This document shows positions 1-64,000 of a stretch of DNA of 64,000 bases, piece by piece. The stretch is taken from positions 1 to 64,000 of IMG/VR virus record IMGVR_UViG_3300044982_000128, one strand, 5' to 3'. The DNA comes from a virus. How positions within the stretch are numbered: the stretch's first letter is position 1; every line of letters begins with the position of its first letter. The translations under genes were made by a program, and so were the position numbers. The notes under the pieces are model-generated. The model was not told where the DNA came from, did no database searches, and saw nothing but the letters and a program-made list of their open reading frames with translations.

Positions 1-2
1 CT

Positions 3-53
3 GGTGGTGGCGGAACTTCGATCCCGCTGGATGCGGAAGTCTCGCTCGTTTAG
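3..53 (+). CDS. C-terminal end of an upstream gene (partial)
   Basis: The third frame is open from the window edge to a TAG at 51-53 and would encode a tail ending in LDAEVSLV. A strong terminator follows 40 bases later, as expected for the last gene of a transcription unit such as a capsid gene. Only about 16 residues are visible, so no family can be named. Confidence 0.3.
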   Translation, partial: GGGGTSIPLDAEVSLV

Positions 54-92
54 GCTGGTTAGCCTGTCATCGTTCACCGCGGCTCCAATGTC

Positions 93-133
93 GGCGGTAG
101 CTCTACCTGACCGGGAGCTACCGCCGCTTTTTT
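93..133 (+). terminator. Rho-independent terminator
   Basis: A perfect 11-bp stem (GGCGGTAGCTC at 93-103 with its complement at 115-125), an 11-base loop, and a run of six T at 128-133. It ends the upstream transcript just before the Shine-Dalgarno sequence of the next gene. Confidence 0.9.
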
Positions 134-147
134 GTAGGGAGGATAGG

Positions 148-435
148 ATGCCTCAATCGGATAGTTGGGCTGGCGCTGGTGCGCAGATGCCGTATATCGA
201 CAGGAACAGGGCTCGCGATACGTCGAACAAAAATGCGCAGCGTAGCGCAGGTTGGTACTCTAACGACGCCTATATGTCTGAGGTTGGCAAAGAAGGCATC
301 AAGCGCCAGCAGGAAAGAATGCGCGATACTGCCGATTCTGTCACCGATCCAGATTCGCCGCGCATCGCTAATCGTCGGCCGACTCGCGCGCCAGTCAAGC
401 GCACTCCACCCAAAGCAGCAGCGAAGAGGAAGTAG
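148..435 (+). CDS. Small basic protein, unknown
   Basis: A 95-residue protein with a Lys/Arg/Pro-rich C-terminus ending in KAAAKRK. The ATG at 148 is chosen because AGGGAGG lies at 137-142, directly after the terminator. It opens the tail gene cluster and is followed after two bases by the next gene. No family recognised; a minor head or neck protein is possible from its position only. Confidence 0.65.
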   Translation: MPQSDSWAGAGAQMPYIDRNRARDTSNKNAQRSAGWYSNDAYMSEVGKEGIKRQQERMRDTADSVTDPDSPRIANRRPTRAPVKRTPPKAAAKRK

Positions 436-437
436 CC

Positions 438-1748
438 ATGTCTCAATGGTCATTAGTGGGTGATGCTCTCATGGCGCTCCGGGAACAAGCGGCTGACGTT
501 CCTTCCGCACTTCCGGCACCTACTCTCAACGGCGTTACTCCGTCTCCGACCGGCACATTGAATATCTGGTTTACCGTTACGCAGCTCACTCCCTGGGGCG
601 AGTCTCCTGTTTCCGCAGAGATCGCGCTCACGACGGGCGCGATCGGCGCCACTTTCACTCTGACCGGAATCTGCTCATTCGCTGCGACTGCGTTGCGCGT
701 TTATTTCACTCTCGGCGCGGCAGGCGGCGAGGATCGCTATTCCGAGTACGAGATTCCTTCCAGTGGCATCGGCGCGTTCTCCCTCGCGTTCACGCTCTCG
801 GGAACCGGGACTGCACAAGGGGCCATCACGCCAGGGTTTGCGCCTACAAGGTCTTCAGCATGGCTGCCGGATACGGATGGAACGGCGCTGAGTGCAGCGG
901 CTTTGTATCGCTGGATCAACGAGGGGTTGGATTACATCTGCGGGCTTACGGATGGCATTCGCGATGTGACTGGGATTCCGAGCACAGCGGGGCAGGCTCA
1001 GTATCAGCCCATTTCCAATTGGCGGAAAATTTCCGCAGGATTTTTCGACGGCTGGCCAATCACATTCGGCAATAAATCCGACATCTTTCGCCGCTCGAAT
1101 GTTGTCGGAATCAGCGGCACGGCGGTGATGAATCAAGATTCGGTCGTTCAGCAGATCGAACTATACCCGCAATCAAGCCGGACTTCCGGGAACGGAGCCG
1201 TGGACACCGGAATCATGGATTTGCCTCTTTTACCCAACGCTGTAAACATTCCTTACACACCGGGCTCTTCCGGCTGGGTTCTTGGATTCGGGCTGGCGCT
1301 TCTCGGTCCTTACCCTGCGGATCCTTCCGCCTGCGAATTATTGTATTACTCGGGGAATCAATCCAACACACTCGGTCCTTGTACCCGTGGTATGGGGGGA
1401 ACTATCGCGCAAGGCTGGCCTAACGGAACTCCGCTGACCGAGTGCAACATCTATCTCTCTGGCTTGCGTTACCCTCTGCATTATTTGCGTGGGCAGGCAA
1501 ACAGTCAATTGAACCTTCCGCCTGCATGGATCGATGTTTTGAAGGATTATCTGTCAAGCCGATTCAAGGGCGCGGAGCAGGATCTCGAGGGACAGCAATC
1601 GTTGTTGAAAGTGGTTGAGCAAAAATGCCTTTCGATCAAGGGAAATCGAGAGGTTATGAGTCCTCGTCGCGTGCAAGTGGGTGGAGTTACTGGCCCAGAG
1701 ACCGTCTCCGGCCTCGGTGGCTACTTTGGCGGGGTCATTCTACCGTGA
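438..1748 (+). CDS. Putative neck/tail structural protein
   Basis: A 436-residue protein between a small head-proximal gene and the tail hub gene, in the virion cluster. The N-terminal 120 residues are rich in Thr/Ser/Gly and look like a beta-sandwich (fibronectin- or Ig-like repeat pattern). The central part contains LYRWINEGLDYICG, and the C-terminus is helical with an Arg/Gly-rich end. GAAGAGG precedes the ATG by eight bases. Its TGA overlaps the GTG of the next gene. A tail adaptor or hub accessory protein is the best guess from position; no named family seen. Confidence 0.7.
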   Translation: MSQWSLVGDALMALREQAADVPSALPAPTLNGVTPSPTGTLNIWFTVTQLTPWGESPVSAEIALTTGAIGATFTLTGICSFAATALRVYFTLGAAGGEDRYSEYEIPSSGIGAFSLAFTLSGTGTAQGAITPGFAPTRSSAWLPDTDGTALSAAALYRWINEGLDYICGLTDGIRDVTGIPSTAGQAQYQPISNWRKISAGFFDGWPITFGNKSDIFRRSNVVGISGTAVMNQDSVVQQIELYPQSSRTSGNGAVDTGIMDLPLLPNAVNIPYTPGSSGWVLGFGLALLGPYPADPSACELLYYSGNQSNTLGPCTRGMGGTIAQGWPNGTPLTECNIYLSGLRYPLHYLRGQANSQLNLPPAWIDVLKDYLSSRFKGAEQDLEGQQSLLKVVEQKCLSIKGNREVMSPRRVQVGGVTGPETVSGLGGYFGGVILP

Positions 1749-4006
1749 GTGCGAAAATAATCTCCCAACGCAAGTTCGCCAAGCTCGTTGCATCAACGGG
1801 CGCCCTTTCCCAGCCTCCCGGTGCGTTGACCCGTCTCAGCAATCTGCTTTTTACCCAACGTGGATCTCTCCAGATTGCCGATGGTTCCCAGGCCATTTCT
1901 GCTCCTATCTCTCCGGCCTCCTTAATCTCCGCCATTGCTGCGTTCGCCAACCTTCAGCCCGGTCAATTTCCCTACTACGAATTGCTGGCCTACGCTTCTA
2001 CTCCACAGCTCGCCGACGTCACCAATTTTGCGATTTCGTCCTTCGTCAACGGATCCGATAATCCTGCTGGCCCTTACACATTTGCGATTGTGGCGAATCT
2101 TGGCTCCGAGCACACTAACGCCAAAAATTCCGCAGTCACCGCGGCTCCGGGTGTTGCATTCAATACGGTCAATTTTTCGTGGACTGCGGTTGCCGGCGCG
2201 ACTGGCTACACGATCTACTACGTCTATCGGCCGCCTCTTCAGGTCTTTCCTAACTACATCTCGCTCGGCACTTCGACAGGGACCACTTTTGCTTTCACTG
2301 GCGTTCTCCCTACCACTCCGGCCGTCTTTCCTTCTCCTACGTTCAATAACACATACGAGCTTCTGCTCTACGTAGATACTGCTCTGGCCAATACCTCGCC
2401 CCAGGTGACTTTCACCGAAGTCACCGCGGGTGTGTTTCCTTTTACCCCGCCTCAACCCGCGACTCTTGCTCCCGGTTCAGTCGGATTCAACGCCTTTCCG
2501 TCCATAGCCGGCTTTTCTCCTTATGGCGGAATCAGCGGGATCGCGGGGCCACTTCCGCAACTTGTCCAATTTGCCAGCAAGTCCATCTTGATTCTGGGCA
2601 ACGGCTATCCTCCTCAGGCTTACGATCCGTCGACCGGCCCTGCCGGTCCCGTGACTGCTTTGACCAACATCTTCACGGCTGCGTACCCAACCTGGCAACC
2701 ATCTGTCGCATGGCTCACCGGATCCGTAGTCACGGATGGTGCGGGGAACTACTACGTGGCGACTCAGGGAGGCGTTTCACAAACTCCCGGTCCTCCTACG
2801 TGGGCTCCCGCTAAAGGGGCGGAGACCGCTGACGGCAGCGTAATCTGGACGTCTCAAGGGCTTATCGTCGCCTCCACTGCTCCCCGTGGTGCCGCGCATG
2901 CGGTCGCGTACGCGGGCTCGCTCTGGCTGGCCAACACTTCTCCGGCCACCACTTCCGACAACATCGACGGACCAACCTGTCTCAAGATGTCCGATTCCAA
3001 TAATCCGAACTCGTGGAATCCGGTCAACACGGCCTTTATTGGTCGAGACGATGGAACACAGCTTACCGGGTTGCAACCGTTTACAATCGCCGCACTGGGA
3101 ATCTCCCCCACCGGTTCTCTGTGCGTATTCAAAGAATTCACCACCTATCAGGTCATCGGTGTGTTTGGCTCGAGTTCCTTCGAGATCCAGCCGGCGCAGA
3201 CCAACCTCGGCTGCATTGCCGCACGATCGATTCAATTCCTGCCCGGCTTTGGCGTCGTCCGGTTCTCGCACCTTGGATTCGCGGTATTTGACGGTATCAA
3301 TGACCGGCTCATTTCAGAAGACATCCGGCCGTATCTATTCGGAGGCGTGGACTCGGAGTCTGACCTCACTCCTGTCGACCCGTCTTTTCTTTACCTCTCG
3401 CAATCGGGTCAGACCACTCAGCCACCGATGTATCTTTGCGCGATGCCGTTGCTGGGCTCTGCCGGCCAGTTGACCCGCCTGTTCGTCTACGACCTGGTGA
3501 TGAAGGCGTGGACTGTGCTCGATCTTCCCTGGCCTGTCACCGCACTCTCGGCTGTTGCGGTCGGCGAAGGATATCCGCTAGTCCTCGCCGGAAAGACCGA
3601 TGGGACAGTACAGCGGCTGCAGGCAGGCGATTTGAACTGGGATCAGAGCGCAAGCGATCAGTCAGCAGTGAATTGGTCGTTTAGAAGTCCGGATGTGTTT
3701 GGCGAGGGATCGAGCCAGCGACTCTTTTTCCAGCAGGCTGTAATCCGGGGCTACGGAAACGCAGCTATGGTCAAGTCGATTGTTGCAAGCTTATGGCTGG
3801 ATGGAAAACAACTTGGCTCGCAGGCTATCGATATTGTGCCGATGGGCGGATCGAATTTGTTTGAAGTCAACGTCAAGATTTTCCTGAATGGAGAGCGTGC
3901 GCACCTGGATATCAGCGGAAATGGCGGTGGCGCTCCCGGTGTAATCGATGCTGTCGATTGGGCCGTCTCACCAAAATCGTCACTCGCGCGGAGGATCATT
4001 GGATGA
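1745..4006 (+). CDS. Putative tail hub / DNA-stabilisation protein with FN3-like insert
   Basis: A 753-residue protein starting at a GTG that overlaps the preceding TGA (GTGA). A fibronectin type III-like segment lies near residues 141-160 (FSWTAVAGATGYTIYY). The second half repeats short strands with FDG/GVV turns around residues 480-520, resembling beta-propeller tail accessory proteins of the P22 gp10 kind. Such proteins close the portal channel and link the tail. Its neighbours are virion genes and the next gene is again overlapped by four bases. Assignment rests on layout and strand pattern, not a clear motif. Confidence 0.6.
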   Translation: MSAKIISQRKFAKLVASTGALSQPPGALTRLSNLLFTQRGSLQIADGSQAISAPISPASLISAIAAFANLQPGQFPYYELLAYASTPQLADVTNFAISSFVNGSDNPAGPYTFAIVANLGSEHTNAKNSAVTAAPGVAFNTVNFSWTAVAGATGYTIYYVYRPPLQVFPNYISLGTSTGTTFAFTGVLPTTPAVFPSPTFNNTYELLLYVDTALANTSPQVTFTEVTAGVFPFTPPQPATLAPGSVGFNAFPSIAGFSPYGGISGIAGPLPQLVQFASKSILILGNGYPPQAYDPSTGPAGPVTALTNIFTAAYPTWQPSVAWLTGSVVTDGAGNYYVATQGGVSQTPGPPTWAPAKGAETADGSVIWTSQGLIVASTAPRGAAHAVAYAGSLWLANTSPATTSDNIDGPTCLKMSDSNNPNSWNPVNTAFIGRDDGTQLTGLQPFTIAALGISPTGSLCVFKEFTTYQVIGVFGSSSFEIQPAQTNLGCIAARSIQFLPGFGVVRFSHLGFAVFDGINDRLISEDIRPYLFGGVDSESDLTPVDPSFLYLSQSGQTTQPPMYLCAMPLLGSAGQLTRLFVYDLVMKAWTVLDLPWPVTALSAVAVGEGYPLVLAGKTDGTVQRLQAGDLNWDQSASDQSAVNWSFRSPDVFGEGSSQRLFFQQAVIRGYGNAAMVKSIVASLWLDGKQLGSQAIDIVPMGGSNLFEVNVKIFLNGERAHLDISGNGGGAPGVIDAVDWAVSPKSSLARRIIG

Positions 4007-4461
4007 GTCAAACCATCCATGCCCGCAATCTTCGCAAAGGTGAGCAAGACACTCTCCCTTCCGCTCTCCTCGATACCGGGATGCCTTTTCTTGTTCCTGA
4101 ATGGGCCTGGGTTGTCGAACCAGTCAGCATCCTTGGTCCTTTTGATCCTGTTCCGCCTCAACCCTTTGCGCTCGTCGTTTGCTCTTTCGCCCACGGATGG
4201 TTAGTGTTATGGCGCGTCCTCGCTCTTTCGCCCCTTCCCCCTCTAATCCCTCTAAACTGGTTCCTGGAAGCCCTCCCTCAGGTTTTCGCGGCGGCTCGTC
4301 TGCGCGGTTGTGTCGGTTTTTTGACGCTGCTCGCAGATAACCGGCCGGAAGAGGTCAAGATGGCTCGGATCATACAACGGATGGCCGGAGCAAAGATCAT
4401 GCCTTTTCAGGGATCGCTCGGCGCCGGATCGCTGACCGGAACCACAGAAAGCAGGAACTAG
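4003..4461 (+). CDS. Virion-cluster protein, unknown
   Basis: A 152-residue protein, ATG overlapping the previous TGA. A hydrophobic stretch (PFALVVCSFAHGWLVLWRVL) and a central helix-rich region with an Arg-containing C-terminal part (RIIQRMAGAKIMPF) weakly recall the acetyltransferase-like folds of some internal virion proteins. The evidence for that is poor. It sits between the tail hub and the ejection protein genes. Confidence 0.55.
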   Translation: MSQTIHARNLRKGEQDTLPSALLDTGMPFLVPEWAWVVEPVSILGPFDPVPPQPFALVVCSFAHGWLVLWRVLALSPLPPLIPLNWFLEALPQVFAAARLRGCVGFLTLLADNRPEEVKMARIIQRMAGAKIMPFQGSLGAGSLTGTTESRN

Positions 4462-4463
4462 AC

Positions 4464-5000
4464 ATGCCCGCAGCGCTTATTCCGCTTATCTCAGTCATCG
4501 TAGGCGCGGCCGGTGTCGGCACCAGCATTTATGAAGGCGTGCAATCCAGTGATCAGGCATCTGATGCCCAGAAGGCGCAACAACAAGCTCTGCTCAAGCA
4601 GCAACAGGCGCAAGCCAACCAGGCGAATCTAACCAAACAAGAAGCGGTCCTGGGCGCGCAGGGCCAATCACAGGAGCAAACCGGAGGGTCGCTCACAGAT
4701 TCAGGAACCGCAGCGTTGACGGATCTGTTGGCCGGGTATCCTGGTTATCAAAGTGGGTCAGGCACAAGCACAGGAACCGGTGTGGGCTCGAGCGGAGTTT
4801 CGGGTGCAAACGCAGGTGCACCGGGTTCGGCAGGCAGCCCCGACATCGCCTCAATCTTGGCGGCTTTACGCAATGGCGGTGGAGGCAGCGGGCTCGGTCT
4901 CAGCGGCCCCGGCGCTCCTGGAAATCTCTCCGGTGGCAATTGGCAGTCTCAACCCGCCGTACCGCAAAATCAGTTTGAACTCGCTAACCCGCTTGTGTAG
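4464..5000 (+). CDS. Putative internal virion / ejection protein (Gly-rich, N-terminal hydrophobic)
   Basis: A 178-residue protein with a hydrophobic N-terminus (residues 3-22, ALIPLISVIVGAAGVGTSIY), a Gln/Ala-rich helix (25-60) and a long Gly/Ser-rich low-complexity tail. This build is common in small ejection proteins of short-tailed phages, which insert in the host envelope during DNA entry. AGGAACT precedes the ATG. The three following genes are also Ala/Gln-rich, consistent with one internal-virion cluster. Confidence 0.6.
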   Translation: MPAALIPLISVIVGAAGVGTSIYEGVQSSDQASDAQKAQQQALLKQQQAQANQANLTKQEAVLGAQGQSQEQTGGSLTDSGTAALTDLLAGYPGYQSGSGTSTGTGVGSSGVSGANAGAPGSAGSPDIASILAALRNGGGGSGLGLSGPGAPGNLSGGNWQSQPAVPQNQFELANPLV

Positions 5001-5014
5001 TGAAAGGGGACCCA

Positions 5015-5662
5015 ATGGACGGACTTACTCAATTGCTATCCGCGATCCAGCCCGAACTTAAAGCGGGTACAGAAGTCGCCGGCCTTGGTTCCACAGCCTA
5101 CAATCTTTACAATCAGTACCAGAATCAGCAATATCAAAATCAGCTTCGGTCCTATGCCCAGGACCCGACGAAACTGAACGCTTATGCTGCGCAGTTCACC
5201 CAGCCACTAACGGCCGGATTGCAAAAAGGCGTGGCAAACGAAACACAGGGCTATCTCGCTTCCCGAGGGCTCTCCGACTCGCCGCAGATTTCTGAACAGG
5301 TCGAAGCGCAGGCCATCGCCCCCTACATTCAGCAGAACCAGCAACAGGGGTATCAGGACGCATTGCAGGCGCTCAATCTTGGCGGGGGCGCCATCCCGCC
5401 CCAACTCCAAATGCAGAATGGCCTGTCTGCGCTGACCAAAGCGTTTTCGCAATTGCCCGGTTCGAATCCGTATCCCGGTGCTTCCACGCTCACCAATCTT
5501 ATGCAATTGGTGAATGCAGGTAATGTCACCAATCCACCGCAAACCGCCCCATCTTATCTGGACTCGAGTAGCTACATTCCGCCTGTTCCGGACAATCAGA
5601 CTCTCGATCTGAGCAGCATTTACCAACCTGATTATGCAAGCGATCTCGCCGCGGGGAGCTAG
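5015..5662 (+). CDS. Putative internal virion protein
   Basis: A 215-residue protein rich in Gln, Asn, Tyr and Ala, with repeated YNQYQNQQYQN-like runs near residues 30-45. The ATG at 5015 is preferred to the GTG at 5000 because AAAGGGG lies just upstream of it. Placed between two other putative ejection proteins. No family recognised. Confidence 0.6.
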   Translation: MDGLTQLLSAIQPELKAGTEVAGLGSTAYNLYNQYQNQQYQNQLRSYAQDPTKLNAYAAQFTQPLTAGLQKGVANETQGYLASRGLSDSPQISEQVEAQAIAPYIQQNQQQGYQDALQALNLGGGAIPPQLQMQNGLSALTKAFSQLPGSNPYPGASTLTNLMQLVNAGNVTNPPQTAPSYLDSSSYIPPVPDNQTLDLSSIYQPDYASDLAAGS

Positions 5663-5665
5663 GAT

Positions 5666-7012
5666 ATGGGATTCTGGAATGCACTTTCTGTTCTCGCTCC
5701 GGTCGCGCCGGCTATGTCGGATGCCGCGGACCTGCGCACCGCACGGCAGCGGGATGCGGCTGATTTCGCTTCGGAGCAGGCGTTAAAGCAGGCGCAGCTT
5801 ACGACACAGAAACTGGCCGCGCAACTCGATCAGCAACGGATCACCGCGGGTAATGCCCCTTCTCAAATTCCTGGCACCAAAGACTACTATTCCGCTCCTG
5901 AAGGAAGCTGGATGCGGCCTTCCTTGGTCAACGGCGAATACAAAGCAGTCAAAATTCCCGGCCAAGCTCCCGCCGATGAGCTTAAGCAAGCAACCAAGGG
6001 ATTGAAAGATGCCTTTGATGCGATGGGAATACAAGTTCCCCCCAACGTACTCGCGGACCTTGGGTATCGCATCTACGGCGGTACCGGCGCATATCCCGCA
6101 ACCGGTATGGGAGTCGCCAAGCCGGTAACTCTCAAAGGGTCGGATGGCCAGCCGATCGGCGCCTCCTTTAGCGGAGGCCGATACTACGATTCAGAGGGAA
6201 AAGAGATTGAAAATCCAGTGCTTTGGGAAAAGCCTGTCGCCGCGCATCCACTTCCCCCTGCGACCCAATACATGCAGCTTTACACTAAAAAGCTTCTTGC
6301 CGACCGCAAACAGGGACCACCGTTAACCGCTGAAGAGACGGCGCAAATGCAGGCCAGTCTGAGTACCATGGACGAGCCGGGGATAGCGAGAATGCAGGCG
6401 CTAGGGAAAGCGTATGCGCAGTACCACATAACACCTATCACCGATGATTCTGGAGCGGCTGTAGATGTGCCGATAGCTGCGGTATTAGCGGCGAACAAGG
6501 CTGGCGCTCCGCCCCGGACTGCCGCTGCCGGTACAGCCGATGCAGCAGACAAAAAGAATGCGATGCTCGCTAACTCCGCTATTCAGCAAGTGAATCGCAT
6601 GGAGAGCATCCTGAACCGCGATCCTAACCTGACAGGGCCGGGCGCGGGACAACTGACTCAACTTCAGGTTTGGATGGGCAATCAAGATCCGGATGCACAG
6701 GCATTTTTGATGTCTTCTTTGCTTGGGTCCGAACACGGAGTCGCGGTGTTTGGCGGCAGAAACATCCACACAATTCAAGACCTGCAAAATACGCTGGGAA
6801 GTTGGAGAACCAATCCGGCCGCGTTGAAGGCCGCGCTGGGTGTTATACGAGAAACAATGACTCCTTGGCTGACAGCTAATAACAGGCTGCCGGGAGCACA
6901 ATCTGCCGCACCGAAAGGCACAGTTACGCTCAAGGCCGGCGGTAAAATTTACAACATCCCTCGCGATCAGGTAGCTGCATTCAGGAAGGACCACCCTGAT
7001 GCCAGCCAATGA
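5666..7012 (+). CDS. Putative internal virion protein
   Basis: A 448-residue protein. Residues 20-60 form an Ala/Gln/Asp-rich helix, followed by a conserved-looking globular part (GSWMRPSLVNGEYKAVKI near 80-98) and a helical C-terminal half. It overlaps the next gene by 14 bases. Position and composition fit the ejection-protein set; no catalytic motif seen. Confidence 0.6.
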   Translation: MGFWNALSVLAPVAPAMSDAADLRTARQRDAADFASEQALKQAQLTTQKLAAQLDQQRITAGNAPSQIPGTKDYYSAPEGSWMRPSLVNGEYKAVKIPGQAPADELKQATKGLKDAFDAMGIQVPPNVLADLGYRIYGGTGAYPATGMGVAKPVTLKGSDGQPIGASFSGGRYYDSEGKEIENPVLWEKPVAAHPLPPATQYMQLYTKKLLADRKQGPPLTAEETAQMQASLSTMDEPGIARMQALGKAYAQYHITPITDDSGAAVDVPIAAVLAANKAGAPPRTAAAGTADAADKKNAMLANSAIQQVNRMESILNRDPNLTGPGAGQLTQLQVWMGNQDPDAQAFLMSSLLGSEHGVAVFGGRNIHTIQDLQNTLGSWRTNPAALKAALGVIRETMTPWLTANNRLPGAQSAAPKGTVTLKAGGKIYNIPRDQVAAFRKDHPDASQ

Positions 7013-9545
7013 CAAGTGGGCGCAGTACGAGGTTGCGTCTCCTGCTGCTAAACACGATAAGTGGTCGCAATATGAAGCCGCGCCAGCAGCGACAGTTTCA
7101 CCTGCCTCCGACCAATCTTCGCCTGATCTCACCACCAACACCATCGACCCTGCTACCGGTACCGGCTACGGTCTCTACCGCATGGGCAGTTACGATTTCA
7201 ATGCGGGGCAAGTCAGCAAGCCGGAAATCCAAGTTCCTTACAATCGCGTGCAGGACGCCCTCGCCGCAGGGTACAAGCTCCATCCGGATGAGGCTCCGCG
7301 CTACCAGCAAGACACTGCGCACAACGGCTCCTTGTCGCGTGCGACCGGTCAGGTTAAATCTCTCCTGGCGCGCATGACCGAGACGATGCCGGATACGCCG
7401 CTTGAAGGAAGTTGGTGGCAGCAGGCTAATGCCGCTGCAGGCAACGTTGAAAAACTTCCGTTCAATGTAACCAACCGAACCATACGCGGATTGGCTGGGC
7501 TACCGTCAGGGTTGGCGCAGACAGCGACGGGAATCAGTCACGGCGATTCAGCGGCGCTGGAAAGCCTGGACCCGGCGGCCATGGCTGAGAACTCCTACAA
7601 AGGCTTGCAGCAGGATACTTCCGATCTCGGCCCCATGGCCGCGCTCGGAAATCTAGGCGGCGACGCAACGACTCTTTACCTTACCGGAAAATATGGGCCC
7701 AAAGCTGTCGACGCTGTCACACAGCCAATGCTGGATGTGGTCCGGGGAGTTAAGAACATTCCCGAAAATCTCGCTCGCGCGATAACGGATACTGGTGCCG
7801 GTCCAGTAAATCGATTGGTCAAGGAAACTCAGGCAGCGAACGACAAAATTGATGTGGTAAATGAAGATCGTCTCGAGCGCCAGCGGCAGGATCAAGCTAA
7901 GGCTGACTACGATCATCGTGCTAATCTTTTGAAACTTCGACAGCAGTACGAACAGTCTGTTCGTGATGCAACCGAGAAGGCACGCACGGGAACAGCAGAG
8001 GATCGCGCCAAAGTCCAGTCGAAGAATCTGGCAGCGAAACAAAAGTACGAGCAGGATGTACGCAACGCGCAACAGAAATACACAACTAATCGTGCTGAGG
8101 CTCTTCGTGCCAACGCCGAAGCGCAGCGCGCGCACAACCAGAAGATCGGTCAGGCAGCGCAACAGAATCGCGCGGCCACCGCTGCCGAACGTGCCAAGGT
8201 TGATCAGGAAGGTAAATTGCAGGTTGGCGGGTCGCAACTGATCTACGGCCTGCGTCAGCTTGATCGTGCTCTGCGCGATCGTGCCGGCACGATGTTCGAT
8301 GCTGTGCGCGAAAAAGTCGGCACAGTGACTCGGCCAGGGGCCGATCTTGGCACCGCTGCGCGTGCCGCTCTGACCAAAATATCTGGGTCGTCCACCGTTC
8401 CCAAACCCTTCAGCGACATCCTCGGCAAGTATCCGGAGACAGATCCTGAGTTTATTGAATACCAAGGCGCACAGATTCCAAAAACCAATCGTCTTTACGA
8501 CGTGCTCAAACAGCAAGGCATGGGCACCGGTGCTCCTCCCGTTACTTTCGGTGACCTTCAAGGCTATTACACGGAAACCGGCGCGGAGCTTGCCAAAGGC
8601 ACCCTCCCTGGGGATGTTTATCTGGCCACCAAAGAACTGCACAACGCCATCGGTGACATGATGCAGGAAATGGCCAGTGGCGCCGGAGCTGGAAAAGAGT
8701 TTTGGGATTCGCGAGTTTTCTACCGGAATTACATGGATGCGTTCCATGAGCCGACTGGACCTTCCGGTTCAGGTTCCCCGATTGCTCAGACTCTTCTCGC
8801 GAAAGATCCTGCCGTCGCGGTAGACAAATTCGCTGGCGACGCAGGCGACCGCGGCATTGCTAATCTGCGCCGGTATTCAGATTCGCTGGCTAATCTTGCA
8901 CAGAACGTCCGTAGCGCTGCTCAGGAGAAAATCACGATTCCTGCGCGAAAGTCTGCTGCCGACATTTCCGCGCCCGAGGCCAAACCGGTTCCCGCTGGAG
9001 CCAATCTGCCTCTCCCCGGCGTTGTCGAACCTGTCCCTGCTCCTCGGGCGGCAAATCTCTCTCTGCCTCCGGTTCTGCCCGAAGCCGAAACGATTCCGGT
9101 TGAACTCAAACCGCGTCAGAAGATTTCCACGCCTGATTTAGTCGCTGCCCGTCGTGCTGCTGCTGAGGCTCGCGCAGGAAGAGCCCAAACTCGCGGAACA
9201 TGGGTTGCAACGTGGCCGGTCTTCCAGGCCATGCGCGCACTTTGGGGAGGCCACATCCCTTCTCTTCCTGCGATGGCGCTGGAATCGGCTGGAACATTTG
9301 CGACAACCAAAGCTGCCACTACCATGATGCGCTACCCTCCGCTGCTTGATTTTTTGACGAAGGCACGACCCGAAGATCTCGCATCAATCCCTCCCGATCT
9401 CCGCGGCGATCTTCCCGGCTTGGTCACTCTGGCTCAGCGGCAAGGGATCAAAGTGGCCCCGGCTTTAGTGGCGGCAACAGCTGGAGCGGCCAGACAACCG
9501 AGTCAACAGGTTCAGCAGCCGGTTGCGCAGGGAGCAATTCAATGA
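6999..9545 (+). CDS. Large internal virion / ejection protein with coiled coil
   Basis: An 848-residue protein. It begins with a tandem motif, KWAQYE near residue 6 and KWSQYE near residue 21. Residues about 270-405 are strongly charged and Ala/Gln/Arg-rich, a long coiled coil. The C-terminal 120 residues contain hydrophobic segments. This matches large DNA-ejection proteins that form the trans-envelope channel. It overlaps its upstream neighbour by 14 bases and the following fibre gene by ATGA. Confidence 0.6.
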   Translation: MPANDKWAQYEVASPAAKHDKWSQYEAAPAATVSPASDQSSPDLTTNTIDPATGTGYGLYRMGSYDFNAGQVSKPEIQVPYNRVQDALAAGYKLHPDEAPRYQQDTAHNGSLSRATGQVKSLLARMTETMPDTPLEGSWWQQANAAAGNVEKLPFNVTNRTIRGLAGLPSGLAQTATGISHGDSAALESLDPAAMAENSYKGLQQDTSDLGPMAALGNLGGDATTLYLTGKYGPKAVDAVTQPMLDVVRGVKNIPENLARAITDTGAGPVNRLVKETQAANDKIDVVNEDRLERQRQDQAKADYDHRANLLKLRQQYEQSVRDATEKARTGTAEDRAKVQSKNLAAKQKYEQDVRNAQQKYTTNRAEALRANAEAQRAHNQKIGQAAQQNRAATAAERAKVDQEGKLQVGGSQLIYGLRQLDRALRDRAGTMFDAVREKVGTVTRPGADLGTAARAALTKISGSSTVPKPFSDILGKYPETDPEFIEYQGAQIPKTNRLYDVLKQQGMGTGAPPVTFGDLQGYYTETGAELAKGTLPGDVYLATKELHNAIGDMMQEMASGAGAGKEFWDSRVFYRNYMDAFHEPTGPSGSGSPIAQTLLAKDPAVAVDKFAGDAGDRGIANLRRYSDSLANLAQNVRSAAQEKITIPARKSAADISAPEAKPVPAGANLPLPGVVEPVPAPRAANLSLPPVLPEAETIPVELKPRQKISTPDLVAARRAAAEARAGRAQTRGTWVATWPVFQAMRALWGGHIPSLPAMALESAGTFATTKAATTMMRYPPLLDFLTKARPEDLASIPPDLRGDLPGLVTLAQRQGIKVAPALVAATAGAARQPSQQVQQPVAQGAIQ

Positions 9546-12500
9546 AAAAGCCTGTCCTCCTAGCTCTGTTGCTCCTTCCCGCGCTAGCTTCGGCTCAGTC
9601 TATTCCTGCGGGCTATATTCAGGCCACGGCCACGGTCCCGATCCTCGCCAACGGATCTTTCGGTGCCGCCTGGACCAATCTTTCTTCTTCGCCTCAGCTC
9701 GGGCTTCTTGGCTGTGTTTCAACTTTTCAGACCACTGTCAACGGAACGATCGATTCCTTTGGAAAGTTTTCTGTTCTTCTCGCCGATCCCGGACAAATCT
9801 GTCCGTCGCCTTCGACATGGACTTTCACTTTCTCCTGCTACAAACCTCCGGGTGCGTTCATCACTCCGATCACAGTCACTGGAGCGGGCAGTGTCGACGA
9901 TATCTCTGCGCAGATCATCGCTGCTGCGCCAGCAAATATCTGTCAGGGGGGCGGAAGTGGCGGGCTCAACAGTTTCACTTCAGGTCCGTTTAATCCGTTC
10001 TTTACCACATCGCTGGGCTCGGATCCGACTCACAATCCCGCGCTAGCATTTACGGCTGAATCTAACCCAACTTTTACCTTTCCCGGAAACTTCACCTCCG
10101 GTTCTGCCCCGTGGGCCGCATGGACGCTGGCGCAAGGCTCGAATATCACTCTCACGCCGAGCGGCAATACCCTGACAATTGCGGCAACTGGAGGCAGCGG
10201 CGGCTGCACAACTTCAGGCGGAACGAACCAGCCGCAGGGTGCAAACGGTTCCGGCGGATGTTCGGCGATCACAACCCAGGTTGGCGGCACAAACCTGCTG
10301 ACGCCACTTTTGCCGAACGTTGTGGGCGCGGGAAGTGTTGCGGTTACCAACCCAAGCACCAATGAGATTTTGATAACCGGAACGCCTGTCGCACTCCAGA
10401 CCGCCATTACGCCGCCCGTGAGCGGCCAATACGTCGTCATTTATCCTACCGGAGTGAGTACGAGCGGGGCGAACAACAATTGTTTAGCTCCAGTTGCCAA
10501 TCTTCTTTCTGGCTACCTGATCATGCAGCAGCACACGGGGACATTTCCGCCCAGCGCCTGCTCGATCACCTGGACGTTCACGGGCGCACTTGCGGCACAA
10601 GCCCCTTGGGTTATCCCTGCCAACGTGACTGCGGTTTACGCAGCTTCGGTCAACGCCTACGCCACCGAACCCGTAACGGTTTCAGTTGGGGAAACGGAAA
10701 CGGTTTCCGGCGTTTCGCTCGTACCCTCTGTGCCTGCTGCTGCCCAACAGCCGTGGGATCTTCAACAAACGACCTCCGGCGTGACCGGGCTGACAGGAAC
10801 TACGCTTGGTACGGCCACAATCGTGGCTTCTCTGGGGCAATCCGGCACTGCGTCTCCTTATGCCGCGACCGAGTTCTATGTGAACACTTCGGCCTTGATC
10901 GTCTACTACGCAGGTACAGCGTCGCCCGTAAATTCGAACGTCCAGGTGGCTCCGCCGCTCTGCTATATCGCGGTCTCGAGCACCCTCTGTCTCGATTCGA
11001 ACTTTCCAGCTGCGCTCAACGCAACGCCAATCTCCGGGCTCGGTGCGCCGGGTCCGAATATCAACAAGCTCCAGGCGGTCTTTGACGGGGCGAGCTCGTC
11101 GGACTGCACGACCGGCGGGGGCTCGCACTTCAATCTCTGCCAGTCAACGGGTGCGGCCTGGGTCATCTGGGGCGGTGGTGGTGGGGGCGGTGACACGATC
11201 ACAAGCCCCGGCGGAACGCTTACGGTCGGCGGGACCTCGACCAATACCACGCTTGACCTGGCGCTTGGCCATGCCAACGCCTGGAGCGCGCTCCAGGGTT
11301 ATAGTGCCGGCATCAATCTCTCCGGCGGGTCCTCACCGTTTGAGTTGGGCGGCAGCGCCGGCACGGCGGGTCAATGCCCGATCTCCGGCGGCGCCGGCGT
11401 CACCCCGAGCTGGGGCAGCTGCGCGAGTGCGGGCGTAGCCTCGATAGACACGCTGACCGGGGCTTTCACGTTCTCAGGCGCCGGCGTGAGCCATATCGGC
11501 AATGCCTACACCTTCTCGGGAACCGGCAGCGGCGTGTCCCTGCTCAACGGCCTCTCGGGAGCCCTGAGCCTCACCTCAACAGGCTCGACTGTGACCATTA
11601 CGCCCAGCGGCTCGACGATCGATCTTGAGACTTCAGGGTCGGGAAGCGGCGCGATTGCCTCAAACGCCACTTTCGTTTTCACCGGCACATCAATCAATGA
11701 CGATGACCACAATGCCCTCGAACCCCTCGTTTCAGTGAGCAGTTGGTCTACTTCAAGTTCTATCGTGTCATTTGTAAACACAGGCACGAACGGATTTGCG
11801 GCAGGCGATTGGGTAAACGCGAGGTTCTTGACCGGATGGCCTGCTGTACCTTCGGGCATGGCGCTCGGAACCGGACATACCTTGTTTCAGGTTCTGTCTT
11901 CGGGCCTGAGTGCGACAACTTTCCAAATTAATGTTGGATCACTTACTCCTGGTACCTGCCCCTCGTCATGCGGTTCGATGGCTACCGCGATGAATAACTT
12001 TCCGTTTCTTACTACAAATCGGGCATCCTTCCCGACCGCCGCGTTAGCTAATACATCAGTATTTGTTCCTGCTCCAGTGACCATCGCAGGTATCAATTCA
12101 AACTACACCGCTTACCTTCATCCCCTCAGTCCAGCAGTGACGGGTACTCCTGCTTATCTGTTTATTAACGACCACGGCAATGACGATGCGCTTTGTACTT
12201 CTCCGGCTTCTGTGCAGTCAAGCTATCAAGGCGTATTCGCAAAAGCCCATACCGATGGCTATATTGTCGTGGTAGGTACTGGCATCGTGGCTTCGTTCAA
12301 TCAGGTCACCGGCTGCGGAACCGCCTGGCAGTACTGGCTGCAGAATCACCAGTGGCTCATTAACCAGGGAAAAACCTCGCTCAACCGCTCGAGCGGGCAG
12401 TACTGGGATATTCTTGTCGACACCTCCTCGGCGTCTCCTGATGGGTTCAATACCAACTTCCTGGCTTCCTCGGGAGGCCCGGGCCCGTCCGCCGTTGAAG

Positions 12501-13243
12501 GCATGGCGAACGCCAGCGCTTCGGCGATCTACACGGGCGGTGCGACGCCGGTGAATTACAAAGGTTGGTACTGGGGTGCTCCCTCTAGTCAGGGAACGGG
12601 CGCATCGCAGGCCAACGGCTACATCTTCCAGCCGAGTGCCGATAGCGAGTTTTCGACCCTCTGGCTCGGCGCATCCGGTACCGAAATTGCCGCCGTCAAC
12701 ACGACAGACAACCGTTTCTACGTCTTCAATAAGGAAGTCATCGGCAATGGCAACAGCGACTGCCCGGCGGGCGCGATGTTTTGCGTGGGCTCGGGCGGCT
12801 ACATGCGCATCACTTCGGCCGGCGCGGCGTTTCTGACCGACATCACTGACGCCGGCGCGGCGGCGGGCAGCGGGACGAACTGCCTTCAGATTGACACGGT
12901 GGGCCACATCACGAACACGGGCGCTACCTGCACACAAGATATCTGCACTGTCACCCAAGCTCTCAGCACGACCAGCATCGCGCCGGGAGGCTTGAATACC
13001 ACAACGGCGACTTGTACAGGAGCGACCGTTGGAGATATTCCCGACTGCAAATACACGGTCAGCGCTGGGGGATCAGGGATCGTGGGCTATGACGTATCAG
13101 CCAACTCAGGCAATGTATTGACAACCGATGTGCCAACTGTGCAGAGTTCCAACACCATCACTATCAATCAGACCAGTTCTTTGCTCAACACTCTCACGTT
13201 CACTCCGGGTGCCATGTCGATGAAATGCAGGATCACGAGGTAA
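9542..13243 (+). CDS. Giant tail fibre/receptor-binding protein with signal peptide
   Basis: A 1233-residue, Gly/Ser/Thr-rich beta protein. It starts with a classic signal peptide (MKKPVLLALLLLPALASAQS, residues 1-20), which is odd for a virion protein. Repeating strands with Gly-rich loops run to about residue 720. A more globular C-terminal part (from about residue 860) contains LFINDHGNDDAL, weakly reminiscent of SGNH-hydrolase turn motifs; no full triad was identified. ATGA overlap with the ejection protein gene ties it to the virion operon. Probably an adhesin or fibre; export would be unusual. Confidence 0.65.
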   Translation: MKKPVLLALLLLPALASAQSIPAGYIQATATVPILANGSFGAAWTNLSSSPQLGLLGCVSTFQTTVNGTIDSFGKFSVLLADPGQICPSPSTWTFTFSCYKPPGAFITPITVTGAGSVDDISAQIIAAAPANICQGGGSGGLNSFTSGPFNPFFTTSLGSDPTHNPALAFTAESNPTFTFPGNFTSGSAPWAAWTLAQGSNITLTPSGNTLTIAATGGSGGCTTSGGTNQPQGANGSGGCSAITTQVGGTNLLTPLLPNVVGAGSVAVTNPSTNEILITGTPVALQTAITPPVSGQYVVIYPTGVSTSGANNNCLAPVANLLSGYLIMQQHTGTFPPSACSITWTFTGALAAQAPWVIPANVTAVYAASVNAYATEPVTVSVGETETVSGVSLVPSVPAAAQQPWDLQQTTSGVTGLTGTTLGTATIVASLGQSGTASPYAATEFYVNTSALIVYYAGTASPVNSNVQVAPPLCYIAVSSTLCLDSNFPAALNATPISGLGAPGPNINKLQAVFDGASSSDCTTGGGSHFNLCQSTGAAWVIWGGGGGGGDTITSPGGTLTVGGTSTNTTLDLALGHANAWSALQGYSAGINLSGGSSPFELGGSAGTAGQCPISGGAGVTPSWGSCASAGVASIDTLTGAFTFSGAGVSHIGNAYTFSGTGSGVSLLNGLSGALSLTSTGSTVTITPSGSTIDLETSGSGSGAIASNATFVFTGTSINDDDHNALEPLVSVSSWSTSSSIVSFVNTGTNGFAAGDWVNARFLTGWPAVPSGMALGTGHTLFQVLSSGLSATTFQINVGSLTPGTCPSSCGSMATAMNNFPFLTTNRASFPTAALANTSVFVPAPVTIAGINSNYTAYLHPLSPAVTGTPAYLFINDHGNDDALCTSPASVQSSYQGVFAKAHTDGYIVVVGTGIVASFNQVTGCGTAWQYWLQNHQWLINQGKTSLNRSSGQYWDILVDTSSASPDGFNTNFLASSGGPGPSAVEGMANASASAIYTGGATPVNYKGWYWGAPSSQGTGASQANGYIFQPSADSEFSTLWLGASGTEIAAVNTTDNRFYVFNKEVIGNGNSDCPAGAMFCVGSGGYMRITSAGAAFLTDITDAGAAAGSGTNCLQIDTVGHITNTGATCTQDICTVTQALSTTSIAPGGLNTTTATCTGATVGDIPDCKYTVSAGGSGIVGYDVSANSGNVLTTDVPTVQSSNTITINQTSSLLNTLTFTPGAMSMKCRITR

Positions 13244-13245
13244 CG

Positions 13246-15390
13246 ATGAACGTTCTCAAAACTGCAATCCTCGCAGCTCTTCTGCTGATTCCGTTATCGC
13301 TGGCGGCGCAGGTGTCGAACCCGCAGATCATCATCGTCAGCGCCGATCCCTCGGGAACTACACCCTGCAATTTACCGTGGCGCTGGAACGCACTGGGAAG
13401 CGGGGATATCTGGTATCCAGGCAGCCCCAGCGGCGGGAGTTGCACGTGGACACAACTTGGCAGCGGCGGTGGAGGGACCGGCAACCTTAGCGGTACACTA
13501 ACCACCAACTCGCCCTTATACGGGTCCGCAGTTCACACGGTCTCCAGCCTTCCGACGAATGTGTTCGGCAGCGAGTTCTTTGACGGAGCGGGTGATATTC
13601 CAACCATTGTGCCGCCTTTCGCGGTCGATGTGACCCAAGCACCATACAACGCAAAGTGCGACGGACATTCAGATGATTCAGCAGCGATTCAGGCTGCATT
13701 GGATAACAATCCGGCAGTGTTTATTCCAACCGGACCGTCGGCCCCCACACAATGCCAGATTCCAGAGGGGATAACACTGTGCAGTAGCAGCAACCATTTT
13801 CAATACAACGCCCTGTATGGGAATAACCAGTATCTAGGGTATACCGGCACAGGGATCGCGGTTTATCTGGGGAACTGCCCGTCAAGCGGTTTCTCAATGG
13901 TTAGGGACACAAACATAGATGCCAGCTTGTCTTCAGGGACGCCGACTGCCTTTCAAACGGGTTTGTGGGCCAATCTTATCAACGATGCTGACAGCTTGCC
14001 GGCCGATAGCACATCCATAACCTCGTCGGACCAGCACGTTTATGTCCAAAACTATAACGGCACAGGGTCGGTCAGCATGGACGCTGACGGGATCATCCTC
14101 AATTCGGTCTTCGTTGGCAATCTTACTTTTGGGGATGAGAACGACATTGTTGAGACGACTCATTTTGATGGTAAGTTGACGCTGCCCGGAGGGAACGGTT
14201 TTGTAACCGTGGATAATGCCATCTTTGACGGGGGCGTATCTGTAGAGGTCAATGCGGGTCTAGTAGTGATTGGCGGTCGGTATGCCACGGCGTCAGGTCC
14301 GGTGTTTTCGCTGGCTGACGGCTCAAGCGTGACCTTCGTCAACGCGCAAATCAACGCCGCTGGCGGGGTAGCAATTGCGCTTTCAACCGACAACGGTACG
14401 TTGAACGTGAACGGCAATGTGGTGCTCGACACCAACGCGAGCACCATTACGGGAACAGCTTCAGGTGGGGTATTGAGCGTGAATCCAACTGATGCTGCCA
14501 GCTACACACGGACGTTCGGCTATCCCACGACTACTCAGTCCAATGTCGTCGCCATAGATTCCAACGGGAAACTTTACAACAACTCGGCTCCGTCGATATC
14601 GGCTGCAAACATGACGAGCTTTCCAACCTTCAATCAGAACACCACCGGGAGCGCGGCAAAGATCACATCGAACGGCACCGCGAACCAAGTCTGGGGCATG
14701 AACTCAGGCGGTTCGGCGCAGGGATGGCAGACGGCTGCGAGCAGTAGTAAGTTCCCTTACAAGATTTTCCAAAGCGACCAGACTCAATTCGCGTCGGGCA
14801 CGTCGTGGACGTACACGTTTCCCAACGCTTTGCAGTCTTCCGGTGCCACCGCAATGTTGATCTTCGCCGCAGATGCGAGTGGATCATTTACCGGACCTTC
14901 TGGTTGGACATGTTCGATCAATGTCAGCAGCGGAACAAATTACCCGCGCCTAGTGGTTTGCATCGTCGCTAGTGCTGGGCAGACCACGGCTAGTTTCTCG
15001 GTTGCAAATACAGCATCTCCCTCTCTCCGTTTCTACGAGCTTGGCGGCACACGCACCTTCGACATAACTTCAGGAACGCAATACACGACCGGCTCGCCAA
15101 CGACCATAGGATTACCTTCAATCACACCGACCTCAGGTGCCGCCGTTTGGGCAATATGCACAGCGGTGGGCCCGAACAGCACAGGAATGACGCTCGTGCA
15201 ACTACCGCTTGGTCGGCCAGATTGGTCACCTGCCGACGTGCTGAATACGAATGCGACTGGGCGCGTTCTCCTCGGTGGGGTCTACGACTATGCAAGCGAC
15301 GGCACCGCTATTCAGCCGCCTCAACTTGAACCGTACTTCTCAGCCTTTTCAGGTAGCGGTCTTTCTTGCGCAACCTTTTCAATCAAATGA
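13246..15390 (+). CDS. Tailspike with pectate-lyase-type beta-helix, signal peptide
   Basis: A 714-residue protein. Residues 1-21 are a signal peptide (MNVLKTAILAALLLIPLSLA). Near residue 133 it has YNAKCDGHSDDSAAIQAAL, the entry motif of the pectate-lyase-3 superfamily of right-handed beta-helix tailspikes; the following 300 residues have the matching repeats. Such spikes bind or cleave surface polysaccharide. GAGGTAACG precedes the ATG three bases after the upstream stop. The ATG of the next gene overlaps its stop. Confidence 0.75.
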   Translation: MNVLKTAILAALLLIPLSLAAQVSNPQIIIVSADPSGTTPCNLPWRWNALGSGDIWYPGSPSGGSCTWTQLGSGGGGTGNLSGTLTTNSPLYGSAVHTVSSLPTNVFGSEFFDGAGDIPTIVPPFAVDVTQAPYNAKCDGHSDDSAAIQAALDNNPAVFIPTGPSAPTQCQIPEGITLCSSSNHFQYNALYGNNQYLGYTGTGIAVYLGNCPSSGFSMVRDTNIDASLSSGTPTAFQTGLWANLINDADSLPADSTSITSSDQHVYVQNYNGTGSVSMDADGIILNSVFVGNLTFGDENDIVETTHFDGKLTLPGGNGFVTVDNAIFDGGVSVEVNAGLVVIGGRYATASGPVFSLADGSSVTFVNAQINAAGGVAIALSTDNGTLNVNGNVVLDTNASTITGTASGGVLSVNPTDAASYTRTFGYPTTTQSNVVAIDSNGKLYNNSAPSISAANMTSFPTFNQNTTGSAAKITSNGTANQVWGMNSGGSAQGWQTAASSSKFPYKIFQSDQTQFASGTSWTYTFPNALQSSGATAMLIFAADASGSFTGPSGWTCSINVSSGTNYPRLVVCIVASAGQTTASFSVANTASPSLRFYELGGTRTFDITSGTQYTTGSPTTIGLPSITPTSGAAVWAICTAVGPNSTGMTLVQLPLGRPDWSPADVLNTNATGRVLLGGVYDYASDGTAIQPPQLEPYFSAFSGSGLSCATFSIK

Positions 15391-17861
15391 AGCAACTTCT
15401 CCTCATCTTCGTAGCCCTGCCCCTGATGGCGCAAAGCCCGTCAGGCCTGCTGAATACCAATCGCTATCCGGCGCCGGGGTGGACAGCAGCAGGAGCGGGC
15501 ACCATACCGGCGAGAACGACGATCTGCACATCGCTCACGTCCTCGGCAACGCCTTCTGCGGTGGCCTCTGCCATCACGTCCTGTCCGTCCGGTGAAACCG
15601 TTTCTCTGGGAGCAGGGACGTACAACTGGTCAACGTCGCTCATTATTTCGGCGCAAACCCTCAACGTGACTCTTCGAGGCGCGGGACCAAAGAGCACCAT
15701 CCTGAAGTTCTCAGGCACCAGCACGAATTGCCTTGGCATCGGCCCCACGGCCATCTGTCCCTACAATGGCGACTCCAACGCTCTCGGAGGCACTTCGAAC
15801 TTCTGCGCATGGACGGCGGGTTACTCGGCCGGAACAACGGTCCTGACGGCAGGGACTTGCTCGGCGGGATCTCTATCCAATCTTCATGTCGGTTCTCTGC
15901 TGATGCTGAGCCAGAACGACGATTCGACCGACACCGGAAACGCTCTGTTCAACGGAACGACAACCTACTCGCAACAAGGAGATGGAGGAAACGTCATTCC
16001 GGGTCAGTCCCAGACTCAGCTTGTGAGCGTAACTAATATCTCGGGAACAAGCATTACCATCTCTCCCGCGATCTATGCCCCGCAATGGTCCTCGGGCAAG
16101 AGTCCGCAAATGTCCTTCTCCTCTTCCCTGCCCTTGAATGGATTTGGGCTGGAGAACCTGACCGTCGATACGTCTTCCGTTCCTTCCTCCAGCCAGAACG
16201 CGGCCATGATTCAGTTTGTCTGGGCTACGAATTCCTGGGTCAAGAACGTCTCGATGATCAACTCGACTTCGGGAGCGTTTCACAAGCATGTCTGGGTTGC
16301 CGACTCCTCGCACATCACAGTCAGGGATTCCTACATGTATGGGGCCGATCCATCTTCGGAGGGTTATGGAGTGGATTTCTGGGAGTCCGCCGATAACCTC
16401 GCCGAGAACAATATCTGCCAGCACATGCCGACCTGCGAAATCATGGAGGGGGGAGCGGGAAACGTCTTTGGGTACAACTATGCCGTCGATAACTACTACA
16501 ACAACGGCGATCCCCAGTGGCAGCAGTGCGATCAGTTCCATCACAACGCGGGAGACTATTACAATCTCTGGGAAGGCAACATCGGCATCTGCCACACCGA
16601 AGATTCGATTCACGGCACAGCTTTTGCCAATACGGTCTTCCGCAACGCTCTGAGCGGCTTCGATCCCTCGACTTCCACCACCAAGACGCAGAACAACCTG
16701 ACGTTCAACACGATGGGTTACGCGCGGTATGCAAACTACGTGGATAACGTCCTCGGATACGGCGGTCATGCCACGAGCTATCAGTACAACATGGCCTCGA
16801 CAACGGACTGCGGGATCGGCAATTCCGGCATGGTGTTTCTGTGGGGCGATACAGGGCAGATCGGGTCTGAGTATTCCTCAACCTGCTATGGCGGAACCCT
16901 GAGTCCTCCCGGCCCGGTTCCCAACGACATCGTAAGCAATGCGGGACCGGCCTTCTCTTCGATGGTCTGCGGCAACTGGGATGCTGTCACGGCCGGGATA
17001 CATACCTGCGCAACAGCTTCGAGCGCATCGACGTATCCAGGTCTTTCGAGTCCTTCAACCTCATACGCCAGCTATCCCTCGTTCTATCGCTCCGGCACGC
17101 CGGCATGGTGGAACTTCCCTTCCGGCCTGCTTGCGCCCTATCCGGGCATCGGGTCCGAAGTGACTGGAGGAAATATCTCCGGAACCAGCGGAACGGCTTA
17201 TCTGAATCCCGCAGCGAACAATTATCTCAATAACCTTGGGGGCCTGACGAACGGGTCTACGGGCTCCCTGCAATCGAGCTTCGATGGCAGCGTGTATTAC
17301 TCAGGCGCCGGAACGGTCAATCTCACGGTGGCGACTGCCGGCAGCGGGACCGGAACCATCACAGGCTCGAACTGCGCCAACGGCAACTATGCCAGCGCTA
17401 CCTCCGTCACCTGTACAGCGACGGCCACGGGCGGTTCAACTTTATCGTCGGTTGCGGGAACCGGCAGCGCCTCTGGCTGCACGTCTTCCCCCTGCACCTT
17501 CAGCCTGACCACGCCAAGCACGTATACCGCGACGTTCACGGGCGGCACGGCAACCTGCGGCAACCCTTACCAGAATGGTCCGAACTACTCAGGCAGCTAC
17601 GCAGTCCCGCCGACCATTCTTCCTTTGTCTGTCGGGTTCACTTCGCCAACCACCGGATGCGCGATGCACGCGACGTTCGATGGATCGGCACCGACCTGCT
17701 CCAGTGCTTCCTATTCCGGGTCGAGTTCGCTTTCGAGTTCGACCGTGATTCGCGTCATTGCCTGCCAGACGGCGTACACCAGTTCTTCGATCATCGGCGG
17801 GACATGGACGTTTACCGGCCTGGCACCGCCGCCCATCAGTATCATCGTGTTAGGAGATTGA
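15387..17861 (+). CDS. Beta-helix surface/fibre protein with signal peptide and chitobiase-type C-terminal domain
   Basis: An 824-residue protein. Residues 1-16 form a short signal peptide (MKQLLLIFVALPLMAQ). Parallel beta-helix-like repeats run through the middle (VNVTLRGAGPKSTILKF-type start near residue 90, then hydrophobic-Asn-Gly turns). Residues about 725-808 have paired-Cys strands (SVGFTSPTTGCAMHATFDG) typical of the chitobiase/hexosaminidase C-terminal-like domain. Coupled by ATGA to the tailspike. Likely a third carbohydrate-directed tail or secreted protein. Confidence 0.65.
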   Translation: MKQLLLIFVALPLMAQSPSGLLNTNRYPAPGWTAAGAGTIPARTTICTSLTSSATPSAVASAITSCPSGETVSLGAGTYNWSTSLIISAQTLNVTLRGAGPKSTILKFSGTSTNCLGIGPTAICPYNGDSNALGGTSNFCAWTAGYSAGTTVLTAGTCSAGSLSNLHVGSLLMLSQNDDSTDTGNALFNGTTTYSQQGDGGNVIPGQSQTQLVSVTNISGTSITISPAIYAPQWSSGKSPQMSFSSSLPLNGFGLENLTVDTSSVPSSSQNAAMIQFVWATNSWVKNVSMINSTSGAFHKHVWVADSSHITVRDSYMYGADPSSEGYGVDFWESADNLAENNICQHMPTCEIMEGGAGNVFGYNYAVDNYYNNGDPQWQQCDQFHHNAGDYYNLWEGNIGICHTEDSIHGTAFANTVFRNALSGFDPSTSTTKTQNNLTFNTMGYARYANYVDNVLGYGGHATSYQYNMASTTDCGIGNSGMVFLWGDTGQIGSEYSSTCYGGTLSPPGPVPNDIVSNAGPAFSSMVCGNWDAVTAGIHTCATASSASTYPGLSSPSTSYASYPSFYRSGTPAWWNFPSGLLAPYPGIGSEVTGGNISGTSGTAYLNPAANNYLNNLGGLTNGSTGSLQSSFDGSVYYSGAGTVNLTVATAGSGTGTITGSNCANGNYASATSVTCTATATGGSTLSSVAGTGSASGCTSSPCTFSLTTPSTYTATFTGGTATCGNPYQNGPNYSGSYAVPPTILPLSVGFTSPTTGCAMHATFDGSAPTCSSASYSGSSSLSSSTVIRVIACQTAYTSSSIIGGTWTFTGLAPPPISIIVLGD

Positions 17862-18248
17862 ATGCGATTAACTGAACTTGAGCCGCAATTCATGCGCTAC
17901 GAAACACGCATCCCGGAGCCAGAAACCGGCCGCGCTCCAACTGACCTTCAGCAATATCTGCATCAGGTTGACACTCTGTCCGAAGCGCAAGGCATTCAGT
18001 TTCTTTGCCCTGTTTGCTTCCTCAAAAACAACGGGCCAATCGGAACGCATCTGATAGAAGTTTCATTCGCTGGAAGAGGAGTGGCCGACGATCAGGGAAG
18101 CCATAATTGACAAGGCCAGCCAAGCCGATGGAATACATCTGGTACGGGGTACTCGGACCTTACAACCACGCCCTCAATCCTCATCGATCCCGCCAAGCCC
18201 GCTTGCGATGGCTGGCACGGATTCATCACGAACGGAGAGATTCAATGA
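17862..18248 (+). pseudogene. Small zinc-binding phage protein interrupted by an in-frame TGA
   Basis: The frame from 17862 encodes 82 residues with IQFLCPVCFLKNN and GRGVADD, then a TGA at 18108-18110. The same frame continues without a gap to 18248 and encodes SRWNTSGTGYSDLTTTPSIL and a final DGWHGFITNGE. Together they look like one 128-residue family often seen in phages (a CPxC motif followed by a WHGF-NG end, similar to DUF6527-type proteins). The final TGA overlaps the ATG of the next gene (ATGA), the junction style of this genome, so the full-length frame was probably the original gene. Mutation, sequence error or readthrough cannot be separated here. Confidence 0.7.
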
Positions 18249-18661
18249 AATTCCTCTTGCTCATCCTCGTTCTGTTCGGCTGCAATCTAGCAGTTGCACA
18301 GGCGGCTACCGCCCACACCGCCACCTACTCCATCAACAATGCAGGCTGCTCAACCACCGTTGCCTGTACCGCGCAAATCTATGCGATTGTGATTCCTTCC
18401 GGGACTTGCCCCGCAATCGGGGATGCGTCCTACGTCGAAATTCAGTCAACTCTCGCGCCAGACAGCACCACAGCCACCAACGCTCACTGGGATTACGTCG
18501 ATTCCCGCTCGGTTCTTGTATCGGGGCAAATCTATTGCGCTTATGCGACTTCCACGCCTACAGGAGGTGGACCTAGCCCTGCTAGTGTTTTGTTTCAAGG
18601 AACGATTCCCACATCGACGGTAACTCTTCCAGCGCCGGGAATCAGCGTGACGTTGAAATGA
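18245..18661 (+). CDS. Small secreted protein, unknown
   Basis: A 138-residue protein. GGAGAG lies just upstream of the ATG, which overlaps the stop of the interrupted gene. Signal peptide MKFLLLILVLFGCNLAVAQA, then a Thr/Ser/Cys-rich beta domain with four cysteines. Similar in style to the three fibre proteins upstream. Function unknown; a secreted or virion-surface beta protein. Confidence 0.65.
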   Translation: MKFLLLILVLFGCNLAVAQAATAHTATYSINNAGCSTTVACTAQIYAIVIPSGTCPAIGDASYVEIQSTLAPDSTTATNAHWDYVDSRSVLVSGQIYCAYATSTPTGGGPSPASVLFQGTIPTSTVTLPAPGISVTLK

Positions 18662-18885
18662 CAGATGCAGTAACCATCGCTCTGATCGCCGCCGCCCCCG
18701 GCGCTCTCGGGTCGTTCGTAGCGGCATGGCTGGGCTGGCTGAACCGGCAGAAGATCGCCCATGTCGAGCATTCCATGAACAGTTTGCTGGATAAGCGCGT
18801 AGAGGACGCAGACCAGCTTGGGGAAGCAAGAGGCAGAGCAGCAGGAGCAGAGACGGAAAGAACGCGCAAAGAGGAGCATTCGTGA
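18658..18885 (+). CDS. Membrane-anchored coiled-coil protein, possible lysis accessory
   Basis: A 75-residue protein, ATGA overlap. One N-terminal transmembrane segment (IALIAAAPGALGSFVAAWLG, residues 6-25) followed by a charged helix. Such proteins are common near phage endolysins and may act as holin or inner spanin; no specific family is certain. The endolysin is about 2.6 kb downstream. Confidence 0.6.
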   Translation: MTDAVTIALIAAAPGALGSFVAAWLGWLNRQKIAHVEHSMNSLLDKRVEDADQLGEARGRAAGAETERTRKEEHS

Positions 18886-18938
18886 TGGGCTGTCCTGTAC
18901 ATAGGAGTCGCGTAACAGGCGACAGCGGAGAGTGAGCC

Positions 18939-19319
18939 GTGCCCAACTTAGGACGCAGACGGGGTGATGGAGTGGGCTATCAGCATGGGTCTGGAAGCAC
19001 TGACATGGAACTTGCGTTGGTGCAGGCCGAGGTAGAGAGAATCGGCCCCATCGTCCGCGACCACGCAGACCGCATTGATGATCTTGAGGCTTCCCGCGAC
19101 AGAATCAAGGGAATGTTCATCGTCCTCGTCGTTCTGCAAAGTCTGGTCTTCATCCTTGTAGGCGCATTGTTCGGATGGGGCTTGAATCACATGACTTTCC
19201 ACTCAGATTATGAGCCACGAGAGCCGCATTCTAGCGTACAATCTCAACCAACAGATTCGCAGATGACTCAAGATGAACCCAAGGAAATACAGGCCCCCAT
19301 CGTCAATGACAAGAGGTGA
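18939..19319 (+). CDS. Membrane protein with N-terminal coiled coil, lysis region
   Basis: A 126-residue protein from a GTG preceded by GGAGAG. An alternative ATG at 19005 would remove 22 residues and has GGAAG upstream. The core is a coiled coil (ELALVQAEVERIGPIVRDHA), one transmembrane segment (MFIVLVVLQSLVFILVGALF) and a polar tail. Candidate holin or spanin component by position only. Confidence 0.55.
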   Translation: MPNLGRRRGDGVGYQHGSGSTDMELALVQAEVERIGPIVRDHADRIDDLEASRDRIKGMFIVLVVLQSLVFILVGALFGWGLNHMTFHSDYEPREPHSSVQSQPTDSQMTQDEPKEIQAPIVNDKR

Positions 19320-19324
19320 CTGAA

Positions 19325-19504
19325 ATGGGCACAGCTCCGAATTGCGGCGGCATTAACCAACCACCCTGCAAGCCAACCAGCGCAGATGAAACCTACACGG
19401 GCGAGCAGATGGATGCTTATGGCTGGGCCTGCTACCGGAAGGGTCTGCGCGACGGGGACAGCGGGAAGGTCCGGCAGTACCAGAAAGAGCAGGGCAAACC
19501 CTAG
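19325..19504 (+). CDS. Small Cys-containing protein, unknown
   Basis: A 59-residue protein with CGGINQPPC near the N-terminus. The ATG at 19325 has AGAGGTG seven bases upstream; a GTG at 19316 overlapping the previous stop is the alternative. Its stop overlaps the stop of the opposing small gene. No function recognised. Confidence 0.5.
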   Translation: MGTAPNCGGINQPPCKPTSADETYTGEQMDAYGWACYRKGLRDGDSGKVRQYQKEQGKP

Positions 19505-19668
19505 TGATGTACCAGAATCGACAGCATGTAGAACATCAGCCCGGCTGCGATGAATCGGCCCCAACCCCATGGCGACGGCGCTGGCTGGGGATCGCGGTAC
19601 ACGAAAGCGGCGATGCCGAACAGGACCAGGGCGACTACGAGACAGATCAGTGAATAGGGAGCTTCCAT
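19501..19668 (-). CDS. Small two-pass membrane protein on the opposite strand
   Basis: A 55-residue protein on the minus strand inside a plus-strand operon. Two hydrophobic helices (LICLVVALVLFGIAAFVY, then FIAAGLMFYMLSILV) separated by a PQPAPSPWGWG turn. AAGGAG lies about 15 bases upstream of the ATG, rather far. Stops of this gene and its convergent neighbour overlap. The clean hydrophobic pattern supports a real gene, perhaps an antisense-controlled membrane protein. Confidence 0.45.
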   Translation of the reverse strand: MEAPYSLICLVVALVLFGIAAFVYRDPQPAPSPWGWGRFIAAGLMFYMLSILVHH

Positions 19669-19732
19669 GGCGGTATTGTCACACTCCTTGAATGGGTTGG
19701 ATGAGCAAAACGAGACAGGAAGACGGTAAAGA

Positions 19733-20011
19733 ATGAAAGATTATCCGAATGCGTTCTGGGCTGGCATGTTCATCTTGTTCGCAGTCTTCCTCTCCATCAT
19801 CGCCCTCAAGATCCCCACGCAGGCGAATGCAACGATGGCCGTAATCGCCATTGCATCCAACATCGTCTCCGGGTCATTCGGCTTCATCAGCGGCCAACTG
19901 GCTTCGCGGAACGCTGTCCAGGTGCCCATCAACGACTCGACCCAACCTCCTACGACAACGACAGTCAGTGTGACGCCAAACCCTACCCCGGCGGCACCGA
20001 AAGAAGGATAG
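19733..20011 (+). CDS. Two-pass membrane protein, candidate holin
   Basis: A 92-residue protein with two transmembrane segments (FWAGMFILFAVFLSIIAL and a second near residues 35-53) and a Pro/Thr-rich C-terminal tail. Size, topology and closeness to the endolysin suit a class II holin. AGGAAG upstream of the ATG. Confidence 0.55.
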   Translation: MKDYPNAFWAGMFILFAVFLSIIALKIPTQANATMAVIAIASNIVSGSFGFISGQLASRNAVQVPINDSTQPPTTTTVSVTPNPTPAAPKEG

Positions 20012-20407
20012 ATGAAACGCTTCATTCTGACGATGTTCACGATCTCGTATCTCTGCTTTTGCGGGGCGGCGATAATCGACCTGACAGCCTGCACCCCGAC
20101 AACGACCACTCCAGCGCAGCTCGCACCGGGGTACAACAACCAAGTCGATCAGACGATGGGCGAAGTCCTGTCGGGAGCGCGAGCCTTTTACGTCTCAGTC
20201 CAGCAGCAAGCTCAATCGGGGACGCTGACCATGACGCCTCAAGTGAAGGCGGCTTTCAATACGTTTGCCGCGACCCTGAACGGGGCAGACGCAGCGTACC
20301 TGGTCTACCATCAGAACCCGACCGCGGCGAACCTGGCAGCGGCTCAGAACGCCGTGAACGCGGTACAGACGCAGCAGGCGGCATTGCCGCTACCGGGGGC
20401 CAAATGA
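20012..20407 (+). CDS. Putative lipoprotein
   Basis: A 131-residue protein. The N-terminus is a signal sequence with a lipobox-like LTAC near residues 24-27, followed by a Thr-rich linker and Ala/Gln helices. It starts directly after the preceding TAG. Could be an outer spanin-like or ejected lipoprotein; unproven. Confidence 0.55.
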   Translation: MKRFILTMFTISYLCFCGAAIIDLTACTPTTTTPAQLAPGYNNQVDQTMGEVLSGARAFYVSVQQQAQSGTLTMTPQVKAAFNTFAATLNGADAAYLVYHQNPTAANLAAAQNAVNAVQTQQAALPLPGAK

Positions 20408-20796
20408 GCACAGCACCCGCAACACCCGCACAGGCATCCTTCTGGACTACCCTCAAGTCATGGCTTCCCGCCCTTGAAATGGCAGGCAACGTCGCTCTTC
20501 TGGCATCAGGTCTAGGCGCACCGTTCGAGCCGCTCATTGCAGGCTTGGAGAACGCGGTCAATCCTCTGCTCCAATCCATCGGCACCCCGCAATCAACGCC
20601 AAACCTGCTGATGACGATCTACGCGACCATCATCGGTGTGCTGACGACCTTGAAGCAGACTCCGGGACTGCCGGCCGCTACCCTGACGCAGATCGACGCC
20701 TACATCACGGCTGCGGAAGCTGGCACGGCGGGTTACTTCCAGGCGCAGAGCGGTTTTAATCCAGCTAACTACCAACCGGTGACGCCAATCGCATAA
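20404..20796 (+). CDS. Unknown lysis-region protein
   Basis: A 130-residue protein, ATGA overlap with the lipoprotein gene. Hydrophobic helices (LEMAGNVALLASGLGAPF; LLMTIYATIIGVLTTL) suggest membrane association. Helical throughout, no motif recognised. Phage genes of this type are often adjacent to lysis genes. Confidence 0.6.
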   Translation: MSTAPATPAQASFWTTLKSWLPALEMAGNVALLASGLGAPFEPLIAGLENAVNPLLQSIGTPQSTPNLLMTIYATIIGVLTTLKQTPGLPAATLTQIDAYITAAEAGTAGYFQAQSGFNPANYQPVTPIA

Positions 20797-20911
20797 TATG
20801 GCTGAAGTCTATTCACGTCGCTATGGATGGCACTCGGATTATTATCCCTCCGAGGCTGAGACCGACGCAGCGATCAATGAACTAATGCTGAATTTTAAAA
20901 GGAGAAACAAC

Positions 20912-21151
20912 ATGGATCGAGTACGTGCAAAGTTCACAGTCAGCAACATCCTGAAGGATCAATACGGAAATGTTGTGGTCAAGCTCTATGCGGTCTACAA
21001 GGGCGATGAGTCAAGCCCAGAGAACGAAAGCTTTTCCAATTCGACGCCATCGGGTTCAGCTGAGTTGACCATCACCAACCCAGCAGCCAGCGAGTTTTTC
21101 GAGAAGTTGGCCGGTAAGTACGTTTACCTGGATTTCAGTGCGGCCCAATGA
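20912..21151 (+). CDS. Small conserved-looking phage protein
   Basis: A 79-residue beta-rich protein (MDRVRAKFTVSNILKDQYGN) with GSAELTITNPAASEFF near the end. Start chosen at 20912 because AAAAGGAGA lies just upstream. The frame is open back to an ATG at 20798, so a 117-residue form is possible. The type (R-V-R-A-K-F start, acidic end) recurs in unrelated phage genomes without known function. Confidence 0.65.
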   Translation: MDRVRAKFTVSNILKDQYGNVVVKLYAVYKGDESSPENESFSNSTPSGSAELTITNPAASEFFEKLAGKYVYLDFSAAQ

Positions 21152-21480
21152 TTGACCCAATCCAACCCCTTACTCCCGCCGAAAGCGCCCAGCAGGAAGC
21201 CGAGGCCAACGCAGAATCTCCCCTGCACGAAGACCTGGTGGTCATCGATCAGGCGCTCGGCAAGATCATCGGTGGCGAGCCCGATATAACAATGTCCTCC
21301 GACCTTGCCATCATGGCTACACAGGACACGGGCATACGCAAGGAAATCGGCATCCTGGGGTCCGAGGCGCTGGACAAGATCGAGCCCAACCACGGAGCCA
21401 AAGCTACAGAAGCGGACCTGTTCCGAGCTGAAGCCGCGGTTGAGGTGCTGAAGAGTCAGATTGAGGCGGAGCAGAAGTGA
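21148..21480 (+). CDS. Unknown acidic protein
   Basis: A 110-residue Ala/Glu-rich protein, ATGA overlap upstream and GTGA overlap with the endolysin. No signal or membrane segment. No family recognised. Confidence 0.6.
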   Translation: MIDPIQPLTPAESAQQEAEANAESPLHEDLVVIDQALGKIIGGEPDITMSSDLAIMATQDTGIRKEIGILGSEALDKIEPNHGAKATEADLFRAEAAVEVLKSQIEAEQK

Positions 21481-21905
21481 ACACCAGCGAGAACGGCATT
21501 GCCTTCATCAAAGGGAACGAAGGATTTGTCGCGGTTCCCAAGCCCGACAACGGCAAACTGGCGTGGGGATACGGCCATGACCAGCAGCCCGGAGAAACCC
21601 CTCCTGCCAGCCTCACAGAGCCTCAAGGCGATGCCCTGCTACGCCAAGACCTCACAACCCGCTTCGACCCTCATCTGGCCAGCCTACTGCCCGTAACGGC
21701 CACGCAGAACCAGATTGATGCGTGCTCGGACTTCATGTACAACGATGGCCCGGTGAATCTGGCGACGATGCTCTCTCATGGGTGGGACCAGGTACCTGTC
21801 CAGATCACTCGCTGGTGCTATGAACACATCAACGGGGTGGTTCAGCAGTCGCCTGGACTGCTCGCTCGCCGGCAGAAGGAACTTGCGCTGTTTCAGACTC
21901 CCTGA
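21477..21905 (+). CDS. Endolysin, T4-type lysozyme (GH24)
   Basis: A 142-residue muramidase from a GTG overlapping the previous stop. Glu15 in FIKGNEGF is the expected general acid and Asp24 lies nine residues on; WGYGH (30-34) follows. The catalytic Thr usual just before this motif (TxGYGH) is Ala here, which may lower or alter activity. The rest fits the family in length, ending with RRQKELALF. No signal-arrest segment, so it needs a holin. The 3-prime end overlaps an opposing gene by 77 bases. Confidence 0.85.
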   Translation: MNTSENGIAFIKGNEGFVAVPKPDNGKLAWGYGHDQQPGETPPASLTEPQGDALLRQDLTTRFDPHLASLLPVTATQNQIDACSDFMYNDGPVNLATMLSHGWDQVPVQITRWCYEHINGVVQQSPGLLARRQKELALFQTP

Positions 21906-22059
21906 CCATCCAGATCGTGAGGTTGTAGCCTCTCCATCCCTGCTGGATGTTCAAGACGCGCCAGCCATCGATCTCTAGTTGCTGGACTTTTTCCTGCCAG
22001 TTCTTCGCATAGCTAGTCCAACCCTCGGGAATCTCCTCAACTTTGAATTCGCGCTTCAC
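21829..22059 (-). CDS. Small protein, end of the minus operon
   Basis: A 76-residue protein from a GTG overlapping the stop of the upstream gene (GTGA), with GGAGGAG before it. KVQQLEIDGWRVLNIQQGWRGY is a plausible folded core. The last 25 residues lie antisense to the endolysin gene. Last gene of the long leftward operon; no function recognised. Confidence 0.55.
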   Translation of the reverse strand: MKREFKVEEIPEGWTSYAKNWQEKVQQLEIDGWRVLNIQQGWRGYNLTIWMVRESETAQVPSAGERAVQATAEPPR

Positions 22060-22748
22060 TTCTCCTCCACAGGCCGCGTGTCGGGTGGGGCGCTCGGCGG
22101 TTCTGGAATGCGCTCGATGAATATTTGAAAGTCATCTCCTTCATGGAATAGCGTCTGCCCACATTCCTCATAGAATCTGAATCCGAGTTGGTTGATGATT
22201 GGCATGAGTGCTTCAAATTGGACAGCTAGTTTTTGCTCTTGCGACAAGCCATCCCAATTCAGCGCTATCGGCACTGTGCGGAGTCGTTCTTTCTCCCCCA
22301 CTATCCCTTCATGCAGAGCCGTCAGAGCCTTGATCTGCTCGGCGTGGTCGGCCAGCATGTCATTGATTGTGTCTTTCTGCGAATTGATCTCAGCCCGCAG
22401 GCACTTTTGCGTATCATCGATATCCTCAAGGGCCTCATCGTAGCCGAACAGGTTAGACCATTCTGGCGACCGTCCTGTGATGAGGAAATAGGCTTGGCTT
22501 AACGTCTCCTCTGCCCTGTCGCGCTCATCGATGGTCTGAAGGTGCTCCTTGCCCTCAATGGAAGCGTAACGGCTGAGTTCCCCTTGGAGCGCCTCGATGC
22601 GAGCCTCAGCACGGGCGATGCGTTCGATGAACTTGATGCAGCGGTCTTTGTAATGCTCCGCTGAATCACGGAGGGCGCAGGTTAGCATCTCGTCATACTC
22701 TTCGCGCAAATCTTCCGGCATGGTCTCCGGCTCACTTCTGGGTGTCAC
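22056..22748 (-). CDS. Coiled-coil protein, unknown
   Basis: A 230-residue protein. The GTG at 22748 is chosen since GGAGGCATCTA precedes it and the upstream stop overlaps. Residues 15-140 form charged helices (EEYDEMLTCALRDSAEHYKD). The C-terminal third is globular and acidic. Its first codons lie in one copy of an 18-base repeat that also spans the end of the upstream gene. Function unknown. Confidence 0.65.
   Translation of the reverse strand: MTPRSEPETMPEDLREEYDEMLTCALRDSAEHYKDRCIKFIERIARAEARIEALQGELSRYASIEGKEHLQTIDERDRAEETLSQAYFLITGRSPEWSNLFGYDEALEDIDDTQKCLRAEINSQKDTINDMLADHAEQIKALTALHEGIVGEKERLRTVPIALNWDGLSQEQKLAVQFEALMPIINQLGFRFYEECGQTLFHEGDDFQIFIERIPEPPSAPPDTRPVEEK
22728..22745. repeat. 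Junction direct repeat A1
   Basis: Eighteen bases (CGGCTCACTTCTGGGTGT on the plus strand) identical to 22951-22968. The repeat covers the end of one minus-strand gene and the start of the next, so both junctions read TQK-stop in one frame and TPRSEP in the other. Confidence 0.9.
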
Positions 22749-22974
22749 TAGATGCCTCCACAAAATTAGGGCACTTACAACCGTTTGTGACTGGCGCACC
22801 ACCAACTTCGCAGTCGTAGCCGAGGCAACGCGTCTTCCACGTCTCAGGCGGTCCATAGTTGCTTGGGTCCGAATCATCGACTCGGTGCCAATCTGATGGA
22901 TGCCCACATCTTGCGCACTTTCGTGCACGCAGTTTCGTGTTCAAGTCTTGCGGCTCACTTCTGGGTGTGCTCAT
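22732..22974 (-). CDS. Small zinc-binding protein flanked by junction repeats
   Basis: An 80-residue protein with CARCGHPSDWHRV and CLGYDCEVGG...CKCPN, two likely zinc sites. GGAGGTCAGGG precedes its ATG. The gene is bracketed by exact 18-base direct repeats, which make its first residues (STPRSEP) resemble those of the next gene and its last residues (DTQK) resemble those of the previous one. This suggests insertion as a single-gene cassette. No functional family recognised. Confidence 0.7.
   Translation of the reverse strand: MSTPRSEPQDLNTKLRARKCARCGHPSDWHRVDDSDPSNYGPPETWKTRCLGYDCEVGGAPVTNGCKCPNFVEASSDTQK
22951..22968. repeat. Junction direct repeat A2
   Basis: Second copy of the 18-base repeat found at 22728-22745, at the junction of the 130-residue gene and the 80-residue zinc gene. 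Confidence 0.9.
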
Positions 22975-23347
22975 CCCTGACCTCCGCTGAAAGCTGCTCT
23001 GCTAGTCCGTTTGCAGCAGCATAGGCGTCGATCCATCCGTTCGCCGATTCGAGGATGAAGTAAATTTCCATATTGCCGGTCGTCATGCTGCATCGCAAAC
23101 GCCATGTTTCGGATTCATCTATGACTGTCAAAATAGGCTTCAAGTCCCCAAGAACTTCGGCTACGAAGTAGATTCGGAATGGTTGGAATCCATGTCCACA
23201 ACAAGACGAAATGGTTTCAATTCCAGGTAAGAGATTTAAGGCATCACAAATGGGGATACACTCAGGGTCCATCCTATTCTCGTACACTACAGCCCTCTTG
23301 CTTGTGGGGTTCATCTCTCGGTCTCCCTCCTTTTCCTTAACGTCCAT
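22955..23347 (-). CDS. Unknown small protein
   Basis: A 130-residue protein; AAGGAG lies eight bases before the ATG at 23347 (an ATG at 23314 with AAGGAGG is the alternative). Contains ISSCCGHGFQPFRIYF near residue 47, an H/C-rich strand-turn seen in small phage proteins that carry an SCCGHG motif. Probably metal binding. Ends in repeat A2. Confidence 0.65.
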   Translation of the reverse strand: MDVKEKEGDREMNPTSKRAVVYENRMDPECIPICDALNLLPGIETISSCCGHGFQPFRIYFVAEVLGDLKPILTVIDESETWRLRCSMTTGNMEIYFILESANGWIDAYAAANGLAEQLSAEVRDEHTQK

Positions 23348-23376
23348 TTTGGCGTCTCCTTCTCACTGCGATCCTT

Positions 23377-23565
23377 TCAGTGAATCTCGTCCGACCATCC
23401 ACGTAAGGTCATGTGGCGCTGCACTTTCATCATGCCGCCACAGTCAGGCTGTGGGCATTGTCCCGAATCGTCGCCGTCGCCGAGGCAGTCGCCAAAACCA
23501 CACTCAAAGCCACAAAGTGGGCACTTCATTGGGACTTCAGTGATTGAGCGCACAGGTTCCGTCAT
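23377..23565 (-). CDS. Zinc-ribbon protein
   Basis: A 62-residue protein with two Cys pairs (KCPLCGF, CPQPDCGG) and an extra CGFGDC between them. AAGGAGAGAG before the ATG. One of many tiny zinc-binding proteins in this phage. Role unknown. Confidence 0.65.
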   Translation of the reverse strand: MTEPVRSITEVPMKCPLCGFECGFGDCLGDGDDSGQCPQPDCGGMMKVQRHMTLRGWSDEIH

Positions 23566-23602
23566 CTCTCTCCTTACACTCCCTACGTCAACCTCGGCGA
23601 TG

Positions 23603-24181
23603 TCACTGCTGAACAGTTACGGGGATCGTGACGGTCTTGCTTTCGCCCGGTTGAATAGTGCCTAGGTTGAATGTTTGGGCAGGCGAATCGTCCTGTTCCT
23701 GTTTGCAGGAGTACACTTTATCTCCAAACTTCACGAAGCCGTCCTGCGGGCTGCGCTGACATAGGAATTGATCACTGTCTACATCGAATCCTGCTTCCGG
23801 CACAAGCGTATTAATTTCATAGCAGGCAAAGAAGCGATTGATCTCAACAGGCACATCGCGGTAAGCACCGTGAGTGAAAGAAATTGCTCGCTCAGGTGAT
23901 CCAACGGGACATTCCTTACATGAGTATGGGTCATCTTTGCAGTCGAATGCGTGCTTATGCATCTCGTAGTAGTCATGACGCACGGTGGGATGAGCGCCAT
24001 TTTGGAATATCACTGGCTTGGGTTTTACAGCCGCTATGATCTTCTCAGGTACCGTTGTGGGTTGATCTTCTTGTGTGAGCGGTGCGGCTGGATCAGCAGG
24101 CTTACTCACATAGGAACATCCTGCCAACAGCAGGACTGGAACAAACAATGCTATTTTCATGAATTTCTTCTTCTCGTTCAT
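23603..24181 (-). CDS. Putative lipoprotein
   Basis: A 192-residue protein. The ATG at 24181 overlaps the upstream stop (ATGA). Signal peptide with lipobox (VPVLLLAGCSY, Cys at about residue 21), a Pro/Thr linker, then a Cys-containing domain (FDCKDDPYSCKECP). Likely exported and lipid-anchored. Odd in a replication-side operon; may protect the host surface or have a moron-like role (inference). Confidence 0.6.
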   Translation of the reverse strand: MNEKKKFMKIALFVPVLLLAGCSYVSKPADPAAPLTQEDQPTTVPEKIIAAVKPKPVIFQNGAHPTVRHDYYEMHKHAFDCKDDPYSCKECPVGSPERAISFTHGAYRDVPVEINRFFACYEINTLVPEAGFDVDSDQFLCQRSPQDGFVKFGDKVYSCKQEQDDSPAQTFNLGTIQPGESKTVTIPVTVQQ

Positions 24182-24363
24182 CGCAACCTCGGACTCTCTT
24201 TGCAGTACGGCATCAGCCGCAGACACGGACTCGGCTTGGCCTGCGCCGTCAGAAGCTCTTTCTCTTCCTGCTGGCTCAGGGCGGTGATGTGCTGGACGTC
24301 CTGCGGGCGGAATGCCTGGCAGAAGCTACAGCGGGGGAAGGTCTTTGCGATCACTTGTTCCAT
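24178..24363 (-). CDS. Small Cys-containing protein
   Basis: A 61-residue protein starting at the ATG (MEQVIAKTF) that overlaps the end of the upstream HAD-like gene by 13 bases; an ATG at 24399 is the alternative. CSFCQAF and CLRLMPYC could form a zinc site. No function recognised. Confidence 0.5.
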   Translation of the reverse strand: MEQVIAKTFPRCSFCQAFRPQDVQHITALSQQEEKELLTAQAKPSPCLRLMPYCKESPRLR

Positions 24364-24743
24364 GGCTTGAAGTTCCTCAGCAAATCTATCGCTGGCCATT
24401 GCCCATCAAACAGCAGGCAGCGGTCATCGATTGAAACGAATGCGGGTGGTTTTTCTTTCGGAAACGACAAGTGCAGCGGCGTGTCCTCTGGCGGCTTGTT
24501 CCCCCGAGAGCGCCACAGTTTTCTCTGCTCGATAAACCACCAAGTCATTGCCTCAACACCGCCGTCTTGATGACTACGCGAGGAGAAAATCTGCACATCG
24601 AAGTGCTCCTTAGCCGCTTCAAGGAACTCGAATAGGCCGGGGACGTATTCATCAGGAATGACTGCGGCCCCCTTCCATCCGCTCGTGTACTGATGGCACA
24701 CACCGTCAAAATCTAGACATAGAATCGGCTTACTATCGGGCAT
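24351..24743 (-). CDS. HAD-like phosphatase/nucleotidase
   Basis: A 130-residue haloacid dehalogenase-type hydrolase. Motif I is LCLDFDGVCH (nucleophile Asp near residue 9), motif II is FSSRS (near 55), and a late SIDDR supplies the acidic motif IV; FPKEKPP may give the Lys. Compact cap-less HADs of this size in phages act as nucleotidases or polynucleotide phosphatases. AGAGG lies upstream of the ATG. The substrate is not deducible. Confidence 0.75.
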   Translation of the reverse strand: MPDSKPILCLDFDGVCHQYTSGWKGAAVIPDEYVPGLFEFLEAAKEHFDVQIFSSRSHQDGGVEAMTWWFIEQRKLWRSRGNKPPEDTPLHLSFPKEKPPAFVSIDDRCLLFDGQWPAIDLLRNFKPWNK

Positions 24744-24957
24744 GTTGTTTTTCCTCTGCTTGCCCGGCCTGCAAATTGATCTGTCCATAGGGCCGGAGCA
24801 CGAGCTTCGTCGGGCTGATATCGACCACAGAAAAATCTGTGTCTTTGATGGTTACCTTCTCGCCGATGGCAAATACCTTCCAGCCTCGCGCGTATGCCCT
24901 CAGCAAGTCCTCATCGTTTGCGGCAGGTTCAAATCTGTTAGTTTCTGGGTTCATCAT
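24733..24957 (-). CDS. Small unknown protein
   Basis: A 74-residue protein, overlapping its upstream neighbour by 20 bases. GGAGG is nine bases before the ATG at 24957. Contains WKVFAIGEKVTIKDTDFSVV, a beta-barrel-like strand series. Function unknown. Confidence 0.55.
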   Translation of the reverse strand: MMNPETNRFEPAANDEDLLRAYARGWKVFAIGEKVTIKDTDFSVVDISPTKLVLRPYGQINLQAGQAEEKQHAR

Positions 24958-25141
24958 GTCGATTGTCCTCCGCAGCCACTCCGCTGCCGGTGATCTTCGC
25001 GTAAGCGAATCTGGCAATCTCTTCCGCGTGAGGCACGGACGCCTGCACAGAGAAAACGGCGTACATCTTCTCCATGTCGTTGATCTGCCACCATTGAACC
25101 CCACCTTCGACAGGATGGGCTAATACGAAACGATTTTCCAT
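24938..25141 (-). CDS. Small unknown protein
   Basis: A 67-residue protein with GAAGGAG before the ATG. Composition is mixed alpha/beta (VQWWQINDMEKMYAVFSVQA). No motif recognised. Coupled to the genes downstream by overlap. Confidence 0.55.
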   Translation of the reverse strand: MENRFVLAHPVEGGVQWWQINDMEKMYAVFSVQASVPHAEEIARFAYAKITGSGVAAEDNRHDEPRN

Positions 25142-25184
25142 GTTGCTCCTTCACTCACTCGCCACCCAGATCGACAGGCGCGGT

Positions 25185-25424
25185 TTACTGTGGGAAGTTT
25201 TGTATGCGGGCCTCCAGCACCGTCACGTACTCCGTGAGCGCAAAGATTGCGGTGTTCATGATGGCGACCTGCCGAAACAGCCGTCCTTGCTCATCCTGCG
25301 GAAGTCCCTTGAATACTGATGCGCCAAAGAAGGCTTCCAGTTTTGTGGCTCTGTCTCGCGTTGTGCTCAGAAATGTTCCTACCTCTGCTTGCTCGTCAAT
25401 AACTCTCTGTTGATGTGGTTGCAT
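25185..25424 (-). CDS. Conserved-looking small phage protein
   Basis: A 79-residue helical protein beginning MQPHQQRVIDEQAEV and containing LPQDEQGRLFRQVAIMN. This HQQRV...LDEK and Q..IM pattern is widespread in phage early regions; function unknown. GGAG precedes the ATG. Confidence 0.7.
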   Translation of the reverse strand: MQPHQQRVIDEQAEVGTFLSTTRDRATKLEAFFGASVFKGLPQDEQGRLFRQVAIMNTAIFALTEYVTVLEARIQNFPQ

Positions 25425-25492
25425 GATTCATCTCCGTTTGCGACAACTCCGTCGCCGGTTTCCCTGCATCCCGTAAAGGATCGCCAGCCCCG

Positions 25493-25672
25493 CTAAAACA
25501 CCAAACTGTCGTTCTTGGTGAAGCATTTGAGGCAGCAGGGTTGCTTGTAGTGCTGGACCCAATCGCCTCGGTCTGTTGGCGTAACATCGGTAGCCTCTAT
25601 CTCGCAAGTAGCCTTGTCGCCACTGCCACAAAGCTCGCAGTCTGGCAGCTTCTCGCTGTCATCTTCATCCTC
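25493..25672 (-). pseudogene. Zinc-finger protein lacking an in-frame start (probable frameshift)
   Basis: The minus frame between stops encodes a convincing Cys-rich protein: LPDCELCGSGDKATCEI, then HYKQPCCLKCFTKN and a stop at 25493. No ATG, GTG or TTG exists in frame before the first cysteine pair. A strong AGGAGG with ATG six bases later (about 25662-25676) opens the wrong frame and stops after about 20 codons. A one- or two-base indel after the ATG would restore the gene. A sequencing or natural frameshift is likely. A 32-residue hydrophobic ORF ending at 25428 overlaps its end and is uncertain. Confidence 0.55.
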
Positions 25673-25692
25673 CTATGAGTTCCTTCCCCATC

Positions 25693-25791
25693 TCAACTGC
25701 GATCCAGAATCAAGTAAAAGATTGCCAGCCCCGACCCTGCCACGATGAGCGCGGCTATCCACCAGAAACGATGGCGATATATCCAGATCAC
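25693..25791 (-). CDS. Micro membrane protein (32 aa)
   Basis: GTG start with CAGGAG eight bases upstream. Basic N-terminus (IWIYRHRFW) then one transmembrane helix (WIAALIVAGSGLAIFYLIL). Typical of the single-pass micropeptides in this phage. Role unknown. Confidence 0.6.
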   Translation of the reverse strand: MIWIYRHRFWWIAALIVAGSGLAIFYLILDRS

Positions 25792-25815
25792 AGGTTCTCC
25801 TGGCTGCTTGTCGAC

Positions 25816-25950
25816 TTATTTTCCATAAGCTCTCGTTGTCCTCGTCAGAACTTTATTCACTAATTCGGTAAGAGTCATCTGGCGTAGCGCGGCCAACGCT
25901 TTCAACCGCGCCATCAAGTCGTCTGTAATTGGAATCTGCAACTGCGCCAT
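25816..25950 (-). CDS. Ribbon-helix-helix DNA-binding protein (Arc/MetJ-like)
   Basis: A 44-residue protein. MAQLQIPITDDLMARLKAL gives the beta strand (LQIPIT) and first helix; the second helix is MTLTELVNKVLTRTTR. This is the minimal RHH fold, slightly shorter than Arc of P22. Dimers bind palindromic operators. Its promoter contains a perfect 9-3-9 inverted repeat in the spacer, so autorepression is likely. No toxin gene follows, which argues against a simple toxin-antitoxin pair. Confidence 0.75.
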   Translation of the reverse strand: MAQLQIPITDDLMARLKALAALRQMTLTELVNKVLTRTTRAYGK

Positions 25951-25956
25951 GGATTG

Positions 25957-25985
25957 AAAGTACTATTAGTTCTACTAATAGTCAA
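25957..25985 (-). promoter_or_regulatory. Promoter with embedded 21-bp palindromic operator
   Basis: On the minus strand, TTGACT (25985-25980), a 17-base spacer and TACTTT (25962-25957). The spacer is almost wholly a perfect inverted repeat, ACTATTAGT-TCT-ACTAATAGT on the plus strand (25962-25982). A bound dimer would block RNA polymerase, as Arc does at its operator. The RHH gene starts seven bases downstream. Confidence 0.75.
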
Positions 25986-25999
25986 TCGGCTACAAAGAT

Positions 26000-26203
26000 T
26001 TATTTGCAAGCTCTCGGCTTGACGAATTCCATCATGATTCTCCTGGCGTCTTCATATCCGGTCACGTCCGATTCACGGTACATCACCCGCCGGTTCAGCT
26101 TGACGTAGGGGCAACCCTTCCCCTGGCTGCGCAGATTGGCCAGATAGCTGCGGGATGTCGACCATCGCTTCGCGAGTTCATCGGCGGTGAGGAGTCGGTT
26201 CAT
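26000..26203 (-). CDS. Helix-turn-helix DNA-binding protein (excisionase/MerR-like)
   Basis: A 67-residue protein with MNRLLTADELAKRWSTSRS and YVKLNRRVMYRESDV, the HTH-17/excisionase arrangement (helix-turn-helix then a wing). Acts as a small DNA-binding factor; without an integrase in view, regulation is likelier than excision. ATGA overlap with the methyltransferase gene. Confidence 0.7.
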   Translation of the reverse strand: MNRLLTADELAKRWSTSRSYLANLRSQGKGCPYVKLNRRVMYRESDVTGYEDARRIMMEFVKPRACK

Positions 26204-27285
26204 GAAAGAACCTCTGCGAGAATACGGTTGTTGGCTATGGCGATGTACTCGTTAGCGTAATCCAAATCTATGCCGATAAAGCTGAAACCTTCTCTCAAAG
26301 CCGCTACGCCTGTGCTTCCGCTGCCGCAAAACGGATCAAGGACCACTCCGCCGGGAGGAGTCACAAGTCGGCACAGATACTGCATCAAGGCCAAGGGCTT
26401 TACAGTCGGATGGGTGTTGCCGGGACCGCGCTCGGATTTGCTGGCTTTAGCGCAATAGAAAAATCGAGCTGCGGAGCCTTGATCCAGACGACGCGCGCCC
26501 GGCTTCATTTTGAAACCGACCAAACCTTCGTTGTCAGAATCTCGAGATGCTTCTTGCGAGCCTCGTTTCATTGCGCCGTAGCAGTTTTGTGTTTTGCGCT
26601 GTTCTGCATTGGTCGAAGCGTCGGCTATTTGGCCGGGAGCAGAAGGGAAAGCGGAAAGAACTTCATCGCTGCCGTCATGAATCAAATTGGCAGGCCAACG
26701 GCCATCCTGTGTTTGACCGTTGTACTCAATCCCGCCTTCTTCTGGACGCCAATTGCCGCCTGTTTTATTCAAAGTAGCTCCGGGTTTTAGCCTCGTCACG
26801 GTGTATGCGTAGCCTTTTGCATCGTTAGCATGGACACGGCACCCATCGATATTGATCGCTCCGGTTCCCCACTTCAGAACGTTCGATGCAACTGTTTCTT
26901 CCAGCGGCTTCCTCGCGACAACAATAGGTTCGTGCGCCGGTTTGAGAGCGGTTCCCCACCCTTCTCGATCCCCATCCAAGTTATGTGATTTCGGAAAACC
27001 GCTTCCGTATAGCCACATAATCTGATCGCGAATTTCAAACCCCGCGTCCTCAATTGCGCAACAAATTCGATGGTAAGTTCGCGATCCACCAAACGCGAGT
27101 AAATAGCCTCCGGGTTTGAGAACACGAAGGCATTCGCTCCATATTAGGACGGAGTGCGCGCTTCCGTTCTGGTCCCATGCTTTACCCATAAACCCGATTT
27201 CATACGGAGGATCGGTGACAATGGAATCAACAGAGTTCTCATCCCGTTCCTGCAGCCTCACCAGCGCATCGCCTTTTAAGATCAT
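26200..27285 (-). CDS. DNA methyltransferase (N4-cytosine/N6-adenine, beta class)
   Basis: A 361-residue enzyme. The catalytic motif IV is VTDPPYE (near residues 23-29) and the SAM-binding motif I comes last, as LDPFCGSGSTG (near 314-324), which is the beta-type motif order. The start at 27285 overlaps the upstream stop (ATGA); an in-frame ATG at 27294 is possible. No restriction gene is adjacent, so it probably protects phage DNA or alters regulation. The recognition sequence cannot be read from the protein. Confidence 0.9.
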   Translation of the reverse strand: MILKGDALVRLQERDENSVDSIVTDPPYEIGFMGKAWDQNGSAHSVLIWSECLRVLKPGGYLLAFGGSRTYHRICCAIEDAGFEIRDQIMWLYGSGFPKSHNLDGDREGWGTALKPAHEPIVVARKPLEETVASNVLKWGTGAINIDGCRVHANDAKGYAYTVTRLKPGATLNKTGGNWRPEEGGIEYNGQTQDGRWPANLIHDGSDEVLSAFPSAPGQIADASTNAEQRKTQNCYGAMKRGSQEASRDSDNEGLVGFKMKPGARRLDQGSAARFFYCAKASKSERGPGNTHPTVKPLALMQYLCRLVTPPGGVVLDPFCGSGSTGVAALREGFSFIGIDLDYANEYIAIANNRILAEVLS

Positions 27286-29447
27286 TCCGGCCATGGCGTG
27301 GACCCCCCGATGTAAGTATCGAATTCCTGCCGCAAGTCCTCAAGCGGCGCTTTGAAATACGCATAGCTCGTGTCCCCGTCCGCCAGACGAGTGCCGAGTT
27401 TTTTCTTCTCGAAGCCGGGAGCCATTTGACGGAGAATCTTTCCGAAGTTCACATCATTGGGCAGGCGGCCCTTGATGTTGCGGTTTCCGACCCAGCGCCG
27501 TAAGGCATCTCTCAATCGATTGCTTGGGATCGTATCCGGCCATTCTCCTCCCCAGTCTCCCCCTGCAATCGTGCCGGCCGAGAGGGTGTCGTACCACCAT
27601 TGCTGGACAGGTTCCAAGGACGAAATCTTCTGCGAAACGAGTCCGGCCGTATTCGGAGCCTGATTGACATCCTGCGTAATCTTGTAATCCATGAGGTAGC
27701 GAAGCAGATGGGCTGCACCTCCCTGTTCGTCGAGGCCCACGCGCATCTCCGTGAAGTACTGCCTGTCCTGCCTGCGGCCTTCTCCCACCTCGAACACAGC
27801 CCAGCGGCGCTCGTCTTCGCTGGCGGGAACCAGCCATTCCTCGTTGCCGATCACGACTACGCGCGTCAGGTTCCGGACGGTATAGGATTCCTTACCCTTG
27901 GGCTCGATTACGTGCTTCGCGCCTGTGACCAGATCCTTGACCACGCCCTCGCACTCTTTGTCCCCGGACCAGAAAGCTTCGTCCAGAATGAACAGCAAAG
28001 AGTATTGAAGGTGAGCTGTGAAATTGCTCACGAGGTACCGGCGCCGGGCCGTGGTCATGGCGTGGCCGCCGAGCAGTTTGCTGACGCGCTCGACCAGCGC
28101 ATTCTTGCCTACGCCCTTCCCGCCGCGGAAGACAATCGCCACCAGGGGCTTCTCGTATGGCTTCTGAATCAGATGCGCGAACCAGCAGGTCAGCCAGTCC
28201 GCCAGGTTCTTGTCCTTGTTGCAGATGTTCTCGAACAGATGTTCTTTCCAGCGCTCGACCATCGGGTGATCGGGAGAGTCGGCGGGCTGGACAGAGAATC
28301 CGTGCCACATGTTGTACCATTTTTTGTCCACAGTGAGCCCCGGTTCGAACACTACCCCGTCATAGCTTCTGCGTCCTAACCATTCCATCCACAGTTGTGC
28401 CACGGCCTTGCTTTTGTCCCCGATCTGCAATTTGTTCGCAGCGTTCATGTCGAAGAAGGACTGCTTGTTCATCATGTGAAAGACATACGCTCCGTCGGGG
28501 CTCGTAGTCTCCCACAAAATGTTTCCGGTTCCTCCGGAGAAGACAAAAGCAAAACGCTCGTTGAACTTTCCAAATGGATGATCTTTCGGTGGTTCTGGAA
28601 CAGGTTCAGGGATCGGCGGGAAGATCGCCTCGGGAGCTGCAACACCGCTAATCTCTCTTCCATACTTGAACGCATTGCGGACCTTAGCTTCAAGTTCTTC
28701 TTGAGACCAAGGGGGCAGGCAGCGCTCGTTCCAGGAAGCGAGCAACGTGAGCGCTTGATCGGCGTCACAACCTAGGTCTTTCAAATGTAGAGCGACTTTG
28801 TAGGTCGCGTCATCACCCCCCTGACCTTCGATGGCAATCGGTGCGGTAGAGAGCCAACTTGCAGCTCTCTTAACAGCTCGATTAGGGTCAATATTAGGAA
28901 GAGCTTTAACTGAAATCTCATTACGACTACAGGCTTGACCGAGGCGCTGCACAAGCCACTCTGGAGCCTCCGCAATGTTCTTCGTGCTCGTTATTTCATA
29001 TTCTTTGCCATCGATTATCGAACTTGGCCCAAGTACGTAACCGCCCAACGATCTTGTGTCGAGCCCCGAACCGAGGGTGTCTACTCCTTGTCTTAATGCC
29101 TTAAGAACATGGTAGAAGACGTGCTTCCCACCACTTGGTGTTCGCGTTTCAAAAGTTGGTGGGAAAGTAAACCCATCCATCTCCAATTGGAGAAGACTGA
29201 GGTCGCCTCTTTTACCACGTTTAACATCCACATCCACGACAAGCAAAGCGCCGTCCGCGCCAAAGCGACTTGTACTTATGCCTACGTTTTTAGATTGACC
29301 GTTCCACCAGATCTTAATCTGCTCTGGGTCCGTGGTGGCTTTATTCGGAAAATCTTTAATAGCTGGCAATTTAGTTCCGACTCCGCATGGGAAAACGAAG
29401 AAGCCGCTGTTAGCCAAGCGCAACGCGAATTCGGCTTGTTTCGTCAT
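27282..29447 (-). CDS. Bifunctional primase-polymerase / SF3-type helicase
   Basis: A 721-residue replication protein. The N-terminal prim-pol domain (about 1-170) has LLVVDVDVKRG with the catalytic acids and a TRTPSGGKHVFYHV strand. The C-terminal helicase has Walker A GGKGVGKN (near 441-448) and Walker B LLFILDEAF (near 484), followed by NEEWLVPASEDERRW, as in virulence-associated-E/DUF5906 helicases. It would prime and unwind at the phage fork with the family A polymerase encoded upstream. ATGA overlaps at both ends place it in the replication operon. Confidence 0.9.
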   Translation of the reverse strand: MTKQAEFALRLANSGFFVFPCGVGTKLPAIKDFPNKATTDPEQIKIWWNGQSKNVGISTSRFGADGALLVVDVDVKRGKRGDLSLLQLEMDGFTFPPTFETRTPSGGKHVFYHVLKALRQGVDTLGSGLDTRSLGGYVLGPSSIIDGKEYEITSTKNIAEAPEWLVQRLGQACSRNEISVKALPNIDPNRAVKRAASWLSTAPIAIEGQGGDDATYKVALHLKDLGCDADQALTLLASWNERCLPPWSQEELEAKVRNAFKYGREISGVAAPEAIFPPIPEPVPEPPKDHPFGKFNERFAFVFSGGTGNILWETTSPDGAYVFHMMNKQSFFDMNAANKLQIGDKSKAVAQLWMEWLGRRSYDGVVFEPGLTVDKKWYNMWHGFSVQPADSPDHPMVERWKEHLFENICNKDKNLADWLTCWFAHLIQKPYEKPLVAIVFRGGKGVGKNALVERVSKLLGGHAMTTARRRYLVSNFTAHLQYSLLFILDEAFWSGDKECEGVVKDLVTGAKHVIEPKGKESYTVRNLTRVVVIGNEEWLVPASEDERRWAVFEVGEGRRQDRQYFTEMRVGLDEQGGAAHLLRYLMDYKITQDVNQAPNTAGLVSQKISSLEPVQQWWYDTLSAGTIAGGDWGGEWPDTIPSNRLRDALRRWVGNRNIKGRLPNDVNFGKILRQMAPGFEKKKLGTRLADGDTSYAYFKAPLEDLRQEFDTYIGGSTPWPE

Positions 29448-30262
29448 GACATCATCCCAAAGTAAAGCGCGACCTTCAGCAATTCTTCAGGAGAGGCGTT
29501 TGTTTTTATCCTATTAGCTCTCCAGGAAATGATTTCGACATTACCTTTCACATAGCCTAGCTCCGGAATACGCCTATCGAGAGATGCGCTGTTTGGAGCC
29601 AATTTTCCGTCTTTAAATTCGTAGTCAAGAACCGTTCCAAAAACCGGGCATAAAACCGGTAATTGAATATCCTCTAGAGAAAGGTTACAAGGTATGCCTC
29701 TTTGCTTTGCCCTGCCGTAAACACGCTTTAGTATTTTCGTGGCTCGACCTTTCGGTGTTTTAGACCACAAGCGAAGCCAAGCGCGATTTCCATCGTTGGA
29801 AATCTGCTTGTGGGTTTGGTAATACTGTCTATCTTTACGTGCCAAGCATATCTTGCACTGTGATCTAAAGCCGCCGGCCTGCTGCTTTCTTACACAAAAT
29901 TCAGTTAGGGATTTCGTCGTCCCGCACTTGGTACACGTTTTTTCTTGCATACCAGGTAATAACGCCGTTTTGTCACGTCTTTTTTTCCTACAAGATCGGC
30001 ATTGCGATCCGGCGTCGATTTTACGGCTCTCGTTTGTGTAAAATTCAAACACTGGTTTTGTTTCTCTACACATAGGGCAGAGTACAGCCCCATGTACCGC
30101 TGGAGACTTTCCTAAAGCTTTATTTTCACGACGCCACTTTGCACACCAATTCATACATTCCTTACAACGAGATTGCACAGCACCGTTGGCAGTTTTATAA
30201 AATTCCCCTAAAGGCTTTATTTCTGCGCAGCGCGAGCATCGTTTTGCTTGAGTCTCCGTCAT
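29444..30262 (-). CDS. HNH-type homing endonuclease with tandem zinc ribbons
   Basis: A 272-residue protein. Three CxxC...CxxC units in the first 145 residues (CSRCAEIKPL, CPMCRETKPV, CTKCGTTKSL) are tandem DNA-binding zinc ribbons. The C-terminus has SLDRRIPELGYVKGNVEIIS and WRANRIK, the core of a phage HNH family (SLDR...GYV.GNV...N..K). It sits between a small operon gene and the primase with four-base overlaps on both sides, so it disrupts nothing. Probably a homing or recombination nuclease. Confidence 0.8.
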   Translation of the reverse strand: MTETQAKRCSRCAEIKPLGEFYKTANGAVQSRCKECMNWCAKWRRENKALGKSPAVHGAVLCPMCRETKPVFEFYTNESRKIDAGSQCRSCRKKRRDKTALLPGMQEKTCTKCGTTKSLTEFCVRKQQAGGFRSQCKICLARKDRQYYQTHKQISNDGNRAWLRLWSKTPKGRATKILKRVYGRAKQRGIPCNLSLEDIQLPVLCPVFGTVLDYEFKDGKLAPNSASLDRRIPELGYVKGNVEIISWRANRIKTNASPEELLKVALYFGMMS

Positions 30263-30588
30263 CTTTCTTTCCAGGGCTGGCCCGGTGATTCGTGCGCGGC
30301 CTGCGCTCTGAAGTGCGCTTTCTCGTGGGATGAAAACAGGTACTCGATCACTGCGTAATTCGCAGCATCGAGGCAGTTTTCAGTGTTGCCGGACTCTTTG
30401 TACATCGCCATGCGCTTCTTCACACCCTCTGCGGCATTCGCGCTGTCTGGGAACTTGTCGCTCATGTTCCCGTACTTGAAATGGCTCATGGCCATGCGAT
30501 TCACCATCAGTTGCAAGGCGTCGAGATAGTCCTTGAGTTCAGACTCTTCGTCGATCACCTGGTCCGGAATGTCGATGGTGAATTTCAC
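30259..30588 (-). CDS. Unknown replication-operon protein
   Basis: A 109-residue helical protein from a GTG overlapping the upstream TGA. KFTIDIPDQVIDEESELKDY opens it and NTENCLDAANYAVIEYLFS follows. The second motif resembles the DAANY/ALLA element of small phage proteins that accompany dNTP metabolism genes; no firm family. Confidence 0.65.
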   Translation of the reverse strand: MKFTIDIPDQVIDEESELKDYLDALQLMVNRMAMSHFKYGNMSDKFPDSANAAEGVKKRMAMYKESGNTENCLDAANYAVIEYLFSSHEKAHFRAQAAHESPGQPWKER

Positions 30589-30746
30589 GCGAACGGGCCT
30601 TTCTTCGGGTCCGGTTTGATCTTCTCCCCGCACTTGCTGCACCGGACTTCGCGCTCTTCGAAGTCAAACAGAATGCGCTCGCCCTCGTCGATGTTACGGG
30701 TGCAGGAGACGCATTCGGATTTGTATTTGGCGGTTATCCAGTTCAC
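30585..30746 (-). CDS. Zinc-ribbon protein
   Basis: A 53-residue protein with CVSCTRNI and CSKCGEKI. GTG start overlapping the previous stop. A minimal zinc ribbon between replication genes; role unknown. Confidence 0.65.
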   Translation of the reverse strand: MNWITAKYKSECVSCTRNIDEGERILFDFEEREVRCSKCGEKIKPDPKKGPFA

Positions 30747-31003
30747 GTGGCCCTCTCTTTCTCGATCTTCGCCTTCGTCACCTGATATTGCTCTTTGTTC
30801 CAAATGAGCAGACACAAATGAAGCTCGTTGTTCATAACCGCGCCGATCACATTGCCTGCAACGCCGATGGTAATGTCAGTATCCTTGCCTTTGTGGACTG
30901 CGTTCATGTGGCGCAGGTTTTCTGAAGTTGCAAGACGAATATCGAGGTTGTCATCGCACATCCGTTTCAATACATCAAAAGAACTGATCTTGGTTTCACT
31001 CAT
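30743..31003 (-). CDS. Unknown small replication-operon protein
   Basis: An 86-residue protein; ATG overlapping the polymerase stop (ATGA). GKDTDITIGVAGNVIGAVM suggests a compact alpha/beta domain. No motif with a known function. Confidence 0.65.
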   Translation of the reverse strand: MSETKISSFDVLKRMCDDNLDIRLATSENLRHMNAVHKGKDTDITIGVAGNVIGAVMNNELHLCLLIWNKEQYQVTKAKIEKERAT

Positions 31004-33039
31004 CCTTTTCTGTACCTCTTCGCGTGGAACCCTTCCGCAGCCAATGGCAGTCCCTTTGCCCACAGCGGCGTCGTTGACATGATTTCTTCCATCCGCTGTA
31101 AAGCCCACTCGGCGCGATCCTGCCGGACTTCTGCTACGGCTTCGTCGTGAACGTGCATGACTATCTCTATTCCCTCGGCTTCAATGAAACGCATCGCGTC
31201 GGCCAGCAGATCACGCGCGATCGCTTGCGTCATGTTCTCAGCCAGCGAGCCGCCGTAGGTTGAGACCCTTTGCCAACGGCCCTTGCTGTTCGGGTCAGGC
31301 AGTGTCTTTGCTTTCTTTTTCTGAGTCTGATCCACGACCGTCATGAAGGTCAATTGTTCTTTTTCCTCGCCCCACGGAGTCGTAACCATTCTCAGCTCAG
31401 GGTAGGGGTAGCACAGGGCACGGCCGCTGGGCAGCAGAGCCCACAGGAAGGAACCCGACTTGCGGAACTTCACCTGACGACCGCCAGCGCCGGCGTAATG
31501 GACGCCGCCAGTCTTCATGGCGCAGGCTGTTGCCTCTTCTAATTCCCACCAATACCGCACAATTTTTTGATTTGCTGCGCGCCAGGCCAATTTGATGTTT
31601 TCGGCTTCTTCGTCGGTAATTTCGACGCTATATGTGCGGGCCATAGCCTGAAAACCGCCGACGCCGGAGCCAAATCCGAGGGCGAGAACCGCGACCTTCC
31701 CGCTCTGTCTCTGGGCTTTGGTGACCTCTTCCAAAGGCACATGGTAGATGGTAGACGCAGCGTGCTCGTAGATGAGCCCGTGAGTCCTGAATACTTCCAG
31801 CACGCTCTCCTGTCCAGCCAGCCACGGTAGTACACGAGCCTCGACAGCGGAGAAGTCGCAGGCGACCAATTCATTTCCTTCGCCTGCAATCAGCATCCCG
31901 CGAAGACAATCCGAAATCGCCGCCATGGCCGGTCCATAGAACAGGTCGAGTCTTTCCTTATCGCCCAGCATCGAGAACATGGCCTCGATGTCCTCGAAGG
32001 TGATTCCCGGTCTGCCTCTAAAAAAATTCTGGGGTTGGACTCCGCGGCCTCCCCATCGGCCTGTGGACGCGGCGTGGTACTGGTGCATGTTCCTTAACCG
32101 GCCGTCCGCAGACGCCTTCTCCCGCATGGTGACCAGTTTCGCCGTACTGCTCTTGGCGGCCTCCTGGCGAAGTTCGAGAGCGCGGCGCACGTTTGGAGGC
32201 ATCGGAGTCACCCACGGCGGAAGCTCGTCATCCGCAGTCTCAGCGAGCGCCTCGATCACATCCGCCTTGGCCAGGCCGTCCATCTGAACGCCTTGCGCAG
32301 CGATCCACTTGCCGAGTACCTGGACTTCGTTACAAGACCCGACCACGCCGCCTGTGACCCGCAGCATCTCTGCGTTCAGCCGCTTTTGCTCGGACTGGAT
32401 AATCGCGATCGCCTTATCGGCGCTGGCGAGGTCGCACATAACACCGCGGTTGTTGATCTTGTAGTCGAGTTCCCACAAGGCGCATTCGGACGGGGACAAT
32501 TCCATCAGACGCTCAAGGCAGGAAAGCTCCGTCCTCACGTCCTGCTGGTTGTACTCGTAGACCCTCATGAACTTGTCGAGGCTCTCGACATCGCGGCGCC
32601 ACATTGTCCCGTCTTTCTTGGGTTTGCTTAGTTGCAACATGATCCTGTGGCCTTCAGCGTCCTTGCGCTGGTCGACGCCCAGGGCAGGCGCAGCGTCCTC
32701 CAGAGCGCCCGGCAGGGCCATGGCGTAGGCGCGCACCATGGAGCAGCGGACCTGAGAGATGGGAAGAGGCTTCCAGCCGTATTTGTGCACTGCGCAGAGG
32801 TTCCAAAGAGCCAACTCGAAAGCTGCGTTCCAAGCGGTCAAGATCCCACCGAGAGCGAGGTGCTCTGTTATCTCTTCGGGAAATCGTTCACCCTCTACCC
32901 AAGTCTTCACGTGTTCTGGATCGGGGCCGTAAGAAAAGCAGTGTATACCTGTAGATTTATGCGTCGCGTAGTTATGCAATCCCGCTTTCTTCAGGTCCAC
33001 TTCGGAATATGTTTCCTTGTCAAAACCCATCGATCGCAT
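31000..33039 (-). CDS. Family A DNA polymerase
   Basis: A 679-residue polymerase. The N-terminal 3-prime to 5-prime exonuclease region starts with FDKETYSEVDL and has NQQDV later. Motif A is ACDFSAVEARV (near 394), motif B RQSGKVAVLALGFGSG (near 442), motif C VMHVHDEAV (near 627). It is the phage replicative polymerase of the compact type found with DUF2800/DUF2815 genes. The ATG at 33039 is chosen with AAGG upstream; a TTG at 33057 and an ATG at 33030 are possible. A terminator separates it from the upstream gene. Confidence 0.95.
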   Translation of the reverse strand: MRSMGFDKETYSEVDLKKAGLHNYATHKSTGIHCFSYGPDPEHVKTWVEGERFPEEITEHLALGGILTAWNAAFELALWNLCAVHKYGWKPLPISQVRCSMVRAYAMALPGALEDAAPALGVDQRKDAEGHRIMLQLSKPKKDGTMWRRDVESLDKFMRVYEYNQQDVRTELSCLERLMELSPSECALWELDYKINNRGVMCDLASADKAIAIIQSEQKRLNAEMLRVTGGVVGSCNEVQVLGKWIAAQGVQMDGLAKADVIEALAETADDELPPWVTPMPPNVRRALELRQEAAKSSTAKLVTMREKASADGRLRNMHQYHAASTGRWGGRGVQPQNFFRGRPGITFEDIEAMFSMLGDKERLDLFYGPAMAAISDCLRGMLIAGEGNELVACDFSAVEARVLPWLAGQESVLEVFRTHGLIYEHAASTIYHVPLEEVTKAQRQSGKVAVLALGFGSGVGGFQAMARTYSVEITDEEAENIKLAWRAANQKIVRYWWELEEATACAMKTGGVHYAGAGGRQVKFRKSGSFLWALLPSGRALCYPYPELRMVTTPWGEEKEQLTFMTVVDQTQKKKAKTLPDPNSKGRWQRVSTYGGSLAENMTQAIARDLLADAMRFIEAEGIEIVMHVHDEAVAEVRQDRAEWALQRMEEIMSTTPLWAKGLPLAAEGFHAKRYRKG

Positions 33040-33054
33040 GGAAATGGCCTTACT

Positions 33055-33088
33055 CAAAACAAAAAAGTGGGGAGGCTCACACCTCCCC
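33055..33088 (-). terminator. Rho-independent terminator before the polymerase gene
   Basis: On the minus strand, GGGGAGG (33088-33082 region), a six-base loop, CCTCCCC (33075-33069) and a T tract (33066-33061 and beyond). It lies directly after the DUF2815 gene and upstream of the polymerase gene, so it may lower polymerase expression relative to the upstream genes. Confidence 0.8.
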
Positions 33089-33104
33089 CTAACCCAACCA
33101 CAAA

Positions 33105-33680
33105 TTAGCCGAAGATCGAAGTTGCGGTCTTCCCGTTCGCAGCCCCGGCGGGCACATCGACCGGCTCGAACGCCTTGCTGGCGGGAATGCGGCCGTTGCC
33201 GAGGGGATCATCGTCGCGCAGCTTCTGCACGTTCTGCAGGCCGAAGCTGACGCCCTTGTTGCCGGCGGTGTCGTATGCGAAGGCACGCACCTGGCAGCGG
33301 TACCATGCGCCTGAGTAGACGTCCGCGTCGTCGATGATGTCCTGCAGCTTGTTGTCGACAATACCGGGACGGCGGTCCTCGTTCGCAGAGAAGGACATGA
33401 TCACCCAATCATCACCGATGCCGACGATAGGGGCTTCAAGTTCCTCGTTGATGCGGAACGGAGAGCGCAGGGTTTTGGGGATCTTGTCGCCGAACTTCTC
33501 AGTGGCGGCTGCCTGAGCTTCCTTCTTGAGCGCGCTCAGATCCGCCTTGGGCGGAAATGCAGCGCGGATCGAGAACTTCGGCTTGCTGGTAGAACCATCC
33601 GCGTTTTTCATTGCGGTGGCGCGGAAGACACTGATGAAAGCGGCTCGGAACTCAGGCGTGATCAAATTTTCGCTTGGCAT
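33105..33680 (-). CDS. Single-stranded DNA-binding protein (DUF2815 / Enc34-type)
   Basis: A 191-residue protein matching the DUF2815 pattern: TPEFRAAFISVFRA at the start, KPKFSIRAAFPP, later YSGAWYRCQVRAFAYD, and a short acidic-hydrophobic C-terminus (TATSIFG). The family is an OB-fold ssDNA-binding protein, known from phage Enc34. GGAGCAACAC precedes the ATG. It lies next to the DUF2800 nuclease and the polymerase, as is usual. Confidence 0.85.
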   Translation of the reverse strand: MPSENLITPEFRAAFISVFRATAMKNADGSTSKPKFSIRAAFPPKADLSALKKEAQAAATEKFGDKIPKTLRSPFRINEELEAPIVGIGDDWVIMSFSANEDRRPGIVDNKLQDIIDDADVYSGAWYRCQVRAFAYDTAGNKGVSFGLQNVQKLRDDDPLGNGRIPASKAFEPVDVPAGAANGKTATSIFG

Positions 33681-33760
33681 GTGTTGCTCCTTTGTGTTTG
33701 TCGGTTGAGGGTTGTGGTTGTCGATGGGCTTAGGAGCGCGATGCTCAGGGCCTTACGAAA

Positions 33761-34027
33761 TTAGTCTTTGAGGTATTGAGTAACCGGAGTGGATTCCAAG
33801 ACTTCGATAATCTGAACTCGGTCGCAGGAGATCCGAATCTCCATATGTGGATGGAACCTCTCTGGGTGAGCATTCAGAAACTCGACCACCAGGTTGGCTT
33901 TCTCAAGAAGCATTCTCATTGTTTCGCTTGAAGTCATTCCAGTATCCTCTTTCTGCGTGGCGCTGATGCCCAACAGCACATATGCTTCTTCCAAAGCCCA
34001 AAAAATATGTGCACGCTTACTGCCCAT
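33761..34027 (-). CDS. Unknown small protein
   Basis: An 88-residue helical protein. The ATG at 34027 is chosen with GAGG upstream and follows the membrane micro-gene by eight bases; an internal ATG at 33940 also has a good Shine-Dalgarno (AGAGG). No family recognised. Confidence 0.55.
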   Translation of the reverse strand: MGSKRAHIFWALEEAYVLLGISATQKEDTGMTSSETMRMLLEKANLVVEFLNAHPERFHPHMEIRISCDRVQIIEVLESTPVTQYLKD

Positions 34028-34035
34028 CCGGCTGA

Positions 34036-34113
34036 TTACCTCAGTTTTCTTTCTAACAGTGAAGCGATGTAGAGAACGCCCGCGCAAATGAAACCTAGAG
34101 CAAAGTAAATCAT
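34036..34113 (-). CDS. Micro membrane protein (25 aa)
   Basis: MIYFALGFICAGVLYIASLL forms one transmembrane helix, followed by ERKLR. AAGGGG lies eight bases before the ATG. Between two replication-operon genes; function unknown. Confidence 0.55.
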   Translation of the reverse strand: MIYFALGFICAGVLYIASLLERKLR

Positions 34114-34126
34114 TCGAGTACCCCTT

Positions 34127-34447
34127 CTACGAATCTGTCAAACGCAGAGAGACAACTTCAATCTCTATGGTCTTGCGTTCAGGAACGTCTTTGATTTCGG
34201 TCCAACGTTCCTCGCCCGTATCCATAGAGTCCCAGGAAGTTGGGTATGAAACTTTGTTCACATGCACCCCGCGACGCCATTGGATGAGCGCGTTCTGAGC
34301 CGATTTCTGCGATGGAAAAAGTCGTACTGGCTTATCCTGAGTCGGCTCTTCCGGTTCATCCATCGAATAACCGCGCCGCTGATTGGGACGGCGAAGAAAG
34401 AACTTTTCAGTTCCTTTCACACGGAGCCCGAAGTACACCATGTTCAT
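34127..34447 (-). CDS. Unknown protein
   Basis: A 106-residue protein; ATG overlapping the DUF2800 gene stop (ATGA). Basic N-terminal part, acidic middle (MDEPEEPTQDKPV), C-terminal strands (KTIEIEVVSLRLTDS). No motif recognised. Confidence 0.6.
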   Translation of the reverse strand: MNMVYFGLRVKGTEKFFLRRPNQRRGYSMDEPEEPTQDKPVRLFPSQKSAQNALIQWRRGVHVNKVSYPTSWDSMDTGEERWTEIKDVPERKTIEIEVVSLRLTDS

Positions 34448-35670
34448 TCGAGTATCCCCGCTAAAGTCGTCTCTGCGAATGCCGCCTTTGCATCGATCCT
34501 CACCGGATCGCGCTTGTCTGAAACATGCACCAGGGTGTGGCCGCTGGATTTCTTCTCCACGAATGGCTCGAGCACAGCGGCGCGTTCTTTGGCGTTCTTA
34601 CCCGGTGCCATCTTCTCAGCATCGCCAATGCCGATCAGCGTGGGCTGCTCCCAAATTTCGAACGGACTGCAACCCAAAGCCTTCACCAACTGAGGCGAGA
34701 TGTCGGCCCTTGAAGTCTCCTCTTTCCACTTGCGGATAGCCTGTTTGTCCACCAGCTTGTAGTCAGGGATCTCGATGCCCTTCTCTGCTTCGCCGTAAGC
34801 GAACTCACGGGTGTTCTTGATCCATGCCTCCAAGATCGGCATGAAGTCGAGAGCACGAGCGAGAGCGAGCGGGTCGTAGGCTGGCTTGGTCAGAGCTTTG
34901 TCAGGAGAGAGGACTGTAGGTTCTGAAAATACCTGCTTGGCCAAAGCCTGCGCCCTGTTTTTGATCGCAGGACACTTGGGGGATGCGGCGCACCAGCGGC
35001 AGCCTTTTTCGGAAGGTTTGAGAAAGTTGTCTTCCCAGCCTTTCGAACCTTTGGCCGTTTCAGCCAGTTCGGCTCTGCCCACTGCATCCAGCACATCTGC
35101 ATGCAGGTCCAGAAGATCCGCGACGTCGAAGTCCACGCTGCGAATGAATCCGTCCGGGTGGTCGTAGCGCGGCTGTACTATCCCAATGTTGATCGTGCGC
35201 GCCGGCAGCTTCATCGTGAGCAGCGTCGCCAAGGCATAGATGCGGAGCTGGACGTTGCGTTCCACGTTGACGACTACGCCGGCGCCGTACTTCAGATCGC
35301 GCACGTAGAGAGTATGCGAATCCGGATGCCAGGTGATGAAGTCAGCAGTGCCGTAGACGTCCGTGTTGACCGCGACCTGTTTTTCAACGTAGACCTTCGG
35401 ACCTTTGACCCGGATGCATTCTTCCACGTAGGTTTTTACGTGCTTGTGAATCTCAGTTTCTTCACCGGGGGAGGGTGTTGGGGTCGCACCATGTTGCGCA
35501 AAGTGAAGCAGCAGCCACTTCTGCGCGTAGGCGTGGGCTCGCGTACCCTCGTCGGCGTACTCGGACTCGGACTCAGGCATGCCTTCGGAGAGCACAACAG
35601 AGCCGGGGCAGGTCATCCAGCGGTCCGCTCCCGATGGGGGTAGCTTGGAATGGAGAGAGGGACTACCCAT
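34444..35670 (-). CDS. PD-(D/E)XK nuclease, DUF2800 (Cas4/RecB-like)
   Basis: A 408-residue nuclease. It starts with SKLPPSGADRWMTCPGS, the DUF2800 entry motif. Catalytic residues are the Asp of YGTADFI (near 106) and RDLKYG (near 121-126). GCRWCAASPKC (near 222-232) supplies cysteines like the iron-sulfur site of Cas4/AddB nucleases. Such proteins act in phage recombination with the adjacent DUF2815 protein. The ATG overlaps the stop of the small membrane gene upstream. Confidence 0.88.
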   Translation of the reverse strand: MGSPSLHSKLPPSGADRWMTCPGSVVLSEGMPESESEYADEGTRAHAYAQKWLLLHFAQHGATPTPSPGEETEIHKHVKTYVEECIRVKGPKVYVEKQVAVNTDVYGTADFITWHPDSHTLYVRDLKYGAGVVVNVERNVQLRIYALATLLTMKLPARTINIGIVQPRYDHPDGFIRSVDFDVADLLDLHADVLDAVGRAELAETAKGSKGWEDNFLKPSEKGCRWCAASPKCPAIKNRAQALAKQVFSEPTVLSPDKALTKPAYDPLALARALDFMPILEAWIKNTREFAYGEAEKGIEIPDYKLVDKQAIRKWKEETSRADISPQLVKALGCSPFEIWEQPTLIGIGDAEKMAPGKNAKERAAVLEPFVEKKSSGHTLVHVSDKRDPVRIDAKAAFAETTLAGILE

Positions 35671-35672
35671 TG
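35663..35672. repeat. Junction direct repeat B1
   Basis: CTACCCATTG, also at 35805-35814. The two copies form the stop/start overlaps at either end of the 49-residue membrane gene (minus-strand AATGGGTAG). Confidence 0.75.
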
Positions 35673-35812
35673 GTAAGCCTCCCTTTAGAAAGAATCCGTG
35701 GTCGTGGTCTAAATTCTAAATACCCTACGATCAGACCGTAGAATGTGCCTACCACGAATCCCCAAAAAGCACGATCAATTCCGCTAAATCCAATCCAATG
35801 AAAGCTACCCAT
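35663..35812 (-). CDS. Small membrane protein (49 aa) flanked by junction repeats
   Basis: MGSFHWIGFSGIDRAFWGFV then VGTFYGLIVGYL forms one transmembrane helix; a basic tail (RPRPRILSKGR) follows. Start and stop both lie within ATGGGTAG-type overlaps, and each is part of a ten-base direct repeat. The gene looks inserted between the Ala-rich gene and the DUF2800 gene. Function unknown. Confidence 0.65.
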   Translation of the reverse strand: MGSFHWIGFSGIDRAFWGFVVGTFYGLIVGYLEFRPRPRILSKGRLTNG

Positions 35813-35814
35813 TG
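35805..35814. repeat. Junction direct repeat B2
   Basis: Second copy of CTACCCATTG at the other end of the small membrane gene. Confidence 0.75.
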
Positions 35815-36338
35815 AGCGTAGCTGCAAGCTCATTCAGCTTGGCGGACTCCAGAGCAAGAGCCTCGGTGACTCGGTTGCATCCAAAAGCGCGCAGCTTCTC
35901 GATCGCGTCTTCCATGCTGTGCCGTGCGATGTAGCCGTTGAGCAGGGCGCGTAGCTGGTCCGCGTCGATCTTAGCTGAGTCGTTGACGGGTTGGGCAACA
36001 GCGATTTCGGCCCGCGCAGCGTCAGCGGCAGCCTTGCGCGCGGCTTCGGCGGCAGCGAGTTGATCTCCGACGGTGGGGGGTGCAGCAGCAGCGGCGGCCT
36101 GGTCGGCAGCGATCTGCTCTTTGGTGCGGCGGGTGCGCTTTGTTGTGGTTTCGGTTGTGGGCTCGACAAGGACGGGGCCACTGGATGTTTGTTCAACGCT
36201 GGCCTTGAGTTGTTCGTGGAGAGTGGTGGGGGCTGGGGTGGGTTGTTGGGAGGGCTGACCGTAGAGAGTGGACAAGAACACAAGGAGGGCTTGCGCTTCA
36301 CTTGGGTTCATAGAAGCAGTGTCAAATTGGATGTTCAT
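35805..36338 (-). CDS. Ala-rich helical protein
   Basis: A 177-residue protein. Pro/Thr-rich linker (residues 28-65), a basic KRTRRTKEQIAADQ, an Ala-rich helix, and a C-terminal domain with ADQLRALLNGYIARHSMEDA. AAAGGCA is upstream of the ATG. The C-terminal pattern resembles small phage proteins that accompany recombination genes; not identified further. Confidence 0.6.
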   Translation of the reverse strand: MNIQFDTASMNPSEAQALLVFLSTLYGQPSQQPTPAPTTLHEQLKASVEQTSSGPVLVEPTTETTTKRTRRTKEQIAADQAAAAAAPPTVGDQLAAAEAARKAAADAARAEIAVAQPVNDSAKIDADQLRALLNGYIARHSMEDAIEKLRAFGCNRVTEALALESAKLNELAATLNG

Positions 36339-36390
36339 TTTCGGGTGTGCCTTTCAGTAGCTGAGTGTTGCGGGTTGAAATTGTGAAATA

Positions 36391-36420
36391 ACTGTACGTC
36401 ACTAATCTGGAGTTTGTCGA
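36391..36420 (-). promoter_or_regulatory. Candidate phage promoter
   Basis: TCGACA (36420-36415), 18 bases, TACAGT (36396-36391), followed by TATTTCA. The downstream part matches the element at 40850-40879 (GTTATTTCA). It lies in the 107-base gap upstream of the gene that starts at 36338. Confidence 0.5.
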
Positions 36421-36445
36421 GAGGAAAAATTGGAAAAATTTCAAG

Positions 36446-37810
36446 TCATAATATCTTCGCCAGTTCCCGCATTTTTTTCGTCAGGACATCTTGAACGTGT
36501 TCGTCGACACTTCCGTACAAACTGAAGATTCGAGCGCGAACAGGATTCCGCTGGCCGATGCGACAAAGACGCATGACAGCTTGGGCATTCAAACTTGGAA
36601 CCCAATCCTGTTCGCAGAATATTGCCTCGTCACAAACGTTCTGCAAGCCGTCAACACCGGTTCCCATAGCAGCTATGTTACCCAGTATGAGTCTCACAGT
36701 TGGATAAGATTGGAAGCGATCAATGTTGGGCTGGCGCTTCTCCGCAGGAGTATCTCCGGTGATGGTAAGAGGGTTAAATGATTTCAATTTTTCAGTCAGC
36801 CACTTGATACCGATTTTGTGAATGCCGAAGACAACGAGCTTGGATATTTGGTTGGTAGTAAGATCTTCTGTTATGGCGTCGGAGATCGCGGGGAGTTTTG
36901 CCATCAGAGTGTAGCGACGGAGAGTAGCCAAACTGCTGGCCATAGATTCAAGAGTGGCAAGCTGAGAGTTGTCGTCACCACTGAGCGCTTCCCGGAGTTG
37001 AGCGTCAGCTTGCGTGATCTGTGGGATCATCGCTAGAAACTCAGGCACCATCGCTGCATTGGATCGCGGAACCGTGATAGTCTCGAACATCGGCTCTTTG
37101 AGATCAGGCTGGACCTCTGCTTTTGAGCGACGAAGCATGAAGGGCTCTAAAATCTTCTGAAGTTCTTCGACGTGCTTATGTTTAGAAAATCTGAAACCGT
37201 GCTCGCTATCGAATCCTTCGCAGAAAAAATACAACCAGTCCTGGTAAGGCATATCGGTGAGCCCAGCCGATCTAACATGGGTCCAGAGTTCTCCCGCATG
37301 GTTCAATGCCGGCGTTCCAGTCAGTCTCCAAGTGCGGGTAGCCTTTGTGATGAGCCCGGCGTACCGCTTGCCGGAGCCGTAAATAGCACGGGTTCTATAT
37401 CCACTGGTGTTTTTAGAAACCACATACCTGGATTTTAGTGCGTGAGCTTCGTCGACGATAAGTACGTCCCATTGGACCGACATCAGCAAATCGAGATGCT
37501 TGACCACAGCATCATAAAAAATAATTACAACTCCGAAAGTTCGCGGAGTATCGCCGGGCATGCAAATCTGAAGCGGCCGATCCATCGGGCTGAAACGCTC
37601 GAACTCCCTGGCCCACTGGACCCTCGTGCTCGCAGGACACACCACAAGTATGTTGGCGGCAGCCACGAGGTCGACGCCTCGGATAGCAGTCCCCGTCTTG
37701 CCCACGCCTGGCACGTCAGCCAGAAGAGCTTGAATGCGAATCTTCAGCCATTCTGCGCCAGTGGTCTGGTAGTCGAAAGGCTGAATGAGCGGCGCGCGGT
37801 AGGGGATCAT
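36446..37810 (-). CDS. SNF2/SF2-type DNA helicase
   Basis: A 454-residue helicase. Motif I is PGVGKTGTA (near 34-42), motif II DEAH (near 117), motif III TGTP (near 162), and the C-terminal motifs end in MRLCRIGQRNPV (near 409-420), typical of SNF2-like proteins. Phage members assist replication or recombination forks. It starts at the ATG two bases after the small zinc gene, with GGGCAAGG upstream. Confidence 0.9.
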   Translation of the reverse strand: MIPYRAPLIQPFDYQTTGAEWLKIRIQALLADVPGVGKTGTAIRGVDLVAAANILVVCPASTRVQWAREFERFSPMDRPLQICMPGDTPRTFGVVIIFYDAVVKHLDLLMSVQWDVLIVDEAHALKSRYVVSKNTSGYRTRAIYGSGKRYAGLITKATRTWRLTGTPALNHAGELWTHVRSAGLTDMPYQDWLYFFCEGFDSEHGFRFSKHKHVEELQKILEPFMLRRSKAEVQPDLKEPMFETITVPRSNAAMVPEFLAMIPQITQADAQLREALSGDDNSQLATLESMASSLATLRRYTLMAKLPAISDAITEDLTTNQISKLVVFGIHKIGIKWLTEKLKSFNPLTITGDTPAEKRQPNIDRFQSYPTVRLILGNIAAMGTGVDGLQNVCDEAIFCEQDWVPSLNAQAVMRLCRIGQRNPVRARIFSLYGSVDEHVQDVLTKKMRELAKIL

Positions 37811-38023
37811 TTAGGACCTTGCCCACTCCCCGTTTTTGAAATCCAAAGTCCTCGCATAAATTTCATCCTGCTGCTCCGTCGTGATCTGGACACCAGGGCA
37901 CTCGGATGCGAGCGATCCTTCAGCGCCGCCACAGACTGAGCAAATAAACAGATTGCAGACGTTGCAGCCGTAGGGACCGCAATCAAGATCGGGCGGATGT
38001 GTGGCTCGTGTGTGAGAAGTCAT
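37811..38023 (-). CDS. Small zinc-binding protein
   Basis: A 70-residue protein with CGPYGCNVCNLFICSVCGGAEG, three Cys pairs, a pattern seen in phage small proteins of unknown role. ATGA overlap upstream. Confidence 0.7.
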   Translation of the reverse strand: MTSHTRATHPPDLDCGPYGCNVCNLFICSVCGGAEGSLASECPGVQITTEQQDEIYARTLDFKNGEWARS

Positions 38024-38304
38024 CGATTCTCCGTACCTTCCTGATAAAAATCAACACACATCGACGCGCCGTCGAGCCAGCGGACCGTTCCGTTTTGCTG
38101 ATAGGCACGCTTAACTTTCATGCGCGAGCTATATGGTGCGTACTCCAGCACTCGGTACAAAACGTCGTATCCCGAAGTGGTGTAGCGAATGAGCGTGCCA
38201 ACTGGATAAGCAAACCGAACCGCAGCAACAAAATCTTCTTCGGCTTTCTTCAAGCGTAAGCGAGACCGTTCCAATTTGGTCAGTCTTATTTCAGCTTTGA
38301 CCAT
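38020..38304 (-). CDS. Unknown helical-beta protein
   Basis: A 94-residue protein. AAAGGA lies eight bases before the ATG at 38304, which overlaps the resolvase stop (TGATG). N-terminal coiled helix (LTKLERSRLRLKKAEEDF) then an SH3-like strand set (GTLIRYTTSGYDVLYRV). No function recognised. Confidence 0.65.
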   Translation of the reverse strand: MVKAEIRLTKLERSRLRLKKAEEDFVAAVRFAYPVGTLIRYTTSGYDVLYRVLEYAPYSSRMKVKRAYQQNGTVRWLDGASMCVDFYQEGTENR

Positions 38305-38804
38305 CACAACCATCCTTTCGAATTTGCATAGTGGCGGCTCAGTAACGCAGCCTCAGCTCGTCCATCATCTTTCACTCTTTTGAACTCAGTCACATTCGCT
38401 GGCCACAACTTAGCCGCCAGTTCCCGAGCCCGCGTTTTGTTCTGGTCCTGACTCTCGCCGACCAACTTTCTCAGGCCGACAGCACTTTTCCAAACATTCG
38501 GGCTGATCAGTTCCATCGGAACACCCATGGCGCCCAACACCCCGTGCACCACGCCGGCACTGCGGCCGAAATTGAAAGCGCCGGCCTGCCGGGGCATACT
38601 GGAGACGTTCTCCACTACAGCGACGATTGAACCTCTGCTCATCGACTTCGCCAGATCCACGATCATCGCCACGCCTTCCGGAGATACTTTCCCGTCAATC
38701 GTCAGCATGTCCCAGATTTGAATTTTTCGAGTCGCAATTTCATACAGGCAGAAAGCGCCGGAGAGCCCTGGGTCACAGGAAAGAATGTAGCGGGGCGGCG
38801 TCAC
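38304..38804 (-). CDS. RuvC-like Holliday junction resolvase
   Basis: A 166-residue RNase H-fold nuclease. Asp in SCDPGLSGA (near residue 11), Glu in VVENV (near 65), and KDDGRAEAALL (near 145) match the RuvC catalytic set, including the last Asp. It resolves branched DNA before packaging. GTG start overlapping the upstream stop. Confidence 0.88.
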   Translation of the reverse strand: MTPPRYILSCDPGLSGAFCLYEIATRKIQIWDMLTIDGKVSPEGVAMIVDLAKSMSRGSIVAVVENVSSMPRQAGAFNFGRSAGVVHGVLGAMGVPMELISPNVWKSAVGLRKLVGESQDQNKTRARELAAKLWPANVTEFKRVKDDGRAEAALLSRHYANSKGWL

Positions 38805-39031
38805 CGCCTTATTCCTAAAGCTTGCTCAACGGCCGTATAACTGAGCCCCGAGACCGTAATCTTTCCGGTAGAAATGTACAGATTCACCGTGGTGGCGTCA
38901 GCTAGTTTAAGGGTCCAGCCATCCTGTATCGGCTTACAGACAGTCCAAAACATACCGAATTGCTCTAAGCGTGTTTTGAGTCTCGTCATTACTTCCGGCT
39001 CCGGGGAGACGACATCGTCGATCTCAGCCAT
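38801..39031 (-). CDS. Unknown small protein (nucleic-acid-binding?)
   Basis: A 76-residue protein; LKTRLEQFGMFWTVCKPI then ATTVNLYISTGKITVSG. The strand-turn ends like the TBP-like domains that bind nucleic acid, but this is weak. Overlaps the HTH gene by eight bases. Confidence 0.6.
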   Translation of the reverse strand: MAEIDDVVSPEPEVMTRLKTRLEQFGMFWTVCKPIQDGWTLKLADATTVNLYISTGKITVSGLSYTAVEQALGIRR

Positions 39032-39233
39032 TAGCTTTGCCTTTCTTCACCCAAAGAAGCTGGTATCCCAGTCCGGCCGCCACCTTCACACTGATTGTCT
39101 GGTTGCCTGAGCGCATGGACCGCAGATGTGCTGAGTCCACACCCAACTCCCGCGCGGCGCGCTCGCCGTTGCCATGGCCGGCCATGCGCCGGTCCAGAGC
39201 TGCGAGGACTTCATGGTCGTTGACAGGGCGCAT
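39024..39233 (-). CDS. Small Cro-like HTH protein
   Basis: A 69-residue protein with ERAARELGVDSAHLRSM, a clear helix-turn-helix, then a wing ending in LLWVKKGK. The ATG overlaps the stop of the micro membrane gene (TAATG). A phage regulator. Start at 39251 (TTG) is less likely. Confidence 0.7.
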   Translation of the reverse strand: MRPVNDHEVLAALDRRMAGHGNGERAARELGVDSAHLRSMRSGNQTISVKVAAGLGYQLLWVKKGKANG

Positions 39234-39319
39234 TACCGCGGATTCCCCCAATAGTGCGGAACGTGAGGCAACAGGTGAATGACGTGAATCCCAACAGTAA
39301 ACAAAATCAGATATGTCAT
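39233..39319 (-). CDS. Micro membrane protein (28 aa)
   Basis: MTYLILFTVGIHVIHLLPHV then HYWGNPR: one hydrophobic helix rich in His. AAAGGA is five bases before the ATG, and its TAA overlaps the ATG of the HTH gene. Role unknown. Confidence 0.6.
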   Translation of the reverse strand: MTYLILFTVGIHVIHLLPHVPHYWGNPR

Positions 39320-39332
39320 GTGGTCCTTTCTC

Positions 39333-39512
39333 TTACTGAACTGTAATCCTTACTTTGCCTTCGGCACACTCGATTTCGACGAATCGTGTACTCTGCCGGT
39401 TCAAAATCGGCGCCAGCGGGAGCAGAGATCCAGACTGGCATTTCTCGCAGCGCTGCCGGTCGGATCCGACCCAGTTGCAATCCTGGCAAAGATTGGCGAC
39501 GTCGAGATTCAT
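39333..39512 (-). CDS. Small zinc-ribbon protein
   Basis: A 59-residue protein with NLCQDCNWVG and QRCEKCQSG, a one-ribbon protein, C-terminal strands. ATGA overlap with the membrane-anchored zinc gene. Confidence 0.65.
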   Translation of the reverse strand: MNLDVANLCQDCNWVGSDRQRCEKCQSGSLLPLAPILNRQSTRFVEIECAEGKVRITVQ

Positions 39513-39799
39513 CGAAAGACCAGCCAGATCGCGCCGCAGGAGATGAGACCGCAAATCCAGCCGATGGCCGTAATGCAGACGGTCTCCAGCAGATTATGGG
39601 GTTTGACCGGCAACACCTCGCCTCGAACCAGCAACTCTTCGTAAGGGTAGGGCTTGCAACTCGCGCATTGGAACGTTTCGAAGTATGCATCTTCACAGGT
39701 TGCTGCTGCTCCGTCGTGGAAGACTTCGGCGCCGCAGACGCAGTGGTGGACGTGGTAGTACTCGACGTTCTGGTCGATGGGGGTGAGGGTGATCTTCAT
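39509..39799 (-). CDS. Membrane-anchored zinc-binding protein
   Basis: A 96-residue protein. N-terminal domain with YYHVHHCVCGAEVF and FQCASCKPY (zinc), C-terminal transmembrane helix (ITAIGWICGLISCGAIWLVF). AGAGGA before the ATG, which overlaps the stop of the phosphatase gene. Probably works at the membrane with that gene. Confidence 0.65.
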   Translation of the reverse strand: MKITLTPIDQNVEYYHVHHCVCGAEVFHDGAAATCEDAYFETFQCASCKPYPYEELLVRGEVLPVKPHNLLETVCITAIGWICGLISCGAIWLVFR

Positions 39800-40575
39800 C
39801 GGGATTCCTCTTTCAATTGCGAACAGGAACGAGACAACCACAATACTGCAGCCGTAAACGGGACGGCCAGAATCAAATCGAACAGGTAGTGTTGTCCGCT
39901 GCCAAGTGTCGCGAGCACCGTCAGGATGGCGAATGCTACGCCGGCAATGGCGCCTGGGGTCCAGCGCCTCAGAAACCATAAACAGACCAGCGCGGAACTC
40001 ATGTGCTCGCTTGGTACTCCGTTCGGCGGCGCATGCAGGATTATAGGGTGCGCGGCGTGCGCGGCCGTGATCGGCGGCAGAATGTGTGGCAGAATGGGGA
40101 ACGTGGGGAAGGCGTACACCGGGCCGCAGACCGGCAGGATGAGGTAAAAGACGACGCCGGCCGAATAGAGCAGCACGAACGTCCTGGCCACGGCGAGTGC
40201 TTCTCGTTCTCCCTGGCGGATCAAACAGATTGCAAAAGCCAGAAACATTGCAATCGGCATCAGACCATAAGCGACGGAGAGCGTGTCTTTGACCCACGAG
40301 TGCGCAAACACAACCTGCCCCAAGCGAAAACTCGGCTCCCCGAAGAAGGAGTCGAACCGATAAATGTAGAGGTCATATTTGAAAGGCCGCAACGGGCTCA
40401 TAGCGTTCGCAATCAGTTGTGCGGCCATGCCGGCGGGAACGACCAGCAGAACAGCGCAAAGCAGCCATTCGGTACGCCTGCGGCCAGTTGATGGGGAGGA
40501 GAACCAGCAGAAAGCCAGAGCGGGAACGATTATAGCCAAAGCGGCAATACTCGGAAACGCAAGGAGGAAGTTCAT
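39796..40575 (-). CDS. PAP2-family membrane phosphatase
   Basis: A 259-residue multi-pass membrane protein. VPSEHMSS (near 183-190) and GSGQHYLFD (near 223-231) match the second and third PAP2 motifs (SxxH and H-x3-D), the core of lipid phosphatases. The first motif is degenerate. The start at 40575 has AAGGAAA upstream and overlaps the previous gene. Probable activity on a lipid phosphate in the host membrane (inferred from family). Unusual in a phage replication-side operon. Confidence 0.75.
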   Translation of the reverse strand: MNFLLAFPSIAALAIIVPALAFCWFSSPSTGRRRTEWLLCAVLLVVPAGMAAQLIANAMSPLRPFKYDLYIYRFDSFFGEPSFRLGQVVFAHSWVKDTLSVAYGLMPIAMFLAFAICLIRQGEREALAVARTFVLLYSAGVVFYLILPVCGPVYAFPTFPILPHILPPITAAHAAHPIILHAPPNGVPSEHMSSALVCLWFLRRWTPGAIAGVAFAILTVLATLGSGQHYLFDLILAVPFTAAVLWLSRSCSQLKEESR

Positions 40576-40718
40576 CGTGTGTTTCCTTTGATCGTGTCGA
40601 ACATCCGCTGACGATCCTCCGCGGGGAGAACGACGATGGTGACGAGCGCACCAAAAAGGAGAGCGAAGAAGACAGCGACCACAAAAGCGCGAATGACATG
40701 CATGGGTGCGTCTTTCAT
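40572..40718 (-). CDS. Small membrane protein (48 aa)
   Basis: IRAFVVAVFFALLFGALVTI forms a single transmembrane helix; short charged tail. ATGA overlap with both neighbours. Function unknown. Confidence 0.6.
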   Translation of the reverse strand: MKDAPMHVIRAFVVAVFFALLFGALVTIVVLPAEDRQRMFDTIKGNTR

Positions 40719-40840
40719 CGTTGCGGTCTCCCGTTCCCGTTGAAATTGCTGCGTCGAATACTCGCCAGCACACAAAGAGCGCAAGCAGCGAAACCAGCCA
40801 GGAACCCGAAAGCGACGCATTGAATGAGGGTGTTTGTCAT
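40715..40840 (-). CDS. Small membrane protein (41 aa)
   Basis: LIQCVAFGFLAGFAACALCV is the membrane helix, with a basic tail (IRRSNFNGNGRPQR). ATG follows a promoter-like element and AAGG; its TGA overlaps the next ATG. First gene of the membrane operon. Confidence 0.6.
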   Translation of the reverse strand: MTNTLIQCVAFGFLAGFAACALCVLASIRRSNFNGNGRPQR

Positions 40841-40849
40841 GTTGAAATA

Positions 40850-40879
40850 ACCTTACAACAGAATGCTGTGTGTTGTCAA
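40850..40879 (-). promoter_or_regulatory. Candidate phage promoter
   Basis: TTGACA (40879-40874), 18 bases, TAAGGT (40855-40850). It is followed by TATTTCA and resembles the elements at 36391-36420 and 45469-45497. It starts the membrane-protein operon on the minus strand. Confidence 0.65.
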
Positions 40880-40889
40880 TAGTAAAGTT

Positions 40890-41243
40890 TCAAGAAAATA
40901 TGTCGGGAGCTGGATCGCTGGTAGTTGTGTTGTTGGTGGAAGGATACACCTTGCCGGCGCCTATGTAGGAGTCTTGTTTCTTCGGAGCTGGCAGGGGTTT
41001 GGGGGGAAGTTTTCCTGTGACCGTGACCTTGAGCCATGGGCCTTCCTCGATGGTTTGGACACGGAAGCCGGCTTTCTTTGCCTCAGCGTGGATCGTCTTC
41101 GGAGAGAATTTCGCTTTGGGGGTACGGAAGATGCCGCCGACTCCCATCAATTTGAAATTCGATTTGAAAAACTCGGTGGGCCGGTTGCTGCCCCTGATGG
41201 GATCGACGCGATCGTCATCCCAGTCCGTGTTTCGTCTCGCCAT
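40890..41243 (-). CDS. Unknown protein with C-terminal PDIFS
   Basis: A 117-residue basic protein; helix plus strands to residue 78, then a Pro/Ser/Thr-rich tail ending in DPAPDIFS. The same ending occurs in the next gene upstream. Unknown function. Confidence 0.6.
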   Translation of the reverse strand: MARRNTDWDDDRVDPIRGSNRPTEFFKSNFKLMGVGGIFRTPKAKFSPKTIHAEAKKAGFRVQTIEEGPWLKVTVTGKLPPKPLPAPKKQDSYIGAGKVYPSTNNTTTSDPAPDIFS

Positions 41244-41254
41244 GGCGTCCTCCC

Positions 41255-41665
41255 TTAACTGAAGATGTCCGGTGTGTTGTTGGGCTGCGGGTTCCGTCGC
41301 TTCTTCGGCGCCGATGGATCCGGCGGGTAGTGCCGAGTCTTGAAGTACCGGACATGGCCTGGGACGATCTCAGACATCACGCGCTCCCTCTGCGGGCCGA
41401 GAGATGTGACCCGGACCGTATCGAGCGCCGGATGCTCCTCGATCTTTATCCTGACCCTCGCGTTATCGGCCGCACCTTGTATCCTGTTCCGGTCCGCTTT
41501 CACTGTCATGCGAACCAGGAGGTCCTGCCCCTTCGCCATTCCAATGAACGTCTTCAGCAGGTTCGCCCGGGTGTTCTTGAAGCGCACGACGTGAGTGTAC
41601 GGCCGGGAGTAGGGAACAACGACCAAAGGCCGGCGGAGCGCGGTCTTGAATTTGCCTTTGGTCAC
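41255..41665 (-). CDS. Unknown basic protein with C-terminal PDIFS
   Basis: A 136-residue protein from a GTG overlapping the upstream stop. Beta-rich with basic residues (KFKTALRRPLVVVPYSRPYT), then a Pro/Lys/Asn tail ending PDIFS, like its neighbour. Possibly DNA binding. Confidence 0.6.
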   Translation of the reverse strand: MTKGKFKTALRRPLVVVPYSRPYTHVVRFKNTRANLLKTFIGMAKGQDLLVRMTVKADRNRIQGAADNARVRIKIEEHPALDTVRVTSLGPQRERVMSEIVPGHVRYFKTRHYPPDPSAPKKRRNPQPNNTPDIFS

Positions 41666-42024
41666 TTCAGAGGCTCCCCGAAGATGTCGAGACCGCCGTT
41701 GAAAATGGTTTTCGACGTGGCTGGTTTGGACTCTCTGGCTACCGCGGCTTTTATCGCGGCTACTCGGGGATCGTCCTCGGCAGCAGAACGGCGTGAGCGC
41801 TGTGCGACGGGCTCCGGGCCGTCAACCCGCCACACGCGAAGAGTGCCCTGGTCTGTGGCGCGAATTGTAATTTTCACGTTGGCCAAGCGGGCGGATGCGT
41901 ATGCGCCGGGTCTTTTATCCTGGGGGATCTCAACGCTTTCCCCCCTGCGCATGCCGCGCAAAACGTTCGTAAAGCCCCGCAGTCTCGCATCCGGAATAGG
42001 AATGTCTCTTTGAACTTCGTACAT
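41662..42024 (-). CDS. DUF7303-like small protein with DIFG motif
   Basis: A 120-residue protein with EVQRDIPIPDARLRGFTNVL and LRGMRRGESVEIP, a pattern common in phage proteins grouped as DUF7303. It ends GGLDIFGEPLK. First gene of the leftward replication operon; AGGTGACAG before the ATG. Confidence 0.65.
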   Translation of the reverse strand: MYEVQRDIPIPDARLRGFTNVLRGMRRGESVEIPQDKRPGAYASARLANVKITIRATDQGTLRVWRVDGPEPVAQRSRRSAAEDDPRVAAIKAAVARESKPATSKTIFNGGLDIFGEPLK

Positions 42025-42036
42025 CTGTCACCTCGT

Positions 42037-42055
42037 GTGTATAAATAGCATACAC
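42037..42055. promoter_or_regulatory. Inverted repeat upstream of the leftward operon
   Basis: GTGTAT-AAATAGC-ATACAC, a 6-bp inverted repeat 13 bases before the first gene of the leftward operon, overlapping TATGCT and TATTTA that could serve as -10. Possible operator/promoter. Confidence 0.4.
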
Positions 42056-42667
42056 GCCTTGCTGTGATTTGAGCGTATTTGTCGGCGAGAAAGTCAAATA
42101 TTTTTTGTCCGAGTGTTGGCAAACGGCGCAGAAGTATCGACTGTATGTTGTATTTTTTACGTAACAAAACGGTCTTATGCAGGTCTATTTAATGCTTTAA
42201 GGACACTTGCTTGCAGTCTTATCTAAGCTTGGATACCGTATGCTTACGAACTCGATTACGTATAACATTGGCTTAAACTCGTTCGCTTTTATGTCGCACG
42301 TATGTCGTGAAAACCAGCGTCTGCTAAGTCAGACCTAGAAGCCGGAAGCGCGCATAGGCGAAATAAGGATAATGCAACCAAGCACATTCCAAGTAAATGC
42401 GAACCGACGTACCGGGGCCGGATTGTACACGTAAATTTTCATGGATATTAAAACACACAAACATACAAAACAACAAAAAATCCTCTTATTATTTTAATTG
42501 AATTGAATCTTCTCTTAGAATAAGTAAAGAGTATAGTAAAAGCTTTGTTTTCAATGCTGATTTTTTCTACGTGAAGATTGCACTTTCCACGTAGCAGTCG
42601 GAATCGACGATTTGAAAGCCTGCCGTTGGGCCTCAATTTCGCCTTTGTCTGTTGATTTTAAACGTAC
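42056..42667. other. AT-rich non-coding gap, candidate replication origin
   Basis: About 610 bases with no convincing gene. It holds several ACGTA/TACGT sites (near 42157, 42257, 42298, 42407, 42429, 42567, 42588 and 42662). A perfect 7-bp inverted repeat CTACGTG/CACGTAG (42567-42573 and 42588-42594) lies next to a very AT-rich stretch (42440-42570). This mix of repeated sites plus an easily melted tract suits an origin; no iteron set was proven. Confidence 0.45.
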
Positions 42668-42754
42668 TTACCCTAAAGCCAGGGCCAGTATCCCCAGGAT
42701 CAGCGCGAGGAGAGACCAGCCGAGGGCTCGAAGGAGGTGAGGGAGATGGGTCAC
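42668..42754 (-). CDS. Micro membrane protein (28 aa)
   Basis: GTG overlapping the upstream TGA. LRALGWSLLALILGILALAL forms one transmembrane helix. Last gene of the short operon that starts at 43298. Confidence 0.55.
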   Translation of the reverse strand: MTHLPHLLRALGWSLLALILGILALALG

Positions 42755-42996
42755 AGTTCACCCGTCTTCAGGTAATCGGCGTACCAGCCGCGGACTATGG
42801 ATGCCCATTCGGATCGATCGCCGTGAGGGCCTTGAAACACTTCTCGACCGCGTTTGAATTCGCGAATCTTCTTGATGGCCATCTTTCGGACTTCGCCTTC
42901 CCAGATGAATTGGGACAGGCGGATGACTTCCTGCCACTCGCAATGGAAGGTGAACTCTTCGAGGGATAGAGGTTGGGCTCCGCTCAGGTTTTCCAT
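42751..42996 (-). CDS. Unknown small protein
   Basis: An 81-residue protein, ATG overlapping the upstream stop (TGATG). FHCEWQEVIRLSQFIWEGEV is helical. No family recognised. Confidence 0.6.
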   Translation of the reverse strand: MENLSGAQPLSLEEFTFHCEWQEVIRLSQFIWEGEVRKMAIKKIREFKRGREVFQGPHGDRSEWASIVRGWYADYLKTGEL

Positions 42997-43298
42997 CAGT
43001 GCACTCCCACAGGCATCTCGTTGCATTCGATCGTCGCCTTTACGATCCGGTCACCGTCGTGTGTGAAGTTGACTTCGACGTTTGGCCGGCCGTTGGTCAC
43101 AACGCAGGGTGGAATCTGGATTTCTTCTTTCCATTCGCCCGCGGCTAGTTGTGGCTCCGTGACGAAAGGCTTCTCTGCCGTGCTTTGGTGCCTTTCTGTG
43201 CTCGTTACAGCCGTTGTGACGAATAATCCCACTATTCCGATGACCAGGCCTGCCTGCAGGGCCACGCCGCTCCATTTCTCTCGTTGGGTCCAGTTCAT
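42996..43298 (-). CDS. Membrane-anchored protein, unknown
   Basis: A 100-residue protein. Transmembrane helix at LQAGLVIGIVGLFVTTAV (near residues 16-33), then an outside domain with two cysteines. GGGGG precedes the ATG. First gene behind the structured leader. Confidence 0.6.
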   Translation of the reverse strand: MNWTQREKWSGVALQAGLVIGIVGLFVTTAVTSTERHQSTAEKPFVTEPQLAAGEWKEEIQIPPCVVTNGRPNVEVNFTHDGDRIVKATIECNEMPVGVH

Positions 43299-43333
43299 TT
43301 TGCGCCCCCGTGGGAACACTCGAGCACCAAAGG

Positions 43334-43443
43334 GTAAGACTTACAAGGCCACTTCTCGCGCGAGTAGGGCGCTAACACGTCACTGCCAATATTTCAGACA
43401 GTCCATTGCATAGTCCTTTCCCAAGTGGCCTTGTAAATCTTAC
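43334..43443 (-). promoter_or_regulatory. Long hairpin leader with mini-ORF
   Basis: The arms 43334-43354 and 43423-43443 are inverted copies of 21 bases with one mismatch, separated by 68 bases. They fall in the 5-prime leader of the leftward operon that starts at 43298. Inside is an 8-codon ORF (43406-43380, product MDCLKYWQ) with AAAGGA seven bases before its ATG. No T run follows, so it is not a simple terminator. It may be an attenuator, an RNase III site or an ncRNA. Confidence 0.6.
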
Positions 43444-43450
43444 TGTTTAA

Positions 43451-43479
43451 ATCTTCTTACAATTCCATTTTCTTGTCAA
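43451..43479 (-). promoter_or_regulatory. Candidate promoter for the leader operon
   Basis: TTGACA at 43479-43474, followed by a spacer ending in GGAATTGTAA. The -10 is unclear (GAAGAT or GATTTA). It shares TTGACAAGA..GGAA.TGTAA with the element at 45469-45497. Confidence 0.5.
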
Positions 43480-43488
43480 TACTCTATT

Positions 43489-43517
43489 TTGACAAAAGTC
43501 CACTTTTCCACTATCTT
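43489..43517 (+). promoter_or_regulatory. Strong promoter for a leaderless gene
   Basis: TTGACA (43489-43494), a 17-base spacer and TATCTT (43512-43517). The ATG of the gene lies at 43525, seven bases after the -10, so transcription would start at or next to the start codon. Confidence 0.7.
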
Positions 43518-43524
43518 TCCCACA

Positions 43525-43920
43525 ATGCCCGCATCCGTTCATCCGACTCGCAAACCGGCAAGCGCTAAAGCACAAGCGCGTATCGGCGTGTTGCGAGCTA
43601 GTAAAAAGGATCCTGTTGAGCTGACTTGGGAGCAACAAAAGGTTGCTGACCAGTGGTACTGGAAGTTTTGCCAGCGCTGGGGGAATGACTTGCCAGTGTG
43701 GCGCTGTGCGATTCTTAAGGGAGTAGCTCGGAGATTGGCTGTAAAGCCTGTACCGGTCGGGTTTGGTCGGTCCCTGCTTAATCATCGGGGTGCGAACGCT
43801 CTCGCTCGCCGATGCCGTGCACAAGGCGTACAGCATCCCCGTATCGTTGCAATGCGCCGCGGGCAGGAATGGAAACGGGCAGGACGGTCTAAATTACCCA
43901 CCTGCCAGCTTCCGGTCTAG
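43525..43920 (+). CDS. Basic protein from a leaderless promoter, unknown
   Basis: A 131-residue very basic protein (many Arg/Lys, tryptophans in the first half: WEQQKVADQWYWKFCQRWG). No Shine-Dalgarno is present; the promoter ends seven bases before the ATG. Its end overlaps the opposing gene. Perhaps an early DNA-binding or host-takeover protein; inferred from position only. Confidence 0.6.
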   Translation: MPASVHPTRKPASAKAQARIGVLRASKKDPVELTWEQQKVADQWYWKFCQRWGNDLPVWRCAILKGVARRLAVKPVPVGFGRSLLNHRGANALARRCRAQGVQHPRIVAMRRGQEWKRAGRSKLPTCQLPV

Positions 43921-44149
43921 TGCTCTTTACTCGCCACGGTCTGAACACTTCCCGTCCGTCTACCTTTTCATACTCATCGGATGCATAACCGTTGCGTTTC
44001 ATCCACGGGTAAAGTTCCGCAAGGCTAGGAAAAGCTGGCGAAATTGAACGCTCTTTTCCGTTTTCATATTGACTGAGAAACGTTGCGGTATCGCCTGTTT
44101 CAGGTACGGTGCACTGGACCTTAATGTAAAATTCGCCATTTTGCTTCAT
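43889..44149 (-). CDS. Unknown small protein
   Basis: An 86-residue protein, MKQNGEFYIKVQCTVPETGD and ELYPWMKRNGYASDEYEKVD. The pattern suggests a small alpha/beta domain. Overlaps the convergent plus-strand gene by 32 bases. Confidence 0.6.
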   Translation of the reverse strand: MKQNGEFYIKVQCTVPETGDTATFLSQYENGKERSISPAFPSLAELYPWMKRNGYASDEYEKVDGREVFRPWRVKSTRPEAGRWVI

Positions 44150-44207
44150 TGGGTCATCTCTCTTTCGCTTCGGTTAAACCTGCGTAAACGAGTCCATGTT
44201 TTATTCT

Positions 44208-44237
44208 CATTTCGATAGTTCGATAACCATCGAAATG
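44208..44237. promoter_or_regulatory. Perfect 9-bp inverted repeat in an intergenic gap
   Basis: CATTTCGAT and ATCGAAATG, 12 bases apart, with a TCGATA direct repeat inside. Lies in the 112-base gap between two minus-strand genes. A possible operator for the gene starting at 44149. Confidence 0.4.
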
Positions 44238-44261
44238 ATAATGTGTCTTAAATCTTTCAAA

Positions 44262-44657
44262 CTACGCGACTTGCTCTCGATTCAGTTCCAAGCGCTGCAG
44301 TTCGACCGCGTGAAAGTACAGTGTCTGAAACTTGCCAGTGACCGATTGCGAGTCGAAGGAATGGCCCTCGTACGCGCGTGCGACGTCTGCTAGGTAAAAG
44401 CATTTGACCGTCTTGTTGCCATTCGTCCGGCTATCGAATGTTTCCATGATGACCGCATCACGCATGCGCGGAGAGAACGCCAGTTGCCAGACCCATGAGT
44501 CGCCCTCGTGATAGACGGATCCGACTCGGGTCAACTCTCCCCACTTGCCGGGCCCGCGTGCGATTGCAGTCAGAATGAAATGGTAGGCGAGCCGCTCACG
44601 TTCCGCTTGATTTTTGACGTCGACTACAGCTTGGTGTGCCGCAGAAAGCTTTCGCAT
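44262..44657 (-). CDS. Unknown protein
   Basis: A 131-residue alpha/beta protein. GGAGGATATT precedes the ATG. LAYHFILTAIARGPGKWGEL suggests a folded N-terminal domain. It overlaps the end of its upstream neighbour by 62 bases, more than usual here. No family recognised. Confidence 0.6.
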   Translation of the reverse strand: MRKLSAAHQAVVDVKNQAERERLAYHFILTAIARGPGKWGELTRVGSVYHEGDSWVWQLAFSPRMRDAVIMETFDSRTNGNKTVKCFYLADVARAYEGHSFDSQSVTGKFQTLYFHAVELQRLELNREQVA

Positions 44658-44949
44658 AATATCCTCCGCTCTCCGACTTTCTCATCCTAGGCTTGAGACT
44701 AGGCAACGGTGCGTTACGGCCGTACAGCCAATTCAGGGATTGAATAGCGGCGAATAGTTCCGCGCGCGTCAATCGGCCGTGTTCCGGCGAGAGACCGTTA
44801 GCTACATGGTTCATCGGATTCCGCGCGTTTTCCAGCTCCGCCCACTTGCGCGCGGTCGCTCGAGACGGGGTAATCTCGGAGCTGGTGTTTATGCCCCATT
44901 GCGTTACGCCTTGATAGCTTCCCTTGCGAACTACCTTTGAGAGTGTCAT
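44596..44949 (-). CDS. Unknown protein with helical core
   Basis: A 117-residue protein; SRATARKWAELENARNPMNH and TRAELFAAIQSLNWLYGRN. The C-terminal 20 residues lie in the overlap with the next gene and may be an unselected tail. ATGA overlap upstream. Confidence 0.55.
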   Translation of the reverse strand: MTLSKVVRKGSYQGVTQWGINTSSEITPSRATARKWAELENARNPMNHVANGLSPEHGRLTRAELFAAIQSLNWLYGRNAPLPSLKPRMRKSESGGYYAKAFCGTPSCSRRQKSSGT

Positions 44950-45227
44950 AGCAGACTCCGAATGAAATTACATGCGTCTTGACCGTATTTGCGTACGATC
45001 GCCTCTGCTGTGCTTTCGTTTTCGTTTGGTTTGATGAATTCATCAAACTTGATTACGTCGAGTTTTAGCAAGCCTTCCCAGTAGTCTTCAAGTTTTACAC
45101 CGAATACGCTGCGGAAACGTTCGGCGTCTTCAGTGCGGGGTGGAGAGGATTTGATCATGCGCTCGGTTAAGAATCGTTGTGCGATTGGTAGACGTTCGGC
45201 TGCTGTGCGGGGTAGTTTGTAAGTCAT
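44946..45227 (-). CDS. Unknown acidic protein
   Basis: A 93-residue protein, ATGA overlap with its upstream neighbour. FRSVFGVKLEDYWEGLLKLD is a hydrophobic-charged helix. No family recognised. Confidence 0.6.
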   Translation of the reverse strand: MTYKLPRTAAERLPIAQRFLTERMIKSSPPRTEDAERFRSVFGVKLEDYWEGLLKLDVIKFDEFIKPNENESTAEAIVRKYGQDACNFIRSLL

Positions 45228-45448
45228 GACATCACCGTCTCAGCAGCACATTTCACGGCATCGATCAGACTTGGGCGCGGTTTGCTCAGGTCAACGTGAG
45301 AGAAGGACCCATCTAATCCGCCCTTCCATTCTGTAGGCTCACTGATTACCTTGAACCAATTACGTCCTGCTTTCGGGTTCCATACTTTGCGAACTACCGC
45401 CTTTGGGTACTTCGCTCTTACGATACTTATAGCTTCGGAATGAGTCAT
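45224..45448 (-). CDS. Unknown small protein, first of operon
   Basis: A 74-residue protein; SEAISIVRAKYPKAVVRKVW then short strands. AGGTGAGCCG before the ATG. Directly behind the promoter at 45469-45497. No family recognised. Confidence 0.6.
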   Translation of the reverse strand: MTHSEAISIVRAKYPKAVVRKVWNPKAGRNWFKVISEPTEWKGGLDGSFSHVDLSKPRPSLIDAVKCAAETVMS

Positions 45449-45468
45449 CGGCTCACCTCGCATTCATA

Positions 45469-45497
45469 ACCCTATTACAGTTCCTCTCTCTTGTCAA
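45469..45497 (-). promoter_or_regulatory. Minus-strand promoter
   Basis: TTGACA (45497-45492), 17 bases, TAGGGT (45474-45469) then TATGA. It would drive the genes from 45448 leftward. Shares its spacer ending (CTGTAA) with the other phage promoter elements. Confidence 0.65.
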
Positions 45498-45850
45498 TAG
45501 GCCCTTACAATCTTTTTTGACTCGCCTTGTCTATCTGGCGTACACCCATAGCGAACGTGAGCCAGATCGGGCAATCGCGTCCAACTAAAGCGGGATTCCT
45601 TCACCTTGACACGGATGGGGGAGTTCCTAAGAATCTAGATGGACAATCGGACGCGCACCAGCTCGCCGGCGCCAGTGTCGACGTCCGAATACCCCCTATG
45701 GAGTCCCCACTCTGGAAAGTCGAGCCCCCTCTCGCCGGCCGGATACGGGGCTCTCTTCTCCTTCTAAGAGGGCATACAAAATATTCAAAATTTTCTAGGT
45801 TGCAAACAAACCAAGTTGTGTTACGGTGGTTCTCGGAAAGGAAAACAACA
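45498..45850. other. Divergent intergenic region
   Basis: About 350 bases with no supported gene. The only open frame is the upstream extension of the 186-residue gene and lacks a Shine-Dalgarno. It holds a GC-rich hairpin (GAGCCCC/GGGGCTC near 45720-45755, no T run) and a weak promoter, TTGCAA-16 bases-TACGGT, shortly before the plus-strand gene. Confidence 0.5.
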
Positions 45851-46411
45851 ATGAGGATCACTATCACTGAAGCCTTGCAGGAAATCAAGACTCTGGTCGC
45901 CCGCATCCAGAAAAAGCGGGAGTCGGTCAAACCATATCTATTGAGAGATAGCCGTATTAAAGATCCTTTCGATAAGGACGGTGGCGTGGAAAAGTTCATT
46001 CGTGAGGAGAGGCAGTCTATCGGCGATCTGGAGGCCCGGATCATTACTATTCGGACTCAGATTCAAACATCAAATCTCGCCTCGGCTTTAGCTATTGGGG
46101 AAACGACTCGCTCGGTTGCTGAGTGGCTCACCTGGCGCCGGGAAATCTCCAAAGGTCAGAAGGAGTTTCTGCAGGTGATCTGGCAGTCTATCCAGGCCAC
46201 CCGGCAGCAGGTTCAGCAGAAGGGAGGCCGGGTGGTGGCAAACGTGGCCGTGTCCACATCTGTCGCTTACACCCAGGACACTCCTCCGGAGGTCTTAGTG
46301 GGAGTTGACGAACAGGGTTTACTCAAGGAGATCGAGGCGATGGAAGAGACTCTTGGCGTGCTTGACGGTCGTTTGAGTCTCTTCAACGCAACTACCACAA
46401 TCGAAATTTAA
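45851..46411 (+). CDS. Coiled-coil early protein
   Basis: A 186-residue charged helical protein: MRITITEALQEIKTLVARIQ, then helices with KDGGVEKFIREERQSIGDLE. AAAGGA is nine bases before the ATG. It recalls DIP1984-type helical phage/host proteins, but this is uncertain. A tRNA gene follows. Confidence 0.6.
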   Translation: MRITITEALQEIKTLVARIQKKRESVKPYLLRDSRIKDPFDKDGGVEKFIREERQSIGDLEARIITIRTQIQTSNLASALAIGETTRSVAEWLTWRREISKGQKEFLQVIWQSIQATRQQVQQKGGRVVANVAVSTSVAYTQDTPPEVLVGVDEQGLLKEIEAMEETLGVLDGRLSLFNATTTIEI

Positions 46412-46457
46412 TCGGTATTCCGCTTTCGGTAGCGAAATGGGATAACAATGAGGATTT

Positions 46458-46530
46458 GTCAAACTAGCTCAATTGGTAGAGCGGTCGATTTTCAATCGAC
46501 AGGTAACAGGTTCGATTCCTGTGCTTGACT
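46458..46530 (+). tRNA. tRNA-Glu (anticodon TTC)
   Basis: The acceptor stem pairs GTCAAAC (46458-46464) with GCTTGAC (46523-46529), one A-C mismatch. D arm GCTC/GAGC, anticodon stem GTCGA/TCGAC around TTTTCAA with anticodon TTC at 46491-46493, T arm ACAGG/CCTGT. CCA is not encoded, and the discriminator base is T, which is unusual for tRNA-Glu. It would read GAA/GAG codons. Confidence 0.85.
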
Positions 46531-46615
46531 GTCTCGCTAGAGACTTTGATGAAGAAGCTGAAAGTTAAATTCTGAAAGCTGCTTTGCTCAAGTCTGAACA
46601 CTGAAAGAGAACAAG

Positions 46616-46720
46616 ATGCTCAAAACCCTTCGTAAACCCGGCGGCGCTGGAGACAGAGCCGATGTCCTTCCTCAAAGGGGCATTCTCAGGGTGAAGGCAG
46701 CAACTTGGAAGCGGAAATGA
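46616..46720 (+). CDS. Possible small basic protein (34 aa)
   Basis: A 34-codon frame, MLKTLRKPGGAGDRADVLPQ, very basic. AGAGAA precedes the ATG. It lies between the tRNA and the next gene. No supporting family, so only tentative. Confidence 0.35.
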   Translation: MLKTLRKPGGAGDRADVLPQRGILRVKAATWKRK

Positions 46721-46747
46721 TTGAATCGGAAGGAAGGCTGTTCTCGC

Positions 46748-47119
46748 GTGGAAACCAAAACTAAAAAATGGAAGTTCGCAGGCAGCCTGCCTCCGGTTCT
46801 CATCATGAGCACCGGTCACTATCCGCTGGCCGGCGGGGCCGAACCGGGATTCGACATCTCAAAAATGCAGCTGGACGATCGCATTCTGATGAAGCAGGTT
46901 TTCTACACTACGCCAAAGCGGATTCACGGCTTGCTCCATTATGAAAGCCCGACCCAACTCTTTTTTGTCGGCTACGATTGTGTCTTGTGCGGCGAGGTTT
47001 TCCTGGTGCCGGATTCTGTCAACAACATACGATCTTTAACAGATGCGATGGAGCACGGATGCACGGCGTCGCCCGCCGACAGCATTGCCTACTACAAGCA
47101 CACGGAGCCCAAGCCGTGA
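46748..47119 (+). CDS. Unknown protein with zinc pair
   Basis: A 123-residue protein from a GTG, with AAGGAAGG about 12 bases before it. A central CVLCGEVF and later Cys/His suggest a zinc site. First of a chain of overlapping small genes. Confidence 0.55.
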   Translation: METKTKKWKFAGSLPPVLIMSTGHYPLAGGAEPGFDISKMQLDDRILMKQVFYTTPKRIHGLLHYESPTQLFFVGYDCVLCGEVFLVPDSVNNIRSLTDAMEHGCTASPADSIAYYKHTEPKP

Positions 47120-47292
47120 CCCTCAAGATCTTCCACAAACTCGTCTGCCTCATAAAAGGCCACTCGAAGACCCAAGAGCCCATGGTCTTCTTCCGTTCCT
47201 GGGATTCCCTTCACGAGATCGGTTCTCTCCACTGCAGGCGCTGCGGTGCGATGCTTGGTGAGTACCGAAGGAACATATCGGAGCCAATATGA
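47116..47292 (+). CDS. Small zinc-binding protein
   Basis: A 58-residue protein from a GTG overlapping the previous TGA. KLVCLIKGH and GSLHCRRCGAML give a Cys/His set. Role unknown. Confidence 0.6.
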   Translation: MTLKIFHKLVCLIKGHSKTQEPMVFFRSWDSLHEIGSLHCRRCGAMLGEYRRNISEPI

Positions 47293-47420
47293 CCCCAGAA
47301 ACTCTGCACGCCCCACACGGAGCCCAGACTTACACCTGCCCCAAGTGCCACCAAACTTTCGCCGCGCTTTTTCTTTTCAACCGCCACGCCAGAGAAGTGC
47401 ACGGAGATCGTAAGATATGA
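47289..47420 (+). CDS. Single C2H2 zinc-finger protein (43 aa)
   Basis: YTCPKCHQTFAALFLFNRHA followed by REVHG is a textbook C2H2 finger (C-x2-C-x12-H-x4-H). ATGA overlap with the previous gene and overlap with the next. Possible DNA- or protein-binding adaptor. Confidence 0.65.
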   Translation: MTPETLHAPHGAQTYTCPKCHQTFAALFLFNRHAREVHGDRKI

Positions 47421-47530
47421 CCCGCCTTTTTCATTTCGTCTGCTGGATCCGCACCGGCCATGAGTGGGTCGGAAACTTCGATCATATGTTCTGTTTCTGG
47501 TGTGGCAGACCGAGAAAGGCCTCTCGATGA
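47417..47530 (+). CDS. Small Cys/Trp-rich protein (37 aa)
   Basis: MTRLFHFVCWIRTGHEWVGN then FCFWCGRPRKASR. The ATG overlaps the zinc-finger stop. Ends in KASR, which is inside junction repeat C1. Confidence 0.55.
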   Translation: MTRLFHFVCWIRTGHEWVGNFDHMFCFWCGRPRKASR

Positions 47531-47533
47531 GCA
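47514..47533. repeat. Junction direct repeat C1
   Basis: Twenty bases (GAAAGGCCTCTCGATGAGCA) identical to 47885-47904. The repeat includes the end of one gene and the ATGA start of the next. Confidence 0.9.
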
Positions 47534-47901
47534 AGATTGTGATTCCTGGGGGAATGCGGGAAGCAGTCAACAAGGATGTTCAGCAAGCACCTTGGCTGGA
47601 TGATGGATTCCTTTTGTCGGTGCTCGAAGCTGCGCTGCGTTGGTTGAGCGAGAATCCTGTTGTGCCAAATCGCATACAGATGCAGGACGTTGAGGCTGCG
47701 GCTCATCACGAGCCCTTACACACAACGAAATGGTTGAGCGATATTTTGGTGGAATGGCAGCGTCGCATGTTCCTCGCTCCTGAGCCGAAGATACCTGAGG
47801 GGATCCAGGATTTGCTTTACGATCCCAAGGACGGCCCTACAAAAATGGGTCGCAACGATGCTATTCTTGAGGCCTTCTTCCGGGGAAAGGCCTCTCGATG
47901 A
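47527..47901 (+). CDS. Unknown protein flanked by junction repeats
   Basis: A 124-residue helical protein, MSKIVIPGGMREAVNKDVQQ. Its C-terminus (RGKASR) matches that of the preceding gene (PRKASR), because both lie in the 20-base repeat. This looks like a cassette inserted between two genes while the stop/start overlap was kept. Function unknown. Confidence 0.65.
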   Translation: MSKIVIPGGMREAVNKDVQQAPWLDDGFLLSVLEAALRWLSENPVVPNRIQMQDVEAAAHHEPLHTTKWLSDILVEWQRRMFLAPEPKIPEGIQDLLYDPKDGPTKMGRNDAILEAFFRGKASR

Positions 47902-47904
47902 GCA
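47885..47904. repeat. Junction direct repeat C2
   Basis: Second exact copy of the 20-base repeat, at the end of the 124-residue gene. Confidence 0.9.
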
Positions 47905-48131
47905 CGAAGCGCCGCGGCAACCCCAACTGGGGCCGGTCTGTCGATCAGATGCCCATCATGCCCGTTTCACCTTCCGGCTGGGACATGCTTCTCTACCGGC
48001 TTAACCTGAGTCCGGACAAGGCGCTCAGTAATCCGCAGGTCAGGGATTATATCCTCAAGCACCATCGCAATCGATTCGTCCCCGAGAAGGTTCTCGAACA
48101 TTTTTCGCTTGATACCCGCTTCTTCGATTGA
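47898..48131 (+). CDS. Unknown small protein
   Basis: A 77-residue basic protein, MSTKRRGNPNWGRSVDQMPI, then a helix (GWDMLLYRLNLSPDKALSNP) and YILKHHRNRFVPEKVLEHFS. ATGA overlap in repeat C2. No family recognised. Confidence 0.65.
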   Translation: MSTKRRGNPNWGRSVDQMPIMPVSPSGWDMLLYRLNLSPDKALSNPQVRDYILKHHRNRFVPEKVLEHFSLDTRFFD

Positions 48132-48190
48132 TCAAATCAACTCACCCGTCTTTCACGAATTCAGTGTACGATTCTCAGTGGAGTCCAAAC

Positions 48191-48733
48191 ATGGCTCATG
48201 ATCGTTACCTTCTCGAACTGCTCGACACCTGCCTCAAGACGATCGAGCGCCAGACCAGGCGCCTGGACCACGAGGCTCAGGAAGATCGTGAGACCCTCCG
48301 CCTGATTCAGCACGAGCTACACACCATCGCAGAAGAGCTTCAGTCCCCTCCCACTCTGCCTCCCCCGCCGCCCTCAAACCTCGCAACCAGCATCAGTTTC
48401 AAGGAGACCTCTATGCTTCCGACCACAGGTGGCAACACCCTTGTCTACACCGGCACTCTGGCCCCCGCGGGTTCAGTATTTGCGCCGGACGCAACCTTCA
48501 CTGTTTCAAGCAACGATCCGGCTGTCCTGCCCACCGTGGACGCGACCGGCTTGATCGTCACCGTTCCGCTGCCTACCGGCTGGGTGGAGTCGACGACCAC
48601 TCCTCTGGCCATCGCCTACACATCCGCGAGTATTAGTACTGGCCAGACGTTGACTGCGACGATTACACCGAGCGCGCCGCCTCCGCCTCCCCCGGTCTTG
48701 GCAACAAGCATCGGTTTCACACAAACGACCTAG
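48191..48733 (+). CDS. Coiled-coil plus Ig-like protein
   Basis: A 180-residue protein. The ATG at 48191 has GGAG upstream. Residues 1-50 are a helical coil (RYLLELLDTCLKTIERQTRR), then a Pro-rich hinge, then an Ig-like beta domain (LVYTGTLAPAGSVFAPDATF). LATSISF and LATSIGF mark the ends of the domain after poly-Pro. Possibly a surface or decoration protein; stops eight bases before the tmRNA. Confidence 0.6.
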   Translation: MAHDRYLLELLDTCLKTIERQTRRLDHEAQEDRETLRLIQHELHTIAEELQSPPTLPPPPPSNLATSISFKETSMLPTTGGNTLVYTGTLAPAGSVFAPDATFTVSSNDPAVLPTVDATGLIVTVPLPTGWVESTTTPLAIAYTSASISTGQTLTATITPSAPPPPPPVLATSIGFTQTT

Positions 48734-48740
48734 TTCTCCC

Positions 48741-49150
48741 TGCAGCGGCGCAAGTCTGACGCATGGACACCGTCGCTGCAAACGGTTCTCGGACCTAAAC
48801 CGAGTGGTGGAGGGACGGTCACCACGATGCCCCCAAGTTAAGCATGTCAACGCTGTAGGGAAGTGATTTCGGACGCGGGTTCGATTCCCGCCATGTCCAC
48901 CAACAAGCCCTTGCTGCGCGGGGCGGCTATTGATACGTCAATCCGTGATGCAGAGTTCAAGGGCTTGTTTGTGGGCATGCCAAGGTTTCGACGGAATCAG
49001 CGAACTCCAGTTTCATGCCGGGATTGATGCTCACCGTAACGAGAATCAAACTGCAACTGCGGAACCTTTCGCATTGCCGATGGCTGCCTAAGAAACAACC
49101 ATCCGAGGTTTGGCCGCGTTCCTTGTCAAAGAATACGCGGTAAAGGAAAG
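48741..49150 (+). ncRNA. ssrA: Circularly permuted two-piece tmRNA
   Basis: Acceptor piece first: 48741-48902, ending GCGGGTTCGATTCCCGC (T arm, 48875-48891) and ACCA (48899-48902). Coding piece second: about 48973-49150, with the tmRNA hallmark AAGGTTTCGACGG (48982-48994). GGGCATG (48973-48979) pairs with CATGTCC (48892-48898), one G-U, making the acceptor stem. A second helix joins CAGCG (48998-49002) to CGCTG (48851-48855) and CATGC (49014-49018) to GCATG (48842-48846). H-type pseudoknots are visible in both pieces. The tag frame is GAG at 49041 to TAA at 49089-49091 (ENQTATAEPFALPMAA). Between the pieces, 48903-48913 and 48958-48968 form an 11-bp stem that should be removed by processing. 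A terminator follows. Confidence 0.9.
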
Positions 49151-49177
49151 GGCTCCAGCTTCGGCTGGGGCCTTTTT
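49151..49177 (+). terminator. Rho-independent terminator after the tmRNA
   Basis: GGCTCCAGC (49151-49159), TTCG loop, GCTGGGGCC (49164-49172), then TTTTT (49173-49177). Confidence 0.9.
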
Positions 49178-49178
49178 G

Positions 49179-49207
49179 TTGACAATACATTCCAATCGTG
49201 ACATGAT
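49179..49207 (+). promoter_or_regulatory. Promoter for a leaderless HTH gene
   Basis: TTGACA (49179-49184), a 17-base spacer and CATGAT (49202-49207). The ATG of the HTH gene follows six bases later, so the transcript probably has no leader. Same architecture as the promoter at 43489-43517. Confidence 0.7.
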
Positions 49208-49213
49208 TAATCC

Positions 49214-49825
49214 ATGACCCGCGATCCCATCCCCCCGCTTCCACCTCAAATCCTTTCTACACAATCTCTGCTCGCCGCGCGCGATCTGCTTTCTCCGGCT
49301 GACTTCCGCCTGCGCCTGCGCAAGACCCTGCTGGCCAACCCGAATCTGACTCTGCTCCAGGTGGCGCGGGAACTCAAAGTCACCCGGCAGTGCGTCGGCG
49401 CCATCGTCGGCCGCCTGAACCGTTCCACCGGCAAACCCGCGATCAAGCGAGAGCAAGCCAAGGCCAAGATGGCCGAGCTGCGCGCCATGGTAGCCGCCGG
49501 CGAGTCCGCGGAGCATGCAGCGAAGGAACTGGGGATCAGTCTGGGCCAGGCGATGACGCTGGGCTTTCGATCAAAGGCTGTGCGAGCGGTCCACGGAACG
49601 CAGGCGCGATCGGCCGCCGGGTGCGGTTGCTGGCGTTGTCGACGCGCGGCAGGTATTGCTGTTCCACGTGGAACAAAGATGGATTCGCGAGCGAAGGCTG
49701 AGGTTCTCGACCTTTTGGCCTACGTGGACCCGGATTCGGGAGAAGGTTTGAGCCAGAGACGAATCGGCGAGATGGTCGGTGCAGGGCAGGCTGCGATTTC
49801 GAGGATTGCGAGGGCAGCGGAATGA
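49214..49825 (+). CDS. Multi-HTH DNA-binding protein
   Basis: A 203-residue protein with three helix-turn-helix motifs: LLQVARELKVTRQCVGAIVG (near 48-67), AEHAAKELGISLGQAMTLGF (near 98-117) and LSQRRIGEMVGAGQAAISRI (near 178-197), plus a short CGCWRC loop near 136. Looks like a DNA-binding regulator or a terminase small subunit relative. No Shine-Dalgarno; leaderless promoter. First gene of a new transcription unit right after the tmRNA terminator. Confidence 0.75.
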   Translation: MTRDPIPPLPPQILSTQSLLAARDLLSPADFRLRLRKTLLANPNLTLLQVARELKVTRQCVGAIVGRLNRSTGKPAIKREQAKAKMAELRAMVAAGESAEHAAKELGISLGQAMTLGFRSKAVRAVHGTQARSAAGCGCWRCRRAAGIAVPRGTKMDSRAKAEVLDLLAYVDPDSGEGLSQRRIGEMVGAGQAAISRIARAAE

Positions 49826-50094
49826 GAGACGTCTCAATCAATGAAGTGTTCACCTGGCGCGATGAATTTGGTCTCAAAGCGAAGGAAGCATTCGGCGGCT
49901 GGCGCGTGGACGTGAGCCCGCAGACCTACAGCGAGCTAAAGCAGCGGTGCGATCGGTGGTTTGATAGTCAGAATACGCTCAGTCTGATGCCAGTGCCGCT
50001 GAATGAGATCACGGTTCACATGGTCAAGACAGGTGAGGTGCCGGACGGTGTGCTGCGCGCCTGCGGGTGTGGTAAAGAGGTCAATCGTGGCTAA
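49822..50094 (+). CDS. Unknown small protein
   Basis: A 90-residue protein, ATGA overlap with the HTH gene. FTWRDEFGLKAKEAFGGWRV is in the first third; the end has ACGCGKEV. No family recognised. Confidence 0.6.
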   Translation: MRDVSINEVFTWRDEFGLKAKEAFGGWRVDVSPQTYSELKQRCDRWFDSQNTLSLMPVPLNEITVHMVKTGEVPDGVLRACGCGKEVNRG

Positions 50095-50344
50095 GGCACC
50101 TATCCTCTGGACTCAGTGGGGAGAGCACGCCCGATCGATCCTCGAGCAGTACAACGCTCATCACGCGCATAGCGCCAAGCTGGGTTGTAGGTTCCACGGT
50201 CCTCACTTCGTGACCTACGAGTGCGGTGAATTCAAGCTCATTCCCTTCGGCGCTTACGCCGACGACCGGTACTCGTTCGAGTGCCGCCCGGAGTTCCTGC
50301 CCGGCGTGGAAGAGCCTCTGTGGACGTTTGTGGTGATGTGTTAA
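50087..50344 (+). CDS. Unknown small protein
   Basis: An 85-residue protein from a GTG overlapping the previous stop by eight bases. ILEQYNAHHAHSAKLGCRFH is His-rich. No family recognised. Confidence 0.55.
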   Translation: MAKAPILWTQWGEHARSILEQYNAHHAHSAKLGCRFHGPHFVTYECGEFKLIPFGAYADDRYSFECRPEFLPGVEEPLWTFVVMC

Positions 50345-50368
50345 AAGCGATTTCCTCAAACTTTCCTC

Positions 50369-50397
50369 TTGCATGGTTTGCAACTATCACCTACACT
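50369..50397 (+). promoter_or_regulatory. Near-leaderless promoter
   Basis: TTGCAT (50369-50374), 17 bases, TACACT (50392-50397). The gene begins ten bases later without a clear Shine-Dalgarno, so the transcript would have a very short leader. Confidence 0.55.
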
Positions 50398-50407
50398 GGC
50401 TCTCGTA

Positions 50408-50743
50408 ATGCCCGACAAGTCCCCTACCACCGATACGGAGAAGCGCCTGCTCTGGCTGGTTCGCGATCTTGTAGCGCAGGATTGTGTTGATCGAACGGCT
50501 GACGACTTTTCATGCGATGACCCGATTCCTGTTTTCTCCCAGTTCATCGGCAAGTACGCCGAGGCAATCGCGCTGCTTGCCGAGTACGGCCTGGTGACCG
50601 ACCTGACCAACAACGGCGACCGGGTCGTCAGCGGGAAGCTGCTGTCGTTGATGAAGACGGCAGAAGTGCTGCAGACTGGAATCTTTAATCCGCGGAAGGA
50701 AGAGGCGTTTCAAATTTCGCCTGAGATCGGAGACCATTTATGA
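50408..50743 (+). CDS. Winged-helix-like early protein
   Basis: A 111-residue protein; RLLWLVRDLVAQDC, then YAEAIALLAEYGLVTDLTNN and a KLLSLMKTAEVL helix. The layout resembles a winged helix. Starts close to a promoter. Confidence 0.6.
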   Translation: MPDKSPTTDTEKRLLWLVRDLVAQDCVDRTADDFSCDDPIPVFSQFIGKYAEAIALLAEYGLVTDLTNNGDRVVSGKLLSLMKTAEVLQTGIFNPRKEEAFQISPEIGDHL

Positions 50744-51279
50744 ATTTCGGCAGTGTAGACTCGCCCAGAACGGTCAAAGCTTTGAATAAATTGGCGGAGT
50801 TCTTGGAGATGGAGAATTCTGTCCGGTCCATCAAGGCCGAACTCGCTCACGGCAAAGTTGTAACTCGCGATCGACAGACGGGCAAAACCACAGCTCTACT
50901 GGAGTTTGTTCACGAGCACGATCCAGCCAATATGATTATTGTCTGCTGCAACCACATCACGAAAGATTTGATTTCGTGTCGTTACCGAGAGATGTTTCCA
51001 GAAGACGCGCGACCGTCTGTGATTTCGATACATAATGTCAACGACAGCGATGTGCGCGGGACCAATCGTAAATGGGTCACCGATGAGGTCTGGCCGGCTG
51101 CAGTGGTAAGGAGAGCCCGGAGTTACAGTTGGGCTGAATACGCCGGTGGTGTTGGAACTCCGATGTGTATGGACGCCTTTAGCGGTCAGTGGTTGACCGG
51201 AGAAGAAACAGAAAAACCGGAGTCTCCGCAGCCTGTGTTTACGCAGGTCAGTGACGGAAAGAGAAAAAGTAATGGCTGA
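50740..51279 (+). CDS. P-loop ATPase-like protein
   Basis: A 179-residue protein with Walker A RQTGKTTALLEF (near residues 46-57) and an acidic WVTDEVWPA near 113. Only the first half of a P-loop NTPase domain is recognisable; motifs for strand 5 are not obvious. Could be a small phage ATPase. ATGA overlap upstream. Confidence 0.65.
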   Translation: MNFGSVDSPRTVKALNKLAEFLEMENSVRSIKAELAHGKVVTRDRQTGKTTALLEFVHEHDPANMIIVCCNHITKDLISCRYREMFPEDARPSVISIHNVNDSDVRGTNRKWVTDEVWPAAVVRRARSYSWAEYAGGVGTPMCMDAFSGQWLTGEETEKPESPQPVFTQVSDGKRKSNG

Positions 51280-51634
51280 CGTCATCCGTCTCGATCCCTG
51301 TCGCAGTAAAGTTTTCTCCTGGATCGAGTTCAACTCTGATGCTCCTGAAGTAAGGGATGAAGCTACAAACCGTCTGATTCAACCCCAAGGGCCTGCGATC
51401 ACGGCCCGGTATCGTACCACAGGTATGGAAATGACTGCTTGGCCTATCACCGAGGACGAGGCGCGCAGGATCATGCAGCCCGGCGCTGAGTTCGATTACT
51501 CTTCCGGTCGTGCCTGGAGCCAGATCGTGATGCCTCACAAGTCCAAGAGAATGGTCAAGAGCGGGCAGAGACAGGAAACGGTCAAGCAGCGGGAAGAGAC
51601 GGAACAGCGTGCGGGGAGAAGGTGGTTGGCGTGA
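51272..51634 (+). CDS. Unknown small protein
   Basis: A 120-residue protein; overlap of eight bases with the ATPase gene. SWIEFNSDAPEVRDEATNRL near residue 17 and a charged C-terminal helix. No family recognised. Confidence 0.6.
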   Translation: MADVIRLDPCRSKVFSWIEFNSDAPEVRDEATNRLIQPQGPAITARYRTTGMEMTAWPITEDEARRIMQPGAEFDYSSGRAWSQIVMPHKSKRMVKSGQRQETVKQREETEQRAGRRWLA

Positions 51635-51882
51635 GTGTGATTGTCAAGCAGGAAGAAGGTCTGGAAGTTCCGGCAGAGATTTTTGCCAAGGCCATCGTAA
51701 AAATCAGCGATGGTTTGGAGGGCTGGCGGCGTGCGGGTATGAAGAGACACGCGCTGATCACGTTACTGGTCGCCAGTACGAAAGTCTGTAAGAGAGATGT
51801 CGAGTTGGTGCTCCTGGGGATTGACGGGTTGAAGAACACTTATTGCTTGCCTCCTGCGCATTCAGAGAAGGTAAAGAAGTGA
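51631..51882 (+). CDS. Unknown small helical protein
   Basis: An 83-residue protein from a GTG overlapping the previous TGA. LEVPAEIFAKAIVKISDGLE then hydrophobic helices. No motif with known function. Confidence 0.6.
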   Translation: MSVIVKQEEGLEVPAEIFAKAIVKISDGLEGWRRAGMKRHALITLLVASTKVCKRDVELVLLGIDGLKNTYCLPPAHSEKVKK

Positions 51883-52016
51883 AGCGCACCCTCACTCCCG
51901 CCGAACGTCAGATCGTTCTTCGCCGGCTCAAGTACGGGCCTGTTCTTTCGCGTGAGGATTTGGCCAGCTACGTAACAAAGATTTGCCAGGAAGTGAAGAA
52001 AGGGAACTCAAAGTGA
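51879..52016 (+). CDS. Unknown small protein (45 aa)
   Basis: A 45-residue helical protein, KRTLTPAERQIVLRRLKYG then EDLASYVTKICQEVKKG. GTG overlapping the previous TGA. Looks like a folded micro-HTH or helical bundle; unassigned. Confidence 0.6.
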   Translation: MKRTLTPAERQIVLRRLKYGPVLSREDLASYVTKICQEVKKGNSK

Positions 52017-52333
52017 AGATCGTTTCAATTGTCATTCTGGCGTTTGTATTAGGACAAGCGCCTCCGCCCGCAGAAAAACCCCCCACTATTCCCATGATCC
52101 TTCTCAAGGATTTCTACGCTGCCGACGCAGGCCAGTAGCGAGCCCAGCGTCAGGTCGATCAGGCCCAACAGGCTCTCCAGTCTGCCAGTCAGTCCTGGAA
52201 GCAGGCAGTGGACGCGATGCAGAAGGTGTGCGGGGAGAAGTTCCAATTGGCGCAGGATTCCGTGACTTCAGATCCGGTGTGCAAAGCGAAACCGGCGCCT
52301 GTGCCTGCAGCTAAGCCAGCGGAGAAGAAGTGA
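52013..52333 (+). pseudogene. Small secreted protein interrupted by an in-frame TAG
   Basis: Frame from GTG at 52013 (overlapping the previous TGA). Signal-like N-terminus MKIVSIVILAFVLGQAPPPA, then a TAG at 52136-52138 (codon 42), after which the same frame continues for 64 residues rich in Gln/Ala (QVDQAQQALQSASQSWKQAV), to a TGA at 52331-52333. A CAG to TAG change would explain it. Mutation, readthrough or sequence error possible. Confidence 0.65.
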
Positions 52334-52343
52334 GAGGACAGAT

Positions 52344-52694
52344 ATGACAACTAAAAAGAAAAGCATGGCACAACTCGGGATTGAGTTGGCAGATGAGCAT
52401 ATTTCTAGGAATACTCTTGATCATGACGAGACTCTACGAGGGACTGCTCTATCTCTTGCTTGTCGGTACTATGTCGAGACCATCGTCAAGGACGGTGATC
52501 TTTATCGGGAAATGGTGCGTGATAATCGCGTGCTTAAGCCTGCTACTTATTGTGGGGTTATTGAAGTAGCGTTGGCTTTCGAGGCCTTTATCAAAGGAGA
52601 AATAAAATCTACCCACGACGCTATCACAGAAACGGAATTGGAAGAAGTGACTGAAAATGATCGAGTGACGCCATCTCCGGAAGTTGAGCTATGA
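52344..52694 (+). CDS. Unknown small protein
   Basis: A 116-residue helical protein, GAGGACAG before the ATG. RGTALSLACRYYVETIVKDG in the middle, acidic tail. No family recognised. Confidence 0.65.
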   Translation: MTTKKKSMAQLGIELADEHISRNTLDHDETLRGTALSLACRYYVETIVKDGDLYREMVRDNRVLKPATYCGVIEVALAFEAFIKGEIKSTHDAITETELEEVTENDRVTPSPEVEL

Positions 52695-53032
52695 GCCCGC
52701 GCCCTCGACTTCTGAAGACGCAGTGGGATCAAGACTCAATCAGGGTCGAGGTGAAAGCTGCCGGCGTCGTCGATGAGCCGGAAAATCAGAAAGTCATGGA
52801 AGCATGCCTCGGCGAACTCAACGAAGTCAGAATGAGAGTTATGGTAGGCTCATACGGCCCCGGCACGGAGGACAAGGGGAAGGCCCGCTACTACTGGCTC
52901 TTGGGAGAGTCCGCGTCTGTGCACTGTCGCGATCTGGAAACCGCCGATTGGTTTAGAGAAGAATTGCTAAAGTGGCTGAAGTCTCTTGACGGGATAAAAC
53001 TGGAACGGGTCGAGGACGAGGCGGCGCAATGA
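52691..53032 (+). CDS. Unknown small protein
   Basis: A 113-residue protein; ATGA overlaps at both ends. EELLKWLKSLDGIKLERVED near the end. No family recognised. Confidence 0.65.
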   Translation: MSPRPRLLKTQWDQDSIRVEVKAAGVVDEPENQKVMEACLGELNEVRMRVMVGSYGPGTEDKGKARYYWLLGESASVHCRDLETADWFREELLKWLKSLDGIKLERVEDEAAQ

Positions 53033-53583
53033 TCCGTACAATACGCCCCTGGCAAATATTCGAGCGGCTTCAGGAGAACGAGATTCGCCTGCTTATTCCG
53101 ACGCGCCGAAGTTCCGAGACCCGTTCGGTAATGATGCTTGAAACCGCTCTCCTTGTTGCAGTCGCGCGCAAGGCGCGCGTTCAGACCATTCTTGAAATCG
53201 GAACGTCCCACGGATACACCACGCTTCATCTTGCACGCAACACCGACGCCCGGATCACCACGGTGGATGTAGTCGAGCCCGGCGTCCGGGTATATAGGGG
53301 CGAACCCGAGGAGTCGCGGATCACGGAACTTTGCCAGGACTCGAAGACCATTTCGATTCGCAATTACGAGATGGTGTTTATTGACGGGGACCATTCTATC
53401 GAAGGTGTGCGCGAAGATACGAAACTCGTTTTCCAATGTTCCCCCCTGGTAATCGCGTGGCATGATTATGGAAATCCCATCGAGCCTGAAGTTAAGCCGT
53501 ATCTCGATAAAGTCAGTGAGGCGTATGAGCTTTACCACGTCGAGGATTCGTGGCTTTGCTTTTGGTTCAGGGAGGGATTGTGA
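53029..53583 (+). CDS. Class I SAM-dependent methyltransferase
   Basis: A 184-residue protein with ILEIGTSHGYTTLHLA (SAM-binding motif I, near residue 55) and VFIDGDHSIEGVREDT (near 116), the Methyltransf-24 pattern. Small-molecule or sugar methylation is likelier than nucleic acid. GTGA overlap with the glycosyltransferase gene: the two probably act together on a glycan or a modified base. Confidence 0.85.
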   Translation: MIRTIRPWQIFERLQENEIRLLIPTRRSSETRSVMMLETALLVAVARKARVQTILEIGTSHGYTTLHLARNTDARITTVDVVEPGVRVYRGEPEESRITELCQDSKTISIRNYEMVFIDGDHSIEGVREDTKLVFQCSPLVIAWHDYGNPIEPEVKPYLDKVSEAYELYHVEDSWLCFWFREGL

Positions 53584-54173
53584 CCGCTCCCGTCTGTATC
53601 TTCATCGTCTCGGCATTCAATCGGCCGACGGAGTTGAAACTCTGTCTGTTGTCTCTCGTACTTCAATCGAGAACTGACTGGCTTGCAATTGTCACGGACA
53701 ATGCCAACTCGTCGACATACCGGGATCTGAACGAAGAGGCCGTCAGATGGGTCGGGGACGATCGAATCCAGTATCACTACACTGGCGACCGTGCGAACAA
53801 TTGCTACTCCTCGGCTGAGATCGGGGCTTCGATGGTCGCCGGCGGATGGTTGATTTTTCCGAGTGATGACAGCTACTATTGCCCGGAATGCCTCGAAAGA
53901 ATGCTGGAAGTCGAACAGGATGCCGATTGCATTTTCTGTGATGTTTTGTATGATCGCAGGCTCGCTGGCCGTCGCGCAGTTCTCTCGACGGAGCCTCGTG
54001 AGGGGGCGATAGACAAGACCTGCTTCGCGGTTCGTCGTGACAAATTCATTGGATTTCCGGATCAGCCTGCGGACGGCCGCTCGTCTCCTGCTGACGGTAA
54101 GGCAGTCGAGCGGATGGTTGCGATGGGGTATCGGATGAGGCACGTTGCGGAGGTTTTGTGCGTGCACAATTGA
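53580..54173 (+). CDS. Family 2-like glycosyltransferase
   Basis: A 197-residue enzyme. VSAFNRPTELKLCLLSLVLQ (residues 9-28) and WLIFPSDDSYY (DD near 94) form the GT-A nucleotide-sugar and metal site. It is shorter than most GT2 enzymes. GTG start overlapping the methyltransferase stop. Role: transfer of a sugar to a surface polymer, protein or DNA base; not decidable. Confidence 0.8.
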   Translation: MTAPVCIFIVSAFNRPTELKLCLLSLVLQSRTDWLAIVTDNANSSTYRDLNEEAVRWVGDDRIQYHYTGDRANNCYSSAEIGASMVAGGWLIFPSDDSYYCPECLERMLEVEQDADCIFCDVLYDRRLAGRRAVLSTEPREGAIDKTCFAVRRDKFIGFPDQPADGRSSPADGKAVERMVAMGYRMRHVAEVLCVHN

Positions 54174-54175
54174 GC

Positions 54176-54238
54176 TATAATGGGGGAACCGAGAGTGTCA
54201 CCTCTCGGCTCATGTCTCATCGATCTGGAGGATCGACT
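54176..54238 (+). promoter_or_regulatory. TATAAT leader with Shine-Dalgarno hairpin, copy 1
   Basis: TATAAT (54176-54181), then hairpin 1 CCGAGAG-TGTCAC-CTCTCGG (54189-54208) and hairpin 2 TCGATC-TGGAG-GATCGA (54220-54236), the GGAG placed in the loop, two bases before the ATG at 54239. No -35 match. Layout and loop are shared with 63054-63117. Confidence 0.75.
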
Positions 54239-54904
54239 ATGACCACCCCAAAGAAAACTCTACCACGAGATTTGACCGGCATGGTGTTTGGTCGGTTGAC
54301 TGTAATTGAACTAGACCACCACAACGAGCGTGGGGTGAGCTATTGGAAGTGCCAATGCGAATGTGGCATCACAATCGTGACAAGTAAGTATTCTCTTCTT
54401 CGCGGATACACGCAAAGTTGCGGTTGTATTCGCAGTGAGCAGGCCAGACAACGGCGCTTGAAGCATGGTATGGCCACTATGGGGGCACATGGATGGGTAA
54501 GTCGAACCTATCGTATATGGATGGCCATGCGCACTCGTTGTACAAATTCTAAAGTTCCTCATTACCACAATTACGGTGGTCGGGGGATCAGTATTTGTTC
54601 TGAGTGGAACGATTTTGCCGTCTTTTTGCGCGATATGGGTGAGTGTCCTGTTGGTATGTCCATCGATCGATTTCCAAATAACGATGGAAATTATGAACCA
54701 GGGAATTGCCGGTGGGCTACTCGATTAGAACAACGTCTCAACCAGCGCAAACGTACACATTGTCCGCAGGGGCATCCTTACGTTTCTGGTGACATAGATT
54801 ATCGAGGCAGGCAGTTTTGTAGGCCTTGCAAAAACGCTCATGAGCAACGGCAGCGTGCTCGGCGTAAGCAAAAACAGTTGGAGGCCAAAAATGCCTGCAT
54901 TTAA
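54239..54904 (+). CDS. HNH-family endonuclease with C-terminal zinc domain
   Basis: A 221-residue protein. N-terminal zinc region (CQCECGITIV, CGCIRSEQ), the nuclease core RTRCTNSKVPHYHNYGGRGI (near 97-116) and SIDRFPNNDGNYEPGNCRWA, then a C-terminal HCPQGHP...CRPCKN zinc domain. This core is a phage homing-type HNH fold. It is expressed from its own hairpin leader, while the flanking genes are glycosyltransferases; it overlaps the following gene by 14 bases. Confidence 0.82.
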   Translation: MTTPKKTLPRDLTGMVFGRLTVIELDHHNERGVSYWKCQCECGITIVTSKYSLLRGYTQSCGCIRSEQARQRRLKHGMATMGAHGWVSRTYRIWMAMRTRCTNSKVPHYHNYGGRGISICSEWNDFAVFLRDMGECPVGMSIDRFPNNDGNYEPGNCRWATRLEQRLNQRKRTHCPQGHPYVSGDIDYRGRQFCRPCKNAHEQRQRARRKQKQLEAKNACI

Positions 54905-55742
54905 GCTTGTGATTGCAGTTCTTACTGCGCATCATCCGTCGCGTTGGCACCGCCGCCAAGTCGCTAAGCAGAATTTCCTTAAGGACTGTCCGATCCCGTA
55001 CAAATTTGTTTTTGGAGATGCGGTACGCGTGGGGGATTGGGATTACACCGGTCTACGTGACGAGGAGATTTTGCACGCGCCTGGTTCTGATGCTAAGGAT
55101 CATTTGCCGTTGAAGAACCAGGCTGCGTTTCGGTGGGCTTTGGAGCAGGGCGCCGACGCGATTATCCGTGTGATGGACGATACCTGGCTAAATGTGGATC
55201 GCATGCTCAAGGCCGGTTTGGAGCAATTCGATTTGGCCGGAGCGTTTCCGATGAAGTTCAAGTTGGGAGGAACTTTCAGCGTACCATGGCTGCGGATGGG
55301 GTATCCGCACGGAGGCTGCGGAATCTGGCTTTCGCGTAAATCAATGGAGATGTTGGTAGCTGATGTTTGGGATCCAGACTATCTTAAGTCTTGGCCTGAG
55401 CGAATGGATGTGGGGTGGGGCATAACTTATCCAACTCCGAAAATTTTTTGGGACGACCATTGGGTTGGCGAGGTGCTGCAGGGAAATTTAGCTTACGACG
55501 ATCCTTTACGCAGCCAACCGTGGGCTGCGTATACGGCTAACGGTATTTCTGTTTTTGAGGATGAATTCTTGTTTTATAACGATGAGATTGAGCGGCCTCT
55601 TACTGTCCATGATCCGGGGGTTCACAAAATTCAGTCCAGAGATATGGATGACGTGATTGAGCAAGCGAGGCAAAGAAATCTTGTGGCGAATGTACTAAGA
55701 AATCCTTTGAATGTAATCGATGCGGAGCCTACCAATGCCTGA
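54891..55742 (+). CDS. GT31-like glycosyltransferase
   Basis: A 283-residue enzyme. LVIAVLTAHHPSRWHRRQVA opens it; RVMDDTWLNV (near 94-103) holds the DxD-type metal motif, YPHGGCGIWLSRKSMEML and DDHWVGEVL (near 188) follow, as in beta-1,3-glycosyltransferases. Overlaps the HNH gene. With the family-2-like enzyme and methyltransferase it forms a glycan-modification set. Confidence 0.78.
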   Translation: MPAFKLVIAVLTAHHPSRWHRRQVAKQNFLKDCPIPYKFVFGDAVRVGDWDYTGLRDEEILHAPGSDAKDHLPLKNQAAFRWALEQGADAIIRVMDDTWLNVDRMLKAGLEQFDLAGAFPMKFKLGGTFSVPWLRMGYPHGGCGIWLSRKSMEMLVADVWDPDYLKSWPERMDVGWGITYPTPKIFWDDHWVGEVLQGNLAYDDPLRSQPWAAYTANGISVFEDEFLFYNDEIERPLTVHDPGVHKIQSRDMDDVIEQARQRNLVANVLRNPLNVIDAEPTNA

Positions 55743-56250
55743 TTTCAATCTTTTTCAAAGAGTCGGCGATTTCTTTGAAATGCGCAAGACCTACAGACAA
55801 CAAGCTCTCAAGGCCCTCCGCAAACGTGAAGGTCTTCCGTCCCCTGTCGATCAAGATGGCGTCCCACTCGAAACTCGTTTCGACGATCAGGGCAACGCGC
55901 ACTATTACAACGCATCCGGCGAGAAGCAGGAGCATGTCCTCTTCGCTGGTGCAGGCAAGGACGGCAAGCCCGGATCGTTCGCTGTCGGCACACGCAAGCA
56001 GGAGCCGCGCGAGCTGGCCGATGCATCCTGGCACTCCGAGTCTGAGTTCCAAATCCTCGACGTCGCAGAAGACGGACGCAAGCTCTCTGATGAGTTGAAA
56101 GACCTCGACCGCGACTCTAGTACGTTTGAACGATCCGAAAAAGTTTCCCACGGTGATGCAGGCGAGCAGGCACCGGAGTTGCATCTGGCGAATACGAGTG
56201 ACGAAGAGATCGACGAGACGCTGCAGAAGTTTTTGAAGCGGGGGTTGTGA
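55735..56250 (+). CDS. Unknown acidic protein
   Basis: A 171-residue protein starting at MPDFNLFQRVGDFFEMRKTY. Eight-base overlap with the glycosyltransferase gene. The N-terminal third is basic and helical, the rest acidic and probably disordered. No family recognised. Confidence 0.65.
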   Translation: MPDFNLFQRVGDFFEMRKTYRQQALKALRKREGLPSPVDQDGVPLETRFDDQGNAHYYNASGEKQEHVLFAGAGKDGKPGSFAVGTRKQEPRELADASWHSESEFQILDVAEDGRKLSDELKDLDRDSSTFERSEKVSHGDAGEQAPELHLANTSDEEIDETLQKFLKRGL

Positions 56251-56711
56251 TGGGTTGCTTGGAAGACGATATCGATTACGCGTTGCGCGTTCAACGAGGT
56301 GAGATCAAGTTGCCTCCGCCACGGCCAAAGATTGTTTGCCTCTGTGGGTCCACGCGATTTCGCGATCAGTTCATGCAAGCGAACTATCGTGAGACGTTGA
56401 AGGGGAATATTGTTTTGAGTGTAGGCTTTTACGTTCATGTTGCAGATGAATGCCCGAACTGCGATGCGTCGCAGAGCTTCGCGAAAGAACAAAACGCTGA
56501 AGGTCCGCAGGGAAAATGCTGGTGTTGCGGTGCAGATCTCGGTTGTACTCCGGAGCAGAAGATTGCTTTGGATGAATTGCACAAGCGCAAGATCGATCTT
56601 GCCGACGAAGTGTTTGTGCTGAACGTCGGTGGATATATTGGTCAGAGCACGCACAGTGAAATTGAGTACGCTATCGCGCATAGAAAACCCGTGCGGTATT
56701 TGGAGTCGTAG
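56250..56711 (+). CDS. Nucleoside 2-deoxyribosyltransferase-like protein with zinc loop
   Basis: A 153-residue protein with the Rossmann-like start IVCLCGSTRFRDQF (near 28-41) and KRKIDLADEVFVLNVGGYIG, HSEIEYAIAHRKPVRY at the end, which match nucleoside 2-deoxyribosyltransferase folds. A Cys-rich insert CPNCDAS...CWCCG (near 68-94) looks like a zinc loop, unusual for the family. Starts by TGATG overlap (GTG at 56247 is the alternative). Possible role in nucleotide or base modification. Confidence 0.75.
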   Translation: MGCLEDDIDYALRVQRGEIKLPPPRPKIVCLCGSTRFRDQFMQANYRETLKGNIVLSVGFYVHVADECPNCDASQSFAKEQNAEGPQGKCWCCGADLGCTPEQKIALDELHKRKIDLADEVFVLNVGGYIGQSTHSEIEYAIAHRKPVRYLES

Positions 56712-56715
56712 AACG

Positions 56716-57024
56716 ATGGGCCACAGCACTTCCAAGCCGTACAGTAAGTGGAGTGATTCAGGCCGTGTGCTCTTTTTTCAGCATCGCTGGAGCAATTTGG
56801 ATCGTTTTTCTTTAGCGCTCGAGCGTATGTGGGAAGAACAGGAACGCATCCGTGCAGCGGATATGATGGCGAATCGTTTTGTGACTGAGTATTGGCCTCA
56901 GATTGAAGTGGCTGTGTTGCCGCCGATCGATGGGTTCAGTACTTGGGATGTGATTAGGCACAGATCGAAGCAGCGGGATAAGTGGGTAAGTCTTTTGCAG
57001 GAATTCTGGAGGGAGAGAGTCTGA
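56716..57024 (+). CDS. Unknown small protein
   Basis: A 102-residue protein with helix RFSLALERMWEEQERIRAAD and Trp-rich strands. No family recognised. TGATG overlap with the next gene. Confidence 0.6.
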   Translation: MGHSTSKPYSKWSDSGRVLFFQHRWSNLDRFSLALERMWEEQERIRAADMMANRFVTEYWPQIEVAVLPPIDGFSTWDVIRHRSKQRDKWVSLLQEFWRERV

Positions 57025-57248
57025 TGGCTGACCTTTTCATCTGTCCTGATTGCGAACAGGCCACAGCGACTCAGCCTGATTCCCTCTGCGCGACTTGTCA
57101 GCAGTGGCGCGATCAGCGTTTGGACGAGATGGATTCCGAATATGAGGACCGCCTGGCAAGGCAAGCTCGCCGACGCATGAAGCCGAGCGAGAGATTCGCT
57201 GAAGATTTGTCGGATATGGTGAAGGCCGTGGAACGGAGCAGACGATGA
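57024..57248 (+). CDS. Small zinc-binding protein
   Basis: A 74-residue protein with FICPDCEQ and LCATCQQ in the first third, then a charged helix. ATGA overlap with the HNH gene. Role unknown. Confidence 0.65.
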   Translation: MADLFICPDCEQATATQPDSLCATCQQWRDQRLDEMDSEYEDRLARQARRRMKPSERFAEDLSDMVKAVERSRR

Positions 57249-57895
57249 ATAGGAAGCCAACCGCATACGAATATCTAGTCTCAATCGTCACTAAGGTCAA
57301 CACGAATGTCTGTATAGTATGGCCGTTCCATATTGATAAAGGCGGGTATGGGCGTATTATGGCGCCAAAAATCTTTGGTGAAAGACAGCAGTTTCTTGTG
57401 CACAGATTAGCGTATAGGGTTGCGTACGGTAAGTGGCCTACTCCAAACGGGCTTCACAGTTGTGACAATCGTGCGTGTTTCAACCCCCGTCATATTTCCC
57501 CTGGAACTCTCAGGGAAAATACTGAGGATATGGTTGCCAAGGACAGGCAGGCTAAGGGGGAGAGAACTGCTCTTTCCAAATTGACATATGAGTTGGTGGA
57601 ACAGGCACGAAGGGAATATATTGGCGGCCTGACTTGTGAGCAATTAGCCACTCGATATGGCGTGAGTGGTCATACCATGAACACGGCAATTTCCGGAAAG
57701 ACTTGGAAGCATGTTCCCAATCCGGTTAGAATGCGTCCTCGTCACAGACCTCCCGCCACGCACTGTTCGTACGGTCATCCGCTTACTGAGGGGAATTTTT
57801 ATACGATACGTCGGCGGCGCGGGGTTACATGCAGGGAATGCAAGATTTGCTCCAGTAATAAATATAAAATTCGTAAGTTGAAACGAGGTAAGTAG
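57245..57895 (+). CDS. HNH endonuclease (HNH_3 type)
   Basis: A 216-residue protein. FLVHRLAYRVAYGKWPTPNG (near 50-69) and HSCDNRACFNPRHIS (near 73-87) are the HNH-3 core. It is followed by an HTH (CEQLATRYGVSGHTMNTAIS) and a C-terminal CSYGHP...CRECKIC zinc domain like that of the other HNH gene. Four-base overlaps at both ends (ATGA, TAGTG). Homing-type nuclease. Confidence 0.85.
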   Translation: MNRKPTAYEYLVSIVTKVNTNVCIVWPFHIDKGGYGRIMAPKIFGERQQFLVHRLAYRVAYGKWPTPNGLHSCDNRACFNPRHISPGTLRENTEDMVAKDRQAKGERTALSKLTYELVEQARREYIGGLTCEQLATRYGVSGHTMNTAISGKTWKHVPNPVRMRPRHRPPATHCSYGHPLTEGNFYTIRRRRGVTCRECKICSSNKYKIRKLKRGK

Positions 57896-58665
57896 TGTCA
57901 GATAGCATTGAATCCGTTAAACCGATTCTTACTGTGATTGACGACGAGGGCGACCTGGTTATCTCTTCTACCGGTCCGCGCGGCAAGGAAATGGCCCACG
58001 CAGTTCTTGCGTTGGCTAACGGCGCTAGGAAGGCCGTGGTAATCCAGGACGGTGAGATGAAGGTACTCAAACGAGGGACAGCGGCAGAGAACGGGATAGA
58101 AGCAAACGGCAAAGCCCCAGCCCCGCCTCCAGCGCGTCGGCCCACGTCTCCCGCGCCAGTCGAAACCGGCCCCGACATTCAGGACTCCTACATCTCCGAT
58201 CTGGAATCCGGCGTCACAGGCGAACAGGCCATGGGAGAGAAACCATCCCCCACTCCCGGCCCCTCCGATCCAGTCGCTATTCCAGCCAAGAAGCGCAAGC
58301 CAGTCATCTACCAGGATGCCGCTGCGCCACCCGCGCCGGAGCTGGCTGAGGCGGAGATGGACCGGCTTCTTGCAGAAGCGCAGCAGGCGGAAGCGGACGC
58401 GGCCAGAGTCGCCGAGGACCAACGGTTTCAGCGTCAGCAGGCGGTGCAGGTTCAGGTGGAGCCCTCTGACGTTCCTGCCGAGCAGCCGGCAGAGGCGGCA
58501 AGGCCGCGTCGCCGGGAGCGCCAGCTTGCGACCACAGGCAGACCCTGCGGCCGCTGCGGCGGTGGTGGGAAGATCGTCGGAGACGCTGGATTTGAAGGGT
58601 CCTGCCCTGTGTGTCACGGTGAGGGCCAGGTGAAGACGTGGGATCGATCGTTGAAGGTTCGTTGA
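57895..58665 (+). CDS. Unknown protein with DnaJ-type zinc motif
   Basis: A 256-residue protein from a GTG overlapping the previous stop. The N-terminus is a small beta domain, the middle a long Ala/Pro/Gln-rich region (from about residue 75). Near 215-245 CGRCGGGGKIV and CPVCHGEGQV form a DnaJ-like zinc site. No chaperone J-domain. Function unknown. Confidence 0.65.
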   Translation: MSDSIESVKPILTVIDDEGDLVISSTGPRGKEMAHAVLALANGARKAVVIQDGEMKVLKRGTAAENGIEANGKAPAPPPARRPTSPAPVETGPDIQDSYISDLESGVTGEQAMGEKPSPTPGPSDPVAIPAKKRKPVIYQDAAAPPAPELAEAEMDRLLAEAQQAEADAARVAEDQRFQRQQAVQVQVEPSDVPAEQPAEAARPRRRERQLATTGRPCGRCGGGGKIVGDAGFEGSCPVCHGEGQVKTWDRSLKVR

Positions 58666-58721
58666 TCGCAAGTGGAGTAAAGTGGAGTACAGTAGATTGC
58701 AAACCAATCGGAGTACGTCTG

Positions 58722-59015
58722 ATGGTCTGGGTAAAGTCTCGTACTTTGGAGTTCGATGAAGAAGGATCGACTAGACGGATTACCACGCGTATCCGTGAGG
58801 ATGGGTATTTGTTTTATCAAGGGCAGTCGGATTACCATCATACATTCCCTTTCAAGGATCAGCAGTATCGCTTGGAACAACAGTTTGTGCGGTTCAGTCA
58901 AGAAATGCCAGATACAGGCCAATGGACGGTGGCTGATTTTGATGAAGATTTCGAGGAACGTCTGGTGTCGATGAAGGCGAAGGAAGTGTTTCCAGGGCAG
59001 GAGGTTGTTGTCTAA
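58722..59015 (+). CDS. Unknown small protein
   Basis: A 97-residue protein, GGAG before the ATG. FDEEGSTRRITTRIREDGYL then YHHTFPFKDQQYRLEQQFVR. Beta-rich with a His pair. TAATG overlap downstream. Confidence 0.6.
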   Translation: MVWVKSRTLEFDEEGSTRRITTRIREDGYLFYQGQSDYHHTFPFKDQQYRLEQQFVRFSQEMPDTGQWTVADFDEDFEERLVSMKAKEVFPGQEVVV

Positions 59016-59617
59016 TGGCCGCACTGCCCGATTCCGCGCTTCCTCTCTGTGATAATCCGCAGCACCCTGCCGGTTTGCCGCGGAAGATGATCTATCTTCA
59101 GACCAAGGATCACGCGCATGTGTTCGGCTGCCAGGCGTGCAAGGATGTGAACCGCAAGCTCTCCGTCCGCGTGATGACCGACCAGTTTTTCAAACGGGAA
59201 GTTCGTAAGACCCTCGCCGCATTGGGTCAGCTTCTCCGAGGGCCAATGCAGAAGCGCAAGCGCTCCCCTTTCGAACTCGGCCTCATGCGGGAGATGGCGC
59301 TCGATGCTGCGCGCGCCAATGCGCGTTCTCGCACGATCGACTGGGACCCCGAGCACCGGCGTTCCCGTGACGGCAAGTACGAACTGGTCGAGTACAAGGA
59401 ACTCGGCGAAGGCGCGTTGCGCATTCAGATGGCCATCGATGGCAAGCTCTGTCCACAGATGGACGACCACGTAGCTTCACGAGAAGAGTTCAGGACCGAG
59501 GAAGAATATTGGAGTAGAGTAGCGCGCGGGAGCGAGTTGATTTTGCATTTGTACGGCGATCCGAGGAATCCATTGACGCCGGAAGAGTCGGCTTTGAGAG
59601 AACAGGAGACGTTTTGA
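59015..59617 (+). CDS. Unknown protein with N-terminal zinc knuckle
   Basis: A 200-residue protein; LCDNPQHPAGLPRKM and GCQACKDVNR form a zinc site in the first 50 residues. The rest is helical and charged. No family recognised. Confidence 0.6.
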   Translation: MAALPDSALPLCDNPQHPAGLPRKMIYLQTKDHAHVFGCQACKDVNRKLSVRVMTDQFFKREVRKTLAALGQLLRGPMQKRKRSPFELGLMREMALDAARANARSRTIDWDPEHRRSRDGKYELVEYKELGEGALRIQMAIDGKLCPQMDDHVASREEFRTEEEYWSRVARGSELILHLYGDPRNPLTPEESALREQETF

Positions 59618-59618
59618 G

Positions 59619-59867
59619 ATGAGATTCACGATTGAGGTAGTTGTATTCTTTGTTTCGGTTTGGTCAGCGTATCGTCTTGGCAAGATGGAGACTGCGAGGT
59701 TTGTTTGGAACCTGCTGTCCAATCGAAGAACTGAAGGGATGGCCGAGGCTGTATGTTTGTACTGCGCGATAATGAACCCCAACATCCTGCGCCGGAACGG
59801 ATGGAAGTGTGTGGATGACGCGTGTCTTGCACTTCGAAGTAAAAAGGAATTGGTGGACAACATCTGA
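59619..59867 (+). CDS. Small membrane-anchored protein
   Basis: An 82-residue protein; FTIEVVVFFVSVWSAYRLG is the membrane helix, then a Cys-rich CLYCAIM and CVDDACLALR. TGATG overlap with the next gene. Function unknown. Confidence 0.6.
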   Translation: MRFTIEVVVFFVSVWSAYRLGKMETARFVWNLLSNRRTEGMAEAVCLYCAIMNPNILRRNGWKCVDDACLALRSKKELVDNI

Positions 59868-60388
59868 TGACTTACACATACGCCATTCTCGAAGTCAGCC
59901 ATGCAGCTTACGTTGAAATCAAATCGAAGTTGGAAGCGGCAGGATACTCCGATCAATTCCATGATGACCGTGACGGCGACGGGGTTGTCATCGACATGCA
60001 CGGCATCGCTTTGAAAGACGAAGGAGAATCTGTTGTGTCTCCTGCTCCAACTTCAGATCGCGCCCGTATTCAGGTTCTCCTTGCTCAGGCAATTACCGCA
60101 CGTCTCAAGGAAGAAGTTATCGATGAAATTCTTCCGAAGCCGAGTATCGCTGAACTGGAAAAAATGATAGATGACGCTGAGAAGGAAGGTAAAGAACTCG
60201 GCAGATTAATGCCTTCCGGTGAGATCATGCGCAGCCATCCGAAACCTGTGTTTGCATCTGATTTGGCTGATGCTGTGCTCTCGGCACTTCAGAGCAGCGG
60301 CTTTGAGATTGTGTCCAGTAAGCAGAAACGGCGAACTGTCTTGGATGCTCGGTCGATGTGCAGACCGGGAGACGAACCTTTAGCGTAA
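59867..60388 (+). CDS. Unknown protein
   Basis: A 173-residue protein; YAILEVSHAAYVEIKSKLEA at the start. A middle helix and a conserved-looking C-terminus with RARIQVLLAQAITARLKEEV. No family recognised. Confidence 0.6.
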   Translation: MTYTYAILEVSHAAYVEIKSKLEAAGYSDQFHDDRDGDGVVIDMHGIALKDEGESVVSPAPTSDRARIQVLLAQAITARLKEEVIDEILPKPSIAELEKMIDDAEKEGKELGRLMPSGEIMRSHPKPVFASDLADAVLSALQSSGFEIVSSKQKRRTVLDARSMCRPGDEPLA

Positions 60389-60488
60389 CCTCCGGAGCGC
60401 GTCCCGCCGTCCTCAGCGGAGCTTAGCATGGATTTAAGTGCGGTGCAATACTTAATCAGCAATCGTTCTTTGAAAGGACCATACTCAG

Positions 60489-61010
60489 ATGTCGAAACTC
60501 GCAGCAGTTCGCACCGGTCAGGCCACCCAGGGCATCGGCGCTGTTCCTAACGGAACTCCAGTCACCATTGACGATCTCGATCCACCTCCGGTCATCAATC
60601 CCCGCTCTGCGCACTCTGCCGCGGCTGCGACGGTGACGGCTGCATGGTTGTCGCTTGAAGCCAAAGAGATCGAGGTCAGGAACTACTTCCGTTCCATCGC
60701 CGTGTCGTCAGGCTTGGAGATGCTGGCGAAGATGAGGAAGCAATGCGATATGGCTGCTGAGTCGCTTCAGGGCCGCATAGACGAGGACAACACGCAGCGA
60801 TGCACTGGCTGCGGGAAGACGCTCGAGGAACTGCGGAAGACGCAATTCCTGATGATGGGCGCCGACACCGATCCTGAAACCGGTGTTCCTGTGCCGTATC
60901 GCTTCTGTGGTCCGATGTGCATTCGTGAACGCAACAAGGAACGGATGCTGCCGAAGGAAGAGAGAAACAAGCTGCGGTTTGACGGTCAGGACATGGGTGA
61001 CATTCGCTGA
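60489..61010 (+). CDS. Unknown protein with zinc pair
   Basis: A 173-residue protein; AAAGGACCATACTCAG before the ATG. CTGCGKTLEELR (near 107) and FCGPMCIRE (near 138) form a zinc site. TGATG overlap downstream. The 100 bases before it show no gene, only a short imperfect hairpin. Confidence 0.65.
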   Translation: MSKLAAVRTGQATQGIGAVPNGTPVTIDDLDPPPVINPRSAHSAAAATVTAAWLSLEAKEIEVRNYFRSIAVSSGLEMLAKMRKQCDMAAESLQGRIDEDNTQRCTGCGKTLEELRKTQFLMMGADTDPETGVPVPYRFCGPMCIRERNKERMLPKEERNKLRFDGQDMGDIR

Positions 61011-61336
61011 TGGCTCGAAAAATTCATCACGACATCCATGTACCCTATAAGAAGCTGGGTGAGTTGTCCCCTGCCGAGTTGCTTGCTGTCGAAGGTCCGA
61101 AGTTCGTTACAAAGGATCACAAGACTTTGGCTGTTTTGATTTCGCATGACAAGTGGAAGAAGTTGAACCATGGTCTACCTAACGTTAATCCTCACAAGGT
61201 TATGAAATTTCTTGTTGGGGAGCAAAACTACTTAGTTATTCCTGTCGAGCGCTACGGTTCTACGCTGTTTCAAGCTAAGCCGGAAACGGGATTGATGATC
61301 TTTACTGGTATACCAAAAAAGAAAGCTAAGTCATGA
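61010..61336 (+). CDS. Unknown protein (weak antitoxin-like strand)
   Basis: A 108-residue basic protein; the segment LAVLISHDKWKKLNHG weakly resembles Phd/YefM-type antitoxins. No toxin gene is adjacent. TGATG overlap upstream, ATGA downstream. Confidence 0.6.
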   Translation: MARKIHHDIHVPYKKLGELSPAELLAVEGPKFVTKDHKTLAVLISHDKWKKLNHGLPNVNPHKVMKFLVGEQNYLVIPVERYGSTLFQAKPETGLMIFTGIPKKKAKS

Positions 61337-61647
61337 GCCAAAAGTACGAAGACATCCTCAAAAATTCTGTCGAGAAGCTCTCCCTCGGCCCCAACGATAT
61401 TCTCATTGTGAAGTCGCAGGAAGCGATGTCTACCTTTTTGGAGATGACGCAGGCTGGCATCGGCTTTTCTCAGTATGCGAATCCGATTCTGCTCGTCCCC
61501 GGCGGTCTGGAGAAGGCAACGCGGGAGGATCTGCTGGACGCGATCCGGATTCTGGATGAGCAGGAAGCTCAGATGGGAAAGAACGAAGCAGAGGTTTCAC
61601 GGATCATTACGGATTTGCATGGGCCGATGATCAGGAAGGCTCAATGA
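61333..61647 (+). CDS. Unknown protein
   Basis: A 104-residue protein; SQEAMSTFLEMTQAGIGFSQ and REDLLDAIRILDEQEAQMGK. No family recognised. ATGA overlaps on both sides. Confidence 0.6.
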   Translation: MSQKYEDILKNSVEKLSLGPNDILIVKSQEAMSTFLEMTQAGIGFSQYANPILLVPGGLEKATREDLLDAIRILDEQEAQMGKNEAEVSRIITDLHGPMIRKAQ

Positions 61648-61868
61648 AAGAGACATTGTGGAGAGCAGCGAAGTGGAATCGGATTACGTGGCTGTGCGAT
61701 CGCTCAGACTTTTTAGCGTGGCGTCCATGTGAAAATGGTGGGGGTATAGAAGTGCTGGCCTACAACTACGCATTGCTTCAAATTCCGTCTGGAGACGGTC
61801 TTTTCTCTGTTGAGATTGCTCCGTCATTGGAAGCTATCGGCGGCAAGTCTGATGAAGCGCCAGTCTAA
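61644..61868 (+). CDS. Unknown small protein
   Basis: A 74-residue protein, Trp-rich N-terminus (ETLWRAAKWNRITWLCDRSD). Mixed alpha/beta. ATGA overlap upstream. Confidence 0.6.
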   Translation: MKETLWRAAKWNRITWLCDRSDFLAWRPCENGGGIEVLAYNYALLQIPSGDGLFSVEIAPSLEAIGGKSDEAPV

Positions 61869-61995
61869 ATTCGTCATCACTAATTCGGTTCCTTCGGTAG
61901 ATGAAATGGGCCGTCGTCTTGGGATGAGCAAGCGGCGTATCGAGAGAGTAAAAAAGATCATGGCTGCGAAGCCTTCGCAAAGAAAGGTTCAATAA
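61852..61995 (+). CDS. Micro-HTH protein (47 aa)
   Basis: SVPSVDEMGRRLGMSKRRIE then RVKKIMAA: a short helix-turn-helix with a basic recognition helix. Overlaps its neighbour by 17 bases; TAATG overlap with the next gene. Confidence 0.6.
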   Translation: MKRQSKFVITNSVPSVDEMGRRLGMSKRRIERVKKIMAAKPSQRKVQ

Positions 61996-62171
61996 TGTCA
62001 ATCCATTCTATTCTTCATCCGCGAGTTCCTTGTTGCGCGCTGATCTTTCTCGACCCCGCCCATCAGTCAAACACCTATTGCCAGCGTGAACTGGGCCACC
62101 CGGACGAGGCAGTGAAGGGCTTCCCCGGCGGGCACAACATTGTCGATGCGCCTCCTGTAGGAAAGAAATGA
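61995..62171 (+). CDS. Small protein with GHP end
   Basis: A 58-residue protein; HPRVPCCALIFLDPAHQSNT and YCQRELGHPDEA. Possible metal site from Cys/His. ATGA overlap downstream. Confidence 0.6.
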   Translation: MSIHSILHPRVPCCALIFLDPAHQSNTYCQRELGHPDEAVKGFPGGHNIVDAPPVGKK

Positions 62172-62491
62172 CCAAGCCTCTTTCGCCTTTGCATCGTCCG
62201 CTGGATATCATCGACGCCAGTGACATAGGAGAGCCCTACGTCCCTCCTTCTCCTCCTCCGATCCCCTCGCGCATCGCGCGTCTCGCCCAGCTTGATTCCC
62301 ATTCGCTCTCCGGGCGCCAGCACTCGCTCGGCCCCGGCGGGGCGTCAGCGATGTTCACGCAAGCGGTGCAGCGAGCGTTGGTTGAAGAGATGGCTGCGCA
62401 GTTGCGTCTTTCGCCAGTCGAGACAGAAGGTTACGACAGCGAAATTGGTAAATGGGCACAAGCAATCATCGCAGCATTTTGTGAGGAGTAG
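62168..62491 (+). CDS. Unknown protein
   Basis: A 107-residue protein; Pro/Ser-rich N-terminus, a helical C-terminus (SAMFTQAVQRALVEEMAAQL). ATGA overlap upstream. No family recognised. Confidence 0.6.
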   Translation: MTKPLSPLHRPLDIIDASDIGEPYVPPSPPPIPSRIARLAQLDSHSLSGRQHSLGPGGASAMFTQAVQRALVEEMAAQLRLSPVETEGYDSEIGKWAQAIIAAFCEE

Positions 62492-62495
62492 CCCC

Positions 62496-62783
62496 ATGTG
62501 CTCGATATGTGACAGCTTCAAAAAGCGAACTGGGTACGCAGGACAGAAGTATGCGGTTTACTACACGCGAGATGGTGTTGAGTCCAAGATGGGCTGGCAG
62601 AATCAAGCATCCGGTGGATTGGAAGACTCCGCCAAGTTGATGCCCGGCGTGACGGCGACGCGCATCGCAGAGGTCGAGTGCTGCCAGATCGAATACGGTA
62701 AGGAGCACTGCGGTGGTGATTGTACCTGTCATGTGTGCGCACCCGATTTACACGAGCGGGATGCAGCTTTGGAGAAGGATTGA
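62496..62783 (+). CDS. Small zinc-binding protein
   Basis: A 95-residue protein; MCSICDSFKKRTG and CCQIEYGKEHCGGDCTCHVC are Cys clusters. GAGGAG precedes the ATG; TGATG overlap downstream. Confidence 0.65.
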   Translation: MCSICDSFKKRTGYAGQKYAVYYTRDGVESKMGWQNQASGGLEDSAKLMPGVTATRIAEVECCQIEYGKEHCGGDCTCHVCAPDLHERDAALEKD

Positions 62784-63058
62784 TGGACTCCATCTCTCCG
62801 GTCCTGACAGACGCTGAAGTCCTCGCCGAGCAGGTCGTCGCGCTCGGGCAGGATGAATTCTATCCGATCGTGGTTGCTCGGGTGATCTTCGAGGGCGGGG
62901 CTCTGGGGTCGTTAGTCCGGTTTCGGTTCAGTGATGCGGAGCGGGAGTTGATCGCGGCGGGTGCTGATTTGATATTGGGGCAGCCGCATCACGGTCCGAT
63001 GATGCCAGTCAGTCTGCAGTTGGCGATGCCGGGAGAGTATCCCTCGAATGAGGTATAA
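62783..63058 (+). CDS. Unknown small protein
   Basis: A 91-residue protein; DAEVLAEQVVALGQDEFYPI. Its TAA is inside the TATAAT of the next promoter element. No family recognised. Confidence 0.6.
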   Translation: MDSISPVLTDAEVLAEQVVALGQDEFYPIVVARVIFEGGALGSLVRFRFSDAERELIAAGADLILGQPHHGPMMPVSLQLAMPGEYPSNEV

Positions 63059-63117
63059 TTATGGGGTCAGGGAGCTTGAACTCCCGGCCAAGACCTCATC
63101 GTTCTGGAGGAACGACT
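63054..63117 (+). promoter_or_regulatory. TATAAT leader with Shine-Dalgarno hairpin, copy 2
   Basis: TATAAT (63054-63059), hairpin 1 GGGAG-CTTGAA-CTCCC (63070-63085), hairpin 2 TCGTTC-TGGAG-GAACGA (63099-63115) with GGAG in the loop, two bases before the ATG at 63118. Compared with copy 1, one stem pair changed from A-T to T-A on both sides while pairing is kept. Confidence 0.75.
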
Positions 63118-63612
63118 ATGACCCCACAAAGAGCATACCGCATTAAAGAGGCAGTCTGTTATTTTACAGACAAAAACAACAAGCGTGCTGTGATGCGCGA
63201 TGTTGTATTGGGAGAAGTCATCACTCCGCGGATCGAGCATATTTTCTCCAAAGGTCAGTGCCACGCTCTTGCAGTCGCGTTGCATGAGATTCTTGGGTGG
63301 GAAGTGATGGGCGTGTATAGTTTTTGGGGCGACGGTCCTCGTCACACGTATCATTACGTCATTCAGTGCCCGGATCATCGTGGTGATGCGGACATTCATG
63401 GAATCCGTTGTCTCGACCACGGTTTGCGAAAGGCGAATGTAGGCGTGATCCTCGGTGGAAGGGTTAGAGGATTTTTGCCTCCAGCAATGAACTTCGCCAG
63501 ACACTACGCCAAGATTATTGCTCCTGAGATTCAGAAGCAGTGGGATGCTCTGAAAGCGGGGAAGTCCAAGCCTCGGTGGACGTTGTGTTCGGAAGGATAT
63601 GACGATAAATAA
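63118..63612 (+). CDS. Unknown protein from hairpin leader 2
   Basis: A 164-residue protein; KGQCHALAVALHEILGWEV, later RHTYHYVIQCPD and LRKANVGVILGG. The Cys-His pair after a Gly and a later HTYHY recall small cysteine-peptidase-like folds, but this is weak. TAATG overlap with the terminase gene. Confidence 0.6.
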   Translation: MTPQRAYRIKEAVCYFTDKNNKRAVMRDVVLGEVITPRIEHIFSKGQCHALAVALHEILGWEVMGVYSFWGDGPRHTYHYVIQCPDHRGDADIHGIRCLDHGLRKANVGVILGGRVRGFLPPAMNFARHYAKIIAPEIQKQWDALKAGKSKPRWTLCSEGYDDK

Positions 63613-64000
63613 TGCCCCTCGATCTTCAACACGTAGAAAAATTCTTTACTCGTCTGCACATAAGAGATAGAGATGAGGGAACGTTTGTCCCTTTCACACT
63701 TCGTCCTCAGCAGCAAGAGATATTTCACTTAGCTAAAGAGCATCTGGCGCGGCGTCGTAGATTATTTATTATCTTCCTCAAAGCTCGTCGTCTCGGAATT
63801 TCTACGATTGCGACAGGACTTGGGCAAGCACATTGCATTGCACATCCTGGGTCGATGGCTCGCTGCATTGCACAGAATGCGAAAGTAGCCTCCGCTAACT
63901 TCGAAATGGCCAGCAGTTTTTTCAAGGATTGTCGTGACCTATATCCCGGTGCAGCTAAGCCCACCAAGTCTCTACTTGTATGGCCGCATTCTGACGGACC
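63612..64000 (+). CDS. Terminase large subunit, N-terminal part (partial)
   Basis: 129 codons up to the window end. RPQQQEIFHLAKEHLARRRR and the deviant Walker A LKARRLGISTI (near 55-65) are typical of the ATPase domain of phage terminase large subunits, which packages DNA into the head. ATG at 63612 overlaps the previous TAA (TAATG). The gene continues past the window; portal and capsid genes probably follow. Confidence 0.85.
   Translation, partial: MPLDLQHVEKFFTRLHIRDRDEGTFVPFTLRPQQQEIFHLAKEHLARRRRLFIIFLKARRLGISTIATGLGQAHCIAHPGSMARCIAQNAKVASANFEMASSFFKDCRDLYPGAAKPTKSLLVWPHSDG

What the first reader, a model, noticed from the sequence alone, without database searches (positions are those of the whole stretch)
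48741..49150. Phage-encoded, circularly permuted two-piece tmRNA
The acceptor half with a T arm and CCA end comes first, the coding half with AAGGTTTCGACGG comes second. GGGCATG of the coding half pairs with CATGTCC of the acceptor half, and a second helix (CAGCG/CGCTG plus CATGC/GCATG) also joins the halves. Permuted tmRNAs are known from alphaproteobacteria, some cyanobacteria and betaproteobacteria; I know of none established in a phage. It may rescue ribosomes under phage conditions or replace a host tmRNA.
Basis: partly seen in the sequence, partly recalled or inferred. Interest (0 to 1): 0.92.

Follow-up and report, generated by a model that had tools for sequence, protein, structure and literature searches.

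The report
Permuted two-piece tmRNA in soil phage
This virus of bacteria carries its own split version of the RNA that frees stuck ribosomes; such genes were already known in phages, but this one belongs to a group of related genes found here in many otherwise unrelated viruses.

Summary
Confirmed. ARAGORN and Rfam RF04321 (94 bits, cut-off 47) both call a circularly permuted tmRNA at 48810-49182, tag ATAEPFALPMAA. It lies inside a 76.8-kb phage genome whose 127-bp ends repeat, so it is not host DNA at a contig edge. Two near relatives keep both neighbouring genes but lack the tmRNA: it is a clean 396-bp insertion between the upstream gene and an existing terminator. The novelty premise is wrong: two-piece tmRNAs in phages were reported in 2022 (53 of 133 phage tmRNAs, PMC9004378). 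Its nearest relatives are permuted tmRNAs in 17 other viral contigs, mostly phages with no detectable protein kinship, sharing an exact 21-base pseudoknot segment; several tags end ALPMAA/ALQMAA. In 30 distinct phage permuted tmRNAs the acceptor stem pairs 7/7 with compensatory changes, and tags change mostly synonymously. It most likely rescues stalled ribosomes during infection using host SmpB (none found in the phage). Host, transcription and processing are untested. Most novel point: a sequence signature of these phage genes was found in no credible permuted gene among 84,980 prokaryote genomes.

The parts
48747..49142 (+). 396-bp block present here and absent from the empty site of relative G004/L058; it holds the permuted tmRNA gene
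   Evidence: pairwise alignment; left flank 21/23 identical, right flank is the terminator/promoter region
48747..48902 (+). acceptor (tRNA-like 3') fragment with 5' extension; exact 5' end unknown
   Evidence: conserved GGTGGAGG...GCCCC motif in relatives; boundary inferred
48842..48846 (+). P2a 3' strand GCATG, pairs with CATGC 49014-49018
   Evidence: 9/9 genes paired, compensatory changes at pairs 3 and 4
48853..48858 (+). P2b 3' strand CTGTAG, pairs with CTCCAG 49005-49010 (one mismatch here)
   Evidence: 52 of 54 cells paired across 9 genes
48875..48891 (+). T arm GCGGG TTCGATT CCCGC, canonical
   Evidence: differs from alphaproteobacterial permuted tmRNAs, GGGGGCGGTACCC
48892..48902 (+). 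acceptor stem 3' strand CATGTCC and ACCA end
48903..48972 (+). 70-nt intervening segment, predicted hairpin ACAAGCCCUUG/CAAGGGCUUGU; expected to be removed
   Evidence: z -2.9; linker length in relatives 3-154 nt
48973..48992 (+). coding fragment 5' end, GGGCATGCCAAGGTTTCGAC (acceptor 5' strand and D-like region)
49017..49048 (+). PK1-like region; first 21 bases GCCGGGATTGATGCTCACCGT identical in 17 other viral contigs
49053..49091 (+). tag reading frame ATAEPFALPMAA and TAA stop
   Evidence: several tags of related phages end ALPMAA/ALQMAA
49114..49148 (+). possible pseudoknot after the tag: CCGCGT/ACGCGG with loop TTCCTT against AAGGAA
   Evidence: sequence inspection; CCGCGU/ACGCGG stem in fold; pseudoknot inferred
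49151..49177 (+). intrinsic terminator already present in tmRNA-less relative L058
48128..48733 (+). upstream phage gene (201 aa, unknown) conserved next to the empty site
49214..49825 (+). downstream helix-turn-helix gene (203 aa), conserved in relatives

Best explanation
A complete circularly permuted tmRNA gene, acquired by this phage as a roughly 400-bp unit from a pool of permuted tmRNAs that circulates among soil phages. It is transcribed with the upstream gene and ended by the phage's existing terminator (inferred). Host RNases remove the 70-nt hairpin linker to give an acceptor piece ending in CCA and a coding piece starting GGGCAUG, held together by the acceptor stem and P2 (inferred). 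It is charged with alanine (the G3.U70 pair is present), binds host SmpB, frees ribosomes stalled on damaged or cleaved mRNA during infection and adds the tag ATAEPFALPMAA (inferred).
For: Two independent callers. Inside a phage genome with a 127-bp terminal repeat and phage genes all round. Clean insertion against empty sites in relatives. Relatives in 17 other viral contigs with an exact shared 21-mer. Acceptor stem 30/30 fully paired with 2-4 pair types at positions 4-6. P2 compensatory changes. Tag frames of phage permuted tmRNAs: 61 synonymous to 37 non-synonymous pairwise differences where about 25% synonymous is expected (pairs not independent). No SmpB found in the phage, control positive.
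Against: No RNA data. P2b has one mismatch here. Only one copy of this exact gene, so selection on this copy itself is not shown. None of the phage's near relatives whose records were searched carries a match, so it is dispensable for the group.
Confidence: 0.75

Rival explanations
1. The gene is a piece of host ssrA picked up through integration at the host tmRNA (attP remnant or imprecise excision).
For: tmRNA genes are common integration sites; PMC9004378 and PMC12656738 discuss this route.
Against: Complete gene, not a 3' fragment; no integrase among about 70 ORFs scanned; nearest relatives found are all in phages; the signature is in no credible permuted gene of 84,980 prokaryote genomes.
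Confidence: 0.08
2. A decoy or inhibitor of host trans-translation that titrates SmpB, as proposed for the tRNA-like-domain-only tmRNA of mycobacteriophage DS6A.
For: A short tRNA-like RNA has been shown to inhibit tmRNA (PMC4131195, PMC11915505).
Against: Here the tag frame and PK1 are intact and tags in related phages are under protein-level constraint; a decoy needs neither.
Confidence: 0.1
3. A tmRNA whose main purpose is altered tagging: rescue with a tag that changes the fate of phage or host proteins.
For: Tags differ widely between phages; several phage tags end ...ALV...SLV or ...LATA rather than AA.
Against: This tag ends in MAA, so it may be a normal degradation tag.
Confidence: 0.15
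4. Non-functional passenger or decaying gene.
For: Patchy occurrence among near relatives; one mismatch in P2b.
Against: All 7 acceptor pairs, T arm, P2a, PK1, tag and stop intact; RF04321 score twice the cut-off.
Confidence: 0.07

Closest known systems
Rfam RF04321 tmRNA_permuted
   Same: Layout, tRNA-like domain, tag and stop; 94 bits against cut-off 47
   Different: 70-nt linker is longer than the model's; phage-borne
Rfam RF01850 beta_tmRNA
   Same: The only one of the lineage models reported for this stretch (lower-scoring overlapping matches of the clan were left out); canonical T arm
   Different: 63 bits, below its cut-off of 84; different D-like region (CCAAGG instead of UACUGG) and PK1
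Two-piece tmRNAs of Melnitz and other phages (PMC9004378)
   Same: Phage-borne two-piece tmRNA
   Different: Reported as almost all marine or aquatic and, for Melnitz, alphaproteobacterial in affinity and with a glutamine riboswitch; this one groups away from alphaproteobacterial genes. No riboswitch match at this locus
Permuted tmRNAs of Stenotrophomonas phages Bhz51/Mendera and DLP6 and Xanthomonas phage XacN1
   Same: Permuted, GCCNAGGTTTCGAC start, phage-borne
   Different: Score over the RF01850 cut-off; different PK1 and tags
Permuted tmRNA of Tunturiibacter phage Tunturi_4 (unannotated in the record)
   Same: Permuted, in a soil phage
   Different: 33-aa tag; beside an RF-1-domain gene; different PK1

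Membership tests
Circularly permuted tmRNA (RF04321) | Covariance score above the gathering cut-off | tested here: met
   94 vs 47 bits
Circularly permuted tmRNA (RF04321) | Acceptor half before coding half, joined by acceptor stem with G3.U70 | tested here: met
Circularly permuted tmRNA (RF04321) | P2 helix joining the halves | tested here: met
   P2a 5/5 and P2b 5/6 here; covariation in relatives
Circularly permuted tmRNA (RF04321) | Tag frame with stop | tested here: met
   ATAEPFALPMAA*
Circularly permuted tmRNA (RF04321) | Processing into two mature RNAs | not testable with these tools
   needs RNA from infected cells
Betaproteobacterial tmRNA (RF01850) | Score above cut-off 84 | tested here: not met
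   63.3 bits; not filed here
Alphaproteobacterial-type permuted tmRNA | T arm of the GGGGGCGGTACCC kind | tested here: not met
   this gene has GGGTTCGATTCCC; tree separates it from the alpha clade
Phage-encoded gene (not host DNA) | Lies inside a complete phage genome | tested here: met
   127-bp terminal repeat, phage genes on both sides, conserved neighbours
Self-contained trans-translation system | SmpB partner encoded by the phage | tested here: not met
   none in the phage at E <= 1, controls positive; host SmpB would be needed, so the phage does not carry a full system

The most novel reading that the evidence does not exclude
Phages own lineages of permuted tmRNA that circulate between unrelated phages and are assembled from exchangeable modules (acceptor stem, PK1, tag), independently of whether their hosts have one-piece or permuted tmRNA. 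If so, phages are a reservoir, possibly an evolutionary source, of the permuted form.
Probability: 0.4. Interest if true: 0.68.

Novelty: new member of a known kind. Interest (0 to 1): 0.45.

Why it matters
Phage permuted tmRNAs were reported as largely marine and explained by capture from hosts or temperate phages. The group here has no detected permuted counterpart in prokaryote genomes and shows module exchange between phages (L094 and L095 share acceptor and tag but differ in PK1; L265 and L266 share the coding half but differ in acceptor stem). That makes testable why phages keep their own ribosome-rescue RNA and where the split form came from.

Tried and rejected
A too-specific viral pattern found nothing. 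Host identification: tblastn of primase, terminase and capsid against annotated phages gave only distant hits; a search for the PK1 segment with up to 2 mismatches in 396 Acidobacteriota genomes found none; blast of two carrier contigs gave no isolate relative. Cyanobacterial search for RF04321 returned nothing in 79 genomes; its recall is doubtful because only few candidates per genome are scored, so no weight is put on it. ARAGORN permuted calls in L152 and L155 were rejected because they overlap clear one-piece genes. Mechanisms demoted: attP remnant, pseudogene, SmpB decoy. The three acidobacterial RF04321 matches were not accepted as permuted: two are one-piece by ARAGORN (L205, L206) and L207 had no call.

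Full report
What is there. ARAGORN calls a permuted tmRNA at 48810-49182 with tag ATAEPFALPMAA and Rfam RF04321 matches 48842-49091 end to end at 94 bits (cut-off 47).

Nine phage genes (this one and eight relatives) give a test of the P2 helices. GCATG/CATGC pairs in 9/9 with compensatory changes.

Phage context. The record is an IMG/VR virus of 76,838 bases whose last 127 bases repeat its first 127, consistent with a complete genome. Primase, polymerase, helicase, terminase (with an intein), major head protein, a weak portal-like match, endolysin and tail-fibre matches were found, and no integrase among the ORFs scanned. Relatives G004 and G020 keep both neighbouring genes but not the tmRNA. 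Against L058 the extra block is 48747-49142, 396 bp, ending just before the intrinsic terminator that L058 also has. Searched records of relatives gave no RF04321 match, though many are fragments. Gain in this lineage is the simplest reading; loss elsewhere is not excluded.

Known already? Yes in kind. PMC9004378 reports the two-piece tmRNA of phage Melnitz and 53 two-piece among 133 unique phage tmRNAs, 50 of them from marine or aquatic samples; the tmRNA database holds 79 phage sequences (PMC11915505).

Relatives. The start signature GGGNNTGCCNAGGTTTCGAC occurs in 55 IMG/VR contigs; ARAGORN calls a permuted tmRNA in 50. In 84,980 prokaryote genomes it occurs in 72 stretches: 37 carry a one-piece tmRNA call, mainly Desulfuromonadales and Bacteriovoracaceae, and none is a credible permuted gene. 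The 21-base PK1 segment of this gene is exact in 17 other viral contigs; ARAGORN of them permuted, and the other three (L078, L264, L270) are cut near a contig or locus end but show the same coding-half start. Some of their tags end ALPMAA or ALQMAA like this one. Among the carriers compared with this phage at protein level, only L267 and L270 shared a protein match outside the tmRNA, one each. Some carriers (for example L264, L269) match other members of the wider relative set better, so not all are unrelated. That the carriers are soil phages is inferred from shared IMG/VR dataset numbers with this phage's relatives and from the Tunturi paper, not looked up.

Module exchange. L094 and L095 have the same tag (one substitution) and acceptor half but different PK1; L265 and L266 have the same coding half after the acceptor stem but different acceptor stems and linkers. 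This suggests recombination inside tmRNA genes between phages.

Selection. In 30 distinct phage permuted tmRNAs, 30 have all seven acceptor pairs; shuffling partners gives mean 9.8, maximum 18. Pairwise tag comparisons give 61 synonymous and 37 non-synonymous single changes where about a quarter synonymous is expected; pairs are not independent.

Affinity. Alphaproteobacterial permuted genes and the single gammaproteobacterial one found have T arms of the GGGGGCGGTACCC kind, unlike the phage genes. A tree on about 140 sites places this gene with L094, L095 and members of L260-L272 (support 94), then with L122, L125, L079 and L108 (96), away from the alpha clade and in a wider group with the beta consensus and other phages. 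The alignment is short, the one-piece genes in it were chosen because they carry the signature, and true beta genes are represented only by the Rfam consensus, so deep branches should not be trusted. In Acidobacteriota no permuted gene was confirmed in 119 genomes, while acidobacterial phage Tunturi_4 carries one, so at least that phage gene is unlikely to come from its host.

How it works. Most likely ordinary trans-translation in the host: transcription through the upstream gene, removal of the hairpin linker, alanine charging, host SmpB (none in the phage). Every step after gene identity is inferred. The host is unknown.

Noticed in passing
L070 (Tunturiibacter phage Tunturi_4, PP885687.1 about 43,400-44,000): Unannotated permuted tmRNA with a 33-aa tag, just downstream of an RF-1-domain release-factor gene; two possible ribosome-rescue factors side by side. 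The paper (PMC11924767) lists only one tRNA of unknown type.
   Followed up: partly
L074, L076, L081-L084, L096-L098, L112, L119, L126 and others: Many phage permuted tmRNA tags end in ALV, SLV, LATA, LATV or LVTA instead of the usual AA, which might change proteolysis of tagged proteins.
   Followed up: no
G000 63612-66506 (starts in the window; L002:3612-6506): Terminase large subunit carries an intein with a LAGLIDADG-like domain; most relatives lack it.
   Followed up: partly
L094 and L095: Near-identical tmRNAs whose PK1 pseudoknot has been swapped; L095 has the PK1 of the window's gene.
   Followed up: partly
L272, linker between tmRNA halves: Linker is 120 nt and contains an inverted duplicate of part of itself compared with the 65-nt linker of L266.
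   Followed up: no
G360 contigs C22 and C110 (L244, L245): One alphaproteobacterial genome carries two permuted tmRNAs with different tags (ANDNYAPVAQAA and ANDNVALNEVRLAA).
   Followed up: no
window 24351-24788 (-): Phosphoheptose-isomerase-like gene, a possible host-metabolism gene.
   Followed up: no
window 53029-57895: Two HNH endonuclease genes and a methyltransferase-like fragment in one region.
   Followed up: no
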